Below, one piece after another: positions 1 to 64,000 of a stretch of DNA of 64,000 nucleotides. The notes beneath the pieces were generated by a model that was not told the origin of the DNA, did no database searches, and saw only the letters and a program-made list of their open reading frames with translations. The position numbers were made by a program, and so were the translations under genes. Position 1 is the first letter of the stretch; each line of letters opens with the position of its first letter. The stretch is from Vulcanimicrobiota bacterium (GTDB lineage: Bacteria; Vulcanimicrobiota; Vulcanimicrobiia; Vulcanimicrobiales; Vulcanimicrobiaceae): the NCBI GenBank assembly GCA_027307235.1, contig DAHUXH010000007.1, positions 124,001 through 188,000 of the forward strand, in the 5' to 3' direction.

Positions 1-454
1 GCAACGTCTGCGACACGGTCTGTGATGTCAAGGCGAACGACACAATCGGTTCGCTCTGCGGCTGCACGACGTTGGCGTCAACGTTGGTGCCGGGCGGGAG
101 CTGCGCGCGTTCGCGAGAGATCGCTTGGTCGACGTACTGGAGATCGACCTGCGGGTCGGTCTTGGGATCGAATTCGACCACCCATTCCGCGCTGCCGAGC
201 GCGGAGGTCGTCCGCACGCTTTGCGCGGATGGAAGACCGAGGAATTCGCGTTCCAGCGGCATGGTGACGGCGACGCGCACTTGCTCCGGCGGAAGATTGC
301 CGACGTCGGCAACCACGTCGATGCGCGAGAATTTCATCTCCGGGAAAATGCTTGCCGGAGTCTGCGTATACGACGCAAGCCCCAGGACGACAAGCACGGC
401 CACAAGGAAAATGATGGCTCGCTCGTGGCGAGTCGCGAAGGAAGCGAAATCCAC
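1..454 (-). CDS. RND-family efflux transporter permease, N-terminal part (runs off window)
   Basis: Only the first 151 codons are in the window. The protein opens with a short cytoplasmic stretch and one membrane helix (about residues 12-28). A periplasmic porter-like region follows, with TPASIFPEM, a motif like the P-x-x-x-P-x-V/M start of AcrB/MdtB/CzcA porters, and then VAVTMPLEREF and LGLPSAQSVRTTS. These match the first porter subdomain of inner-membrane RND pumps, which export drugs or metals using proton flow in a tripartite complex. The start is GTG at 454; the codon three upstream is a stop, so no earlier start is possible. It lies 10 bases after the PepSY gene stop with no clear Shine-Dalgarno of its own, suggesting translational coupling. 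Substrate cannot be judged from this fragment. Confidence 0.85.
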   Translation of the reverse strand, partial: MDFASFATRHERAIIFLVAVLVVLGLASYTQTPASIFPEMKFSRIDVVADVGNLPPEQVRVAVTMPLEREFLGLPSAQSVRTTSALGSAEWVVEFDPKTDPQVDLQYVDQAISRERAQLPPGTNVDANVVQPQSEPIVSFALTSQTVSQTL

Positions 455-464
455 GGTTTGCTAG

Positions 465-794
465 TTAGTTCTTGTCGCTGTCGGCGCCCTGTTCAAGGCC
501 GTTCTCGAGCACTTTTCCCGTTACCGCATCGACGCCGACTTCATGCTTGACGTTCTTGACGATCATGTCGAACGAGAAACGATACCCGCTGCCGCCTTTC
601 TCCTGCTCGAGTTCTTCGGCGACGATCCTTGCGCCGGGAAGCGCTTTGAGCGCTATCGCGCGAGCCTGCGAGATCGTGACCTTTGCGTGCGACGCGAGGT
701 TCATCCCCGTGTAGTGATCGGTCGCGAGTGCCGCCGAGGTCATGGAGGCGGTCAAGACCAGTGCCGCCAGCGCGTGCCTTTTGAGATTCATCAT
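465..794 (-). CDS. Secreted PepSY-domain protein
   Basis: A 109-residue protein with a signal peptide (basic MNLKRH, hydrophobic AALVLTAS, A-x-A cleavage near residue 24). The single small domain contains ISQARAIALKALPGARI and YRFSFDM...VGVDAVTGKVLE, the usual PepSY pattern of helix-then-strands with a D-x-x-T-G-K-V turn. PepSY domains are periplasmic or secreted and are often proposed to regulate peptidases or bind ligands. Two adjacent Met codons start it; an AGGA box lies 8 bases upstream. It sits between the histidine kinase and the RND pump in the same direction. PepSY genes beside two-component systems are common, so a role in the signalling or efflux response is likely but not shown. 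Confidence 0.85.
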   Translation of the reverse strand: MMNLKRHALAALVLTASMTSAALATDHYTGMNLASHAKVTISQARAIALKALPGARIVAEELEQEKGGSGYRFSFDMIVKNVKHEVGVDAVTGKVLENGLEQGADSDKN

Positions 795-841
795 GGGGTT
801 GATCCTAGGAAGCCAGGATGACTCTCAAATGAACTCCAGCG

Positions 842-2077
842 CTACGCTGCGGGAAGGGTGCAGGTCACCACCGCGCCATGCTCGTCGTTGGCGAGGGTGA
901 CGGCGCCGCCGGCACTTTCGACGACCGCCCGCCCGATGGCAAGTCCGAGGCCCGTTCCCGACCCCGGAGAGCGGGCCGCGTCATCTCGCCAGAACCGCTC
1001 GAAGCCGTGGAGCAGGGCGTCCGGCGTGAATCCGGCGCCGTCGTCGGAGATGTCGATGCGAATGCGATCGCCGACGCGCTCGGCCCTGCAGGTAACCGCG
1101 GTGCGCGCGAACTTCACCGCGTTGTGAACGATCGCGTTGAAGGCGCGCGTCAGTTCCTCGCCGTCGGCTCGCGTGAGCAGAGCGGGCTCGATCGCGGTGA
1201 CGAGCTGCACGGAAGCGGCGGAGGCCAGCGGGACGAATCGATGCACCACCGCATTGAGCAACGACGACACGTCGGTCGTCGGCTCAAGCGAGACCGGCTT
1301 GGACTCGGCGCGAGCGGCTGCCAGCAGATCGGCGACCAAGGCTTCGATGCGATCGGCCTCGCCCAACACCGTTTTTAGCGCTGCTTGGTACTCGTGCGGC
1401 GAGCGCTGCCGCTGCAACGCGAACTCCGACTCGGCGCGCAGTACCGCCAGCGGAACGCGCAGTTCGTGCGATGCGTCGGCGGTAAAACGGCGCTGACGTT
1501 CAAAGGCGTCTTCGAGCGCGCGCTCGGCGATACGCGATCCGGCGATCATGGCGATCGCGCAGAGCACCAGCGCGGCGATCGCAAATGCGATCAGCAGGTT
1601 GCGATCGAAGAGCGCGACCCAGTTGTTGGGCCGCCACACGACGACGCTGCCGACGACGGCGTGGTCGCGCACCACCGGGACGCTGACGATTCGCACCGAT
1701 CCATCGCCGGTGCCGGCATCACGAAAACGGACGTCTCGTTCATTACCTACGCCGAGAACGCCGGGTGGGATGTTCGCTTCCGACGAAAGCGCGTCGGCGC
1801 CGCGCGCGTCGAGAACCGCGCCGGACGTATTCACACCGAGCACGCTCAAGAACTGCCGGCGGTCGTCACCGTCGATGCGGATCGCGCCGTCCTTCACGTC
1901 GACGAACGCAGTTGCGGCATTGGCGGATGCGACCAAGCTAGTGTCGAGTCCGGTACGCTGCACGTGATCGATCGCAACGATCGAGGCAGCCGCGAAGACC
2001 ATGAGGCTCACGAGCAGCACCAGCGCAAAGGTGACGGTCAGGCGTCGCGCTTGCAGCGGTTGTGACGGCCCCTTCAT
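842..2077 (-). CDS. Sensor histidine kinase (membrane, OmpR-partner type)
   Basis: A 411-residue inner-membrane kinase. It has a transmembrane helix near residues 12-34, a periplasmic sensor of about 120 residues, and a second helix near 158-180. The HisKA region carries the phospho-accepting His in SHELRVP (about residue 205; Thr of the usual HELRTP is Val). The ATPase domain shows the N box (NAIVHNAVKFA), G1 (DISDDGAGF), F box (FERFWR) and G2 (GSGTGLGLAI). It starts with an ATGA overlap on the stop of the response regulator gene, so the two are one translational unit. Gene order suggests it senses an envelope signal and controls the PepSY/RND genes. The ligand is unknown. Confidence 0.93.
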   Translation of the reverse strand: MKGPSQPLQARRLTVTFALVLLVSLMVFAAASIVAIDHVQRTGLDTSLVASANAATAFVDVKDGAIRIDGDDRRQFLSVLGVNTSGAVLDARGADALSSEANIPPGVLGVGNERDVRFRDAGTGDGSVRIVSVPVVRDHAVVGSVVVWRPNNWVALFDRNLLIAFAIAALVLCAIAMIAGSRIAERALEDAFERQRRFTADASHELRVPLAVLRAESEFALQRQRSPHEYQAALKTVLGEADRIEALVADLLAAARAESKPVSLEPTTDVSSLLNAVVHRFVPLASAASVQLVTAIEPALLTRADGEELTRAFNAIVHNAVKFARTAVTCRAERVGDRIRIDISDDGAGFTPDALLHGFERFWRDDAARSPGSGTGLGLAIGRAVVESAGGAVTLANDEHGAVVTCTLPAA

Positions 2078-2745
2078 CGGTCCCCCATCCGGTAGCCGAT
2101 GCCGCGCACGGTGTGCAAGAGTTGCGATTCGTTACCTTCGGCGAGCTTGGCGCGCAAGCGGCGCACGTACACGTCGATGACATTCGAGAGGCTTTCATTG
2201 CGGCGATCGAAGAGCGCATCTTCGATCATCGCGCGCGACAGCGTGCGATCCGCATTACGCATGAAGTACTCCAAGAACGAGGCTTCGCGGGCCGTGAGGC
2301 TGAGTTCGCGCGCACCGCGAAACGCGCGCCGCGCGGTCAGGTCGAAGCGAAGGTCTCCGACGCGCAATTCCGTGCGCGGCGGTTCCGGCTCGCGGCGTGC
2401 GATCGAGCGCAGACGGGCGTGCAGTTCGGCCAGGGCGAACGGCTTGCGTAGGTAGTCGTCGGCGCCCGCGTCCAGTCCGGCCACGACGTCGTCGGTGGTG
2501 TCGCGCGCGGTCAAGAGCAGCACCGGCAGCGCGATGCCGCGCGAGCGCGCGCGTTGCAGCACCGACAGCCCGTCGAGTCCCGGAAGATTAATGTCGAGCA
2601 CGGCGGCATCGTACGAACCATGCTCGAGCCACGACAGGGCTTCCACACCGTTGGTGCAGCAATCGACGACATGGCCCTGCTCCGTGAGATCGCGGCGCAA
2701 GACGTCCGCTAGACGCTCATCGTCTTCGACCACGACGAGTTTCAT
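2074..2745 (-). CDS. Response regulator, OmpR/PhoB family
   Basis: Receiver domain (residues 1-115) followed by a winged-helix DNA-binding domain (about 125-220). The receiver has the acidic pair in VVEDD, phosphoacceptor Asp in AVLDINLPG, the switch Thr in LLLTARD and Lys in LRKPF. The C-terminal domain shows LTAREASFLEYF and VIDVYVRRLRAKL...VRGIGYRM, typical of OmpR-type regulators. I chose ATG at 2745 because the family starts directly with M-K-L-V-V-V-E-D-D. A GTG at 2793 that overlaps the S9 peptidase stop (GTGA) would add 16 residues not typical of the family, though it would couple translation. Partner is the kinase that overlaps it downstream. Confidence 0.93.
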   Translation of the reverse strand: MKLVVVEDDERLADVLRRDLTEQGHVVDCCTNGVEALSWLEHGSYDAAVLDINLPGLDGLSVLQRARSRGIALPVLLLTARDTTDDVVAGLDAGADDYLRKPFALAELHARLRSIARREPEPPRTELRVGDLRFDLTARRAFRGARELSLTAREASFLEYFMRNADRTLSRAMIEDALFDRRNESLSNVIDVYVRRLRAKLAEGNESQLLHTVRGIGYRMGDR

Positions 2746-2789
2746 CTCCGCAAACGTACGCCCGGCGCCATGCGAGGCCTGCTTGCTCC

Positions 2790-4805
2790 TCACTTCATGT
2801 GGTCGACGACCCAGCCGTAGAGTATCTGATAGAGGCGCTCGATGCGAACGGGATCGGCCGGGAAGTGATGCGCGCCGGGGATGCCGACGAAGCGCACCGG
2901 AACGTGGTTGTCCTTGAGCGCGTGATAGAGTTCGTACGATTCGGTGATCGGGACGGTCTGGTCGGAGGTGCCCGAGAAGATCAGCGTCGGAATGCGCATA
3001 TTCTTCACATACGAGATCGGCGAGCCAGTGCGGTAGAGATCGGCGGTTGCCGAATCCCAGGGTCCTCCGCCCAGCGAGTCACGCGCCCAGGCCAAGTTGC
3101 CGTCGGCGGAGAGCGAGTACGTTTGCTTCCAATCGACGGCTCCGTCGGTGACGACCGCGACTCGGAAGATCGCGTGATGTGAGGCGAGCCACGTGGTCAT
3201 GAATCCGCCGTAGGAATGTCCGGCGATCGCGATGCGTGACGTGTCGACGATCCCGAGTCTTTCGATGGCGGCGATGCCCGCCATCACGTCGTTCGCCGGT
3301 CCGACGCCGGGATCGCCGAAGATCGCGTGCATGTGCGCGCTGCCGAGATTATCGCTGCCGCGGTAGTCAGGCTCGAACACGATGTATCCGTGTGAGGAGA
3401 AGATCTGCCGGTCCATGCCGACTTCTTGCCCGATGAATTGCGCGCCGGAAGCTTGTTCGGGACCGCCGTGAATGTGAATGAAGAGCGGGTATTTTTTTAC
3501 CGGCGTATAGCCGAGCGGGTACGTCAGCACGCCGTCGGAGACCTGACCGTCGGGGCCGGTCCAGCGCAGTTCGCGAACGCGTCCGAACTGATAGGCGGAG
3601 AGACGGGCGTTGAACGACGTGAGTTTGCGCGGTGCGGCAGCGACGGTCTTGAGCACGTAGAGTTCACTTGGTATGGTTGCATCGCTCGCGATCAGCGCGA
3701 TCGTGCCGTTGCGTCCAACCGACACTTCCGAGGGGTTGAGCGCGCCGAGCGCGATGCGATGCGGCGCACCGATGAGCGGTTGCTGCCATATGCCGACGCT
3801 GATGCCGTCGTCGGCGAGCGCGAGGAACGAACGGCTGTCGGGCATCCATTCCACGTCCTGCACGTCGCGATCGATCGCGGCGCTGACGTCGCGATCATTG
3901 TTTCCGCGTGCTGAGACGGCGTAGACGTCGTTGTCGCTCAGGGGCGTCGGCCCGTGATAGGAGAGATAGGCGATCGTCGTGCCGTCAGGTGAAAACACCG
4001 GCTGATATTCGTAGTGTGTGCGTTCCGTCACCGAGCGCACCGCGCCGGTCTTCACATTCACGGTGGCGATCGTCGAGCGATCGGTGTCGGCTGCGTGTGC
4101 GTTGGCCGCGCGGGCGAAAGTGATGAAGGTGCCGTCCTGCGACCACGACGGTGCGACCGTTCCACCGACGATCGGCGGCGGATATTCGAGCACGCTCCAC
4201 GAGCCGTGCGTCAAGCGGCGCGCCGTCCCGCCGTTTGCCGAGACGATCCACACGTGCGACGCAACGGCCGGTGCAGCGGTCAGATAGCCGTCGTCGTGAA
4301 TGTCGAAGAGGTCGTCGTGACGCTTGATCGCGTCGGCGTTGGGCGGATCGTCCGGCGTCACGTAGGCGAACTGCTGCCCGTCGGGACTCCACACGAAGTG
4401 CTGCACGCCGTTCTTGGCTGCGGTCACCGCCTGCGGCGCGCCGCCATTCGCGGAGACCACGAAGATCTGGGCTTGTCCGTCGGAACCTTGCGCGAGATAG
4501 GCGATGCGGTCGCCCGACGGTGACCACGCCGGGGCCGAGACGCCCGCGGCAAGGTCGGTCGTCAACGCACGCGGCGTTCCCCCCGAGACGGGAATCACCA
4601 TCAGCGTCTGATCGTACCGGTCATCGGCGAAATTCTGAATGCCGCGAATAAACGCGATCGTGGAACCGTCGGGTGAGACGCGCGGCGACGACAGCGAGAC
4701 CAGCGACCGGAATGCCGCGAAATCGATGGGCGCGGCGGCGGCGACGCCGAGTGAGGCAAGGAATGCAAGCGCCGCCAACAGACAGACAAAGCTGCTCTTC
4801 TTCAT
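2790..4805 (-). CDS. Secreted S9-family prolyl oligopeptidase-like peptidase
   Basis: About 671 residues, with signal peptide MKKSSFVCLLAALAFLAS...AAAA. The N-terminal two-thirds is a WD40-like propeller with recurring SPDG/SPSGDRIAY turns (for example SPDGSTIAF, SPDGQQFAY). The C-terminal alpha/beta-hydrolase domain has the nucleophile in GHSYGGF (about residue 529), Asp in SGTSDQTVP (about 613) and His in PGAHHF (about 645). Enzymes of this type (acylaminoacyl-peptidase/DPP-like) release short peptides in the periplasm or outside. ATG at 4805 gives a compact signal peptide; ATG at 4832 would add nine residues. It is first in the minus-strand run leading to the regulator and kinase. A paralogue lies at 15.9-17.9 kb. 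Confidence 0.92.
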   Translation of the reverse strand: MKKSSFVCLLAALAFLASLGVAAAAPIDFAAFRSLVSLSSPRVSPDGSTIAFIRGIQNFADDRYDQTLMVIPVSGGTPRALTTDLAAGVSAPAWSPSGDRIAYLAQGSDGQAQIFVVSANGGAPQAVTAAKNGVQHFVWSPDGQQFAYVTPDDPPNADAIKRHDDLFDIHDDGYLTAAPAVASHVWIVSANGGTARRLTHGSWSVLEYPPPIVGGTVAPSWSQDGTFITFARAANAHAADTDRSTIATVNVKTGAVRSVTERTHYEYQPVFSPDGTTIAYLSYHGPTPLSDNDVYAVSARGNNDRDVSAAIDRDVQDVEWMPDSRSFLALADDGISVGIWQQPLIGAPHRIALGALNPSEVSVGRNGTIALIASDATIPSELYVLKTVAAAPRKLTSFNARLSAYQFGRVRELRWTGPDGQVSDGVLTYPLGYTPVKKYPLFIHIHGGPEQASGAQFIGQEVGMDRQIFSSHGYIVFEPDYRGSDNLGSAHMHAIFGDPGVGPANDVMAGIAAIERLGIVDTSRIAIAGHSYGGFMTTWLASHHAIFRVAVVTDGAVDWKQTYSLSADGNLAWARDSLGGGPWDSATADLYRTGSPISYVKNMRIPTLIFSGTSDQTVPITESYELYHALKDNHVPVRFVGIPGAHHFPADPVRIERLYQILYGWVVDHMK

Positions 4806-4880
4806 GGTGGAGACTATCGCACCGCGCGGCATTGTCCTCGTGGCGGCATCCGCGGCGCCGAAATAAGGGTTGTGGGCGAC

Positions 4881-5456
4881 ATGCTGTTGCCCGCATCATC
4901 GTACCGCCGCGTGCCCTGGAAGAACGGCGGCGGGTTTACGTTCGAGGTCGCGCGTGACACCGAGCACGACGAGCCCGACTGGCGCCTGTCGATTGCGACC
5001 ATCGAACGCGATGGCCCGTTTTCGCACTTTCCGGGCTACGATCGAACGATCGTCGTGCTGGACGGAGGCGGGATCGAGCTCGACGTGGACGGGAAGACGG
5101 CGGTGTTGCATCCGTTCGATCCATTCGCGTTTTCAGGCGACGCGAGCGCCGCATCGCGTTTGCTCGGCAGTGCGACACACGATCTCAACGTAATGACCAA
5201 ACGCGCGCGCTGCTCGCATCTCGTCGAGATCGTGCGTTTGATGGAACGTTCCGGACAGCACGTCATCGACGAGGCAACGCAGCGATTCGTGTACTGCGCG
5301 GCCGGCCGCCTCATCGTCGACACGCCCGGAGCGCCAACGGCGGTTACAACCGGCGACACGCTGCGCATCGTAGAGAAGGGCCCGATCACGCTGCGCGCGG
5401 CCCAGCCGGCGGCCGCTGCGATCGTTATGCTGTTGCGATCTCCACTAGTCCAATGA
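4881..5456 (+). CDS. HutD/Ves-family cupin-like protein
   Basis: About 191 residues. The N-terminal signature YRRVPWKNGGGFTFEVARD and the following RLSIATIERDGPFSHFPGYDRTI match the HutD/Ves family, a double beta-barrel fold. HutD proteins occur beside histidine-utilisation genes and are thought to act as regulators or buffers of that pathway, but no other hut gene is nearby, so its role here is unknown. ATG at 4881 is preferred because an AAGGG box lies 11 bases upstream; GTG at 4872 is only 2 bases from it. It is divergent from the S9 peptidase, with a shared promoter region of about 75 bases, and its end overlaps the VOC gene by 32 bases. Confidence 0.85.
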   Translation: MLLPASSYRRVPWKNGGGFTFEVARDTEHDEPDWRLSIATIERDGPFSHFPGYDRTIVVLDGGGIELDVDGKTAVLHPFDPFAFSGDASAASRLLGSATHDLNVMTKRARCSHLVEIVRLMERSGQHVIDEATQRFVYCAAGRLIVDTPGAPTAVTTGDTLRIVEKGPITLRAAQPAAAAIVMLLRSPLVQ

Positions 5457-5795
5457 CGTGGCCTTGGGGATCTTCGAACAATCCGATGATCGGGCCGCCG
5501 GGAACCTGCTCGGGCCCCATCATCTTTTTGCCGCCGCGCTTTTCGATGGCAGCGAGCGTGGCCGCGACGTTCTCTACACCGATGTAGAACGTCACGTGTC
5601 CGTCATAGTCTTGCGGGCTCGTTCCGATGCCGCCGTCGATGCCAGTGCCGCCTTCGGGGCGCGCCATCGTGTAGTCCGGAAATCCGGGCCGCCGATGGGT
5701 TCGCCGATCTTCCATCCGAACGTGTCGCGATAGAAGTCGCGCAGTGCCGGTGCATCCTTGCTGACGATCTCAAAATGAACGACCGGATTTCCCAT
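5425..5795 (-). pseudogene. VOC-family (glyoxalase/bleomycin-resistance fold) gene split by a frameshift
   Basis: Two overlapping frames together make one VOC protein of about 122 residues. The first frame starts at ATG 5795 (AGGAGG box 7 bases upstream) and reads VVHFEIVSKDAPALRDFY, FGWKIGEPIGGPDF. The second frame continues PDYTMARPEGG, HVTFYIGVENVAATLAAIEKRGG, GLFEDPQGHVIGLVE up to 5425. Each half is a good VOC half, and the frames switch near 5680 at the run CCGGATTTCCGGAC. One missing C in that run would restore a single frame reading GGPDFPDYTM. Either the gene is broken or the sequence has a one-base error. VOC metal ligands would be the His in VVHFEI and Glu in GLVE. Confidence 0.75.
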
Positions 5796-5919
5796 GTGCA
5801 GGCCTCCTCTTTTTTGAGCGGGTCGCGCTCGTAAAGTGTAGACTCCGCGCAAGACGTTTACAACAGATTCACGTTCGATTACGCGCGCGCTCACTGTCTG
5901 ACGCTGCAACCGACCTCGG

Positions 5920-7038
5920 CTAGTCAGCTTGTGGCGCGAGGTCGGATCCTAATACCAGGGTCGTAGTCGCGCCGGCGACGTGCGGAAGGTCCGGCAAGAG
6001 CATGCCGAGCGCGCTCGCTGCGACGGTGCTGCCGACGATGCGGCTATGCGGTCGCTTCGGAGAATCGACGAAGGTGCTGACATTCCACCCACCGCCGCGC
6101 AACGCGCCGATGACGGCGGAGTCGAACGCAACGTTCCCGGTCGCATTCACGACCAAGACGTTATCCTGAGGCGGTTCGTGTTTGTCGAAGAGCAGGCTGC
6201 CGATGAGATGCGCCCAGTGCTCGTCGAGATAGACGACGGAGGCGTCGCCCGCCCACCCGGCGCGTCCGGGCATGGTGAACGTGCGCACGTTGTCGTCGGG
6301 AACGCCGCGATAGATCTTCATCAGTGCGGTGATCTGTGCTTGTGAGAGCGTGGTGCGAATGTTTTTACCGGCGATGTCGAGCAGATGCGGCAGCTTGGCC
6401 CACTGCTGCGGTTGTCCAACTTGCGCAAGGATGTCCTTGATCACGCGCTGCTGTCGCCGAACGCGTCCCCAATCGGATGCGGCGTCGTGACGGAAGCGAA
6501 TGTACTCGAGGACTTGCCCGCCGGTCAGGTACTGCTCGCCCTTGTGAAGATGGATGTGCAGGCCGCCCGCGTTGTCGTCGTAGTTCATCGTCTCATCGAC
6601 GTCGACGTTGATCCCGCCCATCGCATCGACGATCGCTTTCGCGGCGTCGGGCTGCACGGCGATCGTGCCGTCGATCGGCTGACCGATCAGTTGTGAGACG
6701 ACGCGGGCCGTGCTGCTTGGGCCGCCGAGCCCAATTGCCGCGTTGATCTTGTCATGCCCGTGGCCGGGTATCGCCACCCACGAGTCGCGCGGAATCGAGA
6801 CCAGCGTCGCCGTGCGCCGGTCGATGTCCAAGTGCGCCAGCAGAACGGTGTCGGACGTCCCCTCGTCGGCCTGATAGCCGAGCAGCAAGACGTTGAGCCG
6901 GTGCGATCCGAAGACCTGATCGGCGGTGCTGACGGCGATCTGATGTTCGATCGGCGCCCGCAGGGCGCGAAAGCCCGCGATAGCCAGTGTGGCCAACGCG
7001 AGGAGAGCGACGAGGAGCAGCGCTCTGCGACGTTTCAT
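5920..7038 (-). CDS. LytR-CpsA-Psr (LCP) family ligase with LytR C-terminal domain
   Basis: 372 residues: one N-terminal membrane helix (about 6-24), LCP catalytic domain (about 48-200), and a LytR_C-like tail (VLVVNATGNVAFDSAVIGALRGGGWNV, read in parts). LCP hallmarks are visible: DTVLLAHLD with the metal-binding Asp, LVSIPRDSWV with the conserved R-D, INAAIGLGG, and YIRFRHDAASDWGRVRRQQ, the R-x-R-H-D-x-x-D-x-x-R-x-x-R-Q pattern. These enzymes move glycopolymers from lipid carriers onto peptidoglycan or other acceptors outside the membrane. The polysaccharide locus at 21-48 kb might supply a substrate, but the gene is far away and transcribed alone. Confidence 0.93.
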   Translation of the reverse strand: MKRRRALLLVALLALATLAIAGFRALRAPIEHQIAVSTADQVFGSHRLNVLLLGYQADEGTSDTVLLAHLDIDRRTATLVSIPRDSWVAIPGHGHDKINAAIGLGGPSSTARVVSQLIGQPIDGTIAVQPDAAKAIVDAMGGINVDVDETMNYDDNAGGLHIHLHKGEQYLTGGQVLEYIRFRHDAASDWGRVRRQQRVIKDILAQVGQPQQWAKLPHLLDIAGKNIRTTLSQAQITALMKIYRGVPDDNVRTFTMPGRAGWAGDASVVYLDEHWAHLIGSLLFDKHEPPQDNVLVVNATGNVAFDSAVIGALRGGGWNVSTFVDSPKRPHSRIVGSTVAASALGMLLPDLPHVAGATTTLVLGSDLAPQAD

Positions 7039-7170
7039 CGGGCGCAGGTTGGACCGCCGGTTTCCTATCCCCCGCCCTTCTCATCGTTCTCTAATCCACG
7101 GCGCGCGTCGTGGCAGAACCTCGCTTCGGCCGGCAGGCGGTCGCGCCTACTGCTGGACGGCGACTCCGAA

Positions 7171-7315
7171 TGCACTCAGGATGGGGTGGGATTTGAACCC
7201 ACGGAACGCTCATCGCGTTCGGCAGTTTTCAAGACTGCTCCGTTCAACCGCTCCGGCACCCATCCGCCGTCGGCCGTAGTTCCAAAGCCGTTTGGAGCCC
7301 CCTGCTCGCGGGCTG
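7171..7315. repeat. Direct duplication, copy 1 (tRNA-Ser and flanks)
   Basis: This stretch is repeated at 8515-8655. The match starts at TGCACT(C/G)AGGATGGGG, runs through the tRNA, and continues past its 5' side with GGCCGT(A/C)GTTCCAA(A/G)GCCGTT and GCCCC(C)TGC. Similarity outside the tRNA shows a copied chromosomal segment rather than two independent tRNA genes. Confidence 0.8.
7178..7265 (-). tRNA. tRNA-Ser (anticodon UGA)
   Basis: A full cloverleaf with long variable arm reads on the minus strand. The acceptor is GGATGGG/CCCATCC (7 pairs), the anticodon stem-loop is GCAGT-CTTGAAA-ACTGC with anticodon TGA, the variable arm is GAACGC/GCGTTC, and the T stem is GTGGG/CCCAC around TTCAAAT. 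The long variable arm and anticodon identify serine. CCA is not encoded; the discriminator position reads T, which is unusual for tRNA-Ser (normally G). Confidence 0.95.
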
Positions 7316-7381
7316 AAGAGAACGGGCCGGCGAGGTGGAACTTCTGGCGAGCGGGACATAAGGAGTAGTGACCGAGTGAGA

Positions 7382-8398
7382 ATGAGTGTGCAACCGCATT
7401 GGTTCGTGGCGGCAATCGTCGCGGCGCTCTTGGCCGCGACCACGACCGCGTGGTCGGCCGCGGACGCCGGTGCGCCGACGACCGGCGTGGGATTTCGAGA
7501 GTTCAACGTCGTGGACCCGATCGGTGGCGGCGCAATGAGTGCGGTGGCATTCTATCCCGCGTCCGTGGCCACGGCCACGACGACGATCGGGCCATATGCG
7601 ATCGCGGCAACGCGTAATGCGCGCTATCTCGGTGGTAACGGCCTGGTGGTGCTCTCGCACGGGACCGGCGGGAGCAAATGGGATCTGCACGACCTCGCCC
7701 AGGCGCTGGCGCGTGCCGGGTACGTGGTCGCGTCGGTGACGCATCCGGGCGATAACTTCAAAGATAAATCGGGCCTTGGTACGGATCGCGTGCTCATCGG
7801 CCGCGAGAGGCAGATGTCGGCGCTCATCGATCGCGTGCTCGCCGATCCGGTGCTCGGTGCGAACCTCGATCGCAAGAATATCTATGCCGGCGGTTTCTCT
7901 GCGGGCGGATACACCGCGCTCGTCTTGGCGGGTGCGCAACCAAATTTCGCGCTCTTGAACGCCTATTGCCAAACCCATGAGCACGACCCGACCTTCTGTT
8001 GGGACGGACGCGCGACCAAGGTCGGTACGAGCGGATTGCGCGCCGTTGCCGACCCGAGGGTTCGCGCGGTGATCGCGATGGCGCCAGTCGGGTTGTATTT
8101 CGATCGCGCCGGGCTGGCGAAGATCCACGTGCCTGTGCTGCTCTTCGACGGCCAAGACGACGACGTGTTGGCTCCCGCCGACAACTCGCGTCGCATAGCT
8201 TCGTTCTTAGGCCTGTCCGCGTCGCGATTCATCGTGATTCCCCGCGCGCGGCACTTCGTTTTTCTCGCACCGTGCACGTCACGAATGCGCGCGCTGGCTC
8301 CGCCGCTGTGCATCGATCCTCCCGGCGTCGATCGTGTCGCGGTTCACGCCCGCATCCAGCACGACGTCGTGCGGTTTCTTTCCGCGTTTACGAGGTGA
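7382..8398 (+). CDS. Secreted alpha/beta hydrolase (dienelactone-hydrolase-like)
   Basis: 338 residues from ATG 7382, with signal peptide (FVAAIVAALLAATTTAWSA). Hydrolase features: oxyanion motif SHGTGGS (about residue 97), nucleophile in GGFSAGGYTA (Ser about 177), Asp in LFDGQDDD (about 259) and His in RARHFVF (about 288). Spacing fits the predicted dienelactone hydrolase group (COG4188-like), secreted esterases or lipases of uncertain substrate. A conserved THPGDNFKD follows the first strand. An earlier in-frame start exists, but the hydrophobic signal begins only here. The last 60 codons are duplicated at 12195-12371 as a remnant. It lies between the two tRNA-Ser copies. Confidence 0.87.
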   Translation: MSVQPHWFVAAIVAALLAATTTAWSAADAGAPTTGVGFREFNVVDPIGGGAMSAVAFYPASVATATTTIGPYAIAATRNARYLGGNGLVVLSHGTGGSKWDLHDLAQALARAGYVVASVTHPGDNFKDKSGLGTDRVLIGRERQMSALIDRVLADPVLGANLDRKNIYAGGFSAGGYTALVLAGAQPNFALLNAYCQTHEHDPTFCWDGRATKVGTSGLRAVADPRVRAVIAMAPVGLYFDRAGLAKIHVPVLLFDGQDDDVLAPADNSRRIASFLGLSASRFIVIPRARHFVFLAPCTSRMRALAPPLCIDPPGVDRVAVHARIQHDVVRFLSAFTR

Positions 8399-8514
8399 GA
8401 ACGTGTCGAAACGCGCTAGAGCGTGACCCGCAAGCCCAACAATTGGACGAGCGATTGCGACGCAGGGCGTGCGCTTGCCGAGCACGCCGGTTCAGCCGGT
8501 AGCCGGCGTGATGA

Positions 8515-8655
8515 TGCACTGAGGATGGGGTGGGATTTGAACCGACGGAACGCTCATCGCGTTCGGCAGTTTTCAAGACTGCTCCGTTCAACCACTCCGC
8601 CACCATCCGCGTTGGCCGTCGTTCCAAGGCCGTTGAAAGCCCCTGCCCGGGAGGG
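8515..8655. repeat. Direct duplication, copy 2 (tRNA-Ser and flanks)
   Basis: Second copy of the segment at 7171-7315, about 1.34 kb downstream. Between the copies lies the hydrolase gene. The right flank drifts after GTTGGCCGTCGTTCCAAGG and fades near 8655. Confidence 0.8.
8522..8608 (-). tRNA. tRNA-Ser (UGA) second copy, probably degenerate
   Basis: Same anticodon arm, D arm and variable arm as the copy at 7178, but with changes that break pairing. The acceptor reads GGATGGT against CCCATCC (T7 faces C66), and the T stem reads GTCGG against CCCAC (one C-C mismatch). The first copy is fully paired. This is either a decaying duplicate or a weakly active tRNA. CCA is not encoded. Confidence 0.65.
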
Positions 8656-8685
8656 GCGTGACCCGGCGGCGCGAACCGGGCGGAC

Positions 8686-9489
8686 GTGCGCGCCGTCGGT
8701 CGCTCATTGGTTGGACTTTGCGTGGCTGCGGCAACTGCTGCGGCGGCGCTGTCCCACGTTGCGATCGACGTGGTCGGAGACTACGCTCTGCCGCACGACA
8801 CGTACGACAACGTTGCTCACGGTTCTCGCGAACTGCTCGCAGCCATCGCGCTAGCGGCGGCAGCGATGCTCGCGGTGCGCGGCATTCGCAGATGCTGTGA
8901 GATTGGAGCTGCTCACCGTGGCAGCCTTCCGGCTCGGCTTCCTTCCTGGCCGTCCGCACTGCGCTTCACGCTTGCGACGGTCGGGCTCGCCGCGCTGATC
9001 GTACCGGCGATGGAGGTGCTCGACGCACGCCTGGCCGGCGTTCCGGTTGGCGGCATCGATGATGCCTTCGGCGGTTCGGTCTTCCTCGGTCTGGGCATCA
9101 CCATGGCGTGCGCGACGCTCGTTGCGGTGCTCGTGTTCGGAGTCGCGCGGTGGCTCGTTTCGCATCGCGACGCGATCGCGGCCATCATCGTTACCCTCAT
9201 GGCGCGCGATTCCGGGGCGCAACGAAGCGAGAAGAGACTGCGCCGTCTTTCCACAAAGCCGCGCCCGCAGCGTACCGCCCGTGCGCTGCGCCGGTGCAAA
9301 CGCGGACCTCCGCATGGTGCTCGCTTTCGCCAGCATCATGTTGCCATTCGCACCGAGGGAGTCTTCCGTGTTTCTCCGTCTGTTTCACATGCCGCGAGTC
9401 GCGCTCGCGATCGTGCTGACATCTCTTTGCGCCGCGCCGGTCTGCGCGGCTTCATTCGCACCGCCCGGTGGTATTTCGGGAGTCGTTGA
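8686..9489 (+). CDS. Hypothetical multi-pass membrane protein
   Basis: Not recognised. From a GTG at 8686 the first 170 residues give four plausible membrane helices (about 5-23, 50-66, 92-110, 128-152). Between the first two is SHVAIDVVGDYALPHDTYDNVAHGSREL, quoted in part: DYALPHDTYDNVAHG, with two His and several acidic residues that could bind a metal or heme. After about residue 175 the composition turns very basic and non-membrane, and the frame overlaps the TonB receptor gene by 122 bases. The real protein may end earlier, or the tail may come from a frame change near 9200-9240. The start has no strong ribosome site. Confidence 0.5.
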   Translation: MRAVGRSLVGLCVAAATAAAALSHVAIDVVGDYALPHDTYDNVAHGSRELLAAIALAAAAMLAVRGIRRCCEIGAAHRGSLPARLPSWPSALRFTLATVGLAALIVPAMEVLDARLAGVPVGGIDDAFGGSVFLGLGITMACATLVAVLVFGVARWLVSHRDAIAAIIVTLMARDSGAQRSEKRLRRLSTKPRPQRTARALRRCKRGPPHGARFRQHHVAIRTEGVFRVSPSVSHAASRARDRADISLRRAGLRGFIRTARWYFGSR

Positions 9490-12100
9490 CGACGCGGCAA
9501 CCGGCCTGCCCTTGCCCAACGTCGAGGTCCGCGTCGTGCGAACGACGCAAGGCGATCGGACCGACGATGCTGGGCGCTTCACCATCGTGTCACTCGACCC
9601 CGGCAGCTATCGCCTCTCGCTGACACGAGCGGGCTATCAGCCAGCAATCTCCGAGCCTATCGCCGTCGGGGCAGCAGTGGTGCATGCAACGCTCTCGATG
9701 CACGCCGGCAGCAACGATCTGCGCGTGATTGCGGTCACCTCGGCGCGCAGCAGTGAATCGCTGCAACAAGCGAGCGCATTCACGAAAACGCTCAACGCGG
9801 AGCAGCTTGCGAGCGCGGGCATCGTGCGCGCTGCCGATGCGCTTCGTACCGAGTCCGGCGTCAACAATGGAATAACCGGCGACACCGCGTCGCTCTCCGA
9901 TGACGTCAGTCTGAGCATTCACGGCATCGGTACGCTCGAAACACTCGCGGCGATCGACGGTCATCCGATCGCGTACGGCATGAAGGGTGGTTTCAACTAT
10001 CAGCTCTCGGCCGTCTACCCGTACCGTGACATCGCGGTGCTCTACGGTTCGGGCGGCAGCGATCTCGTCGGCGCCAACGCCATCGGCGGCGTGGTCAATT
10101 TCCAAACGCTCGATCCGACGCCGCGCAACACGCTGCGGTTCATGCAAGGCTACGGCACCTTCGATCAACTCTCGACGAGCGTGTCGGCAACCGGCACAAC
10201 CGGCCGTTTCGGCTACGCGCTCGCAGCGGGCGTCAGCAGCCTCGACGGCGCGTTTCGCAACGCCACCTTCTATCAGACCGGCGCGGCGTTCGACCAATCG
10301 GTGCAATCCGGCCCGATTCACGATCTGGGCATCTACCGCGACGATTCCCTGGCGGTGACACGCGCAAGCCTCTTCAAGCTCCAGTATACCGTCACGCCGC
10401 GCGGCACACTGACGGTGACGTCGGTCGGCGAGAACCGCTGGGTGGACAAGACCGGCAACGGCGACGGCGACTATCTCGCCTACTCGCCTGCGCTCGCATT
10501 CGGTCAGCAACTGCTCTCACAATACAACCCGGCGAATTTTCCAACGCTGGCGGCGTGTCCGAGCGGAACGTTCGTGGGAACCAACGCCAACGGTCAACCT
10601 AACGGCGTTGGACCCGACGGCAGGCCCGATGGTGGCGTCACCTGTCAAACTCCGCAACAATATGCGGCTTTCAATACCGGATGGTACGGCGCGGGGACGT
10701 CCTGGCAATCGCTGAAGCTCAACGACAACGCGCTTGACTACCGGCACCAAGGCGATCGCTCGATGGTTCACGTTGGCGTTTTCAACAGCTATTACGAAAA
10801 CCTGACGGACCGCACGTTTCAGTTGCCGAATCTCGCGCCGCCGCTCGGCACGTTCCAGCCGGGCAACAACGCGAGTCGGCAGAACGTCGGCGTCAGCGAG
10901 GCCGGTGCGATCGCCAGCGATGAGCTGTTGGGGCGGAATAATGATCTTGAGTTCGGATCGTCGTACATGAACAGCGCGTACTTCACCGACAAGAACGGCC
11001 AACAAAAAGGCGCGCCGGTCATCAGCGATACCGCATTCTTCGGGCGCGACGTCTATCATCCGTGGCAGTCGCCGTTCTCCGCGTACGCAAATCTCTGGGC
11101 CAAGCACTCAACCGCGACCAACACCTCGTATGTCGATTCGCGGGTCTCGACGGTCTACGCCATCACGCCGCGCGATCGTGCGCGCATCTCGATCGGCTCG
11201 ACGACGACGCAGCCGAGCCAGAACATGCTCGGCCAGCAGTTCGTCGAGGGAAACATCGGCGGCGCCGGAGGCGGTGCGCCGATTACCTGCGGCGGTCTGA
11301 ACACCATTGGAAGCGCACCGTCGACGGTACTCAAACCCGAAGAGGGAGTCGATGAAGATTTCTCCTTCGTGCACCGTTGGCAAACCGATACGCAGACGCA
11401 ATTGACCCTGTACAACACCAACGTCTTCGACGAACTCTTCTCGACGATCGTGCCGCTTTCGCAATCGGGCACGACCTTCATTCCCGTCGCGTACCTGGCG
11501 CAAGTGACGGCGGCCGTCGCCGGCAAGTGCGGGGCTGCGATCGCGCCCGCGCTGCTTGGTGTGACCGGAAATTTCAACGTCGGAACGCTTCGCGCGCGAG
11601 GTGCCGATCTGAGTGGACGCATTCGTGCAAGCCGTTCACTCCACGTCGACTACGACTGGGCGCTGACGTCGACCGTGCTCCTGGGCGCCAATGCTCAGGT
11701 GCTGAAGAAAAACGTCACGCTGATCGCCGGCGATCAACTTCCGCGCCTGCCGTTGCACACGTTCAGCGGTTCAGTGGACTACACGTTCGGGCATGGCCTC
11801 GATGCGAGATACACGCTCGATACCGTCTCTGTCAACAATACCAAGGCCTTGCCGGCGTACGATTACAGCAATCTGAGTTTGACCTATCCCTCTGCGCACG
11901 GCGGCGCCATCACCGCGACCGTTCTCAATCTCTTCAATCAATGGGGATCGATAGCGGGATTGCGCTATCAAGGCGTGCCGCTTCCGCTCAGCAGTCTCGC
12001 CGGTCCGTCAGCGTACGCACCGTACATCGGCGCCGGTGCTACGGAGCAGTTCGGTCTGCCGTCTCGGAGCCTCTACATCAGCTACCACACATCGCTCTAG
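9368..12100 (+). CDS. TonB-dependent outer-membrane receptor with N-terminal carboxypeptidase-regulatory-like domain
   Basis: 910 residues from GTG 9368, which has GAGGGAG 6 bases upstream. Order: signal peptide (to about residue 33, ending VCAAS), a CarboxypepD_reg-like beta-sandwich (GISGVVDDAATGLPLPNVEVRV and DDAGRFTIVSLDPGSYRLSLTRAGY, each in part), plug domain (ADALRTESGVN, VLYGSGGSDLVGANAIGGVVNF), then a long beta-barrel. The last residues, SRSLYISYHTSL, form a terminal strand but end in Leu rather than Phe. These proteins import siderophores, cobalamin, sugars or peptides with TonB energy. It is flanked by pieces of a duplicated hydrolase, so it may have been inserted. The substrate is not evident. 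Confidence 0.92.
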   Translation: MFLRLFHMPRVALAIVLTSLCAAPVCAASFAPPGGISGVVDDAATGLPLPNVEVRVVRTTQGDRTDDAGRFTIVSLDPGSYRLSLTRAGYQPAISEPIAVGAAVVHATLSMHAGSNDLRVIAVTSARSSESLQQASAFTKTLNAEQLASAGIVRAADALRTESGVNNGITGDTASLSDDVSLSIHGIGTLETLAAIDGHPIAYGMKGGFNYQLSAVYPYRDIAVLYGSGGSDLVGANAIGGVVNFQTLDPTPRNTLRFMQGYGTFDQLSTSVSATGTTGRFGYALAAGVSSLDGAFRNATFYQTGAAFDQSVQSGPIHDLGIYRDDSLAVTRASLFKLQYTVTPRGTLTVTSVGENRWVDKTGNGDGDYLAYSPALAFGQQLLSQYNPANFPTLAACPSGTFVGTNANGQPNGVGPDGRPDGGVTCQTPQQYAAFNTGWYGAGTSWQSLKLNDNALDYRHQGDRSMVHVGVFNSYYENLTDRTFQLPNLAPPLGTFQPGNNASRQNVGVSEAGAIASDELLGRNNDLEFGSSYMNSAYFTDKNGQQKGAPVISDTAFFGRDVYHPWQSPFSAYANLWAKHSTATNTSYVDSRVSTVYAITPRDRARISIGSTTTQPSQNMLGQQFVEGNIGGAGGGAPITCGGLNTIGSAPSTVLKPEEGVDEDFSFVHRWQTDTQTQLTLYNTNVFDELFSTIVPLSQSGTTFIPVAYLAQVTAAVAGKCGAAIAPALLGVTGNFNVGTLRARGADLSGRIRASRSLHVDYDWALTSTVLLGANAQVLKKNVTLIAGDQLPRLPLHTFSGSVDYTFGHGLDARYTLDTVSVNNTKALPAYDYSNLSLTYPSAHGGAITATVLNLFNQWGSIAGLRYQGVPLPLSSLAGPSAYAPYIGAGATEQFGLPSRSLYISYHTSL

Positions 12101-12194
12101 CCGCTAGTACCATGCGTTGTAGAAGCCGAGTTGGTGTCGCTTTGGATTCTTCGAGATTTCACAGGTAGCGCTTGGCCGTGTATCCTAACGCGCG

Positions 12195-12371
12195 TCGCGG
12201 TTCATCGTGATTCCCCGCACGCGGAACTTCGTTTTTCTCGCACCCTGCACGTCACGAATGCGCGCGCTGGCTCCGCCGCAGTGCATCGATCCTCCGGGCG
12301 TCGATCGCGTCGCAGTTCACGCCCCCATCCAGAACGACGTCGTGCGGTTTCTCTTCGCGTTTACAAGGTGA
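12195..12371 (+). pseudogene. Remnant of a second alpha/beta hydrolase (C-terminal 58 residues)
   Basis: This stretch is nearly identical to the end of the hydrolase at 7382-8398. It reads SRFIVIPRTRNFVFLAPC, then MRALAPPQCIDPPGVDRVAVHAP and VVRFLFAFTR, with an intact frame and stop. It has no start, no upstream part of the fold, and the catalytic His of RARHFVF is Asn here. The match begins abruptly at about 12191 and runs slightly past the stop (AGGTGAGGACGT versus AGGTGAGAACGT). Its last 11 bases overlap the convergent cytochrome c gene. It marks the downstream edge of the segmental duplication that brackets the TonB receptor. Confidence 0.85.
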
Positions 12372-12837
12372 GGACGTATTTGGCGACGTCGCGCAAGTCT
12401 TGCTTGGAGAGTTTCCAGCGAGGCATCGCGGGATCCAGCTTCATGCCGTCGTTGTCGATGCCTGTCGAAATGGCGCGCTCGAGAAGCGCAAGCGTGTACG
12501 GATGCTTCTGACCGGTGACGAGCGCGGCGTGACGCAGGTCGGCGCTCACCGCACCACCGGGCAGATGCACGCCGCCTGAACCGTCCGCTCCATGACAAGC
12601 CTCGCAGCTCGGGCGTAACGGATGCGTTGAGGCGACGATTTGGACGCCGGCTGCATCGAGGCCGGTATGGAAGATGCTGCTGCCGTTCGCGAGTGGCAAC
12701 GGCGGCGCAGCCGCTGCGGGCGATGCAGACGGTGACGGCGATGACGAAGCGTTTTGTGTCGCCGTCGAACACCCGGCAAACGCGAGTATTCCGACCGAAA
12801 AGACCACTCCGAGGGCAAGACGAAAGCGGACCGGCAT
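12361..12837 (-). CDS. Cytochrome c lipoprotein, class I
   Basis: 158 residues from ATG 12837, with AGGAGG 8 bases upstream. The signal ends in a lipobox (ILAFAGC), then a Ser/Pro/Ala linker about 30 residues long. The heme motif is CEACHG (about residue 85), and the distal ligand is probably Met in DPAMPRW. The C-terminal helix KQDLRDVAKYVLTL is typical of small c-type cytochromes. It should be a periplasmic electron carrier anchored by lipid, possibly serving the ba3 oxidase elsewhere in the window. A separate cytochrome c lipoprotein lies at 56.1 kb. Its stop overlaps the hydrolase remnant on the other strand. Confidence 0.9.
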   Translation of the reverse strand: MPVRFRLALGVVFSVGILAFAGCSTATQNASSSPSPSASPAAAAPPLPLANGSSIFHTGLDAAGVQIVASTHPLRPSCEACHGADGSGGVHLPGGAVSADLRHAALVTGQKHPYTLALLERAISTGIDNDGMKLDPAMPRWKLSKQDLRDVAKYVLTL

Positions 12838-12884
12838 CAGTAGACCTCCTGTGCCGGTCCGATTGGGCAAAACCGCGATGGTTC

Positions 12885-14486
12885 CTAGTGTGCCGGAACG
12901 CCGGGTTCGACGGTTCCGCGGATCGTCGTCGGACTCGGAATGCCCGGTGCCGCCGGCTCGCGGTTCTTGTTGGGACCCGGATGGTGACGCAGCGGCGGAA
13001 GCTTCAGCGCTTTCTGTAGGTCGACGCCGGCGCGTCGCGCGATTTGCGTACCGTAGTCTTCGTCGCAGTGGTAGAGATGCCACACCATGCGCAATGCGAT
13101 CTCCGGCGAACACGAGCGCAGATCGTTGCTGATGTTGCTCAGCAGCTCTTCGCGTTCCCATGCTTCAAAGGAACGGTAGCGGTCGCCCGCGGCCTTGTAG
13201 TCGTCGATCGTGCGTGAGAGCGGCTGGCGCACGAGGCTGCCTTGCACGGTTTCGGCGTAGTCCCGTTCGCGTTTGGGCGCTTCGCTCAAACCTCCCATCA
13301 CGCTCGGCTCGTAGTTCACGTGCGGATTCTTTCCGCTCGCATCGACGAACGCTGTCATCGCTCCGTCGCGTTGATTGGTGTGTACCGGCGCGTGTGATGT
13401 GTTAATCGGCAACTGCAGATAGTTGGGACCGACGCGGTGACGATGCGTATCCGAGTATGAGAGCGTGCGGCCGAGCAGCATCTTGTCGTCGGAGAAGTCC
13501 ATCCCGTCGACCAGCACACCGGTGCCGAACGCCGCCTGTTCGGTCTCCGCGAACACGTTCTCGGGATTTCGGTTGAGCACCATGTACCCTACCGGCACCT
13601 TCGGAAACTGATCCTCCGGCCACGTCTTCGTGTCGTCGAGCGGATCGAAGGACAACTCGGGGTGCTCGCCGTCGGGCATGAGCTGCACGCGAAGCTCCCA
13701 TGACGGAAAGTCACCGCGTTCGATCGCGTCGTACAGATCGCGCGTTGCATGACCGACATCTTTGGCCTGCACCTCGGCAGCCTGCGCGGCGGTGAGATTG
13801 CGAACCGGCAGCTTCGGCACCCAGTGGTATTTGACGAGGAACGCCGCACCCTGATCGTTGATCCATTTGTACGTGTTGACGCCGGAGCCGATCATCTCGC
13901 GGTAGCTGGCCGGAATTCCCCACGGACTCTTCACCCACGTGATCATATGCAGCGATTCGGGCGAATTGCTCACGAAGTCGTAGAAGCGCCAGGGCTCCTC
14001 GGCATTGGTCACCGGATCAGGTTTGAACGCGTGGACCATGTCCGGAAACTTCATGGCGTCGCGAATGAAGAAGACCGGGAGGTTGTTGCCGACGAGGTCC
14101 CAGTTGCCGTCTTTCGTGTAGAACTTCACCGCGAATCCGCGCGGATCGCGCGCGGTCTCCGGCGAGCCCTTGCTCCCGACGACGGTGGAGAAGCGCACGA
14201 ACACCGGCGTGCGGTAACCGGATTCGGTGATGACCTTCGCGCGTGTGTACGTGGTGGCGGGTTCGTCGCCGACGTTCCCGTACGCTTCAAAGTATCCGTG
14301 CGCGCCGGTTCCGCGCGCGTGCACGACGCGCTCGGGAATGCGCTCGCGGTCGAAATGCGTGATCTTTTCGATAAATGGGTAGTTCTCGAGCGTCGCCGGA
14401 CCGCGCTCTCCGACCGTTCGCAGATTCTGGTTGTCGGAAAGCGGGTGCCCTTGACGCGTGGTCAGGGGGCGCTGTTCTTCGCTCAT
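12885..14486 (-). CDS. Monofunctional heme catalase
   Basis: 533 residues from ATG 14486 (AGAGGA 5 bases upstream); ATG/GTG starts further up would add ten residues not seen in the family. It breaks down hydrogen peroxide. Visible catalase landmarks are [15 protein letters not shown] with the distal His, [37 protein letters not shown] with the catalytic Asn just before, and [14 protein letters not shown] around the proximal Tyr. The length fits small-subunit catalases, with a C-terminal extension ([11 protein letters not shown], then Pro-rich). It stands alone, convergent with nothing close, 48 bases after the cytochrome c gene start. Confidence 0.95.
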
Positions 14487-14581
14487 AGTGTCCTCTCGCA
14501 CGAGTACGGCATCCATTCATCTTAGCGCGCCGCATGCACGCTCGACGAGGGCGAGAGACCTAACGCAGTGGGACGATCGCC

Positions 14582-15781
14582 TTAACGGCGGCGACGCGGA
14601 CGCGAGCGGAACAGGATGCGCGGCTTCGGCGGTTCGACGCTTGCTTCGGGAAAGAGCGGATTGGCCGATCGATCCAGCCGCTTACCGAGCGCGTGCTCGA
14701 TCTGACGGAATGCCGGTTCTTCCTCGGTTGATACGAAGGTGATCGCATCGCCGGTTGCTTTTGCGCGGGCGGTGCGCCCGATGCGGTGCAGATAATCTTC
14801 CGGGGCATTGGGGACGTCGTAGTTCACGACGTGACCCAGGTGTGCGATGTCGATGCCGCGTGCGGCGATGTCTGTCGCGACGAGCACGCGGTACTTGCCG
14901 TGCTTGAAGTTTTCGAGTGCGCGGGTGCGTTGGGCTTGCGAGCGATCGCCGTGAATCACGTCGGCGGGGACGCGATGGCGCTCGAGCGCCGCGGCCAGGC
15001 GATTGGCGCGCGCTTTCGTCCGCGTGAACGCGATCGCCGAGAAGATCGCGTTGTCTTTGAGCAGTTCGAGCAAGAGATCGGTCTTGTGTTCTTGCGGAAC
15101 GGCGTAGATGGTTTGCGTCAGGGTTTCGACCGGAGCCGCTGATTGTGCGAGTTCAACGCGAACGGGATCGCGCAGCATCTCGCGCACCAGCGCCGCGATT
15201 TCTTGCGGAAGCGTCGCGGAGAAGAATAACGTCTGCCGCGTCGCCGGAAGATGTTTGAGAATGCGGCGCACGTCGGGAAGAAAACCCATGTCCAACATGC
15301 GATCGGCTTCGTCGAGGACGAGCATCGACACGTCTTGGAGACGCGCGGTGCCCTGATTGATGTGATCGAGAAGCCGGCCCGGCGTCGCGACGATGACGTC
15401 GACTCCGCGCTTGAACGTGTTGACCTGCGGGACGAAACCGACACCGCCGAAGACGGGTGCGACGCGGACGTCGGTGTACTTGGCGAGCGCCGTGAGGTGC
15501 TTGGCGATCTGCGCTGCGAGTTCGCGTGTCGGCGCGAGGATCAGCGCACGCGTTTTGCCGCGCGGCTGTTCCATGAGCGTACGCAGGATGGGCAGCCCGA
15601 ACGCGGCCGATTTTCCGCTGCCGGTCTGCGCGCTTGCGAGGATGTCGCGGCCTTCGAGGGCGGGCGGGATGGAGAGCGCTTGAATCGGTGTGGGTTCGGT
15701 GAAGCGCAGATCCTGCACCGCACGGAGAAGCTCCGGCTGTAAGCCGAGATGTTCAAAAGTAGAGATGACGCAATCTTTCAC
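14582..15781 (-). CDS. rhlE: DEAD-box ATP-dependent RNA helicase (RhlE-like)
   Basis: 399 residues with all core motifs in order: Q motif (FTEPTPIQ), I (AQTGSGKS), Ia (PTRELAAQ), II (LDEADRMLDMGF), III (SAT), IV region (AIAFTRTKARAN), V (ATDIAARGIDI) and VI (HRIGRTARA). These unwind short RNA duplexes, usually in ribosome assembly or mRNA decay. The tail after motif VI is short and ends in a basic patch (RSRPRRRR), a likely RNA contact. The start is GTG at 15781 with no good ribosome site, so the first few residues are uncertain. The symbol reflects family resemblance only. Confidence 0.93.
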   Translation of the reverse strand: MKDCVISTFEHLGLQPELLRAVQDLRFTEPTPIQALSIPPALEGRDILASAQTGSGKSAAFGLPILRTLMEQPRGKTRALILAPTRELAAQIAKHLTALAKYTDVRVAPVFGGVGFVPQVNTFKRGVDVIVATPGRLLDHINQGTARLQDVSMLVLDEADRMLDMGFLPDVRRILKHLPATRQTLFFSATLPQEIAALVREMLRDPVRVELAQSAAPVETLTQTIYAVPQEHKTDLLLELLKDNAIFSAIAFTRTKARANRLAAALERHRVPADVIHGDRSQAQRTRALENFKHGKYRVLVATDIAARGIDIAHLGHVVNYDVPNAPEDYLHRIGRTARAKATGDAITFVSTEEEPAFRQIEHALGKRLDRSANPLFPEASVEPPKPRILFRSRPRRRR

Positions 15782-15882
15782 GAGAGCGCGCGGCTCGATC
15801 GCATTCGAAAGATCGCGCAGGTGTGGCCTTCAGCATGGCACGGAACGGCCCGCTACGTCAAATGCTCTAGTCGCTCGCGCGC

Positions 15883-15917
15883 AAAAAACAGGCGCGGCCC
15901 ACATCGTGAGCCGCGCC
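15883..15917 (-). terminator. Rho-independent terminator after the second S9 peptidase
   Basis: Minus-strand hairpin GGCGCGGC / GCCGCGCC (8 pairs, 11-base loop) followed by TGTTTTTT. It lies 23 bases after the peptidase stop at 15940. Confidence 0.88.
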
Positions 15918-15939
15918 TTGAGGTGGGTGTGTTTCCCGC

Positions 15940-17910
15940 CTAGAGGTAGGTGTTGAACCAGCCGACGAGGCGGCGTGCGATGTCTTTCTGGTCGGCGGGT
16001 TTGCCGACGGCGTGGCCTTCGTTGGGGTAGACGACGAGCGTTGACGTCACGCCGAGCGTGCGCAGCGCATGCCAGTACTCAAACGATTGGGGTGCCGGGC
16101 ATTCGAGGTCGCGTTCACCGACGACGACCAGCGTCGGCGTGCGGACGTTCTTGATGAACGTGATCGGCGCGCTGCGCGCGTAGACCGCCGGATCATCGTA
16201 GACCGACGCACCGAAGTACGGGATCATCCATTGATCGATGCCGTTTTCGCCGTAGTAGCTCAGCCAATCCGAGACGCCGGCGCCGGCGACGGCTGCTTTG
16301 AAGCGATGCGTCTGCGTGATTGCCCACATCGTCATGTAGCCCCCGTAGCTCCATCCGTAGATGCCGACGCGCTTGGAATCGATCGGCGCAACCTTCGTCG
16401 CGGCGGTGACGCCGCTGGTGATGTCGCGCAGATCGCCGTAGCCGAAGTCTTTGACGTTGGCTTGCGTGAAGCGTTCGCCTTGTCCGAAGCTGCCGCGCGG
16501 ATTGGGAAGGAACACGAAGTACCCTTGGCTGAGGAGCGCGGCTTCTTGGCGTGTCGGGAAGCTCGGAAGATTCTCAGCAGCCGGGCCGCCGTGGACGACG
16601 ACGACCATCGGGTAGCGTTTTCCGGCCTGGACGTTCTTCGGCGCGATCAGCCAGCCTTGAACGTGGAAGCCGTCATTGGTCCATTCGATCGACTTGGCGC
16701 CGCTCCAGAATCGCGCGGCATCTTGATTGACGGACGTGAGCGGCTGCACGTGTCCGAGCGTTCCCGCGTACACCTCGGGCGCATGCATGACGGACTGCAT
16801 GACATACGCGACGTGCGTGCCGTCGTCGGCGAGTTTCGCGCCGCCGAGGATCGAGTCGGTGTTGCTGCTGACCGGCGTGAATCGGTCGGCGCCCACGTCG
16901 ATTTTTGCCAGACGCATTGAACCGCTGCGATGGTAGGTCACAAACAGGGTGTGCGTGTGTCCAACCCACGCGATGCCGGCCGCTGAACCGTTGAAGTTCG
17001 GTGTGATATCGCGCTTGGCGGTGCCTTTGGGAGAAATCGTGTAGATGTCGCCGCCGGTCGAACCCTCATCGCTCATCAGGCCTTCGATGAAGGCGATCGA
17101 CGAGCCGTCGGGCGACCAGCGAGGCTGCGCGATCTGGAGTTTCGGTGCGTAGATCGACGTCAGCGCGCCGCTGTGCGCATCGATCGTGCCGAGGTGCGCG
17201 ATCCACCAGTTGTTGTCGCCGTCGCCGTGCGCATACGTCAGCGCCAGAGCATGACCGTCGGGAGCCCAGCTATATTCGTAGACGTACACGTCGGAGGGCG
17301 AGATCATCCGCATCGAGCCGTTCGACGGATCGAGAATCGTCAGGCGCTGCTCGTAGATCGTCGAGGAGATGACGCCGACTTGCCGTGCGCCGGGCGCGAG
17401 CGGCCCGGCTCTCCCCGGCGCGTTGTGAATATAGAGGAACGACAGCAGCTTTCCGTTGGGCGACCACGAGAGGCCTTGGATGTCGCCGGTGAGCTTCGAA
17501 ACGGACTGAACGCCGCTGCCGTCGGCTGCGGCGACATACACCTGCAACTGGCCTTTGCTGCGCGCGTCGGAGAGAAACGCCACGTGCGTACCATCGGGTG
17601 ACCAGACCGGGGAGCCTTCGTCGGCAAACGCGGTGCCGTCGCCGGCCGTCAGGCGCACGGGCGTTCCGCCGCCGATCGGGAGAATTTCGAGTGCGCTGTG
17701 CGGGGTCGGGTCGGTCGCGGAGCCGATGTTCCGGACGGTGTCGATGAAGGCGACCCGCGCGCCGTCGGGCGAGAGCGCGAGCCCTCCCAGGTTATGGAGC
17801 GAGTAGCTGGCGTCGAGCACCGCGTTGATGCTCGGGGATGCAGCTCCGGGAAGTGGGGCCGACAGGCATACGCATAGCGCGAATGCGGCGGCCAAAGCAA
17901 TGGTACGCAT
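15940..17910 (-). CDS. Secreted S9-family peptidase (dipeptidyl/acylaminoacyl-peptidase type)
   Basis: 656 residues from ATG 17910, with AGGAGG 4 bases upstream. Signal peptide: MRTIALAAAFALCVCLSAPLPGAA. A WD40-like propeller of about 390 residues shows LSPDGARVAF, SPDGTHVAFLS and APDGHALALTYA. The hydrolase domain has the nucleophile in GWSYGGYM (about residue 522), Asp in GERDLECPA (about 605) and His in NEGHAVGKP (about 637). It probably digests peptides in the periplasm or outside. It is paralogous to the S9 gene at 2790 but has its own terminator and stands alone. An earlier in-frame start at 17940 would add ten residues ahead of the signal. Confidence 0.92.
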   Translation of the reverse strand: MRTIALAAAFALCVCLSAPLPGAASPSINAVLDASYSLHNLGGLALSPDGARVAFIDTVRNIGSATDPTPHSALEILPIGGGTPVRLTAGDGTAFADEGSPVWSPDGTHVAFLSDARSKGQLQVYVAAADGSGVQSVSKLTGDIQGLSWSPNGKLLSFLYIHNAPGRAGPLAPGARQVGVISSTIYEQRLTILDPSNGSMRMISPSDVYVYEYSWAPDGHALALTYAHGDGDNNWWIAHLGTIDAHSGALTSIYAPKLQIAQPRWSPDGSSIAFIEGLMSDEGSTGGDIYTISPKGTAKRDITPNFNGSAAGIAWVGHTHTLFVTYHRSGSMRLAKIDVGADRFTPVSSNTDSILGGAKLADDGTHVAYVMQSVMHAPEVYAGTLGHVQPLTSVNQDAARFWSGAKSIEWTNDGFHVQGWLIAPKNVQAGKRYPMVVVVHGGPAAENLPSFPTRQEAALLSQGYFVFLPNPRGSFGQGERFTQANVKDFGYGDLRDITSGVTAATKVAPIDSKRVGIYGWSYGGYMTMWAITQTHRFKAAVAGAGVSDWLSYYGENGIDQWMIPYFGASVYDDPAVYARSAPITFIKNVRTPTLVVVGERDLECPAPQSFEYWHALRTLGVTSTLVVYPNEGHAVGKPADQKDIARRLVGWFNTYL

Positions 17911-18050
17911 GGAGCCTCCTACGGCTGCTTGGCAACACAACCCTTCGCCGGGTCATATGGCCCAACCAAGCCATGCCGCATTCAGGCTAGTCGCGGCAGG
18001 CGCGGAACGATCTGGCGGTCGAACGCATGCTGTGCAGAGGGGTGTGGGGC

Positions 18051-18638
18051 ATGTTGGATCTCGAGGGACTGTCTGCGGACGTGCGCGCCGTCATGGAAGC
18101 GCTATGGCTGGGCGATCGGTATCGTTCACGTCTGCTCAGTAACTACGGTCACGTTCGCTACCGCGAGGCGGTCACGCGGCACGTGCGTGAGGGCGACCAC
18201 CGATCGCTCTACGCCGAAGTGTCGAGCTTTCAGCCGGAGTGCGTGCAGCCCGACGCGCACGGAATTGTTCCCGACGGTTGGGCGCGCCGTCTGGTCATGC
18301 ACGATTTCTTGAGTTTGTACAACTGCGCGTACGCGCGCGTGCTGCTCGAACGCGGAGAAACACATGCCATCGTGACACGCCTTGCGCCTGCCTATGTTCC
18401 GAGCGGCGATTGCCTGCGGATCGAAGGGCTGGCCGTGCCGCTCGACGTGTTGGCAAACGGTTTTCGCGGCGCGTATCTTTCCGCTCCCAATCGCAATACG
18501 CTCGCCCTCCCGATGGGGCCGCAGTGTCGTCACGGTATTCGGCGCCTGTCCGAAGATGAGTCGTCGCGTACGTTTCGCGAGCACTCCGTACGCTTGGTGA
18601 AGTTTCGTGATTACGGTATTCCAAGGCCGATGTTTTAA
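18051..18638 (+). CDS. Hypothetical protein
   Basis: Not recognised. 195 residues from ATG 18051 (ATG 18027 would add eight). No signal peptide or membrane helix; charged and soluble. It reads like a real gene, with balanced composition, a terminator 40 bases after the stop and no competing frame. Features: LSNYGHVRYREAVTRHV, a middle stretch with MHDFLSLYNCAYARVLL, a hydrophobic YLSAPNRNTLALPMG, and Cys/His scattered (QCRHGIRRL). It stands between two unrelated genes and gives no context clue. Confidence 0.65.
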   Translation: MLDLEGLSADVRAVMEALWLGDRYRSRLLSNYGHVRYREAVTRHVREGDHRSLYAEVSSFQPECVQPDAHGIVPDGWARRLVMHDFLSLYNCAYARVLLERGETHAIVTRLAPAYVPSGDCLRIEGLAVPLDVLANGFRGAYLSAPNRNTLALPMGPQCRHGIRRLSEDESSRTFREHSVRLVKFRDYGIPRPMF

Positions 18639-18677
18639 CGGCTTCTTGACCGCTTTCTTACGATGAATTAAGCAGAA

Positions 18678-18707
18678 GCGCGAGTTTTCACTCGCGCCGT
18701 TCTTTTT
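18678..18707 (+). terminator. Rho-independent terminator
   Basis: Hairpin GCGCGAG / CTCGCGC with a 6-base loop, then CGTTCTTTTT. It ends transcription of the hypothetical gene at 18051-18638. Confidence 0.85.
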
Positions 18708-18796
18708 CACATGGCCCGTCCGAACATGAATGAGTTAGCTCATATGGGCTAACTCGTTTATGTCGCCGTCAAGGCGACGGAAAGGGTGAAATTGCC

Positions 18797-18937
18797 ATGT
18801 GCGTTCGTCGCATCATCGGTGCTCTCGCGCTGCTCTGCCTGGGGCTTGCGGGTTGTCACACCGCCGGGAAACCGCTCAGCCCGGCGATTCCGGTCCGCAG
18901 CGCCGAGGATTCCGGAGGTGTGATGCCGGGTAAGTAG
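18797..18937 (+). CDS. Small lipoprotein (46 residues)
   Basis: MCVRRIIGALALLCLGLAGC gives a clean lipoprotein signal with lipobox LAGC, followed by a mature chain of only 27 residues rich in Pro, Ser and Gly, ending VMPGK. A GGGTG box lies about 8 bases upstream. Short lipoproteins of this kind occur widely with no known role. It is preceded by a terminator and followed 49 bases later by the LuxR-type gene. Confidence 0.65.
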   Translation: MCVRRIIGALALLCLGLAGCHTAGKPLSPAIPVRSAEDSGGVMPGK

Positions 18938-18986
18938 CGCTCCTATGATTGCGGCGGCGGGTCTTGGAGGCTCGCCGCCCTAATCA

Positions 18987-20540
18987 ATGGCGATCATGTC
19001 GCCTCGGGCCAGTTCAACTCGTTCGCGCGGTTGGTACGCGCAGATGCTCAGCGAGTTTGCGCAAGCGCGATGGAGCACCGCCGCCGCCACCTACGACGGG
19101 GCGTTGGCCGAAGGTCTGAAACCGGCCCCGGATGCGATTTTGCTGCGCGCCCGCATCCTCTTGAAGCTCGATGAGAAGAAGGCGGTGCCGTTTCTGCTTG
19201 CGCACCGTTTCGAGCATGCGCCGCTGCGCGAGCGGGCGACGAGGTCGATGTATTTGGGCATGGCGTACGCCCGGATGCGCGACTTTGCCGAAGCGGACCG
19301 GCACTTCTCCGAGGCGGCATCGCATGCCGGCGACGCGCGTTTTCGCTCGGAACTTGCGTATCAGCGGGCGCGACGGCACCTCTTACACGGCGACACGCTC
19401 GGCGCATGGCATTGGCATGAAGCGGCGAGCGCCGATCGTTCGCTTGCAGGAAGAATTCGCAGCGAGCAACTGCGTTCGTTCATCCTTGCTCAGGAGGAGC
19501 GATACGTCGACCAGGCGCGCAGTGTCGTTGCCGTCCTCGACGCAATCGGAAACAAGCGCGACGATTTTCTCGAGGAATGGTGCACGTGCGTTCACACGCT
19601 TGCCGTCCTTGCCCGCGAGTTGCCGCTCTTTGATTTCGCCGAGCGAGCGCAGCGCGAGCTCGACGCCGGCGAGGCGTGGCCGGACGATTTCCGCACCAGC
19701 TGGTTTCAAGCGCTCAAAGCCGTCGGATGGTGCAAGGCCCTGCAAGGCGATAGTCTCAACGCCTTTCGTTACCTGCGCCGAGCGCAGAGCGTCGCGCCGA
19801 GTGTGGTGTGGACCGCCATGGTCCATCTCGACCGTGCGCACTTCGCGCGAACGATTCGTGAGGAGCAGTGGGCTGACAACGAAGTTGCCGCCGCCGAGGA
19901 GATCGCGGCGTCGATCGATTGGGAGGCCACCGGCGGCGAAGAACGAGTCGCGTTGCTCTTGCTGGCCGAGTCGGTCTCGCCGATCGATCCGGCGCGCGGC
20001 ACCTTTTATGTGGCGCGTTACAGCAATCTCGGTGCGGTCCGTTCGAATCTCCACCACTTCGCGTTCGATCACCGGATGGAGGCGCTCGCCGCCTACGCGA
20101 CCGGCATCGTCAAGCGCGCCAATGGGAATGCGACCGCGGCGGAAGAGTCGTTTCGCACCGCCTGGACCATCTTCGATCGCATCGGCTACGCCTGGCGCGC
20201 CGGACGCGCAGCCTTGCGCTTATTTGAAACGACCGGCAAGAGCCGGTGGGCGCACCTGGCTGAAGACAAGTTCGAGCCGTACGCGAAGTCATGGCTGGCC
20301 GATGAATGGCGGCGCAGCATGGAACAGCCGGACCGGGACGAGTCTCCGCGGCTGACGCCCATGCAAGAACGGATCTTCCGGTTGATCTGCGCCGGGCACT
20401 CGACCGATGCCATTGCACGCGAGTTGCGCCGCAGTCATCATACCGTCCGCAATCATCTCAAGCTGGTCTTCAAAGCATTCGGCGTGAACAGCCGCTCCGC
20501 GCTGGTCGCACACGCCGCGCGCCGCGGCTTGATCGACTGA
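18987..20540 (+). CDS. LuxR-type transcriptional regulator with TPR-like N-terminal region
   Basis: 517 residues. The first 440 are helical and Ala-rich, with TPR-like pairs (LGMAYARMRDFAEADRHFSEA, in part; AYATGIVKRANGNATAAEESF). The last 65 are a LuxR helix-turn-helix: LTPMQERIFRLICAGHSTDAIARELRRSHHTVRNHLK, quoted in two parts as LTPMQERIFRLICAGHST and HTVRNHLKLVFKAFGV. No receiver or AAA/MalT ATPase is visible, so it would respond to protein partners or ligand rather than phosphorylation. It sits just upstream of the polysaccharide locus, separated by a large palindrome, and might regulate it. The start is ATG 18987 or 18996. Confidence 0.85.
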   Translation: MAIMSPRASSTRSRGWYAQMLSEFAQARWSTAAATYDGALAEGLKPAPDAILLRARILLKLDEKKAVPFLLAHRFEHAPLRERATRSMYLGMAYARMRDFAEADRHFSEAASHAGDARFRSELAYQRARRHLLHGDTLGAWHWHEAASADRSLAGRIRSEQLRSFILAQEERYVDQARSVVAVLDAIGNKRDDFLEEWCTCVHTLAVLARELPLFDFAERAQRELDAGEAWPDDFRTSWFQALKAVGWCKALQGDSLNAFRYLRRAQSVAPSVVWTAMVHLDRAHFARTIREEQWADNEVAAAEEIAASIDWEATGGEERVALLLLAESVSPIDPARGTFYVARYSNLGAVRSNLHHFAFDHRMEALAAYATGIVKRANGNATAAEESFRTAWTIFDRIGYAWRAGRAALRLFETTGKSRWAHLAEDKFEPYAKSWLADEWRRSMEQPDRDESPRLTPMQERIFRLICAGHSTDAIARELRRSHHTVRNHLKLVFKAFGVNSRSALVAHAARRGLID

Positions 20541-20840
20541 CGAAGCATCCATCCCCTGCGCGCCTTCACGCAATCCGCGTAAGATCAACGGAAAACTCAC
20601 ACCTCGAACATAGCCCAGGGAAAGCGCTGATTTTCGCCAGGCCGAGGCGCGAAGAGCCGAAGTGTACTACGGTACACGAGGCCCTTCGCAACGACGGCAT
20701 GGCGTAAATCAGCGCTTTCCCTTTCGGCCTAGGGGGAGCGGGTCTTCAGCCTAGCATCTCAGCGCATCCGAATCTCGTGAGCGTATTCCGTCACCGGCTA
20801 CGATGACGGCACCAAACCACTCACGAGGAGGCTACAGAGC
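20541..20840. other. 300-base intergenic region before the polysaccharide locus
   Basis: It holds the 104-base palindrome at 20619-20722, then about 120 bases with no gene, ending in a GAGGAGG ribosome site for the 29-codon mini-gene at 20841. The promoter of the polysaccharide operon should lie between 20725 and 20825; I could not pick a convincing -35/-10 pair. Confidence 0.6.
20619..20722. repeat. 104-base palindromic intergenic element, copy A
   Basis: Outer arms GGGAAAGCGCTGATTT / AAATCAGCGCTTTCCC pair perfectly over 16 bases. An inner pair CGCCA-GCCG / CGGC-TGGCG follows, then GCGAAGAG / CCCTTCGC, and a centre GTGTACTACGGTACAC. It is the same length and layout as the elements at 54971 and 56463, with different outer-arm sequence that still pairs. 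It lacks a T-run, so it is not a classical terminator. Confidence 0.85.
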
Positions 20841-20930
20841 ATGCTTTCGGTATTTCGCTCGATCGCCACGCGCTCAACCGCCGGGATGATCTGTTCGCAC
20901 TACCGTGCGCTCGGAGCTTCATGCAGCTAA
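20841..20930 (+). CDS. Possible 29-residue leader mini-gene overlapping the dehydratase start
   Basis: ATG at 20841 has a strong GAGGAGG 9-10 bases upstream, the best ribosome site in the area. The frame codes MLSVFRSIATRSTAGMICSH and nine more residues, then TAA at 20928-20930. The stop falls 8 bases inside the dehydratase gene (ATG 20921), so a ribosome ending here could restart there. No codon run for one amino acid is seen. It may be a translational-coupling leader or chance. Confidence 0.45.
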   Translation: MLSVFRSIATRSTAGMICSHYRALGASCS

Positions 20931-22813
20931 CCCTTCCCAGCGGACCGAGCGTTCGCGGTATCCGCCCTGAGCTGCGCTTTGGACTGCTCCTTGCTGACTT
21001 GTTCATTTGCGTCGGAACCGTTTTTCTCGCGCCGGAGGTGGGCGACATCCACACGATGGGGCCCTACCAGTTGCTGTTCCTGGCCGGGCTGCTCTTCTTG
21101 TCCGGTGCGTACATCCAATTTCGCTATGAAAGTGCGCGCACGTTCGATCTGCACGACGTGCTGCGGCTGTTGTTCGGGGCGCTGGCCGGCGTTGCGCTCG
21201 CCTTTGCGTTCGTATGGTGGATTCCGAGCCCGCTCTTGCATGCATCCGGTCGTATTGTCGTCATCGCCGCCATGGCGGCATTCATCGCGCGCATGTTCCT
21301 GCGGATCGGTTTGGTGCTGCTGCGTAAGCGCATCCTCAACCATCGCCCGGATGCCCAGCGTATCATTGTGGTCGGCGTCGGCATGTCCGCATTCTCATTG
21401 ATTCGCGAGATTCAAGAAGACCGGAACATGATGATGCTCTCGGTCGTCGGCTGTGTCGACGACGGTATCGCGGTCAAGCGTGTCGACGGAGTACGCATCC
21501 TGGGCAAGGTCGATGACCTGCCGGCGCTGATCGCTCGTCATCGCGTCGACTCGGTCGTGGTCGCGATTCCGGCGGCACCGCTTCAGTTGATCAATCACAT
21601 CAAAGAATTGTGCAAGTCGTCGCGCGCTCCCAACGGGAGCCCGCCGACCGTCAAGGTAGTTCCTGACGCGTCGCAGTTGCTCAGCGACAACGTGACGATC
21701 TCACGCATTCGCGACATCAGATTGGAAGACGTCCTCTCGCGCGAGCCGGTGGTCGTCGACACCGCCGCGTTGCGGCCGCATCTGGAGAACGAGGTCGTGC
21801 TGGTCACCGGCGCGGGCGGTTCGATCGGCAGCGAACTCTGCCGGCAGATCGCAACCTTCAATCCGAAGCTCTTGGTGCTGCTCGGGCACGGCGAGAACAG
21901 TCTGTTCGCAATCGAGGGCGAACTGCGCACGAAGTATCATTTCACGCGTACGCGCATGGCACTCGCGGACGTCGCCGACGGCCCGGCGATTCGCAGCATC
22001 TTCGGCCGCTTCCGGCCGCGCGTCGTCTTCCATGCGGCGGCACACAAGCACGTTCCGATTCTCGAAGACAACATCTGCGAAGCCGTTCGCAACAACATCT
22101 TCGGGACACGCACGGTCGCACTTGCCGCTTCCGCGGCCGGGGTTGCGAAGTTTGTCTTGCTCTCGACCGACAAGGCGGTCAATCCGACCAGCGTCATGGG
22201 CGCGACCAAACGGATGGCCGAGTTGCTGTGCCAGTCGTTTGCCGGCGGAAGCAGCACCGAGTTCGTCACCGTTCGGTTCGGCAACGTTCTTGGCAGCCGC
22301 GGCAGCGTCGTTCCGATCTTCAAGGAGCAAGTCGCTAGCGGCGGACCCGTCACGATCACCCACCGCGAGATGAAGCGTTACTTCATGACCATCCCCGAAG
22401 CCGTGTCATTGGTCTTGCAGGCGATGTCGATGGGACGCGACGGCGAGGTGCTCGTGCTCGACATGGGCCAGCCGATCAAGATCATCGATCTCGCCGAGAG
22501 CATCATTCGTCTGTCGGGCTTCGAGCCGTACCGCGACATCGGCATCGTCGAAACGGCCATGCGGCCGGGTGAAAAACTCTTCGAAGAGATTCTCACCGAC
22601 TCAGAAGATTTCTCTCGGACCAGTCACCAGCGGCTATTTATCGCCAAACAAGATCGCCTCGACTATTCACGTCTGGGCTTCGGACTCAAACGTTTGGCGC
22701 GCTCGGTGACCGCCTCCGACTGGCGCACCACGCTTGCGATTATTCGCGAGTTCGTTCCGGAGTATCAACCCGAACGCGCGCCGGAGCACCTTATCACCAC
22801 GCTATCCTCATAA
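20921..22813 (+). CDS. Membrane-anchored NDP-sugar 4,6-dehydratase (PglF/WbpM/CapD family)
   Basis: 630 residues. Four or five N-terminal membrane helices (to about 140), a CoA-binding-like Rossmann region (RIIVVGVGMSAFSLIREIQ, in part, about 150-280), then the SDR catalytic domain. It has the NAD motif TGAGGSIGSEL (about 294), HAAAHKHVPILE and STDKAVNPTSVMGATKR, where Met and Lys replace the usual Tyr/Lys pair as in WbpM and PglF. These convert UDP-GlcNAc to UDP-4-keto-6-deoxy sugars, the first step to QuiNAc, FucNAc or bacillosamine-type sugars. An own GGAG site lies 5 bases before ATG. First large gene of the polysaccharide locus, 11 bases ahead of the wbpA-like gene. Confidence 0.93.
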   Translation: MQLTLPSGPSVRGIRPELRFGLLLADLFICVGTVFLAPEVGDIHTMGPYQLLFLAGLLFLSGAYIQFRYESARTFDLHDVLRLLFGALAGVALAFAFVWWIPSPLLHASGRIVVIAAMAAFIARMFLRIGLVLLRKRILNHRPDAQRIIVVGVGMSAFSLIREIQEDRNMMMLSVVGCVDDGIAVKRVDGVRILGKVDDLPALIARHRVDSVVVAIPAAPLQLINHIKELCKSSRAPNGSPPTVKVVPDASQLLSDNVTISRIRDIRLEDVLSREPVVVDTAALRPHLENEVVLVTGAGGSIGSELCRQIATFNPKLLVLLGHGENSLFAIEGELRTKYHFTRTRMALADVADGPAIRSIFGRFRPRVVFHAAAHKHVPILEDNICEAVRNNIFGTRTVALAASAAGVAKFVLLSTDKAVNPTSVMGATKRMAELLCQSFAGGSSTEFVTVRFGNVLGSRGSVVPIFKEQVASGGPVTITHREMKRYFMTIPEAVSLVLQAMSMGRDGEVLVLDMGQPIKIIDLAESIIRLSGFEPYRDIGIVETAMRPGEKLFEEILTDSEDFSRTSHQRLFIAKQDRLDYSRLGFGLKRLARSVTASDWRTTLAIIREFVPEYQPERAPEHLITTLSS

Positions 22814-22824
22814 GGGAGCACCTC

Positions 22825-24162
22825 GTGCAGCTTCTCGAATCCCCGTCTCTCCGCGAAAACGTCCTCAAACGGAAGTTCACGGATCGCTCTGCCCTGATCG
22901 GCGTCGTCGGCATCGGCTATGTCGGGCTGCCGCTCGCCGTGGAAAAATCCAAAGTCGGCTTCACCGTCATCGGCTACGATCGCAACCCGATTCGCGTCGA
23001 TCAAGTCAACCAGGGACTCAACTACATTCGCGACGTCGACGATCAAGAACTGGCCGCCGTCGTCGATTCGGGCAAGCTCTCGGCGACGGCGGACGTCGCG
23101 TCGCTCGGCAAGTGCGACGCGATCGTGATCTGCGTGCCGACGCCGCTGACGGCGCACTACGATCCCGACATCTCCTACATCACGTCGGTCGCGGAGCAGA
23201 TCGCCCAGCAGTTGCGCCCTGGGCAGTTGATCTGCCTGGAGAGCACCACCTATCCCGGCACCACCGAAGAAATCTTGCTTCCGATTCTCTCGAAGACGGG
23301 TTTGGTCGTCGGCGAGGACTTCTTTCTCTGCTTCTCGCCCGAACGTGTCGACCCGGGCAACCAGCGCTACACGACCAAGAACACCAACAAGGTCGTCGGC
23401 GGCATGACGCCGGCCTGCACGGACGTCGCGAAGTGCTTCTACGAACAAACCATTCTCAACGTGCTCACCGTGTCGTCGCCGCGCGTGGCCGAGATGACCA
23501 AGGTGTTCGAAAACACATTCCGCGCGGTCAACATTGCGCTCGTCAATGAGATGGCGATGCTGTGCGATCGCGTGGGCATCGACATCTGGGAAGTCGTCGA
23601 AGCGGCCTCGACCAAGCCGTTCGGCATCATGCGCTTCGACCCGGGACCCGGTGTCGGCGGGCATTGCATCCCGCTCGACCCGTTTTACCTCGCCTGGAAG
23701 GCCCGCGAATACGACTTCCACATGCGCTTCATCGAACTTGCGGGCGAGATCAACGTCGGCATGCCGTACTTCGTGTGCGAAAAGGTGGTCAAGACCCTCA
23801 ACCGGACGAGCCGTTCGATCAAGGGCGCCGAGATACTGGTGCTGGGTGTGGCCTACAAGCACGACATCGAGGATTGTCGTGAGTCACCCGCGCTGAAGGT
23901 CATCGAACTGCTCGATCGGGACGGCGCCCACGTCGAGTATCACGACCCGTACGTGCCAAGCTTCATCGATCACCACGGCCGGCAGTGGCATTCGGTGCCG
24001 CTCTCGCGCGACGCCTTGGAGCGAGCCGATTGCGTCGTGATCCTTACCGATCACTCGCCGGTCGACTACGATCTTGTCGTGCGCAGCGCGCGCTCGATCG
24101 TCGATACGCGCAACGCCACCCGGAACGTGAGCGGCGATTGCAGCAACGTGGTGCTGCTGTGA
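22825..24162 (+). CDS. wbpA: UDP-N-acetylglucosamine 6-dehydrogenase (WbpA type)
   Basis: 445 residues from GTG 22825, preceded by AAGGGAG. NAD-binding motif GVVGIGYVGLPLA near residue 27, then CVPTPLT, ESTTYPGTTEE, FSPERVDPGN and the catalytic Cys in GVGGHCIPLDPFY (about 281). These features separate the UDP-HexNAc dehydrogenase group (WbpA/WecC-like) from simple UDP-Glc dehydrogenases, which usually lack the PGTTEE/SPERVDPGN pair. It oxidises C6 of UDP-GlcNAc to a uronic acid. The next four genes complete the route to UDP-ManNAc(3NAc)A and overlap head to tail. Confidence 0.92.
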   Translation: MQLLESPSLRENVLKRKFTDRSALIGVVGIGYVGLPLAVEKSKVGFTVIGYDRNPIRVDQVNQGLNYIRDVDDQELAAVVDSGKLSATADVASLGKCDAIVICVPTPLTAHYDPDISYITSVAEQIAQQLRPGQLICLESTTYPGTTEEILLPILSKTGLVVGEDFFLCFSPERVDPGNQRYTTKNTNKVVGGMTPACTDVAKCFYEQTILNVLTVSSPRVAEMTKVFENTFRAVNIALVNEMAMLCDRVGIDIWEVVEAASTKPFGIMRFDPGPGVGGHCIPLDPFYLAWKAREYDFHMRFIELAGEINVGMPYFVCEKVVKTLNRTSRSIKGAEILVLGVAYKHDIEDCRESPALKVIELLDRDGAHVEYHDPYVPSFIDHHGRQWHSVPLSRDALERADCVVILTDHSPVDYDLVVRSARSIVDTRNATRNVSGDCSNVVLL

Positions 24163-25163
24163 TCGGCCGTCGCCCACGCATCGGGGTCATCGGCGCCGGA
24201 CGCTGGGGAATGAACATCATTCGCAACTGCGCGGAACTAGGCGTTCTCGAAGCGGTTTGCGATGGCGACCTGCATCCGCTGGAACAGATTCGAACGCGCT
24301 ATGAAGGCGTTCGGCTCTTCTGCGATCCTGAATCGATGTTGGCGCTTGGGCACGTGGATGCGGTCATCGTGGCCGCTCCTGCGCAGCTGCACGCAGCACT
24401 CGCGCTGCAAGCGATCGCGGCGGGGAAACACGTGTTCGTCGAGAAACCGCTGGCGCTCGGCACCGACGACGCACGCGACATCGTCGACGCAGCGCGCGCC
24501 GCCGGCCTGACGCTATTCGTCGGCCATCTGCTGATGTATCATCCGGCGATCCATCGCTTGCGTGAGTTGATCGCGGCGGGAGCGATCGGCACCGTGCGCC
24601 ACTTTCGCTCGCGGCGCGCGAGCTGGGGACGTCTGCGTTCGTATGAAGATGCGTGGTGGAGCTTCGCGCCGCACGACGTCGCCGTGCTGCTGTCGATTTT
24701 CGATGAACGTCCGGTCGGCGCCACGCATGCCCGCTGGAGTTGCGTTCAAGACAACATCGGCGATTTTGCGTACGCCGATTTCAGTTTTCCGTCGGGGCGC
24801 GGCGCGCACGTTGAAGTCACCTGGCTCGATCCGCAAAAGAACGCGCGTATCGACGTCTTCGGTTCGAGCGGCGTGCTGACGTTCGTCGACGCCGGAGAAT
24901 CGGCAACCCTGACGCTGACCCCGTGCGGTGACGGGATCGGCCGGCGCGGTAATCCGGAGTTGTGGCGCCGGGACGCCCAGCCGCAAGAGATTCCCGCCGG
25001 CGAGCCGCTGCGACTGGAGATCGACGCGTTCTGCCGCGCTGTGCGTAGCGGAAAGCCGTCGCTCACCGACGGTACCGAGGGACTCGACGTGGTGCGCGCG
25101 CTCGCGCTCACCTATCCGGAGCACCACTCTGCGTCGCGGGTTCGATTGGAGGCTTTGGTATGA
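24159..25163 (+). CDS. wbpB: Gfo/Idh/MocA oxidoreductase (WbpB-type 3-dehydrogenase)
   Basis: 334 residues from GTG 24159, which overlaps the preceding stop as GTGA. Rossmann motif [15 protein letters not shown], then [20 protein letters not shown] and the family signature VEKPLAL with catalytic-domain [16 protein letters not shown]. The C-terminal half is the alpha/beta domain of the Gfo/Idh/MocA group. In the known Wbp pathway WbpB oxidises C3 of UDP-GlcNAcA, recycling NAD with 2-oxoglutarate; position between WbpA- and WbpD-type genes supports that assignment. Specificity is inferred from context. Confidence 0.88.
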
Positions 25164-25762
25164 CCATGGTTGAGCAGCACCTGCCGCCGTATTTTGCGCA
25201 CGAATCGGCGTACATCGACGAACCGTGTGAGATCGGCGGCGGAACCAAGATTTGGCACTTCTCGCATGTCATGAAGAACAGCCGCATCGGGCGAAACTGC
25301 ACGATCGGCCAGAACGTGATGATCGGTCCAAGCGTGCGCATCGGCAACAACGTGAAAATACAGAACAACGTCTCGGTGTATGATGGCGTCGAACTCGAAG
25401 ACGACGTGTTTTGCGGACCCAGCATGGTGTTCACTAACGTCACGACGCCGCGATCCGGCACGCCGCGCAACACGCCGGCTGATTTTGCGCCGACGCTTGT
25501 CAAGCGCGGCGCGACGATCGGTGCGAATGCGACCATCGTCTGCGGAACGACCATCGGTGAATTTGGATTCGTGGGTGCGGGGGCGGTCGTCACGCATGAT
25601 GTCCCCGCCTATGCCATGGTCTACGGAAACCCCGCGCGCATTCATGGGTACGCCTGCGAATGCGGTGCCGCGCTGCGCTTTGATTTCGGGGTCGCACGCT
25701 GCGAGACGTGCCACCGCACGTATCTCAAACGAGAAGATGTCGTTGAAAGGATCGGAGTATGA
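25160..25762 (+). CDS. wbpD: Left-handed beta-helix N-acetyltransferase (WbpD type) with C-terminal zinc ribbon
   Basis: 200 residues, ATGA overlap with the previous gene. Hexapeptide repeats run from about residue 18 to 150 ([57 protein letters not shown]). [10 protein letters not shown] follows. WbpD acetylates the 3-amino group of UDP-GlcNAc(3N)A using acetyl-CoA. The tail adds C-x-C (CECG) and C-x-x-C (CETC) 15 residues apart, a small zinc-ribbon-like module of about 25 residues. The order of genes fits the pathway. Confidence 0.9.
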
Positions 25763-26874
25763 TTCCCATCTTGGACCTCACCCGTCAATATCGGTTTCTC
25801 AAGAGGGAACTCGACGAAGCCATTGCGGACGTGCTGGCGAGTGGTCAATACATCAACGGCCCGAACGTCGTCGCGTTCGAGACGGAGATGGCCCGGTATA
25901 TCGGCACCGAACATGCGGTCGCGCTGAACTCCGGCACCGACGCGCTGCATCTGGCGCTGCGCGCGCTCGACATCGGCCCCGGCGACGAAGTGATCACGAC
26001 GCCGTTCACGTTCGTCGCCACGACCGAGGCGATCGGCATGGTTGGCGCGACGCCGGTCTTCGTCGACATCGATCCGCTCACATACAATCTGGATCCGGCT
26101 GAGATCGCAGCCGCGATCTCCCCGCGCACGCGTGCGATCTTGCCGGTGCATCTGTACGGCCTTCCGGCGGCGATGGATGAGATCATGGTCATCGCCGGAC
26201 GCCATCATCTGGCCGTCGTCGAGGATTGCGCGCAAGCCATCGGAGCGCGTATCGACCACCGGCGCGTCGGATCGATCGGGACGATTGGCGCCTTCAGTTT
26301 CTTTCCGTCGAAGAACTTGGGTGCGTACGGCGACGGCGGCATGGTCACGACCAGCGACGCCGGCTTGGCGATGCGGATTCGCGCGCTGCGTAGCCACGGC
26401 GGGCAGGTCAAGTACCATCACGACGAGCTCGGCGTCAACAGCCGCCTGGACGAGATTCAGGCCGCCATCCTGCGCGTGAAGCTGCCCTACCTGGACGAAT
26501 GGATCACGGGGCGGCGCGCCAACGCCGCGTGCTACAACGTCGCGCTTGACGCGTTGGAATCGGTCGACACACCGTACGAACCGGCCAATACGCAACACGT
26601 CTACCATCAGTACACGGTTCGCGTTCATGCCGACCGCGATCACATCGCCGCGCGGTTGCGCGATCGCGGGATTCAGACGATGGTCTACTATCCGATTCCG
26701 CTGCATCTGCAGAAGGTTCATGGCGAACTCGGATACGGTTTCGGCGATTTCCCGCAAGCAGAGCGCGCGGCGAGCGAGGTCTTGTCGTTGCCGATGTATC
26801 CCGAGTTGGACGACGACGACCGTCAGAACGTGGTCGACGCGCTCAACGACGCGCTCTCGCTCGCGCATTCATGA
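25759..26874 (+). CDS. wbpE: DegT/DnrJ/EryC1/StrS aminotransferase (WbpE type)
   Basis: 371 residues, ATGA overlap on both sides. PLP-enzyme landmarks: [13 protein letters not shown] (phosphate binding), [36 protein letters not shown] with the ring-stacking/N1 Asp, and [17 protein letters not shown] with the PLP Lys (about residue 186). WbpE transfers an amino group from glutamate to the 3-keto sugar made by WbpB. A second DegT-family enzyme at 39.2 kb differs in sequence and probably serves another sugar. Confidence 0.92.
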
Positions 26875-27959
26875 CGATGCGCGTTCTCAGCGTGGTCGGT
26901 GCGCGCCCGCAGTTCGTCAAAGCTGCGCTGCTCAGTGCGGAGTTCGCGCGCCAAGGGATGGAAGAGGTGCTCGTCCACACCGGTCAGCACTACGACCCGT
27001 CGATGTCCGACGTCTTCTTCAGTGAACTGGAGTTGCCCGAGCCGCGTTACCGTCTCGGCGTCGGGTCGGCCAACCACGGCGCGCAAACCGGCGAGATGAT
27101 GAAGCGCCTGGAGGCCGTGGTGTTGGCTGAAAAACCGGATTCGATCGTCGTCTACGGCGATACCAACACCACGCTTGCGGGTGCGCTGGTCGGCTCGAAG
27201 TTGACGATTCCGACCGCGCATGTCGAGGCCGGGCTGCGTTCATTCAATCGGGCCATGCCCGAAGAGATCAATCGCGTCGTCGCCGACCACGTCTGCGATC
27301 TGCTCTTCGCGCCGAGTCTGCACGCCGCGCAGCAGCTGGCGAGCGAAGGCGTCACCAAAGGCGTTCACGTCGTCGGGGACCTCATGATCGACTTGGTCGT
27401 GAACGTCGCGCGCACGCTGCCGGCGCGCCCCGCGATTCTGGACCGATTCGGCGTGCAGCCGCGCGCCTATGGTGTCGCCACGATTCATCGGGCAGCCAAC
27501 ACCGACGACCACTCGCGGTTTGCGCAACTGATTGAAGGGCTGCGCCGCATCGACATGCCGATCGTCTTCGCGGTGCATCCGCGCACGCAGGCGCTCGCCA
27601 CCGCGCACGGTGTCGGCACCGGCGACAACATCATCGTGAGCGCTCCGCTCTCCTACGGCGAGATGATCGCGCTGATGAGCCGTGCGGCGATGATCTTCAC
27701 CGACTCCGGCGGCATGCAGAAGGAAGCCTTTGCGTTACGCGTGCCGTGCACGACGCTGCGTGAGGAGACGGAATGGCTCGACACGCTCGAGGACGGTTGG
27801 AATGCGCTTGCGGGATGCGATCCGGCGAAGATCGTCGCTTCGGTGCGGCGCGTCATGCCGATGCGTCAGAACAAGCCCCTCGCCGCAGGTGATGCGGCAC
27901 GTCAGATCGTCACCGTGCTGCAACGCCACCCGACGGTAGCGGAGATGGCGCTCGCGTGA
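26871..27959 (+). CDS. wbpI: UDP-N-acetylglucosamine 2-epimerase family (WbpI type)
   Basis: 362 residues starting at ATG 26871 (ATGA overlap) or ATG 26877. Hallmarks: [66 protein letters not shown], and near the end [11 protein letters not shown]. This GT-B-like fold epimerises C2 of UDP-HexNAc sugars. In this operon the expected substrate is UDP-GlcNAc(3NAc)A, giving UDP-ManNAc(3NAc)A, rather than plain UDP-GlcNAc. Its last 50 bases overlap the convergent glycosyltransferase gene. Confidence 0.9.
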
Positions 27960-29199
27960 GCGCCGCCGCCGGATTCACCGCCTCGTCGAGACGTTCGGAG
28001 AAGCGCTGCGCCAGATCGAGTGCGGTTGGAAGACCGGCTGCATCCGGTGCACGTTCATACATCCCCGCACGATAGCTCGCATGCGCGGCGCGCACGTTTC
28101 TGATCGCTTCGTCCACGCTCGATGCGAACCAGCCCAGACCGCGCCCTTCGATAAGCTCGCGTAAGGCGCTATTGGGCGGCCCGAACGCGAGAATCGGGCG
28201 GCGAGCTCCCATGTACTCGAGAAATTTGCTGCCGAGTTCGTGACCGGTCGAGCGGTCCATGTTGAGAAAGATCAACAAGGCCGCCGACTCGCGCTGCGCC
28301 CGCAACGCAAGCGGCCGCAGCACGACGCCGTGCTGCTCCACGATGGAGCCGACGCCCAGTTGGTGCGCGCAGGTGACGACGTTGTCGCTGTTCGCACCAT
28401 AGAAGTGGACGCGCGCCGCGAGGCCGGCCGCTTCGCCGCCTTCGCGCAATGCCGACAGCGCGGTGAAGAGCATCTCCGGGCTGCGTTGCCCGTCGTACAT
28501 CGATCCGGTGTAGCACAGATCGAAACCCGACGGGGAGACGTCGCCGAGTGCGTCCCACTCCGCGCTGTCGTATGCGTTGGGGATGACGTGCACGTCGGAG
28601 CGCCGGTGAAAGGCGCGCAACTGCGCGGCGATCGGTTCGGAGATCGTCGTGATCGTCGCGGCGCGCGCGATCAGCCGTCGCTCGCAGAGTTCCTCGAGTG
28701 CTTTTCGCACCGGTCCGCGCCGCACGTAGGCGTTGCCCGCCCATGGGTCGCGATAGTCGGCGATCCAGGGAAGACCGGAGACCCCCGCGAGCAACCCGCC
28801 GATGACGTGCGCCGAAGCGGGCATCGCCGTGCTGACGATCGCATCGAAACGTTCGTTGCGCAAAACGGCGGCGCCGCGAGCGAGCGCGTGCGGAATCCAG
28901 GGCGCGGTGCGATCAGGAAAGAGCAGCATCTCCTTCGCGCCACGCAGCATGCGCCGCAGCATCGCATGGTCCGGCGTGCCGCGCTCCGCGATCGAATCGC
29001 GAACGCGGCGCTCGAAGCTCGATCCCACGTGCCCGGTCGTGATCAAGCGCGCGGGAAAGGACGGCTGCGTGCAGGTCGCGGTCAGGCTGGTCACGTTCCA
29101 ACCGAATCTGGGCAGGTATCGCGCGAGGAACCCGGGGCGCTGCGCACCCGGCGAGGGTTCCGGCGGAAAGACGTACGTGATCAGGAGCACGTGCTTCAT
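27910..29199 (-). CDS. Glycosyltransferase, GT-B fold (family-4 like)
   Basis: 429 residues from ATG 29199, where the N-terminal strand MKHVLLITYVFPPEPSPGAQR (in part, VLLITYVFPPEP) begins. An upstream in-frame extension lacks any fold. WIADYRDPWAGNAYV and TTISEPIAAQL are typical of GT4 enzymes with the acceptor side. The C-terminal half has CYTGSMYDGQRSPEMLF, LLIFLNMDRSTGHELGSKFLEYMGARRPILAF (in part), where E of the E-x7-E motif sits in KFLEYMGA. It likely adds a sugar to the repeat unit on the cytoplasmic face. Overlaps wbpI tail-to-tail. Confidence 0.88.
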   Translation of the reverse strand: MKHVLLITYVFPPEPSPGAQRPGFLARYLPRFGWNVTSLTATCTQPSFPARLITTGHVGSSFERRVRDSIAERGTPDHAMLRRMLRGAKEMLLFPDRTAPWIPHALARGAAVLRNERFDAIVSTAMPASAHVIGGLLAGVSGLPWIADYRDPWAGNAYVRRGPVRKALEELCERRLIARAATITTISEPIAAQLRAFHRRSDVHVIPNAYDSAEWDALGDVSPSGFDLCYTGSMYDGQRSPEMLFTALSALREGGEAAGLAARVHFYGANSDNVVTCAHQLGVGSIVEQHGVVLRPLALRAQRESAALLIFLNMDRSTGHELGSKFLEYMGARRPILAFGPPNSALRELIEGRGLGWFASSVDEAIRNVRAAHASYRAGMYERAPDAAGLPTALDLAQRFSERLDEAVNPAAALTRAPSPLPSGGVAAR

Positions 29200-29314
29200 T
29201 ACCGCTAGTGTACGCCTGCGGCGGCGCGGCTTCCGCAGGCCGTTGGACCTCGATCGTTGGGACCTTTCACAGTCGCCCTTTCCGCCGCGTTCTGCGACCA
29301 TCGCGGTGAAGAGC

Positions 29315-30430
29315 ATGAGCCATCGCAAGAAGAAGGTCGCGCATCTCACCTCGGTGCACACGCCTGCCGACACGCGCATCACGTTTCGCGAATGCGCGAC
29401 GCTGGCGCTTGCGGGCTACGAAGTCGTGCTCATCGCGCCCGGTGCGGCCGGCGATCTTCCGCGCGGCGTGCGCTTGCGCAGCGTCGCTCCGGCGCGCACG
29501 CGTTTCGAGCGCATGACGCGAACGATGTGGCGTATCTATCGTGCAGCTCTCGACGAACGCGCCGACGTCTACCATTTCCACGACCCGGAACTGATCGCGG
29601 TCGGTCTTGCGCTGCGTGCGCGCGGCGCGCGCGTCATCTTCGACGTGCATGAAGACATCCCAGTGGACATCCGCTACAAGAACTGGATTCCGGCGTGGCT
29701 GCGCCCGATGATCGCCGCCGGATCGCGCATCGCGCTGCACGCCGTACAAGGGTGGTACAGCGCGATCGTCACCGCAACGCCCGCCATCGCGCGGAATTTT
29801 CCGCGCGGCCGCACCGTCGTCGTGTGCAATTATCCGTCGCTCGAAGAGCTGCGCGCCGGCGAATCGGACTTCGAAAAACGGCCTCGCGCTGTCGCGTACC
29901 TAGGCAATATCACGGCGTTGCGCGGCGCGGCCGAGATGGTCGCGGCGCTGACGTCGGCGCAGATGGCGCCCGACATCCGCCTGATGCTGGCGGGCCGCTT
30001 CGAAGACGACGAGCTGGAACAGCGCCTGCGCGCGCTGCCGGCATGGCGTCATGTCGAGTTCAGCGGATGGTGCGCTCGCTCGAACGTGCCGCGCCTGTTG
30101 AGCAGCGTGCGCGCCGGGCTGCTGGTGCTGCAGCCGGCATCGAGTTTCGAGGACTCGATGCCGACCAAACTCTACGAATATTTGGGCGCCGGTCTTCCGG
30201 TGGTGGTCTCGCGTTCGTTGAATTGCAGTGCGATCGTGCATGAGTTCGACTGCGGACTGGCGGTCGATCCATGCGACGTCGACGCGATCGCGCAGGCGGT
30301 GACGTTTTTGGTGAATCATCCGGACGCGGCGCAAGCCATGGGCGCCCGAGGACGGCGCTTCGTGATGGAACGCTGCCAATGGAACAACGAGGCGAAGAAG
30401 TTGACGCAGCTCTACGCCGAGATCGCGTGA
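29315..30430 (+). CDS. Glycosyltransferase, GT-B fold
   Basis: 371 residues from ATG 29315; a GTG 9 bases earlier is possible. N-terminal features: VAHLTSVHTPADTRI, YEVVLIAPG, VYHFHDPELI and DVHEDIPVDIRYK, the last two typical of GT4 sequences acting on capsular chains. C-terminal donor domain: VAYLGNITALRGAAEMV, LLVLQPASSFEDSMPTKLYEYLGAGLPVVVS (in part). It uses an NDP-sugar donor. The gene overlaps the next glycosyltransferase by 4 bases (GTGA) and is divergent from the previous one, with a 115-base shared promoter gap. Confidence 0.88.
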   Translation: MSHRKKKVAHLTSVHTPADTRITFRECATLALAGYEVVLIAPGAAGDLPRGVRLRSVAPARTRFERMTRTMWRIYRAALDERADVYHFHDPELIAVGLALRARGARVIFDVHEDIPVDIRYKNWIPAWLRPMIAAGSRIALHAVQGWYSAIVTATPAIARNFPRGRTVVVCNYPSLEELRAGESDFEKRPRAVAYLGNITALRGAAEMVAALTSAQMAPDIRLMLAGRFEDDELEQRLRALPAWRHVEFSGWCARSNVPRLLSSVRAGLLVLQPASSFEDSMPTKLYEYLGAGLPVVVSRSLNCSAIVHEFDCGLAVDPCDVDAIAQAVTFLVNHPDAAQAMGARGRRFVMERCQWNNEAKKLTQLYAEIA

Positions 30431-31425
30431 GCATCACCGCGGTCGTCGCGACCTTCAACGAAGTCGCGCACATCGGCCGTTGTCTCGACGGGTTGCTCTC
30501 GCAACACGGGCTCGACGAAGAACTCGAGATTCTCGTTATCGACGGCATGAGCACCGACGGCACCGCGCATGTGGTGCGCGGGTTCGCGGAGTTCGGCAGC
30601 AAGATCCGGCTCTTGGAAAACCCGTACCGCTTGCAAGTTCACGCATGGAACATGGCGCTGCGCGAGGCGCGCGGAGAGTATTTTGCCATGATCCTGGCGC
30701 ACGCCGACTATAGCCCGACCTACTTCGCTTCGTGCTTGGACGTGATGCGGCGCACCGGCGCCGGCGCGGTCGGCGGGGTGCAACGGTCGCACGGGGAGGG
30801 CGCGCTCGGCCGCGCGATCGCCTGGTGCATGTCGTCGTCATTCGGGGTGGGCAACGCGCGCTTCCGCTTCGCGCAGCAAGAAGAGGAAAGCGACACCGTC
30901 TTCAGCATCTTCACCCGCTGCGCGACGCTGCGGGACGTCGGCGGGTATGACGAGCGCATTCCGTTTGACGAGGATGCCGACCTCAACTACCGGCTGCGGC
31001 GCATCGGCGTGAAATTGGTGGTCTCGCCGCGCATCGGCGTGCGCTATCACGTACGCCATTCGCTGCGTGCGCTCGCGCTGCAGATGTTCCGCTATGGCTA
31101 CTGGCGACGCTTCACGCAGATCAAGCACGGAGAGCGCGTTCCGCTGCGGGTGTATGCACCGGCAGTGCTGGTTGCGGGACTCGTGCTCTCGGCGGCGGCG
31201 GCGTTCACGCCGCTGCGTGCGTTCGCTGCGATCGTGCCGCTGCTCTACGCGCTCTTCGTCGCCGCGGCGGTCGTGCGGGCGTGGAAAGCGCTGCACGCGC
31301 TTGCCCTGCTCGTGCCTGCGGTGCTGGTGACCATGCACCTGGCGTACGGCATCGGGTGGTGGAACGGCTTGTTCAGGCTTGGTCGATGGCCTCGCGATAG
31401 ACGCGCTCGTATCCCTGCGCGTTGA
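30427..31425 (+). CDS. Glycosyltransferase family 2 with C-terminal membrane helices
   Basis: 332 residues from GTG 30427, overlapping the previous stop as GTGA. GT-A fold: ITAVVATFNEVAHIGRCLDGLL, then EILVIDGMSTDGTAHVV with the nucleotide-binding Asp, and a D-x-D-like YDERIPFDEDADLNYRL. After residue 240 there are about three hydrophobic segments (PAVLVAGLVLSAAAAF, IVPLLYALFVAAAVV, LHALALLVPAVLVTMHLAYG), so it is membrane bound. It extends lipid-linked repeat units. The gene end overlaps the convergent GT4 gene by 53 bases. Confidence 0.9.
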   Translation: MSITAVVATFNEVAHIGRCLDGLLSQHGLDEELEILVIDGMSTDGTAHVVRGFAEFGSKIRLLENPYRLQVHAWNMALREARGEYFAMILAHADYSPTYFASCLDVMRRTGAGAVGGVQRSHGEGALGRAIAWCMSSSFGVGNARFRFAQQEEESDTVFSIFTRCATLRDVGGYDERIPFDEDADLNYRLRRIGVKLVVSPRIGVRYHVRHSLRALALQMFRYGYWRRFTQIKHGERVPLRVYAPAVLVAGLVLSAAAAFTPLRAFAAIVPLLYALFVAAAVVRAWKALHALALLVPAVLVTMHLAYGIGWWNGLFRLGRWPRDRRARIPAR

Positions 31426-32530
31426 TGGCCCACGTCAGATGCTCGCGCGCATAGGCGCGAGCATTGGAACCGATCGCTTCGCGCAGACCACAGTCGCGTC
31501 GCAGTTCTTCGAGTGCGCTTGCGAGGGCGGTGACGTCGCCGGGCTCGATCAACATGCCGGTCGTGCGGTGCGTGATAATCTCCGGAATGCCGCCGACGGT
31601 CGAGGCGATCACCGCGCGGCCGGCCAGCATCGCCTCGCAGATGACGTTGGGCATGCCTTCGTTGTACGAGGGCAGCACGACGACGTCGGCGGCGCTGAAC
31701 AACGCGGCAACGCCCTCTTGATCGAGCGATCCCAGCAGTCGAAGGTCGACGCCGCGCTCGCGTGCGTAATCGGCCAACATCGTCGCTTGCGGACCGCTGC
31801 CCGCGAGCGCGATGACCGGACGGTTGCACGGCTCCATCATCGACGCTGCCGACACCAGATCGAACACGCCTTTGGTGCGTACGATGTTTCCGGCAAACGC
31901 TGCCACGAAGCGATCGCAGGGCAGATCGAAGCGTTCGCGTACGTCGCGTGCGTCGCGCGGATGAAACACGCGCTCGTCCGCGCCGTTCATGACGATCGTA
32001 ACGTCACGTTCCTCGATCTCCTGCACGCGCCGCCGAATGAAATCGCTGACGGCGGTGACGCGCGTCGCCTTGGCGATCGCTTCCGACGCGGCCCGGCGCA
32101 GTCCGTTGCGGTGCAGCGGCCACCGGTAGGCGTCGCTGCCGTGAGCCGTGACGACCGTCGGCACATGCTGCCGCACCGCGACGTGTCCGCACGGGAGCAA
32201 GAAATTGGCGTGAAGCACGTCGGGGCGGAAGCATTCGATCTCGCGCGCGAGCGCGCGGTCGACCTGCATGGGCAGATATTCCAGACCGATCATGCGCGGC
32301 GGCACGATCGCTCGAATGGTGCGCACCGCGATGCCTTGGACCTCTTCGAAGGGCGGCACCGCACGATACGCGCGCCACTTCGCTCCGATCGGCGGTGCGT
32401 GCGGGACGATGCGAACGACTTCGACCTCGTGACCGCGCTCCCGCAGCGCCTGCGCGCTGCGTAGAATGAAGATGCCCGCGGTCGGCGACTCTTTGGATGG
32501 AAAATCTTTGGGAAAGATGAGGATGCGCAT
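31373..32530 (-). CDS. Glycosyltransferase family 4 (GT-B)
   Basis: 385 residues from ATG 32530, which shares bases with the previous stop (TGATG). MRILIFPKDFPSKESPTAG opens the fold; HANFLLPCG, VVTAHGSDAYRWPL and VTAVSDFIRRRV are typical acceptor-domain strands. The donor domain has FAGNIVRTKGVFDLV, LAGSGPQATML, VVLPSYNEGMPNVICEAMLAGRAVIA (in part, the E-x7-E motif lies in EGMPNVICEA) and VGGIPEII. It uses an NDP-sugar donor. Translationally coupled to the secreted glycoside-hydrolase-like gene upstream on the same strand. Confidence 0.92.
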   Translation of the reverse strand: MRILIFPKDFPSKESPTAGIFILRSAQALRERGHEVEVVRIVPHAPPIGAKWRAYRAVPPFEEVQGIAVRTIRAIVPPRMIGLEYLPMQVDRALAREIECFRPDVLHANFLLPCGHVAVRQHVPTVVTAHGSDAYRWPLHRNGLRRAASEAIAKATRVTAVSDFIRRRVQEIEERDVTIVMNGADERVFHPRDARDVRERFDLPCDRFVAAFAGNIVRTKGVFDLVSAASMMEPCNRPVIALAGSGPQATMLADYARERGVDLRLLGSLDQEGVAALFSAADVVVLPSYNEGMPNVICEAMLAGRAVIASTVGGIPEIITHRTTGMLIEPGDVTALASALEELRRDCGLREAIGSNARAYAREHLTWAINAQGYERVYREAIDQA

Positions 32531-33708
32531 CACTTGAAGGCGATCACGCCCTGCAGCGGTTGAAGTGTCGAAGGCGGCGCGACGTCGTCGACGGAGACCG
32601 TTCCACCATCGAAGATGCCCGACCCGTGCAGCGTCAACGTGCGCGAGTAGCCGGTCAACGGAGCCGCGCGCGTCGCGGAACTGTCGGGGTTGACGGCGGC
32701 AATGCAGCCGCCCTGCGCGCGACCGTTGATGAAACACGCGCGATACGCGCGCGCGTAGATGCCCGACGGCATGCGCAGCGCATCGACGCTGGCGACGTCG
32801 CGCCGGATCGGATCGCGCGCGACGAGCAGGCTTTCGGGCATGACGTGACCGCCCGAAGCGGTGTGGTAATACTCCCACAGCACGCTCGTGTCCAGATCGT
32901 AGCTCAACAGGAACGAGGCGTACACGAACATGCGCGACGCGTCGGCTTGCTCTGCTGGCGTGAGGTCCCGGCCGTAACAGAAGAAATACTTGCGTTCGCG
33001 CGCCATGCGCAGTTCGGTGTCTTCAGTGGCCGTCCATTGCCAGCCGCTCACGCGATGATCGGCCGCCAGTTGCGCGTAGCACTCTTCCATCATGCCGCCG
33101 ATCGCGCTTGCGTTGAGCGCGATCTCCGGCGCGATTTCGTGACCGTTGAAGTCTTCGAGACCGTTGTAGATGACCGGATACCCAAGCCGGCGTTGCGCGT
33201 CGATCGTCGCGCTCAGCCATGCCTCCATGCTGAAGCCGCAGGGCCGATCGGCATAGGCGTCGCCGACCGCTTCGTCTTCGAAGACCGCGTCGAAGTGGCC
33301 ACCGCTCTGATGCGCGTCGACGAACTGCCGCCACAAGCGAACGATTGCGGGAGCGGCGGGATTCATCAGCACGAGTCCCGGGTAGCGCCCGTTGCCGGCG
33401 TTCACGCGAGCGCCCGCGCAATCGTGCGCGAAGGTCGATTCGTCGGAGGTAAAGAGCGGATCGCCCGGCATCGTGCGGTGCGGGTTGCTGTAGAGGATCG
33501 TGCGCACGCCGAGCGCGGCCAGAGTTCCGGATTCAGGTACGCCGGTCTCCGCCCATGAAAGCCAGCGTGCGGCGATCGGAGCGGGCACGTTCTTCGTTCC
33601 GGCGTAGCCGCCGAAGTAGTCGGCGGTCTGCACGTGAGCCGGCGCGGCGCCCACGAGCGCGCCCGCGAGGAGCGCCGTGCAGCAGACAGACATCTTCACC
33701 GTCTTCAT
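32530..33708 (-). CDS. Secreted putative glycoside hydrolase-like protein
   Basis: 392 residues with a signal peptide (CCTALLAGALVGAAPAHVQ). The body is one domain that reads like a TIM-barrel: ADYFGGYAGTKNV, VRTILYSNPHRTM, FAHDCAGARV, HFDAVFEDEAVGD, YPVIYNGLEDFNG, MMEECYAQ and MFVYASFLLSYDLDTSV. Acidic residues at the ends of successive strands (Asp/Glu in FEDE, Glu in NGLED, Glu-Glu in MEEC) are candidate catalytic groups. It resembles the C-terminal half of the next gene throughout, so the two are paralogues. Location inside the polysaccharide locus suggests it trims or cuts the exported polymer. Family not named with confidence. Confidence 0.75.
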   Translation of the reverse strand: MKTVKMSVCCTALLAGALVGAAPAHVQTADYFGGYAGTKNVPAPIAARWLSWAETGVPESGTLAALGVRTILYSNPHRTMPGDPLFTSDESTFAHDCAGARVNAGNGRYPGLVLMNPAAPAIVRLWRQFVDAHQSGGHFDAVFEDEAVGDAYADRPCGFSMEAWLSATIDAQRRLGYPVIYNGLEDFNGHEIAPEIALNASAIGGMMEECYAQLAADHRVSGWQWTATEDTELRMARERKYFFCYGRDLTPAEQADASRMFVYASFLLSYDLDTSVLWEYYHTASGGHVMPESLLVARDPIRRDVASVDALRMPSGIYARAYRACFINGRAQGGCIAAVNPDSSATRAAPLTGYSRTLTLHGSGIFDGGTVSVDDVAPPSTLQPLQGVIAFK

Positions 33709-33773
33709 GTACCCAGAAAGACGAGAAGATGTCTGCCTGCCGCTGTCCCGCCCACGCGGGCGGTAGTCCTAGG

Positions 33774-33789
33774 CCTCTAGTACTAGAGG
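33774..33789. repeat. 16-base perfect palindrome between the two hydrolase-like genes
   Basis: CCTCTAGTACTAGAGG is a perfect inverted repeat. On the minus strand it follows a weaker GGAGCC / GGCTCC hairpin that starts at the stop of the larger gene. Neither has a T-run. It could be an attenuating or processing hairpin, or an operator for the smaller gene. Confidence 0.5.
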
Positions 33790-33811
33790 AGCCCCTCCCC
33801 CCGACAGGCTC

Positions 33812-35929
33812 CTAGGGGAACACGATCATCGCTTCGTTGGCTGGAATGGACGCTGGAGGCGCCGCGCCGTTGATGGCGATGGTGCCGCCGTCGAGCACGC
33901 CGCTGCCGCTCAGAACCAGCGAATGATGGTAGGTCGTGTACGGGAAGGGGTGTGACGAGGACGAGTCGGGGTTGACGACGATCGCGCATGGTCCAATCAA
34001 GCTGCCGTGCAGGTAGCAGTGGGCGTATTCGCGCCCGTACGCTCCCCCGGAAACCTGAAGTGCGCTGACCGACGACGGACTCGGGACGAGCGGATCCGTC
34101 GGCACGAGCTGCGTCTCCGGCAGAACGTGCAGACCCGATGGCGTCGAGAACTCACTCCAGTAGATACTGGTCTGCGGGTCGTAGGTCAACAGGAACGATG
34201 CGTAGGTGTAGATGCGCGTGTCGATCGACGAACTTGCGGGGGTGAGCGTTCGCGCCATGCATTCGAACGTCTTGTGCTCGTTGTTGACGATCAGTTCGCT
34301 GTTTTCGGTCATCGTCCAGAACCACGTGGCTGCTTTCAGCGTGCCGAAACCGGTGTAACAGCCTTCAAAGTTCCCAGAGAACGTGTTGCTGTTCTGCAGC
34401 ACCGGTAATTCGATCGACGGCCCATGGTTGTTGTCGTAGGCTTCGAGGCCGTTGACGATCACGGGGAAGACCGAACTGGAATCGAGCGCTTCGTTGCCCG
34501 CGATCCAGCCGGCGTCGGTGTATCCGCACGGCATGCCGTTGAAGTTGTCGTACTGCGTGTACATGCTGAGCGGCCCGGCGTTGTCTTGGAAGAAGGCGTC
34601 GAAGTGCGCGATGCCGCGCAAGTAGGTGGTGTATTGATTCAGGTGTGCCTGCAGCGTCGGCGACTCGGGGTTGGTGACGAAGAACACCGCGCCGTTTGAC
34701 GTCGTCATCGTCACGCGAGCACCGCTGCAGGTGTGCGCGAAGTCGGATTCGGTGTTGCCTGAGTATCCCCACATCGGATCGCCGGGGCCCTGCAAGCGAT
34801 TGGGATCGATGTAGTCTTGCGTCTTCATGCCGGCGGCCGCGATGGCGTTGGCGTCGTTGGCGTTGGTCTGCGCCCAGGTCAGATACGGCGCCGCCTGCGA
34901 CCATGCAATCGACTTCGTTCCAAAATATCCGCCCAGATAATCGCCGGTGAGCACGTGGTGCATCGCGGTGGGAGCGGGCGTCGACTGCGGGGGCGTGGGA
35001 TTGGGCGCCGGTACCGGCGGTTGCGGTGTCGGCGTGTTGACGGGCTGTGGCGTCGAGGTGGGCGGTGCGACCGGCGTGGATGCCACGGCGACCTTCGCCG
35101 CGAGGATGCCAGCGGATGCTGAACCGGTTCCGCTGACGTTCACGTTCGAGCCGGTCGCGAGCGCCGAACCCGAGAGTTGCGTTGCCGAGGTGAGCAGCAC
35201 CGGTACGCTGGACGCGGTTTTGAGCGTGAAGCCATATGACGTGATGGCGGTCACGGTGCCGCTGAGGCTCGTTGCGGATGGAGCCGCGGCGAACTGCGCG
35301 ACGGCCAGAGCCGTGACGCTGACGCCGATGGTGCCTTTGCCGGTAATCACGGCATATTTTCCGACTTGAACCGATCCGTCGGTGAAGGCCGTCGAGGCGT
35401 TCGTAAGGACGTGCGTGAACCCGATGCCGGGTCCTGCGTTGATCGTGAACCCGCCGGTGATCGTGCCGGTGACCGGCCCCGCGACCGAGAGCGTTCCCGC
35501 GGGAACCGGGGTTGCGGTCGCCGGCGGCGGGGCTCCGGCAGTCGTCCCGCCGATTTGCGAGATGCTGGTGGCGTTGATCGACGTGCTCAGCGAGCCGTTT
35601 CCGGTGACCTCGACTTGCTCGCCCACGAATGGGGCGGGGCCGCTGATGCTGGTCGCCGAGCCGATGAAGACGTCGTTGATGCCGGCACCCTGCCCGGCCT
35701 GGATCTGAAACCCGCTAGGGATCATCTGCACGATGGTCCCGGTGATGGTGACCGTGTTGCCGGCGATCGAGACGATCGACGACGGGGCAACGCCGGCGGG
35801 CGGCGTCGTGGTGCCCGCCCCGCCGCCACACGCGGTGATCGCCAGTGTGGAAAAAGCGAGCATGGGTAAGAACAGTCGGTGATGCAAGGGACTAGAGTCT
35901 CCGCTTTCATTAGGATTTTCGACTACCAC
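33812..35929 (-). CDS. Large secreted lipoprotein: DUF5666-like repeats plus glycoside-hydrolase-like domain
   Basis: Up to 705 residues. A lipobox (LAITACGGG) lies near residue 34, so the real start may be TTG 35887 (giving a short signal) rather than GTG 35929. Residues about 45-290 contain three or four repeats of the pattern VTGTITxxxxxGFTI...VxGxG (GTIVQMIPSGFQIQ, GTITGGFTINAGPG, GTVTAITSYGFTLK), matching DUF5666-type small beta domains. A Pro/Thr linker (about 290-325) follows. Then comes the same domain as in the previous gene: DYLGGYFGTKSI, DFAHTCSGARV, HFDAFFQDNAG, FPVIVNGLEAYD, NFEGCYTG, YTYASFLLTYDPQTSI. Probably surface-anchored and polymer-binding. Confidence 0.8.
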   Translation of the reverse strand: MVVENPNESGDSSPLHHRLFLPMLAFSTLAITACGGGAGTTTPPAGVAPSSIVSIAGNTVTITGTIVQMIPSGFQIQAGQGAGINDVFIGSATSISGPAPFVGEQVEVTGNGSLSTSINATSISQIGGTTAGAPPPATATPVPAGTLSVAGPVTGTITGGFTINAGPGIGFTHVLTNASTAFTDGSVQVGKYAVITGKGTIGVSVTALAVAQFAAAPSATSLSGTVTAITSYGFTLKTASSVPVLLTSATQLSGSALATGSNVNVSGTGSASAGILAAKVAVASTPVAPPTSTPQPVNTPTPQPPVPAPNPTPPQSTPAPTAMHHVLTGDYLGGYFGTKSIAWSQAAPYLTWAQTNANDANAIAAAGMKTQDYIDPNRLQGPGDPMWGYSGNTESDFAHTCSGARVTMTTSNGAVFFVTNPESPTLQAHLNQYTTYLRGIAHFDAFFQDNAGPLSMYTQYDNFNGMPCGYTDAGWIAGNEALDSSSVFPVIVNGLEAYDNNHGPSIELPVLQNSNTFSGNFEGCYTGFGTLKAATWFWTMTENSELIVNNEHKTFECMARTLTPASSSIDTRIYTYASFLLTYDPQTSIYWSEFSTPSGLHVLPETQLVPTDPLVPSPSSVSALQVSGGAYGREYAHCYLHGSLIGPCAIVVNPDSSSSHPFPYTTYHHSLVLSGSGVLDGGTIAINGAAPPASIPANEAMIVFP

Positions 35930-35955
35930 CCCTAGGCCGAATGATCGGTCGGGTT

Positions 35956-35981
35956 GGTAAAATCTTATGCTCGCTTTTACC
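35956..35981. promoter_or_regulatory. Inverted repeat in AT-rich island, possible operator
   Basis: GGTAAAA and TTTTACC (7-base arms, 12-base spacer) lie 27 bases before the start of the large lipoprotein gene, in an AT-rich patch (35955-36025) that stands out from the GC-rich surroundings. It is divergent between that gene and the methyltransferase, so it may control either. Confidence 0.4.
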
Positions 35982-36189
35982 CAAATTTTACAAAAAAAAC
36001 TTGATTAAGAAAGGAAAATGAAACGAACCGCTCGGTAGCTTCCGGTCCCCCGGCGGCTTCCCCGAAAGCCTCGCTGCCGATGCGTGCCAATGGACCAAAA
36101 GCCTCGTCACGCATCCGGCGCGTTTCGATAGACTGAAAACCGGTGAGCGGCTGGCATTGCGCCGCCCTCGTGAATCGGAGGTTCTCGTC

Positions 36190-36981
36190 GTGACTGTTGT
36201 CGATGAAGAGCGTCGGTATTGGGAGAACCGGTTGGGTCCGGATATTCCGCTGCACGCGGTCGGCTATCTCGGGCTGAGTAACGCGTTCGTTTCGTGGCTG
36301 TATCGCCTACGCACGCGGCGTTTCTTGGGGATGGCGCGCAAAGTCGCGCTCGCGAATTCACGCGTACTCGATATCGGTTCAGGCGGAGGGTTCTTCGTCG
36401 ATCTTTGGCAGCGTCTGGGTGTTGCGCGCGTGACCGCGAGCGACATCACGCAGACGTCGGTGAACGCGCTGCGCCGGAGGTTTACGGGGATCGAGGCCGT
36501 GCAGATGGACTTCGGCAGCGACTCAATTCCGCTGCGTCCGGAGTCGTTCGACGCGATCTCGGTCATCGACGTGTTTCATCACATCGTCGACGACGAGCAC
36601 TACGAACGCGCCATCCGCAACTGTGCGATGCTGCTCAAGCCCGGCGGCACGCTGATCTTCACCGAGAATTTCTTGCACGGTCCGGCCTTCCGGGCTCCGC
36701 ACATGACGAGCCGTCCGCTCGATCAGATCGAGAAGATTCTTCACGACTCTGGTCTCGAACCGATCGAACGGCGTCCGATTTTTGTGTTGATGAACAATCC
36801 GGTCGACTCGACGAGCCGGATCCACGCACTGTTTTGGAAAGTCGTCAGCGCCGCGTCCGAGAACCCGGTCGCCGGCTACATCATCGGGATGCTTCTGTAC
36901 CCAATCGAGGTCGTGTTGACGTCGATCCTGCCGGAAGGCCCGTCGACCGAGATGATGGCGTGCCGGAAAGTTCCGGCGTAA
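36190..36981 (+). CDS. SAM-dependent methyltransferase, class I
   Basis: 263 residues from GTG 36190, which has GGAGG 8 bases upstream; an earlier TTG at 36157 lacks one. Class I motifs: SRVLDIGSGGGFFVDL (motif I), VTASDITQTSV, DAISVIDVFHHIVDDEHY (motif II/post) and LLKPGGTLIFTENFL (motif III). The C-terminal 60 residues contain a hydrophobic AGYIIGMLLYPIEVVLTSIL, a likely membrane-associated helix. It may methylate a sugar in the polymer or its lipid carrier. The last 101 bases overlap the convergent polymerase gene. Confidence 0.88.
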   Translation: MTVVDEERRYWENRLGPDIPLHAVGYLGLSNAFVSWLYRLRTRRFLGMARKVALANSRVLDIGSGGGFFVDLWQRLGVARVTASDITQTSVNALRRRFTGIEAVQMDFGSDSIPLRPESFDAISVIDVFHHIVDDEHYERAIRNCAMLLKPGGTLIFTENFLHGPAFRAPHMTSRPLDQIEKILHDSGLEPIERRPIFVLMNNPVDSTSRIHALFWKVVSAASENPVAGYIIGMLLYPIEVVLTSILPEGPSTEMMACRKVPA

Positions 36982-38308
36982 CGACGTTGCGCGTGAGCGC
37001 CGCGAGGATGAACGCTAGCCACACATACTTCCAAATCATGATGTCGGCGAACATGCCGGTGACGAACAGACCGATGATCGCCGACTCAATGGCCAGCCGA
37101 ATCGGATAGCGTGCATCCTCGCGCGTCACCGTCCTGAGCATGCGAAATTCGCCGATCCAGGCGAGCACCAGCAGTATCGTTCCGATGACGCCCAATTCCA
37201 CGGTCGTGCCGAGCAAAATGTTGTGCGGCGCGCGATGCCAGTCGGTGTAGAGCCGTTCGTACGAACTGAGAAACGCTTGATCGTAGGCGAACGGAAAATT
37301 CGCGTATCCGGCCCCGATCAGCCAGTGCGCTTTGAGCGCGATCCAGCCGATCTGCCAGATGTCGGTGCGTCCCGCTCCGCCGGTGCTTCCCGCGATTTGA
37401 ATACGCTCGATCAGCGAGGCGCCCGACCAGATCATCGCCAGTGATCCGGCCGTGAAGCTCATGGCCGCAAGCTGCAAGCGGTGACGGTCCCAAATAACCA
37501 GATAGAGCAAGGCGGCGAGCAATCCGAGCAGCGCTCCGCGGGAGCCGGAGAGCGCGATCGCCAGCATCATCATGAGGGCGGCGACGGCTGCGCCGAATTG
37601 CACGAGCCGAGTTCGGCTCCACAGCATCGCGATCAGCGTGAGCGCGATTGGAAGGATGAGCGACGCCGCGAAGTGATCGGGGTTGAGCGTGCTCGAATCG
37701 GTTTGGATCCACAAGCGCGACTGCTTGACGGCGGCGCCGATTTCAAACAGATAGATGCCGTACGCGGCCGCGCTCACGCCGCCGAGCGCGGCCGCAACGA
37801 CGGCGATACGCACTTTGCGCATGTCCATCGGAAACATCGTAGCGATGCCGTAGAGTGCAAGCAATTGAACGACCGTCGGGAGGATGAGCAGCGACGACGG
37901 CGGGTCAAGCGCCCAAAAGACACTGGCAGCCATCCACACCGTGAGTAGTATCCACCAGATCAAACTGCGATCCGGTGCGACAAAACGGCGCGTGCGAAAC
38001 ATGTAGAAGAGCATCGCGCCGCCGGTCGCAAGCCCAAGGAGGCGGGTCGCCGTTCCGAAGAGCGAAACATTCAAAAGGCTGTCAAACGGCGTCAGCGCCG
38101 CGAGCGCGCCGAAGGGGAAGACGAGCGGGGCGGTAAGGGCCGTATAGACCAGGGCCGGACCAATCGTCGCGCCCGCCGCGAGCACGGCGCCGGTCTTCGT
38201 TCCGCTCATCGCCACGCTTGCATAAGCGGCGACAACGCCGGCCGCGACGATCAGCGTCACGGCGAGGAACATCGACGCCGTGCGGTTCTGGTTCGAATGC
38301 GTGATCAT
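36881..38308 (-). CDS. O-antigen ligase/polymerase-like membrane protein (Wzy_C family)
   Basis: 475 residues with about ten to eleven membrane helices. The Wzy_C core is seen as IALSGSRGALLGLLAALLYL (the GSRG motif), followed by a large periplasmic loop (about 305-370) containing RTDIWQIGWIALKAHWLIGAGYANF (in part) and HRAPHNILLGTTVELGVIG, typical of polymerases with N-x-Y/F-x-x-x and H-N motifs. It would link repeat units outside the membrane. The C-terminal 50 residues are Ser/Thr/Pro-rich and unlike a membrane protein; they come from the overlap with the methyltransferase gene. Confidence 0.88.
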   Translation of the reverse strand: MITHSNQNRTASMFLAVTLIVAAGVVAAYASVAMSGTKTGAVLAAGATIGPALVYTALTAPLVFPFGALAALTPFDSLLNVSLFGTATRLLGLATGGAMLFYMFRTRRFVAPDRSLIWWILLTVWMAASVFWALDPPSSLLILPTVVQLLALYGIATMFPMDMRKVRIAVVAAALGGVSAAAYGIYLFEIGAAVKQSRLWIQTDSSTLNPDHFAASLILPIALTLIAMLWSRTRLVQFGAAVAALMMMLAIALSGSRGALLGLLAALLYLVIWDRHRLQLAAMSFTAGSLAMIWSGASLIERIQIAGSTGGAGRTDIWQIGWIALKAHWLIGAGYANFPFAYDQAFLSSYERLYTDWHRAPHNILLGTTVELGVIGTILLVLAWIGEFRMLRTVTREDARYPIRLAIESAIIGLFVTGMFADIMIWKYVWLAFILAALTRNVVTPELSGTPSSRSTGLPAGSTSTRPRLGTEASR

Positions 38309-38492
38309 GCAACGTCATTCTAGCGATGCGTGCGCGCGACGTCGGGTCGCGTTTAGACCAACGACAGTAGACTAAAAGCCCCACGATCGCAGACCAAGAG
38401 CAAACCCGATGGCGGCCGATCTTCGGAAACGATCGAAACGATGAGGCAAAGGACCCTTCGGCTCCAGGGCAGTTTATCTAAACGGCGATATT

Positions 38493-38532
38493 TTTCCCGA
38501 GAATTTCCCGAGCAATAAGAAAATTATCCACA
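38493..38532 (+). promoter_or_regulatory. Promoter region with 11-base direct repeats and a DnaA-box-like site
   Basis: TTTCCCGAG occurs twice, at 38493 and 38504, one helical turn apart. The sequence TTATCCACA, identical to the E. coli DnaA-box consensus, follows at 38524. A near match ATATCCACA lies at 38588, inside the start of the regulator gene. The whole stretch 38475-38545 is AT-rich. It precedes the response regulator gene. Confidence 0.45.
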
Positions 38533-38584
38533 ATTTTGCGCTACGATCGATGTCCGGGAGTGGATGCTTTGAGGAGAAACTGCC

Positions 38585-39232
38585 TTGATATCCACAATCA
38601 ACAGTGATGCGGTTCGGCTCTACGTTATCGAGGGCCAGGTCCTATTTGGAAAAGTGCTCTGTCAGGTCTTCGACATGGATTCACACATCCAGGTGGTCGG
38701 CGATGCCGAGGGTGTCGACGTTGCGCAGATCGCGAAAGCGAAACCCGACCTGATTCTCCTCGATCTCGACGGCAGCTCCGTGGAGATCGGAGCGGCGATG
38801 GCATCGTGCCGCGAGGCCGCACCGCAAGCACGCGTCTGCGTGCTTTCTATGCGTCCGCATCCGGAGATGATGCAATGCTGCCTCGCCGCCGGCGCCGACG
38901 GCTACATCATCAAGGACGTGACGCCAACCGAGTTGATGCGCGCCGTGCGCATCGTAGCCTCGGGCGAGACCTACGTCGATCCGCGTGTTGCGGGCTGCTT
39001 GCTGCGCCGTCGCAGCCGCTCCAACGGCCGCCCCGATCTCAATGAACTCTCCGTGCGCGAGACCGAGGTCATTCGCTTGATCGCAGAGGGATTGTCAAAC
39101 AAGGAGATTAGCGCACGCTTGAGCCTGTCGGAAAAGACGATCAAGAATCACGTGAGCCGTATCTTCTCGAAACTGAATATCTACGCGCGCACGCAAGCCG
39201 CCGTCTACGCCATCAAGATGGGGCTCGTGTAA
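38585..39232 (+). CDS. NarL/FixJ-type response regulator with atypical receiver
   Basis: 215 residues from TTG 38585, which has GAGGAG 8 bases upstream. The receiver (about 10-125) has the phosphoacceptor Asp in LILLDLDG and Lys in IIKDVTP, but the acidic pair that binds metal is reduced to one Glu (LYVIEGQ) where a D-D is normal. The LuxR helix-turn-helix has LSVRETEVIRLIAEGLSNKEI and SEKTIKNHVSRIFSKLNI (both in part). It probably controls polysaccharide genes. No kinase is adjacent. A related sequence start (LIEAQELF) occurs in the small receiver protein at 48.8 kb. Its end overlaps the convergent aminotransferase gene by 28 bases. Confidence 0.88.
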   Translation: MISTINSDAVRLYVIEGQVLFGKVLCQVFDMDSHIQVVGDAEGVDVAQIAKAKPDLILLDLDGSSVEIGAAMASCREAAPQARVCVLSMRPHPEMMQCCLAAGADGYIIKDVTPTELMRAVRIVASGETYVDPRVAGCLLRRRSRSNGRPDLNELSVRETEVIRLIAEGLSNKEISARLSLSEKTIKNHVSRIFSKLNIYARTQAAVYAIKMGLV

Positions 39233-40380
39233 GCTGCCGGGATGCTCTCCCGCACGGCGGCCACAACGTCGCTGACGTCGTCGTCGCTCATCGTCGGGAA
39301 GAGCGGCAGCGAGAGAATCTGCGAACTCACCTGTTCTGTGCCTGGCAGCGGGGTGTGCGCCAGGCGGCGGTATGCGGTGAAGTGATGCGTTGGAATATAG
39401 TGAACGCTCGTTCCGATATTGCGGCGCTTCAACGCCTCGATCACCGCATCGCGATCGATGCCGGCACGCTCTCGCTCGATTTTGACGACGAACATGCACC
39501 AGCTGTGCCGGTCACCGGCGTTGCGCGGCGGCGCCTGGAACGCAAGACCCGCGATACCGTCGAGTTCTTCCAGATAGCGAGCGGCGATGCGCTCGCGCCG
39601 TGCTTGCATCTCGGACAACCGGCGTAGCTGCACGAGCCCGATGGCGGCCAGCACGTCGGGCATATTGTATTTGAATCCCGGTTCCTCGACGTCGTAACGC
39701 CAGGTGCCGTCTTGCGTGTAACGCTTCCACGCATCGCGGCTCATGCCGTGCAAGGAGAGCACGCGGACACGATCGGCCACCGGCGGAGCGTTCGTCACCA
39801 GCATCCCGCCCTCGGCGCTGGCGACGTTCTTGGTGGCATAGAAACTGTACGCGGCTGCGTCGGAGTACGTCCCCGCCCACGTTCCAGCCGAAAGCATGCC
39901 CGCCGCGTGGGCGGCGTCCTCGATCACAGCGATGCCGCGCGCATGCGCAAACTCGACGACGGGCCGAATGTCGAACGGACGACCGGCATAAGGCAAAATG
40001 ATGATGGCTTTGGTCAGCGGCGTGATGGCTGCGGCGATCTGTTCCAAACCGGCGCACAGCGTCGTTGGGTCGACGTCGCAGAAGACCGGCGTCGCCCCTA
40101 TTTCGATCGCGCACTGCGCACCGGCGACGAAGGTGAGCGACGGGGTGACGACCTCGTCGCCGGGGCCGACGCCGACCGCGAGCAACGCCAGGTGCAACGC
40201 CGCCGTGCAACTGTTCACCGCGACCGCATGCGTAACGCCCGACGCTTGGGCAAACGCGGTTTCGAACTCGCGAACTCGCGGGCCGCTGGTGAGCCACCCG
40301 TTGCTCATCGCGTCGACGACCGCGTCGATCTCGTCGTGCGTGATGTCGGGACGGCAGTATGGTAAGAACGCAGTGCGCAT
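39205..40380 (-). CDS. DegT/DnrJ/EryC1/StrS-family aminotransferase
   Basis: 391 residues from ATG 40380; a TTG at 40386 overlaps the previous stop. Landmarks: PYCRPDITHDEIDAVVDAM, SNGWLTSGP, AVNSCTAALHLAL, TPSLTFVAGAQC, VIEDAAHAAG, SFYATKNVASAEGGML with the PLP Lys (about residue 187). This subgroup commonly aminates 4-keto sugars such as UDP-4-keto-6-deoxy-GlcNAc (PglE/WecE-like). Together with the 4,6-dehydratase at 20.9 kb it could make a 4-amino-4,6-dideoxy sugar. The pairing is inferred. It is followed tail-to-tail by the response regulator. Confidence 0.92.
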   Translation of the reverse strand: MRTAFLPYCRPDITHDEIDAVVDAMSNGWLTSGPRVREFETAFAQASGVTHAVAVNSCTAALHLALLAVGVGPGDEVVTPSLTFVAGAQCAIEIGATPVFCDVDPTTLCAGLEQIAAAITPLTKAIIILPYAGRPFDIRPVVEFAHARGIAVIEDAAHAAGMLSAGTWAGTYSDAAAYSFYATKNVASAEGGMLVTNAPPVADRVRVLSLHGMSRDAWKRYTQDGTWRYDVEEPGFKYNMPDVLAAIGLVQLRRLSEMQARRERIAARYLEELDGIAGLAFQAPPRNAGDRHSWCMFVVKIERERAGIDRDAVIEALKRRNIGTSVHYIPTHHFTAYRRLAHTPLPGTEQVSSQILSLPLFPTMSDDDVSDVVAAVRESIPAAYTSPILMA

Positions 40381-40382
40381 GA

Positions 40383-41711
40383 TCAAAGCTCCGAATGAAG
40401 CAGCCGCTTGCGGCTGTCTTCGTAGATGTTGTGTGCAGCAGAGAGATAGAGACCAAGATCGGCCATCGTGGGCACGAGGAGTTCGCGGACCGGCAGGGTG
40501 GTTGTCATCGAGAAATAAGCAACTGCCAGCGACTGGCCGATGAAGTACGCGACCGTGGAGGCAGTCGCCGCGCCGATCAAACCGAAATGCGGGACCAAGA
40601 GAACGCTGCTCACGATGCAGAGCGTTGCGGCGCTTCCCGCCATCACGAACGATATCTCGGGTTTTCCGAGCCTGAGCGTGAAGTAGTTCGATAGCGAACT
40701 CCCGATCGACATGGCGACAACGCCGACGAGCAGAACGCGCAGCGCCCCCACCACCGGGGTGAACGCCGCGCCGTAGAGCAACGTGATCACTCCAGGGGCG
40801 ACCAGGAAGAGCAGACCGCAGACGGCCAGCGCGATCATGAGGTTGAGCCGTGTCGTCCGGGCTGCCAAATGCGCGGCGCCGGACCGATCCAAGCTTGCGA
40901 TGTGCGGCGCGGTGACGAGCGCGGCCACCTGCGTCGGGACCAGCAGCATCTCCGCCGCCGAGACCGCGACCGAATACATGCCGAGCGCGGCTGGTGAGGT
41001 CATGATGGCCACCACATACAAGTCCGCGCGGTAGTTCAGCATCGAGACCAGACTCGTCGCCGATATCTTGAGTGAGAAACGCATGAATTCGGCAAGTCCG
41101 ACCGCGTCGGAATCATGGAATCGGCGGGCGTGCGCGATCATCACGATCAATGCGGCGATCGCGATCGCGGCGTTGGCCAGCAACCACGCGGCGATCGCGA
41201 TGCCCGCGGTTCGCCCGATCGTGAGAAAACCGATCGCCATGATCGCGAGCGTCAGGGCGGTCGTGAGCGCGGCGACGGTCGTCGAATAGCGCACACGCTT
41301 GATGCCGACGGCATACCCGGTCGCGATGTTGACGATGGCCGCGGAGGGCAGTGACAGGATCGCGGGAAGCGCCGCCCAGCGTTGATTCCCGAGCACCGCG
41401 ACCAGCGCCACGACGATCGCTCCGGCAGCGATGAACACCGCGCCGGCGGTGAACGCGGTTCGCAGCGTGCCCAAGCCGGGCTTTCGATGAAGCATGAAAT
41501 ACGACGTGGTGCTGCCGAGCCCGGCATAGGCGGCGATGACGAGCCCGGCTTGCACCATCGGCAAGGTGTAGATGCCTTTGCCGGCGGGGCCCAACAGCCG
41601 AGCGGTCAAGATGCCGAGCGCCGCCGCGCAAGCGATGTTGAGCAGACGCAGCGTCAGGGTGTACAACCCGTCGTACATCAACTCACCGCGACGCGGCTTT
41701 TCTTGTTCCAC
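40383..41711 (-). CDS. Polysaccharide flippase, Wzx/MATE-like
   Basis: 442 residues with about 12 to 14 membrane helices, almost no soluble loops, and the sequence LLNIACAAALGILTARLLGPAGKGIYTLP near the start (in part, TARLLGPAGKGIY), a classic opening of the PST/Wzx group. Wzx proteins turn lipid-linked repeat units across the inner membrane. GTG 41711 is 3 bases after the previous gene; ATG 41678 is the alternative. The gene lies between the aminotransferase and the initiating glycosylphosphotransferase in one minus-strand run, fitting a Wzx/Wzy pathway. Confidence 0.88.
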   Translation of the reverse strand: MEQEKPRRGELMYDGLYTLTLRLLNIACAAALGILTARLLGPAGKGIYTLPMVQAGLVIAAYAGLGSTTSYFMLHRKPGLGTLRTAFTAGAVFIAAGAIVVALVAVLGNQRWAALPAILSLPSAAIVNIATGYAVGIKRVRYSTTVAALTTALTLAIMAIGFLTIGRTAGIAIAAWLLANAAIAIAALIVMIAHARRFHDSDAVGLAEFMRFSLKISATSLVSMLNYRADLYVVAIMTSPAALGMYSVAVSAAEMLLVPTQVAALVTAPHIASLDRSGAAHLAARTTRLNLMIALAVCGLLFLVAPGVITLLYGAAFTPVVGALRVLLVGVVAMSIGSSLSNYFTLRLGKPEISFVMAGSAATLCIVSSVLLVPHFGLIGAATASTVAYFIGQSLAVAYFSMTTTLPVRELLVPTMADLGLYLSAAHNIYEDSRKRLLHSEL

Positions 41712-41714
41712 GCT

Positions 41715-42764
41715 CTACACGGCCCGATGGAAGAGAAATTCGGCGGCGGTCTTGATTACGATCGTCGCGTCCAAGAATCGCGATGCATGCTGGACGTAGA
41801 ACAGATCGTACGGCAGCACCTCCGGCATGTCGGAGGGCTGCAAGTTGCGTTTGAGATGGATCTGCGCCCATCCGGTGATGCCCGGTGCAAGCACGTGGCG
41901 CTGTTCGTAGTGAGGAATGGCGCGTGCGAAGCGTTCCGCATAACTGCGCATCTCGGGACGCGCTCCCACCAGGGACATCTCGCCCGCCAGCACGTTGAAG
42001 AGCTGCGGCAGTTCATCCAAGCTGGTCCGGCGCAACACGGCGCCGACGCGCGTGATCCGCGCGTCGCCGGGGTGCGCCCAGGTTGCGTCGTCGCAGACGC
42101 GCATGGTGCGGAATTTCAGGATCGAAAACGGTCGATCGTGCCGGCCGATGCGTTCTTGGCGGAAGAACACCGGAGCGCCGGATTCGGCATAGACGGCGAT
42201 CGCGGCGACGAGCATGACCGGTGCGAAGAACGCAAGCGCGAGCGACGCCAGCGCGACGTCGAACACACGCTTGGAGAGCAGCGCTCCCTCCGCGCGTTCG
42301 ATCGCTCCGCGCGTGACGGCGCCGACGGACGGACTGAATTGCGGGTCGCTGCGCCGCGCTTGGTGGAGCAGCGTACGCATCGTTGCCATGCCTGCGATGC
42401 TCAGCAGCGCGGCTGCCAGATACGGCCACGGCGGTGTTTCCTGCAGCTGTGCCGCCACCAGCGCAAACGGCACGAGCGCCAGTGCGGCAACGACGGCGCT
42501 CGCATAGATTTCGTCGCGTGCCGTAACCGCGAACGAGCGGCGATAGTATCCGCACAGTGCGGCGACCGCGCAGAGAATCGCGGCCGCGAGCAGAGCAACG
42601 ATCGCCTGTGATCTGCCCGCGGCCAACAGCCACGCAGCGCAGATGACGGCGGCATCGCTCGCGGCGAGCGCGCGCTGCCAGTGCGGCGAGAGCGTTTCCG
42701 GAAAGGAGGAGCGAGCGGCGTCGCGCGGTCGCGCCGGCGCGGCTCGAGTGAGCAGCGTTTCCAT
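41715..42764 (-). CDS. Polyprenyl-phosphate sugar phosphotransferase (WbaP/WcaJ-like, initiating enzyme)
   Basis: 349 residues from ATG 42764. The N-terminal 170 residues hold four hydrophobic segments, the rest is the catalytic bacterial sugar transferase domain. Signature: SKRVFDVALASLALAFFAPVML (helix-break-helix), RQERIGRHDRPFSILKFRTM with the conserved R and K-F-R-T-M, then RTSLDELPQLFNVLAGEMSLVGARPE, DE-L-P-Q and V-G-x-R-P, and ending with a GITGWAQIH. These enzymes transfer a phospho-sugar to undecaprenyl phosphate to start the repeat unit. It is 3 bases before the flippase gene. Confidence 0.93.
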   Translation of the reverse strand: METLLTRAAPARPRDAARSSFPETLSPHWQRALAASDAAVICAAWLLAAGRSQAIVALLAAAILCAVAALCGYYRRSFAVTARDEIYASAVVAALALVPFALVAAQLQETPPWPYLAAALLSIAGMATMRTLLHQARRSDPQFSPSVGAVTRGAIERAEGALLSKRVFDVALASLALAFFAPVMLVAAIAVYAESGAPVFFRQERIGRHDRPFSILKFRTMRVCDDATWAHPGDARITRVGAVLRRTSLDELPQLFNVLAGEMSLVGARPEMRSYAERFARAIPHYEQRHVLAPGITGWAQIHLKRNLQPSDMPEVLPYDLFYVQHASRFLDATIVIKTAAEFLFHRAV

Positions 42765-42768
42765 GCGA

Positions 42769-43743
42769 TCAGAGCGTCGCGCGGGTGAACGCATCGCGCA
42801 CGTTGGTATAGAGCGCGTACGCCGGACGGACGTACTCGTATTCGGGATACGCGATCGTGCGCGCGCCGAGATCCTGTTTGAACCGCGCAACGCCGGGAAG
42901 GCCTTCGCTCGATCCGAGGTTGTACCAGCGCATCCCGCGCGCGGCGGCATTCTGGATGAGCGCTACATTGAGCGCGTTGCTCGGGCGCAGGCGCGCGAAC
43001 TCATGACGCATCGCGGCGCTCCAAAAGAAGAACTCCTGTGAGCCGTAAAAGACCAGTCCGCCGGCGATCGGCTCGTCGTCATGGTACGCGAACCATATCT
43101 CGACATTGCGCCCGCCGGCGGCGCACACGTTCTCGATGAGCGCGCGCGGAACCGGAGGTTCCGAGAGTCCCCAGCGCTGCGACGCCTGCGTCAGCATCTC
43201 CCAGTAGCGTTCGACCGCATCGCCCTGCGCGTAGGGCTGCACGACGACACCGCGCCGCTGTGCCTGTCCCGACATGCGGCGGCTGATGCCGCGCAAGCCC
43301 GCGAGCGCCGCGTCCGCGCCATTTGACAGATCGATCACCGCGGTATCGTGCTCGCGCTGCTTCCAGCGAGGCGAGGGTCGCGGCTGCGGCCCGAGCGGCC
43401 AGGGAATGACGTTCGCCGTGTCGCCGGCGTGCGTCAATGCGAGCATAACGGCATCGATCTCGTCGGACGTTGCCGGCGTCCCGTCGTCGCGGCTGATGAA
43501 GGTATATGCGCCGAGCGGGCTGCCGCGCAGTTCGCGCCAGCGCAATGGCCCGCCGCTCAATCGCACGAGCGGGACGATCAGTCGTGCACCCGCGATGCGG
43601 ATGAGCAGCGGATTGGGCGTGATGTGTCGATAGGTTCGCGCCAGCGCCAGCGCCCATGCCGGTCGTGCGAAGAACGTCGGCGCCGGATGTTCCTCGTCAA
43701 AGCGCATCCACGCGTCGACGTCGAGCCGCTCGATTAGGTGCAT
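42769..43743 (-). CDS. FemAB/GNAT-like acyltransferase
   Basis: 324 residues forming a double GNAT fold. Opening: RFDEEHPAPTFFARPAWALAL, typical of FemAB-type enzymes. Middle: GISRRMSGQAQRRGVVVQPY, which resembles the R-R-N-I-R-K-A/-x-x-G-V of FemAB-like exosortase and EPS proteins. Late: AGGLVFYGSQEFFFWSAAMRHE and LIQNAAARGMRWYNLGSSEGLPGVARFKQDLGA, each in part. FemAB members add amino acids to peptidoglycan, and the EPS-linked kind attach aminoacyl groups to sugars. It overlaps the next gene by 10 bases. Confidence 0.85.
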   Translation of the reverse strand: MHLIERLDVDAWMRFDEEHPAPTFFARPAWALALARTYRHITPNPLLIRIAGARLIVPLVRLSGGPLRWRELRGSPLGAYTFISRDDGTPATSDEIDAVMLALTHAGDTANVIPWPLGPQPRPSPRWKQREHDTAVIDLSNGADAALAGLRGISRRMSGQAQRRGVVVQPYAQGDAVERYWEMLTQASQRWGLSEPPVPRALIENVCAAGGRNVEIWFAYHDDEPIAGGLVFYGSQEFFFWSAAMRHEFARLRPSNALNVALIQNAAARGMRWYNLGSSEGLPGVARFKQDLGARTIAYPEYEYVRPAYALYTNVRDAFTRATL

Positions 43744-44639
43744 GCTCCCTCCCAGGCGCCCACGATGCGCGCCAGCGCGCCCTCGTTGGCGTAGCGTTCG
43801 CGGATCATCTCGGCGGCGCCGTACTGCGCGTGCAGCCGGCCCTCGCGATGAAGCGCAAGCAGTCGTTCGAGTTGCCGGGCGATCTGGTCATAGCGTTCGA
43901 CCGGAATGCAATAAGGAAAACGTTTGGACCACATGACGTGACGCCCGTGTGCGAGTGCCTCGAGCACCATCAGCGACAGTCCATCCGCGCGCGTGTTGCG
44001 AATCAGCACGGTCGACTGCTCGTAGACTTCGCGAAGGTTATCGAGCCAGCCGAGATTGTGGACCTCGAGCCCGCGCGGCGCGCACAGCTCACCGCCGCCG
44101 ACGACGAACACGCGCATCGGCGCCGACCGAAACTCCGTGAGCAAGCGCTGGTAATTGCATCCGCCGTAAAAATCGGCGCGCGTCCTCGGTACGTACAGCA
44201 TCACGGTAAACAGTTCAGGGAGCGGCTTGACGGCGGCGTTCACGTGACGGATCGGAAGCGGAGCGACCGCCGAATCAATGCCCAACTCGTCGAGCTCTCG
44301 CTTCATCCAGTCGATCTCGGTCAAATGCGTGATCGACGGCGAACGAACGTGCATGCGCAGCGACCGGTTGGTTCGCAACTGGTCGATGTCCGAGCCGACC
44401 CAGTGCATCACGTGCGGCTTGCGCAAGACCTGCGCGAGCAGAGTAACCCAACGATCCGCCTTGGGATTTCCGATGGAATACCAAACGTCTGAACGAGCCA
44501 GGGTCGCGAGCGATGCAAGCACTCCGGCTCGTGAGGCGGTGTTCAGGCGTTGTGCTTTCCAGTGCGGGTAGGCATCGTCAAGCTGACGCGCGATCTCGGT
44601 GCAAAACAGGTCGAGGCCGGACATGGCGACGAGCGGCAT
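43734..44639 (-). CDS. Glycosyltransferase, GT-B fold
   Basis: 301 residues from ATG 44639, which has AAGGAG 3 bases upstream; a longer version from 44726 would add 29 residues with no fold. Features: WVTLLAQVLRKPHVMHWVGSDIDQL (in part), TEIDWMKRELDELGI, TVMLYVPRTRADFYGG and VLIRNTRADGLSLMVLEALAHGRHVMW (in part), where E-A-L-A-H-G matches the donor site of GT4-type enzymes. It is shorter than usual at the N-terminus. Last gene of the minus-strand run that ends at the flippase and aminotransferase. Confidence 0.82.
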   Translation of the reverse strand: MPLVAMSGLDLFCTEIARQLDDAYPHWKAQRLNTASRAGVLASLATLARSDVWYSIGNPKADRWVTLLAQVLRKPHVMHWVGSDIDQLRTNRSLRMHVRSPSITHLTEIDWMKRELDELGIDSAVAPLPIRHVNAAVKPLPELFTVMLYVPRTRADFYGGCNYQRLLTEFRSAPMRVFVVGGGELCAPRGLEVHNLGWLDNLREVYEQSTVLIRNTRADGLSLMVLEALAHGRHVMWSKRFPYCIPVERYDQIARQLERLLALHREGRLHAQYGAAEMIRERYANEGALARIVGAWEGACT

Positions 44640-44773
44640 GTTCTCCTTGTACACCTGGCGGACGCATATGGCGTGGCCCAGATTTCCCTGCGCGAGGGGC
44701 ATTTTGGCAATATGCCGCTCGGTCACATCAGGCGATCATGAGCACACTCGACCTCCAGTGAAAGTAGGCGACC

Positions 44774-45577
44774 ATGACACCTCCGAGATTTTTTTTGATG
44801 CCGCTGCACGGCGTGGCGCTCTCGCTGGCCGTCGCAGCGATCCTTTGCGCCTGCGGTGGCGGCGGCTCCGGATCACCGACTCCAGGCGGCGGCAACACGA
44901 CATCAACCACGCCGACGACCCCGCCGGGCGCGAACGGCGTGCTGAGCGCGAACGCGCAGCCGCTGGCCAACGCTTCCGTCATCTTCACGTGCGGTTGCTC
45001 GGGACAGGCCGGCACAACCACCACCGACGCCAACGGAAACTTCACGCTGGCCGCAACCTCGACGGCGATCCCATCGAGTCCCAACCCAACGTACACGCTG
45101 GTTCCCGGACGAAACTACCTGGTGGTGGGCGCGAACACGACGACGCACCAGGAGTCATGGACGTTCGTCTTTCTCGGAAACACGCCGCCGCGCGACTTGA
45201 GCCTTTCGCCTAGCGGAAGTACGCTTTCGACTGATGCGTGGAGCACGGCGGCGGCGCTGTATGTGTTCTATTTCTCGCCGAACAACAGCGACCAATCGTT
45301 CGATGCGTGGAATTTCAACGCGATGTCGGCATGGACGCAGGCGATGCGCGCCGGCGCCAACGCTGCCGAACAGAAACTTGCTGCCGATATCACGCTTTCG
45401 CAGCAGAACGACCAATCGCTCTTTCCGACCATCCCCGCGTCGGGTTGGGATCTCGATGCCGCCGCCGGCGCCAATCCTACCATCGCCGTGGACCTGACCA
45501 ACGTGAAGAACTCCGGCGACCCGCTGCTGCCGACACCGTGCCCGGCGAGCGCTTGCGTCGGTGCGCCGACGCCGTGA
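44774..45577 (+). CDS. Hypothetical lipoprotein with a small beta-sandwich domain
   Basis: 267 residues. Lipobox at the end of the signal (ILCACGGG), then a Thr/Pro/Gly linker (about 30-55). A single domain shaped like carboxypeptidase-regulatory or Cna-type B repeats follows: NGVLSANAQPLANASVIFTC, TTDANGNFTLAATS, TLVPGRNYLVVGANT. The rest (about 140-260) is helical with Asn/Asp/Gln-rich stretches (NAAEQKLAADITLSQQND) and two close Cys near the end (TPCPASAC). No family recognised. It precedes the export protein gene by 118 bases. Confidence 0.7.
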   Translation: MTPPRFFLMPLHGVALSLAVAAILCACGGGGSGSPTPGGGNTTSTTPTTPPGANGVLSANAQPLANASVIFTCGCSGQAGTTTTDANGNFTLAATSTAIPSSPNPTYTLVPGRNYLVVGANTTTHQESWTFVFLGNTPPRDLSLSPSGSTLSTDAWSTAAALYVFYFSPNNSDQSFDAWNFNAMSAWTQAMRAGANAAEQKLAADITLSQQNDQSLFPTIPASGWDLDAAAGANPTIAVDLTNVKNSGDPLLPTPCPASACVGAPTP

Positions 45578-45695
45578 GGCATTCTGCTCATTCCGCCCGG
45601 GCTAGTTGCATGGCCGTCACCGGTCTACGTGCCCTGCGCGCAACCGGTGCGTCCGGATACCATGGACGTTGCTTGGGCGACGAGGGAGTAACAGC

Positions 45696-46595
45696 GTGAT
45701 ACTGGCGCGTTTGGTACTGACGGTGTGTTTGGCGATGATGTGCGCGCTGGTGGCGTCGCCGGCCCGCGCGGGCGGTCCCACCGCGCATGACACAGTCATT
45801 CATCCCGGAGACCAGCTTGCCGTGCAAGTGTTCGGCGACGCGACCTTGACGCAAAACGTCATGGTGCTCAGTGACGGAACCGTCGAGTATCCGTTGATCG
45901 GGCGAGTCGCCGTCGCCGGACTCACGCCGGATCAAGCGGCCGATGCGCTCGCCGCAAAACTCCTGCGTTACGTGCGGCACCCCGTCGTCACCATCTCCAT
46001 CGCGCAACTCGCCCAGCCCGATGTGCTGGTGCTCGGTGACGTCAAGAATCCGGGCAAATACCAGTTGCGTTCCGACGGACGCATCACTGACGCGATCGCC
46101 GCGGCAGGCGGACTCGTCGAGGTGAACGGAGCCTATCCCGAAGCGCGCGTCTCGGATGCTAACGGCAACGTCGAGACCATATCGCTGCAGAAGCTGCTGC
46201 GCGGCGGTGACGTCACGCTGGATCAATCGTTGAGCGAGGGATCGGTAGTGTACGTGCCCGGCCCGACGCGCTTCATGATCGAGGTTGCCGGCGCGGTCGA
46301 TCACCCCGGCGAGATTCAGCTCAATGAGGGCGACCGGCTCTCCGCAGCCATCGCGCGGGCAGGCAACAGCGCCCAAGCTCAATCCGACCTCAACAACATT
46401 CGCGTCATGCGTCTGGGGCCCGACGGAAAGCAAACGACGCTCTCGGTCGATCTCTATCGGGCGCTAAAGAACGGCGACATGAGCGCCGACATCGCGCTGC
46501 AAAAGGGCGACATGGTGTTCGTTCCCCAATCCAAACGGAAGAACGACTATCTCGGATCGCCGCTGCTCTACATTCTCACTAGGCTCATCCCATAG
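45696..46595 (+). CDS. Polysaccharide export protein (Wza-like, SLBB domains)
   Basis: 299 residues from GTG 45696 with GAGGGAG 8 bases upstream. Signal peptide to about residue 28. The Poly_export domain shows IHPGDQLAVQVFGDATLTQN and VMVLSDGTVEYPLIGRVAVAGLT (in part), the family's opening. Two SLBB-like repeats follow (VLVLGDVKNPGKYQL...TDAIAAAGGL, and FMIEVAGAVDHPGEIQL...AAIARAGN), then LYRALKNGDMSADIALQKGD. No lipobox Cys is visible, so it may be periplasmic or barrel-forming via its C-terminus. It pairs with the tyrosine autokinase next door. Confidence 0.92.
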   Translation: MILARLVLTVCLAMMCALVASPARAGGPTAHDTVIHPGDQLAVQVFGDATLTQNVMVLSDGTVEYPLIGRVAVAGLTPDQAADALAAKLLRYVRHPVVTISIAQLAQPDVLVLGDVKNPGKYQLRSDGRITDAIAAAGGLVEVNGAYPEARVSDANGNVETISLQKLLRGGDVTLDQSLSEGSVVYVPGPTRFMIEVAGAVDHPGEIQLNEGDRLSAAIARAGNSAQAQSDLNNIRVMRLGPDGKQTTLSVDLYRALKNGDMSADIALQKGDMVFVPQSKRKNDYLGSPLLYILTRLIP

Positions 46596-46607
46596 GAGGC
46601 ATGTCGA

Positions 46608-48758
46608 GTGCAATCATTCGCTGGCACGCGACGCGCACTCACCGGGGGCGTCGCACAGAACGAGGTCTATCACACCGATCTCTCGGCGTTGGTTCGAACG
46701 CTGACACGCCGGGCGCGCGCGATGATCGCGATCTTCGTCGGATTTCTCGGGCTCGTCATCTTGCTCACGCTCCTGCTTCCAAGCCGATACACGACGGTCG
46801 TGAAATTGATCGCCGGCAACTCCAACGGCAACGTCGGTCAGGGTGCCGACACGCAAATCCCGGTTCTCAATGCGCTGCTGCTCGCAAGCGGCATGCAGAC
46901 GGCGGAAACCTATGTCGAACTATTTCAGGAGACACCGGTCGCCGCGCAAGTCATCGATCGCCTCAGCCTTCACGTATCGCCGCACGAGCTGTTGAACAAC
47001 GTCAGCATCAAGCCGGTCACCAACACCTCGATTCTCTCGCTGGCGGTCACCTGGCCCGATGCGCAGACGTCGGCGAAGATCGCCAATGCCTTCGGTGACG
47101 CGGTCGTCGATCGTGAGCGGCAACTCATCGCGAGCCAAGCCAACACCGCGATCGCCGAACTCCAACAGCAGATGCCGACTGCTCAGAACTCGATGCACAC
47201 CGCTCAGGCGCGCCTAGCGGAGTTTGAAGCGACCCATCACCTCGCGGACATCGGCGCCCAGACCCAGTCGATCATCGCGGAACTCGCCACGCTCGACGGC
47301 AAGGTCGGCCAAGCGCAAGCCGATCAGCAGCAAGCACGGGCGCAACTCGCATCGATCCAAAGCAGTCTCGCATCGACGCCGCCGACGATCAACGGCGGAA
47401 CGACCGTAGCGGCAAACCCGGTGCTGCAGCAGCTCCAGACACAGCTTTCGCAGGTCGAGGTGCAACTGCAGACGGCGCTGCGGCAGTACACCAGCGCCTT
47501 TCCGGTCGTGATCAATCTCAAGAATCAGGAGACGCAGCTCAAGCGTGAGATCGCGGCGCAGCAAGCGACCGTCATCGCGAGCACCAACACGGTCCCGAAC
47601 CCGCTCTATCAGGCGTTGCAGCAGCAGCGCGCGCAGTACGAAACGGCAGCTGCCGCCGACGGCGCTCAGATCACGTCGCTCCAGCAGCAGCGCCGCGCGA
47701 TGAACCCCGTGCTTGCGAATCTTCCCGCTGAAGCGACGCAACTTGCCGACCTGCAAGGTCAGGCAAAAGCCGCGACCGACGTCTACAATGCTCTGCAGCA
47801 GAAGCAGAGCAACGCGGCGATCGCGCGGGACACGGCGCTCAGCGACGTCGTGATCACGCAACCAGCGACCGCGCAGTCCGCCTCCAAGTCACCGAATCTC
47901 ATGTTCAATCTGATACTCGGCGTCGTGCTCGGAGCGGTCTTGAGCGTCCTTGGCGCATTCGTCATCGACTACTTCGACAACACGGTCAAAGATGATCGCG
48001 AGGTCGAGGAAGAGCTGGAGCTTGCTCCGCTCGGTGCGATCCCATTGGTCCGAATGCGTAACGGTACCCCTGAACTTCCCTGGGTGCAGACGTTGACGGT
48101 CGAAGCGTTCCTGCAATTGGTCACGTCGATCAAATACTCGTCGGATGCGCAACTACATTCGCTGGTGGTGACCAGCCCGTCGCAAGGCGACGGGAAATCG
48201 ACGATCGCGCTGAACATCGCGCTTGCCATGTCGAAGCTGGAACCGCCGGTGTTGCTGATCGATGCGGATCTACGCCGCCCATCCCTGCACGCCAAGCTCG
48301 GCATCCGCAACGAGCGTGGTCTCTCCGACATCCTCGTGGGACGCGCGCAGTTGAGCGACGTCGTGCAGAAAAGCCGGTACAGCGGCATGGATATTCTGAC
48401 AAGCGGAACGCCCGCTCCCAATCCGATAAAGTTGCTCGAATCCACACGCTTGGACGACGTCCTGCATGAGGCCGGCGAGCGCTATGGCTGCGTGATCATC
48501 GACGGCGCTGCGCTGAGCGTCAACGTCGATTCAGCCGTGATCGGCCGCAAGGCCGACGGCACCGTGATCGTGCTTTCCGCTTCGCATACTGATTTACGCA
48601 ACGCCAAGAAGGCCCTGCGCAGACTCTCGCAGATCGGAGTTCGCAACATTCTCGGGTTCGTGCTCAACCGCGTCGTTCCGCGTCGACAGGACTATGATGC
48701 CTACCAACTCGGTTTCGCTGCCGTCGAAGCAACCGAGGAGCCGATGATCACGGCATGA
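46608..48758 (+). CDS. Polysaccharide co-polymerase and tyrosine autokinase (Wzc/BY-kinase fusion)
   Basis: 716 residues from GTG 46608 with AGGAGG 8-9 bases upstream. Wzz domain: DLSALVRTLTRRARAMIAIFVGFL with the first helix (about 38-58), a long periplasmic coiled-coil region rich in Gln/Ala (about 150-420), then the second helix (LILGVVLGAVLSVLGAFVIDYF, about 430-455). The cytoplasmic kinase has Walker A SPSQGDGKST (about 521-530), Walker A' VLLIDADLRRPS (about 548-559) and Walker B CVIIDGAAL. The tail is short, with only two Tyr in DYDAYQLGF rather than the usual tyrosine cluster. It controls chain length and export. Confidence 0.93.
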   Translation: MQSFAGTRRALTGGVAQNEVYHTDLSALVRTLTRRARAMIAIFVGFLGLVILLTLLLPSRYTTVVKLIAGNSNGNVGQGADTQIPVLNALLLASGMQTAETYVELFQETPVAAQVIDRLSLHVSPHELLNNVSIKPVTNTSILSLAVTWPDAQTSAKIANAFGDAVVDRERQLIASQANTAIAELQQQMPTAQNSMHTAQARLAEFEATHHLADIGAQTQSIIAELATLDGKVGQAQADQQQARAQLASIQSSLASTPPTINGGTTVAANPVLQQLQTQLSQVEVQLQTALRQYTSAFPVVINLKNQETQLKREIAAQQATVIASTNTVPNPLYQALQQQRAQYETAAAADGAQITSLQQQRRAMNPVLANLPAEATQLADLQGQAKAATDVYNALQQKQSNAAIARDTALSDVVITQPATAQSASKSPNLMFNLILGVVLGAVLSVLGAFVIDYFDNTVKDDREVEEELELAPLGAIPLVRMRNGTPELPWVQTLTVEAFLQLVTSIKYSSDAQLHSLVVTSPSQGDGKSTIALNIALAMSKLEPPVLLIDADLRRPSLHAKLGIRNERGLSDILVGRAQLSDVVQKSRYSGMDILTSGTPAPNPIKLLESTRLDDVLHEAGERYGCVIIDGAALSVNVDSAVIGRKADGTVIVLSASHTDLRNAKKALRRLSQIGVRNILGFVLNRVVPRRQDYDAYQLGFAAVEATEEPMITA

Positions 48759-48764
48759 CCGTAG

Positions 48765-49196
48765 ATGCACGTGCTATCGTCAGATTGGAGCGGGTCTCGT
48801 TACTTGCGCGTACACCTGATAGAGGCCCAAGAACTCTTTGTCTCGACGCTGGTCGACGTGTTCGCGGATGCCGGGCTGCAGTTGCAAAGTGTTTCAAAGG
48901 ACGCCGATTTCCGGCAACTGCTCGACGAACAACCTGACGTCGTCTTCATCGACGTCGACTTCACCGAACAAGAGCCGCTGCATCTCATCCGTTTGATCCA
49001 CACGCTGCTGCCGCAGGCCTTTATCTGTGTCTATGCGGGCCATCGCACCGCCGAGTGGGCGAAGGCCTGTCACTTCTCAGGAGCAAATGCCGTCTTCAGC
49101 AAGCACGCCGATCGCGAAGAGATCGTGGCTGGTCTGCACGACATGTTCGAAACGCGCCACTTCACCGACGTGCGGTTGCGCGATAACACCGAATGA
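48765..49196 (+). CDS. Stand-alone receiver-like protein
   Basis: 143 residues from ATG 48765, six bases after the kinase stop. The receiver fold is clear: YLRVHLIEAQELFVSTLVDVFADAG, DVVFIDVDFTEQEP with the phosphoacceptor Asp (about residue 64), a switch position with Ala rather than Thr/Ser (CVYAGH), and Lys in VFSKHAD (about residue 113). The acidic pair is reduced to one Glu. No DNA-binding domain. A dedicated receiver behind a Wzc-type kinase could tune polymer synthesis or assembly. Its opening resembles the response regulator at 38.6 kb. Confidence 0.82.
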   Translation: MHVLSSDWSGSRYLRVHLIEAQELFVSTLVDVFADAGLQLQSVSKDADFRQLLDEQPDVVFIDVDFTEQEPLHLIRLIHTLLPQAFICVYAGHRTAEWAKACHFSGANAVFSKHADREEIVAGLHDMFETRHFTDVRLRDNTE

Positions 49197-49214
49197 GCGC
49201 CAATCTCGCACCGG

Positions 49215-50855
49215 CTACCACGTGCGCATCCCGGGAGCAAGATACGACGGGTGGTGGATGAGATCGCTGACCGGTCCCGCATAGGCGAGCAACGCGAGCG
49301 CAAGCGCGAATGCCGCCCAGCGGAAGATCGGCACGAGAAACGCCGGCGTCGGCTCGGATGTGTCGGCCGGGCAAGCGAGGTCCGCCTGCATCGGCTCCGT
49401 GCGTTCGTCGGAGATGAGCGTTCCGAGCGCGACCAGCGCGAACGCAAGCACGCTGATAAAGAGAATGAAACCGCCCGCTGCCGCGAGGAGCATCGACGGC
49501 TGCCAGATGTTGGCCGCCGCCGCGCCGACATAGCTGACCTCCGCGGTGCGCCGAGGCGCTCCGAGCAATCCCGCGTAGTGCATCGACAACGACATCACCA
49601 GCATGCCGATGAACCAAAGCCGCGTTTGCCAGAGCGCGAGCGCCGGGTTCCAGAGCGCACGTCCGGTCAACCGCGGAATCAACCAGTACGCGCAGCCGAG
49701 GAACGTCAACGCGACCGGACCTCCGACGGTGACGTGAAAGTGCCCGACGATCCAGATCGTGTTGTGCACCAGCGTATCCATGCTGTACGACGCATTGATG
49801 AGCCCGCCGAAACCGCCCAGGATGAAGAGCAGCATGCCGTATGCCGCGCCGCTGAACGCCGGATCGTTCCACGGCAGCGATCGCACGGTGGCGAGAAAGC
49901 CGCGTTTTCCGGCGGCAATCGCCGACATCTCGAAGCTCGCGAAGATCGCGAACGCGGTGAGAAAGGACGGGATCGCGACGCCGTACGTCGTGACCGTGTG
50001 CAGCATCTTCCAGGTGGATGCTATGCCGGGTTCGGTGAACTCGTGGTGGATGCCGACCGGGGTCGAGAGCAAGAGCAGCATCACAAAGGTCAACCGCGTC
50101 AGGCCGTCACTGAAGACGTTGCCGCGGTACCAGACGGGAACGATGTTGTACCAGATCACATAGGCGCCCATGATCCAGAAATAGACGAGCGGATGTCCGA
50201 AATACCAAAACAGCAGCCGGGTCATCGTGACGTTGATCCCCGCTGTCCAGTTAAGCGACCACGGGATGAGAAACGCCATCTCGGCGACCACGCCGAACGT
50301 CGCGACCATCCACATGAGAAACGTCGTCGTCACACAAAAGACCGGCAATGGAATCACCGCCGCGTGGTGCATGCGTCGATACCAAACGACGTTTTCGAAA
50401 ATCTCGAATGCGACGATCCATGTGCCCAGGACCAGCAGCGTCGCGCCGATATAGAAGAACGGATTGGCTTTGAGCGGAGCATAGAACGTGTACAGCACGG
50501 TGGCGTTGCCGCTCAAGATGGTGACGGCGGCCATCGCCGTTCCGATTAGCATGACCCACCATCCGGCCCATCCCACGGTGGTCGAACGCGGCCGCGGCAG
50601 GCTGCGGTACACGACGAACAACGCAAGCCCAGTGATGAAAAACGTCGTGAAGACCAGCGCCATCAGAACCCCATGCATGGTCAACATCCGGTAGTAGTCG
50701 AACCAGGCCGGCAGCGTGATCGCCGAGGCGCGCGAAAACCCCTGGAGAACGCCGAATAGAGCGCCGATGACGATGGCGGCGGTCGCCGTGTAGACGTGCG
50801 CGAGAACGACCTTGTTTTCGCGCAGCACCTGCGCGCTCGGAAGCTCGGCAATCAT
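49215..50855 (-). CDS. ba3-type cytochrome c oxidase subunit I
   Basis: 546 residues from ATG 50855, which overlaps the subunit II stop (TGATG). About 12-13 membrane helices. Heme and copper ligands are visible: MHGVLMAL (heme a His), FGHPLVYFWIMGAYVIWY (Cu-B His and cross-linked Tyr), TPVGIHHEF (two Cu-B His) and VGHFHVTVGG (heme His pair). TFYAPLKANPFFYIGATLLVLGTW marks the ba3/B-family (in part, YAPLKANPFFYIGA). It reduces oxygen to water with proton pumping, taking electrons from cytochrome c. No subunit III is near, as expected for ba3 enzymes. Confidence 0.94.
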   Translation of the reverse strand: MIAELPSAQVLRENKVVLAHVYTATAAIVIGALFGVLQGFSRASAITLPAWFDYYRMLTMHGVLMALVFTTFFITGLALFVVYRSLPRPRSTTVGWAGWWVMLIGTAMAAVTILSGNATVLYTFYAPLKANPFFYIGATLLVLGTWIVAFEIFENVVWYRRMHHAAVIPLPVFCVTTTFLMWMVATFGVVAEMAFLIPWSLNWTAGINVTMTRLLFWYFGHPLVYFWIMGAYVIWYNIVPVWYRGNVFSDGLTRLTFVMLLLLSTPVGIHHEFTEPGIASTWKMLHTVTTYGVAIPSFLTAFAIFASFEMSAIAAGKRGFLATVRSLPWNDPAFSGAAYGMLLFILGGFGGLINASYSMDTLVHNTIWIVGHFHVTVGGPVALTFLGCAYWLIPRLTGRALWNPALALWQTRLWFIGMLVMSLSMHYAGLLGAPRRTAEVSYVGAAAANIWQPSMLLAAAGGFILFISVLAFALVALGTLISDERTEPMQADLACPADTSEPTPAFLVPIFRWAAFALALALLAYAGPVSDLIHHPSYLAPGMRTW

Positions 50856-51322
50856 CAACGCACCTCGATCTTGGCGAACATATTCTGATGTCCCGCGCCG
50901 CAGTATTCGTGACAGATCAACAAGTAAGTTCCGCCGCGCGTGAAGGTGTGGGTGTCGCTGTTCACCCAACCGGGGACCGCCATCATGTTCACGTCCGTGC
51001 GTGCGATATAGAATCCGTGGACCACGTCGGGGCTCGTCACGTAGAACGTGACCGTGCTGCCGACCGGAAGCGTGATGCTCGACGGGTTGAACGAAAATAC
51101 TTGTGCGATGTAATACGCTTCATATCGCCCCGGTGAAAGGTTTCGCAGGCCGGGATGATCGAACGGCGGCGTTTGCGCGACGCGTGTTGGGTCGATCGCG
51201 CGCAGTCCGCTCGGCGGGTTCATGTTGTCCACGATCGCTTCCACGCCGATGATCGCGAGAAATACGATGAGCATGGCGATGCCGAACATCATCCACCACC
51301 GCTCGTAACGATGTATGTGCAT
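50855..51322 (-). CDS. ba3-type cytochrome c oxidase subunit II (Cu-A)
   Basis: 155 residues from ATG 51322. One N-terminal helix (MFGIAMLIVFLAIIGVEAIV, about 12-31), then a soluble Cu-A domain: FSFNPSSITLPVGSTVTFYVTS, SPDVVHGFYIA with the first Cu-A His, and CHEYCGAGHQNM carrying C-x3-C-x3-H-x2-M. The lack of a second helix is the ba3 form, where subunit IIa supplies it. It takes electrons from soluble or lipid-anchored cytochrome c; the lipoprotein cytochromes at 12.4 and 56.1 kb are candidates. An earlier in-frame start at 51397 would add 25 residues with several Cys. Confidence 0.93.
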   Translation of the reverse strand: MHIHRYERWWMMFGIAMLIVFLAIIGVEAIVDNMNPPSGLRAIDPTRVAQTPPFDHPGLRNLSPGRYEAYYIAQVFSFNPSSITLPVGSTVTFYVTSPDVVHGFYIARTDVNMMAVPGWVNSDTHTFTRGGTYLLICHEYCGAGHQNMFAKIEVR

Positions 51323-51323
51323 G

Positions 51324-51458
51324 CTACCACCGATCCTTGAGCAGCATGAACATGGCAAACCAGCCGATGGTGATGGCGATGCCGAGTGCGAACACAAAAA
51401 AGAGCGTTCCGTGTAATGGAACGTCCTTGGGTACGGAGTCGTCGCCGTCGCGTTTCAT
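51324..51458 (-). CDS. Cytochrome c oxidase subunit IIa (small single-helix)
   Basis: 44 residues: a charged N-terminus (MKRDGDDSVPKDVPLHG) and one membrane helix (TLFFVFALGIAITIGWFAMFMLL), quoted in part as FVFALGIAITIGWFAMF, then KDRW. This is the usual form of the ba3 subunit IIa, which replaces the second helix of subunit II. AAGGAG is 9 bases upstream. It ends two bases before the subunit II gene start and overlaps the preceding SRPBCC-like gene by 4 bases. Confidence 0.88.
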   Translation of the reverse strand: MKRDGDDSVPKDVPLHGTLFFVFALGIAITIGWFAMFMLLKDRW

Positions 51459-51991
51459 GGATGATCTCTCCTTGAGGGTGAAGCTGGCTCGCGGTGTCCG
51501 AATCGCTCGGCCTGTTCGGCCCGTTCTTGCTCGGCTTTGACGCGCTCGGATGCGATTTCGACTAGGCGATCGAGAAATGCCGACAAGGTGCGTTGCGCCA
51601 CGTTGTTGAGGACGGTCGCGTCGAGAGCTTTGCCGACCGGACCGAGCGGCGGTGTGTACTCTCCGCTGAGCCAAGCGGTGCATTCCGATGGTCCCTGCGG
51701 ATCGACGTCGAGCGAGCCGTCAAAGGTCGGGAACAAGCGCTCGCGTTCTCGTGCGTTTAGGCGAAAGTCGATGCGAAACGGCGGCTTTCCATGCATGCGC
51801 CGAACGCCGATCGCGATCGGAATTTCGACGCTGCCGCTTCCGGGAAGATGCAGGTCACTAAAATCCGCGGCGATGGAGAGATCCGCGTGCGGCGATTCGT
51901 CGGCGGCGAGCGCTGTGAACAGCGAAACGAGTTCGTCGGCCACCAGCACCGCCGGCAACGGGATCTCACGGCGCAACTCAATCGGAGGCAC
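51455..51991 (-). CDS. SRPBCC-like protein 1
   Basis: 178 residues from GTG 51991. The pattern of beta strands then a long C-terminal helix fits an SRPBCC (START/Bet v 1) fold: FPTFDGSLDVDP, CTAWLSGEYTPPLGPVGKALDATVLNNVAQRTLSAFLDRLVEIA, quoted in part. It shares the motif L-x-G-x-Y-x-P-P-x-G-x-x-G-x-x-x-D with the two following genes. A charged Glu/Arg tail of about 25 residues is unique to this copy. Genes of this fold next to oxidases (CoxG-like) bind hydrophobic ligands. The role here is unknown. Confidence 0.72.
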   Translation of the reverse strand: MPPIELRREIPLPAVLVADELVSLFTALAADESPHADLSIAADFSDLHLPGSGSVEIPIAIGVRRMHGKPPFRIDFRLNARERERLFPTFDGSLDVDPQGPSECTAWLSGEYTPPLGPVGKALDATVLNNVAQRTLSAFLDRLVEIASERVKAEQERAEQAERFGHREPASPSRRDHP

Positions 51992-52466
51992 GCTGCGCCT
52001 TCGCTTCTTCTTGCGCGTGGTACGTTTGCTCGATCTCGCGCGCGATGGTCGTGAGCAGCTTGCGCGCGGTTGCTGACGCGATCCGGTTGCCGAGCATCGC
52101 GTCGAACGCAGCGCCGGCGATGCCTCCCGGCGGCCGGTAATCCCCGCGCAACTCGAGGATGCTGCTCACGTAGTTTTCGTCGGCGCGGACCGTGATCTCG
52201 CCGTCAAAATCCGGGAACGGGCCACCGCCCTTGGGCGTCCAATGCACGCGCCAGGGCTCATCGAAATGGTTGGGATCGGAGCCGCGATGGTAAGTCGCCA
52301 GCACCTCGCGGTGGATGCCGCCCTCGGCCGACCGGCCGGCCGGAAGCGTGAGCGTGATCGTCGTCGGCTCACGCGTGCCCGCACGCGCCGAGAGCCAATC
52401 GCTCAGGAATTTGCGCGCGAGCCGGTATGGGGTCTTGACGAGGACACGCTGGTACAGTTCCGTCAT
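51978..52466 (-). CDS. SRPBCC-like protein 2
   Basis: 162 residues from ATG 52466; an earlier start at 52601 adds a run without fold. Same pattern: VHWTPKGGGPFPDFDGEITVR, YVSSILELRGDYRPPGGIAGAAFDAML (in part), and a helix ending ARKLLTTIAREIEQTYHAQ. It overlaps protein 1 by 14 bases. The segment GRIHREVLATYHRGSDPNHFDEPW is not in the other copies. Together with protein 1 it is transcribed with the oxidase genes. Ligand unknown. Confidence 0.72.
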   Translation of the reverse strand: MTELYQRVLVKTPYRLARKFLSDWLSARAGTREPTTITLTLPAGRSAEGGIHREVLATYHRGSDPNHFDEPWRVHWTPKGGGPFPDFDGEITVRADENYVSSILELRGDYRPPGGIAGAAFDAMLGNRIASATARKLLTTIAREIEQTYHAQEEAKAQRASD

Positions 52467-52594
52467 GCGCCCCGATCCTATCGCGAGCGGACGAAGACGT
52501 GAGGAACGGATCGCGGGGCGCATTCTCAGGTTATTCACAATCCCGCGATGACGTTTCACCAGCGCTTCCGCGCGGTTGGGTATCGTGTGCGTGA

Positions 52595-53074
52595 ATGACA
52601 AGGATCACTCGCACCACGCTCGTCAAAGCGCCGCTCAGCTCGGTCATGGAGTACGTCGGTGACTTCTTCCGGCAGGAGTCGGTGTTGCGCGTCGAGACCG
52701 TCGCGAGGGTCTCGGCGCCCGTGATCGTCGCCTACGAACTGATCGACGATGCAACCGACGTCGTGCGCAGACACGACGCGTGTGCGATCCGCTGGCGCCC
52801 GAACCGCCGGTTCTTTCCGGGCTTTCGCGGTGTCATCACGGCGCGTCCACATTTCGCGCGAGCGTGTCTGTCGCTGGAAGGTGAGTACGTGCCTCCGGGG
52901 GGCATGGCCGGGGCGATCTTCGACGCGTTGGTCGGGCGGTGGATCGCTCGCGACAGTCTCGGGCGTCTGCTCCGGGAAGTGGCGGACTACGCCGAGTCGC
53001 GATACCGTCAATTTGAGTCAGGCTCGCCGACGATCGAACAACTGAACACGCGTCCACCGGCGCCGCCGCGATGA
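52595..53074 (+). CDS. SRPBCC-like protein 3
   Basis: 159 residues, divergent from protein 2 by 128 bases. Opens with TRITRTTLVKAPLSSVMEYVGDF, then RWRPNRRFFPGFRGVITARP, SLEGEYVPPGGMAGAIFDALVGRWIARDSLGRLLREVADY (in part), the shared core motif. Of the three it has the most complete fold. It overlaps the pseudo-receiver gene by ATGA, so they are translated together. This links the SRPBCC fold to a signalling gene. Confidence 0.75.
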   Translation: MTRITRTTLVKAPLSSVMEYVGDFFRQESVLRVETVARVSAPVIVAYELIDDATDVVRRHDACAIRWRPNRRFFPGFRGVITARPHFARACLSLEGEYVPPGGMAGAIFDALVGRWIARDSLGRLLREVADYAESRYRQFESGSPTIEQLNTRPPAPPR

Positions 53075-53439
53075 CGGTCCTCATCATCGAGCCGGACAGC
53101 CGCTTGGCGATGTCGCTGTGCGAGGTGCTGCTGGACGAGGGCTACTCCGCTGTGGTGCGATCGACGCTGCTCTCCGCGCGTGAATACATGGAACGCGAAA
53201 ACCCGGCATTGCTGTTACTCGAAAGCCGCCTGCCCGACGGTGACGGCTGCGCGTTCCTGTCGTCGGCTCGCATCCGGCGCCGTATCCCGGCCATCGTGTT
53301 CGCGCCGCGAGGCGCCTTCGGTGAGAGCGTGCGCGCACTCGAAGCCGGCGCCGATGATTTCATGACGTGGCCGATTTCGCCGCGCGAGGTGGTGGCGCGC
53401 GTTCGCGCTCTGGCGCGCAGAATCGATTTTTCGCGTTGA
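53071..53439 (+). CDS. Pseudo-receiver protein
   Basis: 122 residues, a full receiver fold but with the active site replaced: phosphoacceptor Asp is Glu (LLLLESRLPDGDG), the switch Thr is Ala (VFAPRGA) and the Lys is Trp (MTWPISPRE). The next gene has the normal D, T and K at the same places and shares SPREVVARVRA and LPDG, so this is a diverged tandem copy. Glu at that site can imitate phosphorylation in some receivers, so it may be always on or act as a docking partner. Confidence 0.83.
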   Translation: MTVLIIEPDSRLAMSLCEVLLDEGYSAVVRSTLLSAREYMERENPALLLLESRLPDGDGCAFLSSARIRRRIPAIVFAPRGAFGESVRALEAGADDFMTWPISPREVVARVRALARRIDFSR

Positions 53440-53462
53440 ACGTGGTATCATCGGGAGCAACG

Positions 53463-54155
53463 ATGCCTGCTCAGAAGCGCATTCTGTTGGTCGATGACGA
53501 ACCGCAAATCGTCGAAGTTCTCAACGCGTATCTCCAGCGTGAGGGATTTGAGACGATTGTTCGCGATACCGTCGCTTCCGCAATTGCGGCGGTGGAAGAA
53601 GAACGCCCCGACCTGATGATCCTCGACATCAATCTGCCCGACGGCAGCGGTTTGGACGTGATGCGTGATTACGGAGCCGACCGCGCCATACCTACGCTGC
53701 TGCTGACCGCGCGTACCGATGAAGTCGATCGCATCGTCGGACTCGAGATGGGCGCCGACGATTACATCACCAAGCCGTTCTCACCGCGCGAAGTCGTTGC
53801 CCGCGTTCGCGCGGTATTTCGGCGCATCAAGAACGCGGCGGAGTCCTCGAACGCGGCCGTGTTGAGAATTCGCGAGCTCGAAATCGATCCGGCCGCACGC
53901 AGCGTTCATGTGGCATCCGTGCCGGTCTCGCTGACGCGCTCCGAATTCGATATTCTGCTGGTGCTTGCGGAATCACCCGATCACGTGTTTTCACGCGCGC
54001 AGATGCTCGATCGCATCAACGACGACGGATCGATCTACGAGCGCACGCTCGATCGGCACGTCAACAATCTCCGCAAGAAGATCGAACCGGATCCCGCCAA
54101 CCCGTCGTACGTCATCACCGTCTACGGAGTCGGCTACAAGCTCAAGCGCTCATGA
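53463..54155 (+). CDS. Response regulator, OmpR/PhoB family
   Basis: 230 residues from ATG 53463, GGGAG 6 bases upstream. Receiver: LLVDDEPQIVEVL, LMILDINLPDGSGLDV with Asp, LLLTAR with Thr, ITKPFSPREVVARV with Lys. The winged-helix domain shows VSLTRSEFDILLVLAES and RTLDRHVNNLRKKIEPDP, ending ITVYGVGYKLK. It is likely phosphorylated by the kinase that overlaps it downstream. Genes upstream (pseudo-receiver, SRPBCC 3) may be its regulated or accessory partners. Possible targets include the divergent oxidase genes, inferred only from position. Confidence 0.93.
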   Translation: MPAQKRILLVDDEPQIVEVLNAYLQREGFETIVRDTVASAIAAVEEERPDLMILDINLPDGSGLDVMRDYGADRAIPTLLLTARTDEVDRIVGLEMGADDYITKPFSPREVVARVRAVFRRIKNAAESSNAAVLRIRELEIDPAARSVHVASVPVSLTRSEFDILLVLAESPDHVFSRAQMLDRINDDGSIYERTLDRHVNNLRKKIEPDPANPSYVITVYGVGYKLKRS

Positions 54156-54913
54156 CTGCCGATCGGCGACCGGCTGAGGATGCCGTGCTGCATGCCATCG
54201 ACCTGGCGATGCTGCGCGAGTTCGATGCCGCCAAAGCCGTGCTCGAGCCGGTCGACGATCCGCTAGCCGACCGGCTGTTCGAATGGATCTCGGCTGCCGA
54301 ACGACGAGCGCGGCGAGAAGCCGAGCGGCAGAGCGAACTGCGCCATGAAATCGGCAACGCGCTCTCCATCGTGCAGGCGAACCTCGAGGGCATCATCGAC
54401 GGAATCTTGGAGCCGACTCCGGCGCGGATGACGGGCATTCACGATGCGCTGACCACCGCCGGTGGGCTGCTCGACGGGTGGCGCGAGGGACGTTTTGGTG
54501 AACGCGAGCGAACCAGTGTACGCATCGACACCTTCAACATCTGTCAGATCGTCGAGTCCCAAGTCGCGCTCGTCTCCGGCATGGCTGCGGCCAAGAACGT
54601 GCGCGTCATCCACGATCGGTGCGGCACGCGCCACGACGGCTGCACGTTCTTCCGTGGCGATAGCGATCGTATCGGACAAATTCTGCGCGACGTGCTGATC
54701 AATGCCGTTCGTCTTACGCCGCCGGGCGGTGCGGTAACGCTCGGATGCGATCGTCCCGACGGTGAACTCATCCTGTCGGTCGCCGGTACGGCCAAGAGTC
54801 AATCGGCCGTGTCCGAACCGCTCGACGCAATCGGCGGCGAGCTTCGCACCCTCTCAAACGACGCCGCCGGCACCACCTTCACCCTAAAACTCCCCGGCAT
54901 CGCCCTACTCTAA
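54152..54913 (+). CDS. Reduced histidine kinase without membrane or sensor domain
   Basis: 253 residues, overlapping the regulator by ATGA. No membrane helix. A short N-terminal region is followed by a His-box-like helix LRHEIGNALSIVQANLEGI (His about residue 65; HEIGN instead of HELRTP). The ATPase region has an N box (LRDVLINAVRLTPPGG) but no G1 Asp-x-Gly; the place reads LSVAGTAKSQ. G2 is weak (NDAAGTTF). The family place is uncertain: it could be a soluble kinase or a phosphotransfer protein (Spo0B-like H-x-x-x-N). Soluble kinases sense intracellular partners. Confidence 0.78.
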   Translation: MTADRRPAEDAVLHAIDLAMLREFDAAKAVLEPVDDPLADRLFEWISAAERRARREAERQSELRHEIGNALSIVQANLEGIIDGILEPTPARMTGIHDALTTAGGLLDGWREGRFGERERTSVRIDTFNICQIVESQVALVSGMAAAKNVRVIHDRCGTRHDGCTFFRGDSDRIGQILRDVLINAVRLTPPGGAVTLGCDRPDGELILSVAGTAKSQSAVSEPLDAIGGELRTLSNDAAGTTFTLKLPGIALL

Positions 54914-54970
54914 AAAGCGACGTGTACCACGTACACGAGCTTCGTCGCAACGAAGGCCTCCGACCGTCAT
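54914..54970. repeat. Partial copy of the 104-base palindromic element
   Basis: GTGTACCACGTACACGAGC followed by TTCGTCGCAACGAAGGCCT resembles the centre and one arm of the 104-base element next door, with the left outer arm missing. It adjoins the stop of the reduced kinase gene. Confidence 0.55.
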
Positions 54971-55074
54971 GAGGAAGCTGTGATTTTCGTCAGGCCGAGG
55001 CGCGAAGAGGCGAAGTGTACTACGGTACACGAGCCTCTTCGCAACGACGGCCTGGCGAAAATCACAGCTTCCTC
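54971..55074. repeat. 104-base palindromic intergenic element, copy B
   Basis: Outer arms GAGGAAGCTGTGATTTTCG / CGAAAATCACAGCTTCCTC pair over 19 bases. CAGGCCG / CGGCCTG and GCGAAGAGGC / GCCTCTTCGC follow toward the centre GTGTACTACGGTACAC. It sits between two convergent genes, and its right end covers the stop codon of the repeat protein. Confidence 0.88.
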
Positions 55075-55927
55075 AAGGGGTGGACCATTGTTGGGTGCCC
55101 GTGGCGTCATAAATCGCCAAGCCGCTGGCGTGATTGTCGAAGACGCCGAAGTAGCCGCGTTCGGCGTTGTTTCCATCTCGCAGCCGAATGTAGGGATCGG
55201 CTTGCGCCTCGATGTCGACGATCGCCTTGCCGGTGGCGCCGTTGAGAAAGACCAGCGGACTGTCCTCGCTCGACAGTCCGAAGTAAATGCGCTCGATCTC
55301 TCGTTCCGACAGTCGCAAGAACGGCTTGGTCTGTCCTTCGAGCGAGACCGATTCCTTGCCGGCAGCGTCAAACATGCGCAGCAGGCCGTCACCGTCGCTG
55401 CTCATGCCGATCACGGCGCGTTCATTGACGCCGTCGTAGAACCGTAGACGCGGCTTGGCCGTGCCCGCAAGGTAGACGAGGTCCTTGCCGTCGGCGTTCA
55501 TCTCTTCGACGAACGGCGTGCCGTCGTCGCCGAGTCCGAGCCACTGGCGCGGGTTTGCATCTTTGTCGTGAAAAACGAGCTGCGCGGTTTGTTTGGGAGC
55601 GAGATACGATTCCAAGCGCAGCGTTCCCGACGCGTCATAGAGATTGAGCGCCGGTTGATCGTGGGTGTTGTACCCCAGGCGCAGGCGTTTGGTTCCGTTG
55701 GCATCGGTCAGGAGCAGTCCGGTGTCGTCGATGCGCACGCGCACGTGTCCGTTCGTATCGCGAATGGCGATCGGTCCGCTCGTCGCCGGTTGCTGCGATG
55801 CGCCGACCGCGCTGACAGCGAGCAGCGCCGCGGTCGCGGCGATGGCGCCCCAGCGCGAGCGTTGCGCGCTGCGCTCCAACTGCTCGATGCGCCGTTCAAG
55901 CGCGAGAATATCGGTGGAATCAGCCAT
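55073..55927 (-). CDS. Membrane-anchored repeat protein of unknown function
   Basis: 284 residues from ATG 55927. An N-terminal coiled-coil-like stretch (ILALERRIEQLERSAQ) precedes one membrane helix (about 28-46, WGAIAATAALLAVSAVGAS). The outside part is a chain of about ten short repeats of about 20 residues, roughly R-L-x-x-x-x-x-x-G-x-x-x-x-x-L-x-x-x-D-G, for example IRDTNGHVRVRIDDTG, KRLRLGYNTHDQPAL, RLESYLAPKQTAQLVF and RLRFYDGVNERAVIG. Such strands-and-turns repeats could form a beta-solenoid fibre. It was not recognised as a named family. A palindromic element follows the stop. Confidence 0.72.
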   Translation of the reverse strand: MADSTDILALERRIEQLERSAQRSRWGAIAATAALLAVSAVGASQQPATSGPIAIRDTNGHVRVRIDDTGLLLTDANGTKRLRLGYNTHDQPALNLYDASGTLRLESYLAPKQTAQLVFHDKDANPRQWLGLGDDGTPFVEEMNADGKDLVYLAGTAKPRLRFYDGVNERAVIGMSSDGDGLLRMFDAAGKESVSLEGQTKPFLRLSEREIERIYFGLSSEDSPLVFLNGATGKAIVDIEAQADPYIRLRDGNNAERGYFGVFDNHASGLAIYDATGTQQWSTP

Positions 55928-56060
55928 GTCAGCCCCTCCGCTTCCGCAAGTGTGGCCGTTATATCGCACCGGATCGCTTTCTGCAATGGTTCGGAATGAC
56001 TACCGGAGGGCGGTGACCAATGGAGTCCCATCGTTTCTTGCTCACGCTTGGAGGTATAAC

Positions 56061-56462
56061 GTGCGCATTCACACGTTCACCGCGGTGCTAGCCCTCGGAG
56101 CGATCCTCATGGCAGGATGCTCGTCCAACAAATCGAGTGAAAACGCCGGCGGCACAACGGCGACGCAGCAAGCGTCGGCGGCGCCGGCGCCGGCGGCGAG
56201 CGCGGCTGCCATGAGTCACGTCGCGCCCGGCGACGCGGGGCACGGCAAGCAGATCTTCATGCAAGACTGCTCGTCCTGTCACGGAGCGCATGGTGAAGGC
56301 GGCATCGGTCCCGCGCTTACGAATGAGAGTTCGCGTAAGAATCTAGCCGCGGCGATCGCATGGATCGAAGACCCAAAACCGCCGATGCCCAAACTCTACC
56401 CTAGCCCGCTCACCGAAAAAGACGTTACCGACGTCGCCACTTTCGTTGAATCCCTAAAGTAA
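56061..56462 (+). CDS. Cytochrome c lipoprotein
   Basis: 133 residues from GTG 56061 with GGAGG 7 bases upstream. Lipobox ILMAGC, an Ala/Thr/Gln linker (about 20-55), and a c-type heme motif CSSCHGAHGEGG (about 73-78). The distal ligand is probably Met in PPMPKLYP. The closing helix is EKDVTDVATFVESLK. A small periplasmic electron carrier, related in layout to the cytochrome lipoprotein at 12.4 kb. A 104-base palindrome starts one base after the stop. Confidence 0.9.
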   Translation: MRIHTFTAVLALGAILMAGCSSNKSSENAGGTTATQQASAAPAPAASAAAMSHVAPGDAGHGKQIFMQDCSSCHGAHGEGGIGPALTNESSRKNLAAAIAWIEDPKPPMPKLYPSPLTEKDVTDVATFVESLK

Positions 56463-56566
56463 CGGGAAGCTCTGTTTTCCGCCATGCCTTCGTTGCGGAG
56501 AGGCTTGTGTACCGTAGTACACTGCGCCTCTCCGCGCCTCGGCCTGACGGAAAACAGAACTTCCCG
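56463..56566. repeat. 104-base palindromic intergenic element, copy C (reverse orientation)
   Basis: Outer arms CGGGAAGCTCTGTTTTCCG / CGGAAAACAGAACTTCCCG pair with one mismatch. Read on the minus strand, it matches copies A and B: CGTCAGGCCGAGGCGCGG-AGAGGC, centre GTGTACTACGGTACAC, then GCCTCTCCGC. GGAGAGGC/GCCTCTCC replaces GAAGAGGC/GCCTCTTC of copy B, a paired change. It fills the gap between the convergent cytochrome and HDO genes. Confidence 0.88.
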
Positions 56567-56573
56567 TCGCGCG

Positions 56574-57344
56574 TTACGCAGCAGCTAGCTTCAGGCGGTC
56601 GGCTTCTAAGCCGTTCCAGAAGGTGGCGACGGCGTCGAGCATGGCTTGCGCGGCGACGAGGAAGCGTTGCGCGTCGAAGGTGGGATCCACGGCGACCAGC
56701 GCGAGTTCGTCGTCGGTGTGCTCGGCGTGCGTCTCTTCGAGCATGTCGTGCCACGTCCAGAATCCGAGCGGCAACTCGGCGATGCGCTCTGCCTTGATGC
56801 GCTTCAGACCGGAGATCAGTTCTTTCCAGAATCCGGCCGCCGCCCAGTGTTCGATGGCGAACGACGCGCCGGCAGCCGTCGACGGATCATCCGAGCCGTA
56901 CCATTCCATCAACGCGTCGCAGAACGCGAGCGTGCTCGGGGTGCCGAAGCGGCGCTTGCCGATCTGCGCGAAGTCGAGTCCCAATACCCTGGCGAACTCG
57001 GTCAGCCATTCGAAGTGCCCGGCGCGAAAGCGGAACGTCCCCCCTTCGACCGTCCCCTCCTTGGTGAACGAGACGCCGAGTTCGTTGAGCAGAATCTCCT
57101 TGCCGGCGCGATATTGTGCGAGGTCCGGCGCGTTGATGCACTTGCGCAACTGCGCTTCCATGAAGAGATGGCTGAAGACCGAGAACTGCAGCGTGAAATG
57201 ACGCAGCTGTTCGTCAGTGGCCTCGCCGCGCGCAAACCACGTCGTGAACGCATTGCGAACGACGATCGGATGCGCACCGATGCGATCGTTGACCGCTGCA
57301 CGCAATTCGTCTAGACCGGTTTCGGGGCGGGGTTCGGTGATCAC
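56574..57344 (-). CDS. Heme-oxygenase-like diiron (HDO) protein, PqqC/CADD-like
   Basis: 256 residues from GTG 57344 with AAGGAG 5 bases upstream. The all-helical TENA/PqqC-type fold is suggested by long helices and by candidate metal ligands: Glu88 (NELG), His110 and Glu112 (AGHFEW), Glu165-His166 (AIEHW), and His199 plus Glu203/Glu204/His206 (WHDMLEETHAEH). Members of this group oxidise small molecules or peptides with two irons; the closest described ones are PqqC-like and CADD, which makes p-aminobenzoate from its own tyrosine. Which one applies here is unknown. The gene lies directly behind a tyrosine-rich mini-gene and a terminator, which suggests attenuation. No cofactor pathway gene is near. 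Confidence 0.72.
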   Translation of the reverse strand: MITEPRPETGLDELRAAVNDRIGAHPIVVRNAFTTWFARGEATDEQLRHFTLQFSVFSHLFMEAQLRKCINAPDLAQYRAGKEILLNELGVSFTKEGTVEGGTFRFRAGHFEWLTEFARVLGLDFAQIGKRRFGTPSTLAFCDALMEWYGSDDPSTAAGASFAIEHWAAAGFWKELISGLKRIKAERIAELPLGFWTWHDMLEETHAEHTDDELALVAVDPTFDAQRFLVAAQAMLDAVATFWNGLEADRLKLAAA

Positions 57345-57362
57345 GATCTCTCCTTGACGGCA

Positions 57363-57396
57363 GAAAAAAACCGCCTCGCGTCGGCGAGGCGGTTTT
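57363..57396 (-). terminator. Rho-independent terminator between mini-gene and HDO gene (candidate attenuator)
   Basis: Minus-strand hairpin CCGCCTCGC / GCGAGGCGG (9 pairs, 4-base loop), extended by AAAA/TTTT, then a run of seven T. It lies 25 bases after the mini-gene stop and ends 8 bases before the HDO ribosome site, so transcription into the HDO gene must pass it. Confidence 0.9.
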
Positions 57397-57420
57397 GAAG
57401 GCGTTTGAGCTGTTCTGTTC

Positions 57421-57504
57421 TTACGCGAGCAATACCGTTCTCGACCGACTCTCTGCGGAGTAGCCGTAATAGTAATAACCATAGGCGTAGGTGCGAACGA
57501 GCAT
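57421..57504 (-). CDS. 27-residue tyrosine-rich mini-gene (candidate leader peptide)
   Basis: Reads MLVRTYAYGYYYYGYSAESR followed by SRTVLLA and a stop. Seven of 27 codons are Tyr (positions 6, 8, 10-13 and 15). It has no ribosome-binding site; a sigma70-like promoter puts the transcript start about 4 bases before ATG, so it would be translated as a leaderless mRNA. A terminator and the HDO gene follow. Two readings fit: a leader peptide in a tyrosine attenuator, or a small precursor peptide for the HDO enzyme. I favour the first. Confidence 0.6.
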   Translation of the reverse strand: MLVRTYAYGYYYYGYSAESRSRTVLLA

Positions 57505-57514
57505 CTTAGGGCGC

Positions 57515-57543
57515 ACTGTAGCAGATTCAGCGCGAGCGTGCAA
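57515..57543 (-). promoter_or_regulatory. Sigma70-like promoter for the mini-gene and HDO gene
   Basis: On the minus strand, TTGCAC (57543-57538) and TACAGT (57520-57515) are separated by exactly 17 bases. The predicted start is near 57508, just 4 bases before the mini-gene ATG. It lies at the 3' end of the protease gene. Confidence 0.6.
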
Positions 57544-58708
57544 GAGGGGGGACGAGCACGATCGAGCCCGACGCGGCCTTCCCAGCGCGCAGATAGGTGA
57601 CGGTGACGCGCGGATGGGTCGCATCGGCGAGCCGGTCGCGTATGGCTGAGACCGGCATGCCGGCCGCCGGCGCGCCGTCGATAGCGGTGATGACGTCGCC
57701 CGCGCGCAGCCCGGCGCGAGCCGCCGCGCCGGCGGTTTCGACGAACTGCACGACCTTCTCGCCGCTCGCGCCCAGTGCGAGCCACATGCCCGATCCGTCG
57801 TACCGGTCGGGTGCGGAGAAGAGCGCGCCATCACGCACCCAGAGCGTCGTGTTGGCGAAATCGACGATGAGGTCGAACCGTTTGAGGAAACCGCCGCCGA
57901 TGACGCCGTCGAAATTCGGATCGAGGTGCTCGCGCTGCATCGAGAGGACGATCGACGTGTTGGTGAGATGCAGCGGGCCCGCCGCGAAGGACGAGACGGG
58001 TATCACGCGTCCCAACACCGGCCCCCCAGCGACGAATCCCGGAACGGTCTGCACGTAGCGCAGGATCGTCGATGTCGACGGATGGCGGCGGTCGAGGTGA
58101 TGGCGCTGCCAAAACGGCGCGTAGAGCGTCAGCGTCGAGCGATCGCCGGTGTCGATGAAGAACCGTGCGCGGACCCCGTCCACTGTGCCTTCGACGGCCG
58201 GAGCGCCTTCGACCAGATGGAACTTCAGCGGCGTCATGCCGGACTTGGGAACCGCGTGCGGCGCCACTGTGAGCAGCTTGCGCGCGTAGTCGATGCGCAC
58301 CGCGTAGCGATCGAAGAGCTGCGATCCGATGAAACCATCGAAGTGTTCGAAACCGTTGAGGCGGCGGAAGTCCTCCAACGCGCTCGGAAGCACGATGAAC
58401 GGCAGATGTTCGAGCGATGCGTTCGCGACGGTGACGTTCGACAGCGTTCCGATCCCCGCACCGGTCGGGCGGTGCGCAACACGCAACTGCGCCGCCGCTT
58501 TCGGAAGCAGTTCGATCGTGTCGGCACCGCTGACGTCGAGCATCATCGAGAATGGGCCTTGCCCGTTGATACGCACCGGGACGATGATCCGCTGGTCCAC
58601 CAACGAGAACGGTACGGTGGCGCAGCGTGCGCCGCAGCCGGTGGCTCGCGCCGGCGACCACGCCAGCGCGGCAAGAACGCAACAGAGAAGTGCCGAGAGC
58701 AAGCGCAT
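57527..58708 (-). CDS. Secreted aspartic (retropepsin-like) protease with PDZ domain
   Basis: 393 residues with signal peptide (LLSALLCCVLAALAWSPARA). Two aspartic-protease-like halves follow: the first has MMLDVSGADTIE, where the usual D-T-G reads D-V-S-G, and the second has ARFFIDTGDRST with an intact D-T-G. LDPNFDGVIGGGFLKRFDLIVDF matches the flap/closing strand of retropepsin-like proteins (in part). The C-terminal 85 residues form a PDZ domain (GAAARAGLRAGDVITAIDG). Such proteins are periplasmic and process other proteins. One half may be inactive, so activity needs proof. Confidence 0.86.
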   Translation of the reverse strand: MRLLSALLCCVLAALAWSPARATGCGARCATVPFSLVDQRIIVPVRINGQGPFSMMLDVSGADTIELLPKAAAQLRVAHRPTGAGIGTLSNVTVANASLEHLPFIVLPSALEDFRRLNGFEHFDGFIGSQLFDRYAVRIDYARKLLTVAPHAVPKSGMTPLKFHLVEGAPAVEGTVDGVRARFFIDTGDRSTLTLYAPFWQRHHLDRRHPSTSTILRYVQTVPGFVAGGPVLGRVIPVSSFAAGPLHLTNTSIVLSMQREHLDPNFDGVIGGGFLKRFDLIVDFANTTLWVRDGALFSAPDRYDGSGMWLALGASGEKVVQFVETAGAAARAGLRAGDVITAIDGAPAAGMPVSAIRDRLADATHPRVTVTYLRAGKAASGSIVLVPPLARSR

Positions 58709-58789
58709 GGGCGTAGGATCGCAACCCCATCGTCAGATTCCTGCACGTCATGGAAAGCGAAAATGCTGCCGTGAGCGAAGAACGTATGT

Positions 58790-60043
58790 ATGCCGGCCGT
58801 CGATGCGGGACACGTCCTCCTCGCCCTCGGGCTCGCGCTGTTCTTCGGCTTTGCCTTTGAGAGCTTTTACGCGGGCATCCCAAATCGGCCGGGCGGCGTT
58901 CGCACGTTTCCGTTGCTCGCGCTTTCGGGGCTCTGCCTCTACCTCTTAGAACCGCGATTTGCGATGGCGTTCGTCGCCGGACTGCTCATCATCGGGGCGT
59001 GGATCTATGCGTACTTGCGCTCCGTGCTGCGCAAGACGGCGCAAGAGGCGCCGCCCGGCAGCGCGCTCGTCATTCCGGCGTGCAATATCTTCGCCTATGC
59101 GCTCGGCGCACTCGCACTGGTCGCGCCGCAATGGTTGTCACTGGGCGTCACGGTTGCCGCCGTGCTGATCTTGACGGAACGTTCGGCGCTGCACGCGTGG
59201 ACGAGAAACGTCGCTCCCGAAGAGATCTTCACAGCGGGGCGTTTTTTGCTGCTGACCGGCGTCGTGTTGCCGCTGCTCGCGCCGCTGCCGCCGGTCGCCG
59301 GCATCTCGCCCTTCAAAGCGTGGCTTGCGGTGGTCGCGATCTCCACGCTCTCCTATGCGAGTTATCTGGTGCAGCGTTATGTGTTGCCTGGTCGCGGCGC
59401 GCTGGTTGCCGCGGCGCTTGGCGGCTTGTATTCATCCACCGCGACGACGGTGGTATTCGCGCGTGAAGCACACGAGCATGGGATGTTTCCCGACATGGCG
59501 GCCGGCATTCTGCTCGCGACGGCGATGATGTACGTGCGCATGCTCGCGGTGGTCGCGGTCTTCAACCTGCATCTCGCGACGGCGTTGGCGCTTCCCGCAC
59601 TGGCGCTCGCGGTTGCGACGGCGGTGCTCGCGTTCGTCCTTGCACGCGGTGCGGCACAAGGAATGGGCGGACGCGACATGCCGCCGCCGGGCAATCCGCT
59701 GCAACTCACGAGCGCCTTCATCTTCGCCGTGCTCTTTGTCGTCGTGTCATTGGTGACGACCTGGGTGCGCGCGCATCTGAACGGAGCCGGTGTCTTTGCG
59801 CTCGCAGCCGTCGTCGGTGTCACCGACATCGATCCGTTCGTCTTGAGCTTGGCGCAAGGCGCGTCGGTCGGCGGCGCGCTCGCGGTCTCGGCGATTCTCG
59901 TCGCGGCATCGTCGAACAATCTCTTGAAGGCGGCCTACACGGTAGCGTTCGCGCACCGCAGAGACGCCGTGCGGCCTGCGGTGCTGCTCGCGATCGTCGC
60001 GCTGCTCGGTATCATCGCCGCGGTGTTCGTGGGACGCGCATGA
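58790..60043 (+). CDS. MgtC/SapB-DUF4010 family membrane protein
   Basis: 417 residues with about 12 membrane helices. The N-terminal MgtC-like part has GIPNRPGGVRTFPLLALSGL and later LTERSALHAWTRNVAPEEI. The DUF4010 half has LGGLYSSTATTVVFAREAHE and GVTDIDPFVLSLAQGA, both typical of the family. MgtC-type proteins affect magnesium and acid survival; the DUF4010 form has no settled function. The next gene overlaps it by ATGA. Confidence 0.9.
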   Translation: MPAVDAGHVLLALGLALFFGFAFESFYAGIPNRPGGVRTFPLLALSGLCLYLLEPRFAMAFVAGLLIIGAWIYAYLRSVLRKTAQEAPPGSALVIPACNIFAYALGALALVAPQWLSLGVTVAAVLILTERSALHAWTRNVAPEEIFTAGRFLLLTGVVLPLLAPLPPVAGISPFKAWLAVVAISTLSYASYLVQRYVLPGRGALVAAALGGLYSSTATTVVFAREAHEHGMFPDMAAGILLATAMMYVRMLAVVAVFNLHLATALALPALALAVATAVLAFVLARGAAQGMGGRDMPPPGNPLQLTSAFIFAVLFVVVSLVTTWVRAHLNGAGVFALAAVVGVTDIDPFVLSLAQGASVGGALAVSAILVAASSNNLLKAAYTVAFAHRRDAVRPAVLLAIVALLGIIAAVFVGRA

Positions 60044-60399
60044 TTCGCGCGATCTTGAAGTGGCTCGGTCACGAGCCGCTGCGCGACCGCGTCGGCCTGC
60101 GGCCGCACCGCCTCGTCGAACTCGATCTCGGCATTTCCGAAGCGTACGCGCTGTGCCTCGACGCCGTGACGGCGGTGCTCGGTGCCAACGTGCTGCACGA
60201 TGATCGGGCGCAGGGCACCATCGACATCGGTTTCGGCCTGATCGACGCCGAGCGGCTGCACGTCACGTGCGAAGCCGCCGGCGATGCACACGCGCGCATC
60301 CGGATCGAAGCTCGTTACCCGGCCGGCGCCGCCCCCCGCCTCTCGTCAACAGCCGTAGACCGGCTGGCGGAATTTCTAGAAACTCGAACGGGTCACTGA
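60040..60399 (+). CDS. Small hypothetical protein
   Basis: 119 residues, starting inside the stop of the previous gene (ATGA). No signal or membrane helix. The order of strands and helices (VELDLGISEAYALCLDAVTAVLG, LHVTCEAAGDAHARIRIEARY, SSTAVDRLAEFLETR) is compatible with a small alpha-beta fold. No family recognised. Because of the overlap it is probably produced with the DUF4010 protein. Confidence 0.65.
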   Translation: MIRAILKWLGHEPLRDRVGLRPHRLVELDLGISEAYALCLDAVTAVLGANVLHDDRAQGTIDIGFGLIDAERLHVTCEAAGDAHARIRIEARYPAGAAPRLSSTAVDRLAEFLETRTGH

Positions 60400-60421
60400 A
60401 CGAGTGTGTACTTTCGGCGCT

Positions 60422-61711
60422 TCAGCCCGCTGAGATGCGATCGATGCCGAGGTAGGAGCGTAGCGCGTGCGGTATGGCGACACTGCCGTCGCGCTGCTGG
60501 TAGTTTTCCAAGATCGCGACCAGCGTTCGGCCGACGGCGAGACCGGAACCGTTGAGCGTGTGCACGAGTTCCGGCTTCGCTCCGGCGTCGCGACGGAAAC
60601 GAATGTTGGCGCGGCGCGCTTGGAAGTCCGTGCAGTTCGAGCAGGACGATATCTCGCGATAGCCGCCGGCACTGGGCAGCCACACTTCGAGGTCGTAAGT
60701 TTTCGCGGCGCTGAATCCGGTGTCGCCGGCGCAGAGCGAGACCACACGGTACGGCAGTTCGAGTTCTTGCAAGAGCAGCTCCGCATCGTGCGTGAGCGCT
60801 TCGAGTGCGTCAAACGATCGATCGGGAAGCGCAAGCTGGACAAGCTCTACTTTTTCGAATTGATGCTGACGGATCAAGCCGCGCGTGTCCTTTCCGGCGG
60901 CTCCGGCCTCCTTGCGAAAGCACGGCGAGTACGCGGCATATTTGCGCGGAAGCGTCGCGCCGTCGAGCATCTCGTCGCCGTGCAGCGCGGTCAGCGGCAC
61001 TTCGGCGGTCGGAATCATGAACAATTCGCCGTCCACGTCGGCGAACATCGCGTCGGAGAACTTGGTGAGTTGCCCGGTCGACCACATCGTGCGCCGCGTC
61101 ACCAGATACGGCGGTGCGACTTCAACATAGCCGCGATCGTGCGCGCGATCGAGGAAGTACTGCGCAATCGCGCGCGAGAGCCGCGCGCCCATTCCCATGA
61201 GCACCGAGAAGCGGCTGCCCGAGAGCTTTGCCGCGCGCTCGAAATCCAAAATGCGCAGGCGCTCGCCGATCTCCCAGTGCGGTTGCGCGTCAAAATCGAA
61301 GGCGCGCGGCTCGCCCCACGCGCGCACGATGACGTTGTCGTCGGCGTCGCGCCCGTCGGGGACGCTTGCGTCTAGGATGTTCGGCGTCTGTTCGAGCACG
61401 TCGCGCAGCGGCGAGCCCGGCGCGTCGGGAGCCAGGGTCGCGGCCGTCGCTTCATGGAGCGCGACGGCGCGCGCGATCTCGTCGAGTTTCGGTTTGGCAT
61501 CGCGTGCCGCCGCGGCTTTATCCGCCGCTTTGCCGATCTCGGACGAGATGCGGTTTTTTTCGGCGTTGGCGGTCTCGAGCGCGGCGAGCGCCGAGCGGTA
61601 CTCGCTATCCAAGCGCAGAACGTCGTCGACGAACGACGCATCGATGCCGCGACGAACGGCAGATTGACGAACGCGATCAGGATCGCGACGAACGAGCACG
61701 ATGTCCAGCAT
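60422..61711 (-). CDS. serS: Seryl-tRNA synthetase
   Basis: 429 residues, the usual length. The N-terminal coiled-coil arm (about 30-105) is followed by the class II catalytic core: motif 2 FRKEAGAAGKDTRGLIRQHQFEKVE (in part, with AGAAGKDTRG) and motif 3 LNGSGLAVGRTLVAILENYQ (in part). EISSCSNCTDFQARR is the serine-binding signature. It charges tRNA-Ser, including the tRNA-Ser(UGA) at 7.2 kb. The start overlaps the moeA start region on the opposite strand. Confidence 0.97.
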   Translation of the reverse strand: MLDIVLVRRDPDRVRQSAVRRGIDASFVDDVLRLDSEYRSALAALETANAEKNRISSEIGKAADKAAAARDAKPKLDEIARAVALHEATAATLAPDAPGSPLRDVLEQTPNILDASVPDGRDADDNVIVRAWGEPRAFDFDAQPHWEIGERLRILDFERAAKLSGSRFSVLMGMGARLSRAIAQYFLDRAHDRGYVEVAPPYLVTRRTMWSTGQLTKFSDAMFADVDGELFMIPTAEVPLTALHGDEMLDGATLPRKYAAYSPCFRKEAGAAGKDTRGLIRQHQFEKVELVQLALPDRSFDALEALTHDAELLLQELELPYRVVSLCAGDTGFSAAKTYDLEVWLPSAGGYREISSCSNCTDFQARRANIRFRRDAGAKPELVHTLNGSGLAVGRTLVAILENYQQRDGSVAIPHALRSYLGIDRISAG

Positions 61712-62990
61712 GAAGAACCGCACGGTTACGCCCGCGACGAGCGCACTCCTACCCGACGCCGGATTTGACGTCGAGCGGCTGCACGCACCGTGTCAAGCGC
61801 TCGCGGCATTTTTCGCACGCGCGGAGCTTGCGGCATGCGGCGGCGAGCATATCTCGCTGGACGAGACTCCAGGACGTATCCTGCGCGAGGCGATCGTCTG
61901 CGACGCCGACGTTCCGGCCGCGGCACGATCGTCGATGGATGGATTTGCCATCGCGGCGGCGGGAGCGCCGGGGCGCTTTCGCATCGTGGGCGAGATTCGC
62001 ATGGGGCATGCACCGCCGACGGCGCTTGCGAGCGGGCAGGCGATGCGCATCCCGACCGGCGGTGTGCTGCCGGAGGGTGCGGATGCGGTCGTGCCGGTCG
62101 AGGACGTGCGCGTCGAGGGCGGCGTGCTGATCGTCGACGGTGCGGTGGCGCTCGGCGATTGCGTCAACCCTCGAGGCGATGACGTCCGCGCCGGAGAGCT
62201 ACTGCTGGAGCCGGGCAGAAGGCTCGGCGCGCCGGAGATCGGGCTGCTTGCCACGCTCGGTGTCACCGAGGTGCCAGTCTACCGCCGCCCCCGCATCGCC
62301 GTGCTCTCCAGCGGCGACGAGCTCGTCCGGCCCGATCGCACGCCTGCCCTCGGGCAGATTCGCGACTCTAACCGCTACGCGGTGGCCGCGTCGTTGCGGG
62401 CGATGGGCGCGCAGCCCGTGCATCTCCCGACCGTTCCCGACGATCCCGTGCTTCTCCAGGCGGAACTCCGGGCAGCCCACGCGGCGCACGACGGCGTGGT
62501 GCTTACCGGCGGGTCGTCGGTCGGCGAGCGCGATCACACGCCCGCGGCCATCGCTGCGCTCGGGAGGCCCGGCGTGCTGGTGCACGGGCTGCGCGTCAAG
62601 CCCGGGAAGCCGACCGTCTTGGCGGCCGTGGACGGCAAGCCGGTCATCGGTCTTCCGGGCAACCCGGCCTCCGCGCTATTGATCCTGGAAGCCGTCGTCG
62701 CGCCGATCGTCGCGCACCTGGTCGGTGCGCGCGCGTACCCGGCCTCGACCACCGCGACGCTGGCCGCGCCGGTGGTGAAGCGGCCGGGCTGGACGTGGTA
62801 CGTTCCGATGCTGTTGAAAGAAGAAGACGGAGAAGCGATGGCGCATCCATTGCCGATCCGGTCCTCGCACGTGAGTCTGCTCGCGCGAGCGGCCGGGTAT
62901 TCCACGTTCGGCGAAGAGGAAAGCGAGGCGGCCGTGGGTACCAAGGTCGTGGTGACGCATTTTCTGGTAGGGGGAGCACACAGGACGTGA
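61701..62990 (+). CDS. moeA: Molybdopterin molybdenumtransferase
   Basis: 429 residues from ATG 61701, or 426 from ATG 61710. Landmarks: SLDETPGRIL, RSSMDGFAI, IPTGGVLPEGADAVVP, DVRAGELLLEPGRRLG, VLSSGDELVRP and GLPGNPASALLI (in part). MoeA inserts molybdate into adenylylated molybdopterin. The start lies opposite serS with the start codons sharing bases. No other molybdenum-cofactor gene is in the window. Confidence 0.94.
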   Translation: MSSMKNRTVTPATSALLPDAGFDVERLHAPCQALAAFFARAELAACGGEHISLDETPGRILREAIVCDADVPAAARSSMDGFAIAAAGAPGRFRIVGEIRMGHAPPTALASGQAMRIPTGGVLPEGADAVVPVEDVRVEGGVLIVDGAVALGDCVNPRGDDVRAGELLLEPGRRLGAPEIGLLATLGVTEVPVYRRPRIAVLSSGDELVRPDRTPALGQIRDSNRYAVAASLRAMGAQPVHLPTVPDDPVLLQAELRAAHAAHDGVVLTGGSSVGERDHTPAAIAALGRPGVLVHGLRVKPGKPTVLAAVDGKPVIGLPGNPASALLILEAVVAPIVAHLVGARAYPASTTATLAAPVVKRPGWTWYVPMLLKEEDGEAMAHPLPIRSSHVSLLARAAGYSTFGEEESEAAVGTKVVVTHFLVGGAHRT

Positions 62991-64000
62991 TTCGGCCGCA
63001 CCCGGCCGTCGAGGCATTGCCGCCGGCGACGCCCTTCATCGGACCGGAGCGCTTGATGCGCGAGACGGGACGTTCGGAATTGGTTCGGCTGGGCGCCAAC
63101 GAAAGCGCGTTCGGTCCGTCGCCGTTCGCAATCGCGGCGATGGAGCGCGAGCTGCCGCGCCTCTCGTGGTACGGCGACCCCGATTCGCTGGATCTGCGCG
63201 ATGCACTCGCGAGCAAACACGCGTGCGACGCCGGCTCCATTCTGGTCGTCGCCGGCATCGACGACGTCATGGGACTGATCGTGCGTGCCTACGTCGGAGC
63301 CGGCGGCCTCGCGCTGGCGGCTCGCGGCACCTATCCGACCTTCGCGTATCACGTTCACGGCTACGGCGGAACGTTGGAAACGGTCGACTATCGCGACGAC
63401 GGATTCGTCGACGTCGACGCCATGATCGCGGCGGCGCGGCGGCTGGATCCGCACCTCGTCTATCTCGCCAATCCCGACAACCCGAGCGGAACGCTGTTGC
63501 CGGCGAGCGAGGTGGAACGGTTGATCGATGCGCTTCCCGCGCGCACGTTGCTGCTGCTCGACGAAGCCTACGCGGATTTCGTCTCCGACGATCGTTTGCT
63601 CGCACGGCCGCTGGACGATCGCGTCATTCGCACGCGCACGTTTTCCAAGGCCTACGGTTTCGCGGGCGCGCGCATCGGATACGCGCTGCTGACGCGAGCG
63701 CACCATGACGTCTTGCAGAAAGTCCGCCTGCAATACGGCGTCAATCGGAACGCGCAGATCGGCGCGCTCGCGGCGCTCGCCGACACCGCCTTCGTGACCG
63801 GCGTGATCGCGCAGACGCAAGCCGGACGCGAGGAGTATGTCGCGCTCGCGACCTCGCTTGGGTTACGCACGCTCCCTTCACACACGAACTTCGTATGCAT
63901 CGATTGCGGCACGGGTGAGCGCGCGACGCGCGTCATGCACGAGCTGCTGCAGCGCGGCGTGTGGATTCGTAAGCCGGGCGCGCGGCCGCTCGATCGCTTC
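62987..64000 (+). CDS. hisC: Histidinol-phosphate aminotransferase-like enzyme, partial
   Basis: Starts with GTG 62987, overlapping the moeA stop as GTGA, and runs off the window. The frame stays open for 338 codons. Class I aminotransferase features: VRLGANESAFGPSP, NPDNPSGTLL, LLLDEAYADF and TFSKAYGFAGARIGYAL with the PLP Lys (about residue 218). It resembles HisC of histidine biosynthesis; some relatives act on other substrates. The rest is outside the window. Confidence 0.88.
   Translation, partial: MIRPHPAVEALPPATPFIGPERLMRETGRSELVRLGANESAFGPSPFAIAAMERELPRLSWYGDPDSLDLRDALASKHACDAGSILVVAGIDDVMGLIVRAYVGAGGLALAARGTYPTFAYHVHGYGGTLETVDYRDDGFVDVDAMIAAARRLDPHLVYLANPDNPSGTLLPASEVERLIDALPARTLLLLDEAYADFVSDDRLLARPLDDRVIRTRTFSKAYGFAGARIGYALLTRAHHDVLQKVRLQYGVNRNAQIGALAALADTAFVTGVIAQTQAGREEYVALATSLGLRTLPSHTNFVCIDCGTGERATRVMHELLQRGVWIRKPGARPLDRF

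Follow-up and report, generated by a model that had tools for sequence, protein, structure and literature searches.

A Putative Tyrosine-Reading Transcription Attenuator Upstream of a Haem-Oxygenase-Like Dimetal Oxidase Gene That Probably Supplies Tyrosine

Introduction

Leader-peptide attenuation is textbook knowledge. The trp, pheA, his and ilv attenuators of E. coli and its relatives share with the locus described here a short ORF carrying codons for the end product, four RNA segments pairing as 1:2, 2:3 and 3:4, an intrinsic terminator and a downstream gene that is biosynthetic (here by inference). For the aromatic amino acids, the aroR-aroF attenuator of Corynebacterium glutamicum has a Phe-Tyr-Phe leader and reportedly responds to Phe rather than Tyr (PMC11802643), and the uORFC-13-1 motif before aroF in Acholeplasma, a Phe uORF beside a terminator, was predicted by comparison (PMC8632094). 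On the enzyme side, precedent exists for a PheH that provides Tyr in biosynthesis (PMC7311316). The haem-oxygenase-like dimetal oxidases (HDOs) were reviewed in 2026 without any aromatic hydroxylation, and hydroxylation of an aromatic ring is not known from any characterised HDO (PMC13108848).

We describe here a locus which is, in our reading, likely to be an attenuator reading Tyr-tRNA(Tyr) and controlling an HDO that most likely supplies tyrosine; no experiment has been made on the RNA or the enzyme. The window is the whole stretch of DNA that was analysed (64 kb), and its genome (G000) clusters with sequences that carry the label Candidatus Eremiobacterota.

Layout of the Locus

The order read directly from the sequence of the minus strand is a promoter-like pair, a 27-codon Tyr-rich ORF, an intrinsic terminator and the HDO gene. 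The features are as follows.

57515..57543, minus strand: sigma-70-like promoter, -35 TTGCAC at 57543-57538, 17-nt spacer, -10 TACAGT at 57520-57515
57421..57504, minus strand: leader peptide ORF of 27 codons, MLVRTYAYGYYYYGYSAESRSRTVLLA, read from the sequence, with Tyr-rich counterparts in family genomes and Melainabacteria
57460..57489, minus strand: Tyr codon cluster, codons 6-15, putative stalling site; core YYYY is codons 10-13, 57477-57466
57443..57465, minus strand: hairpin 1:2, made of segment 1 (GGCTACTC, 57465-57458) and the opening part of segment 2; follows the Tyr run immediately
57433..57450, minus strand: segment 2 (AGTCGGTCGAGAACGGTA), 5' strand of the antiterminator, pairing with 57394-57380
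57380..57394, minus strand: segment 3 (AACCGCCTCGCCGAC), 3' strand of the antiterminator; left arm and loop of the terminator
57364..57396, minus strand: intrinsic terminator 3:4, 13-bp GC-rich stem at 57396-57367, loop CGAC, seven T at 57370-57364
57348..57355, minus strand: Shine-Dalgarno-like AAGGAGAG upstream of the HDO start, read from the sequence
56574..57344, minus strand: HDO gene, 256 aa, GTG start at 57344; predicted to fold as a haem-oxygenase-like dimetal oxidase and proposed to hydroxylate Phe to Tyr or to supply Tyr in an equivalent way

The leader ATG at 57504 lies about 10 nt downstream of the -10 element, which makes the ORF near-leaderless. Nearly all loci of the attenuator clade have a Tyr-rich ORF, and promoter-like elements are present in most of them; relatives carry theirs at the same position (e.g., TTGCAT-17/18-TAGACT), with the end of the -10 element 6-14 nt before the ATG. 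A generic consensus promoter scan of the window sequence did not flag this promoter. The seven Tyr codons stand at positions 6, 8, 10-13 and 15 of an ORF without Phe or Trp, and theirs is the sole run of at least four TAY codons in the 64-kb window when both strands are scanned. About 25 nt separate the leader stop from the terminator stem.

Beyond the HDO gene, a near-perfect hairpin of ~110 nt (56460-56575; MFE -82.5 kcal/mol, z -11.9) separates the HDO gene from the cytochrome c gene that converges on it, as a single copy in the window.

Conservation of the Layout

HDO is present in 22 of the 99 genomes of the window genome's family, and nearly all 22 carry the same leader, hairpin and terminator; the layout was counted in at least 20 family genomes and in 8 Melainabacteria loci. 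Within the family the Tyr codons are constant and the rest of the leader varies (MFASHLASTSYYYGRFDRSRPR, MFVLHSDAYYYYYYGYFDRSRQGTPLL and MLVAIGTAYYYYGRFEMNRPGVPLP; MFAPAYLIGSYQYRSASESVEPPIPVEP in genus g11). A scan of genome contigs found the same layout in Melainabacteria/Obscuribacterales, with leaders MIYNNSQPYYYYSYPQGVG, MSRSVNSYYYYYYRGPAGGA, MKHQNAYRYQYYYTSREVG and MTAKNAYSYYYYTYSPGVG. The stop codon of the Melainabacteria leaders falls inside segment 2, as expected if a ribosome finishing the leader must cover that segment. In the tree, the attenuator-bearing HDOs form one monophyletic clade with support of 100/100.

One locus of the family (L023, genome G060) holds only a truncated remnant of HDO, which is interrupted by an in-frame TGA and lacks a leader, and TyrA was not detected in its genome.

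Three Mutually Exclusive Helices

The core of segment 2, AGUCGGC, can partner either segment 1 or GCCGAC together with the remaining left arm of the terminator. In the window the 2:3 duplex amounts to -19.0 kcal/mol. MFE z-scores of the 1:2 region alone against mononucleotide shuffles were uninformative, and covariation was used instead. The covariation alignment (A5) comprises 17 sequences; one N was inserted in the loops of L008 and L010 for alignment, those cells being otherwise unaltered. In helix 1:2, 92.6% of cells are paired and two-sided changes occur in 5 of the 8 pairs; in the conserved core of helix 2:3, 96.1% are paired and 2 pairs have changed on both sides; in terminator 3:4 pairing reaches 100%, with two-sided changes in 5 of the 10 pairs. 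When the partners were slid by 1-3 columns as a control, pairing fell to 3-64%.

A single change can be tracked through all four segments in genus g11, where C->U at column 32 is accompanied by G->A at column 11, G->A at column 96 and C->U at column 109, so that G11-C32, C32-G96 and G96-C109 become A-U, U-A and A-U. Exchanging segments between genomes weakened 1:2 (p=5e-5) and 2:3 (p=0.016) relative to each genome's own segments; the 2:3 result is modest and the shuffles were not corrected for relatedness. In each of the 11 genomes tried, the RNA below a ribosome stalled in the run adopted the same long antiterminator when folded without constraints. Once complete, the terminator exceeds the antiterminator in stability, and the choice between them must therefore be kinetic, as in known attenuators. 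Comparison thus shows three mutually exclusive helices, 1:2, 2:3 and 3:4, which share bases and are each backed by covariation.

The original prediction had described a promoter with 17-base spacing, an almost leaderless ORF of 27 codons, seven of them for Tyr, and, 25 bases after its stop, a terminator with seven T before HDO, and all of this held in the sequence and its relatives. Its reading of the layout as that of a tyrosine attenuator also held and is supported by the comparative data: the alignment of homologous upstream regions that it had called for shows a conserved Tyr run, a diverged surrounding leader and compensatory changes in all three helices. Its competing helix held in part. 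The segment was right and the register was wrong; the proposed pairing of 57456-57444 with ACCGCCUCGC was dropped, the conserved antiterminator being 57450-57433 with 57394-57380. That the locus is a ribosome-mediated transcription attenuator read through its Tyr codons is very likely, with translation of the leader, stalling, read-through and the response to charged tRNA-Tyr all inferred without experiment.

Similar Leaders before Other Amino-Acid Genes

A covariance model built from the HDO leader (R1) was run on related genomes. It gave 20 matches upstream of HDO genes (E 2e-17 to 7e-8) and weaker ones (E 4.5e-5 to 0.1) upstream of amino-acid genes with fitting codons. Each weak match is marginal alone, and it is the agreement between codons and genes that carries the argument. 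Leaders with F/Y/W codons precede pheA/DAHP synthase genes (MTVAGWSYRYFYASC, MNRMFSYAYSFYFGG, MLTNRSLASAYYYYFC), one with F/W/Y codons precedes aroA (MRASFWYRSYYGYTE), one with L/V/I codons ilvB (MFAHNLVLVVVILIS) and one with Met/Thr codons the homoserine dehydrogenase gene hom (MTLSMSMAITMSMITTC); Cys-rich leaders stand upstream of a TauE-type exporter and an NMT1-type binding protein. Same-style leaders are found among loci L146-L165 of related genomes, for example L147, L148, L149, L152, L156 and L161. In the window genome itself, the pheA-DAHP-synthase fusion is preceded by an attenuator-like leader, MLNVCAYAYWHGWGRLPD, with Tyr and Trp and no Phe, followed by a terminator (L110:1290-1464, contig C10), in which GCCGATCC is complementary to GGATCGGC of the leader; this leader was not recovered by the R1 search. 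Attenuation looks widespread in the family as a way of controlling amino-acid genes, and, set against the matching codon-gene pairs elsewhere, a Tyr-only leader marks HDO as a tyrosine gene.

Two rival readings of the leader can be judged here. In the first, the small peptide itself would be the functional product, either a substrate peptide of HDO or a RiPP precursor, and there would be no sensor. HDOs can modify peptides (PMC13108848) and the peptide adjoins one. Against this, a strong terminator separates the peptide from HDO, the constraint falls on the RNA helices and not on the peptide, whose ends diverge, and same-style leaders precede unrelated amino-acid genes; we regard this reading as very unlikely. 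In the second, a Tyr-rich ORF would precede an ordinary terminator by chance, as short ORFs are common and the generic promoter scan came back empty. Conservation across two phyla, the covariation and the 20 matches of the RNA model before HDO genes all but exclude it. The attenuator remains the reading followed below.

The HDO Protein

The window protein matches Pfam PF14518 weakly, below its cut-off, and has no NCBIfam match at all, which leaves it outside the named families; the NCBIfam CADD model, without a match to it, gives weak matches in 3 of 25 relatives. Its AlphaFold model (pLDDT 86) finds its best Foldseek matches in CADD (8va9/1rcw), BesC, HrmI and PqqC. E88, E165, H199, E203 and H206 are invariant and H110 is nearly so. 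With a haem-oxygenase-like fold and a set of three His and three carboxylate ligands, membership of the HDO superfamily meets its test as predicted by the model, metal content being inferred. The test for PF00351 is not met, as the HDO fold differs from that of pterin-dependent phenylalanine 4-hydroxylase. HDO is proposed to act like PheH and not to belong to the PheH family; this activity is inferred, without an assay.

Tyrosine Supply in Genomes with and without HDO

With TyrA called as PF02153 over its cut-off, the gene is missing from 18 of 22 family genomes with HDO and from 24 of 77 without (Fisher p=4e-5); at genus level the figures are 5 of 6 against 7 of 32 (p=0.008). Only the genus-level test takes account of relatedness, and the MAGs are incomplete. 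An arogenate-dehydrogenase-type TyrA was not found in the TyrA-less family genomes with HDO, and pterin-dependent PheH (PF00351) was absent from all HDO-bearing genomes tested. The association has exceptions: attenuated HDO and TyrA occur together in three family genomes (G007, G014, G021), and 4 of 9 Melainabacteria genomes also have TyrA, of an arogenate-dehydrogenase-like kind. Genuine TyrA-like PF02153 matches were found in four Obscuribacter-type genomes.

Some candidates and one statement were rejected along the way. Weak PF02153 matches in three HDO-bearing genomes (G029, G101, G105) and in the HDO-less G032 are ProC, and that in G064 is 3-hydroxyisobutyrate dehydrogenase. A statement that Melainabacteria lack TyrA was withdrawn, as the matches in the four Obscuribacter-type genomes are genuine.

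The sole family HDO without H206 is that of G048, a genome with TyrA, and its leader has lost the Tyr run as well. In G048 the aro operon consists of an attenuator, PDT-DAHPS, chorismate mutase, TyrA and PDT; in the window genome ribosomal-protein genes follow the PDT-DAHPS gene. The chorismate mutase and ribosomal genes are what we take them to be from the sequence, by eye. As a separate observation, the G048 copy (L021) also lacks H209 and residues ~92-105, and its leader (MFHTARVTVSLITVLVRG...) retains the hairpin and terminator; decay or a new specificity are both possible.

Prephenate dehydratase is present in the window genome and was not detected in many HDO-bearing genomes, including several HDO-bearing genera, which leaves their Phe source open. 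In genus g37 (G086-G096), 10 of 11 genomes have no detectable TyrA, HDO or pterin-dependent PheH and do have prephenate dehydratase. They may make tyrosine by another route, their TyrA may be unrecognised, or they may be auxotrophs; a failure to find TyrA is accordingly no proof of need. No divergent HDO copies were found in genomes lacking both TyrA and HDO.

HDO Orthologues in Homogentisate Operons

HDO orthologues without a leader occur in Acidimicrobiia, Dormibacterota, Chloroflexota, Cyanobacteria and an Acidobacterium. They adjoin HPPD, often with homogentisate dioxygenase (HGD), in 29 of 31 loci, against none of the 28 loci of the attenuator clade. Those in homogentisate operons (L048-L079, L082, L083) are often divergent from an Lrp/AsnC regulator. 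PF00351 is absent from the genomes of these orthologues, and most of the genomes have TyrA. A single activity fits both settings, namely hydroxylation of the ring of Phe (or phenylpyruvate), which would feed the synthesis of Tyr where the attenuator is present and the breakdown of Phe in the homogentisate operons; this is inferred from genome context.

The original prediction held that orthologous HDO genes lacking both run and terminator would refute it. Such orthologues exist (Acidimicrobiia, Cyanobacteria) and are no refutation because they are located in homogentisate operons. Its suggestion that HDO expression rises when charged tRNA-Tyr is scarce stands as an interpretation supported by comparison, the response itself being inferred. 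It had also called the regulation new for the family: no Tyr-specific leader-peptide attenuator was found in the literature searched, most subscription journals being outside its scope, and the mode of control as such is the textbook one.

Two rival functions bear on the enzyme. The attenuator could respond to Tyr-tRNA while the HDO product needs Tyr: it might be a specialised metabolite derived from Tyr or, for example, p-aminobenzoate (pABA), made in the manner of CADD from a tyrosine of the protein itself. Among solved folds CADD comes closest, and it makes pABA from protein tyrosine (PMC13108848); weak matches to NCBIfam CADD occur in a few HDO members. Against this, scarcity of Tyr should not switch on a gene that consumes it, the missing TyrA and the homogentisate neighbourhood go unexplained, and the window protein has no NCBIfam match. 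We find this rival unlikely, and a CADD-like pABA synthase was rejected as the main function, as neither context nor direction of regulation fits. Alternatively, HDO may act one step aside, on phenylpyruvate to give 4-hydroxyphenylpyruvate or at a prephenate/arogenate step, with the logic of the attenuator unchanged. This possibility accounts equally for the Tyr codons, the missing TyrA and the HPPD neighbourhood, and some HDO-bearing genomes have no prephenate dehydratase. Against it, Phe hydroxylation is the oxygenase step without another candidate in homogentisate operons, PF00351 being absent, and the window genome does have prephenate dehydratase. It remains a possibility, though a less likely one.

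Our preferred reading of HDO as a tyrosine-supplying enzyme is likely on indirect evidence, i.e., the anti-correlation with TyrA, the absence of PheH and the HPPD/HGD neighbours, with the activity inferred. That it is specifically a Phe 4-hydroxylase is favoured by a smaller margin, again as an inferred activity. A bolder reading, which we lean towards without pressing it, is that HDO is a pterin-independent dimetal phenylalanine 4-hydroxylase and an unrecognised route to Tyr. Under a Tyr-specific attenuator it would stand in for TyrA in parts of Eremiobacterota and Melainabacteria; in Acidimicrobiia, Cyanobacteria, Dormibacterota and Chloroflexota it would provide the Phe hydroxylase that the homogentisate pathway otherwise lacks.

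Proposed Mechanism

RNA polymerase would start a few bases upstream of the leader ATG with a ribosome following. With ample Tyr-tRNA the ribosome would clear the Tyr run, and segment 2 would either lie under the ribosome or be paired with segment 1; the 3:4 terminator would form and transcription would end before the HDO gene. With Tyr-tRNA scarce, the ribosome would stall at codons 10-13 and cover segment 1, so that segment 2 could pair with the left arm and loop of the terminator before its right arm is made, and HDO would be transcribed. HDO would then hydroxylate the ring of Phe (less likely phenylpyruvate) to give Tyr (or the keto acid), and in most of these genomes would stand in for TyrA. 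For the first three steps, anatomy and covariation are shown by comparison, and stalling and read-through are inferred from the established mechanism of attenuation; the enzymatic step is inferred from genome context. The RNA mechanism is well supported while the enzyme activity is inferred.

Comparison with Known Systems

Compared with attenuators of the E. coli type, the HDO locus differs in its Tyr-only codons, its near-leaderless start and its occurrence in Eremiobacterota and Melainabacteria, as well as in its gene, which is not known in amino-acid biosynthesis, and in having no match to an Rfam family. In the Rfam scan of the leader, Phe_leader scored 19.6 bits (gathering threshold 55) and Leu_leader 21.7 bits (threshold 50), only the terminator being matched. 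A T-box was rejected, none being among the Rfam matches at E<=5. The aroR-aroF attenuator of C. glutamicum shares an aromatic leader peptide upstream of an aromatic-pathway gene, whereas the HDO run is of Tyr only, without Phe; uORFC-13-1 differs in its Phe codons, its gene and its phylum. The PheH precedent resembles the proposal made here in that bacteria without TyrA obtain their Tyr mainly through a hydroxylase, but that enzyme is the pterin-dependent PF00351 protein, absent here, and the candidate here is the unrelated HDO. CADD/NePabS, BesC, HrmI and PqqC share the predicted fold and the carboxylate/His ligand pattern, and differ in identity (16-18%), in context and in having no known ring hydroxylation.

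The codon run acts as a label of function, pointing an uncharacterised HDO family at tyrosine. If our reading is true, a gap in tyrosine biosynthesis is filled in uncultured phyla, the HDO superfamily gains a role in primary metabolism together with a new reaction, aromatic ring hydroxylation, and it is explained how many homogentisate operons begin from Phe without PheH.
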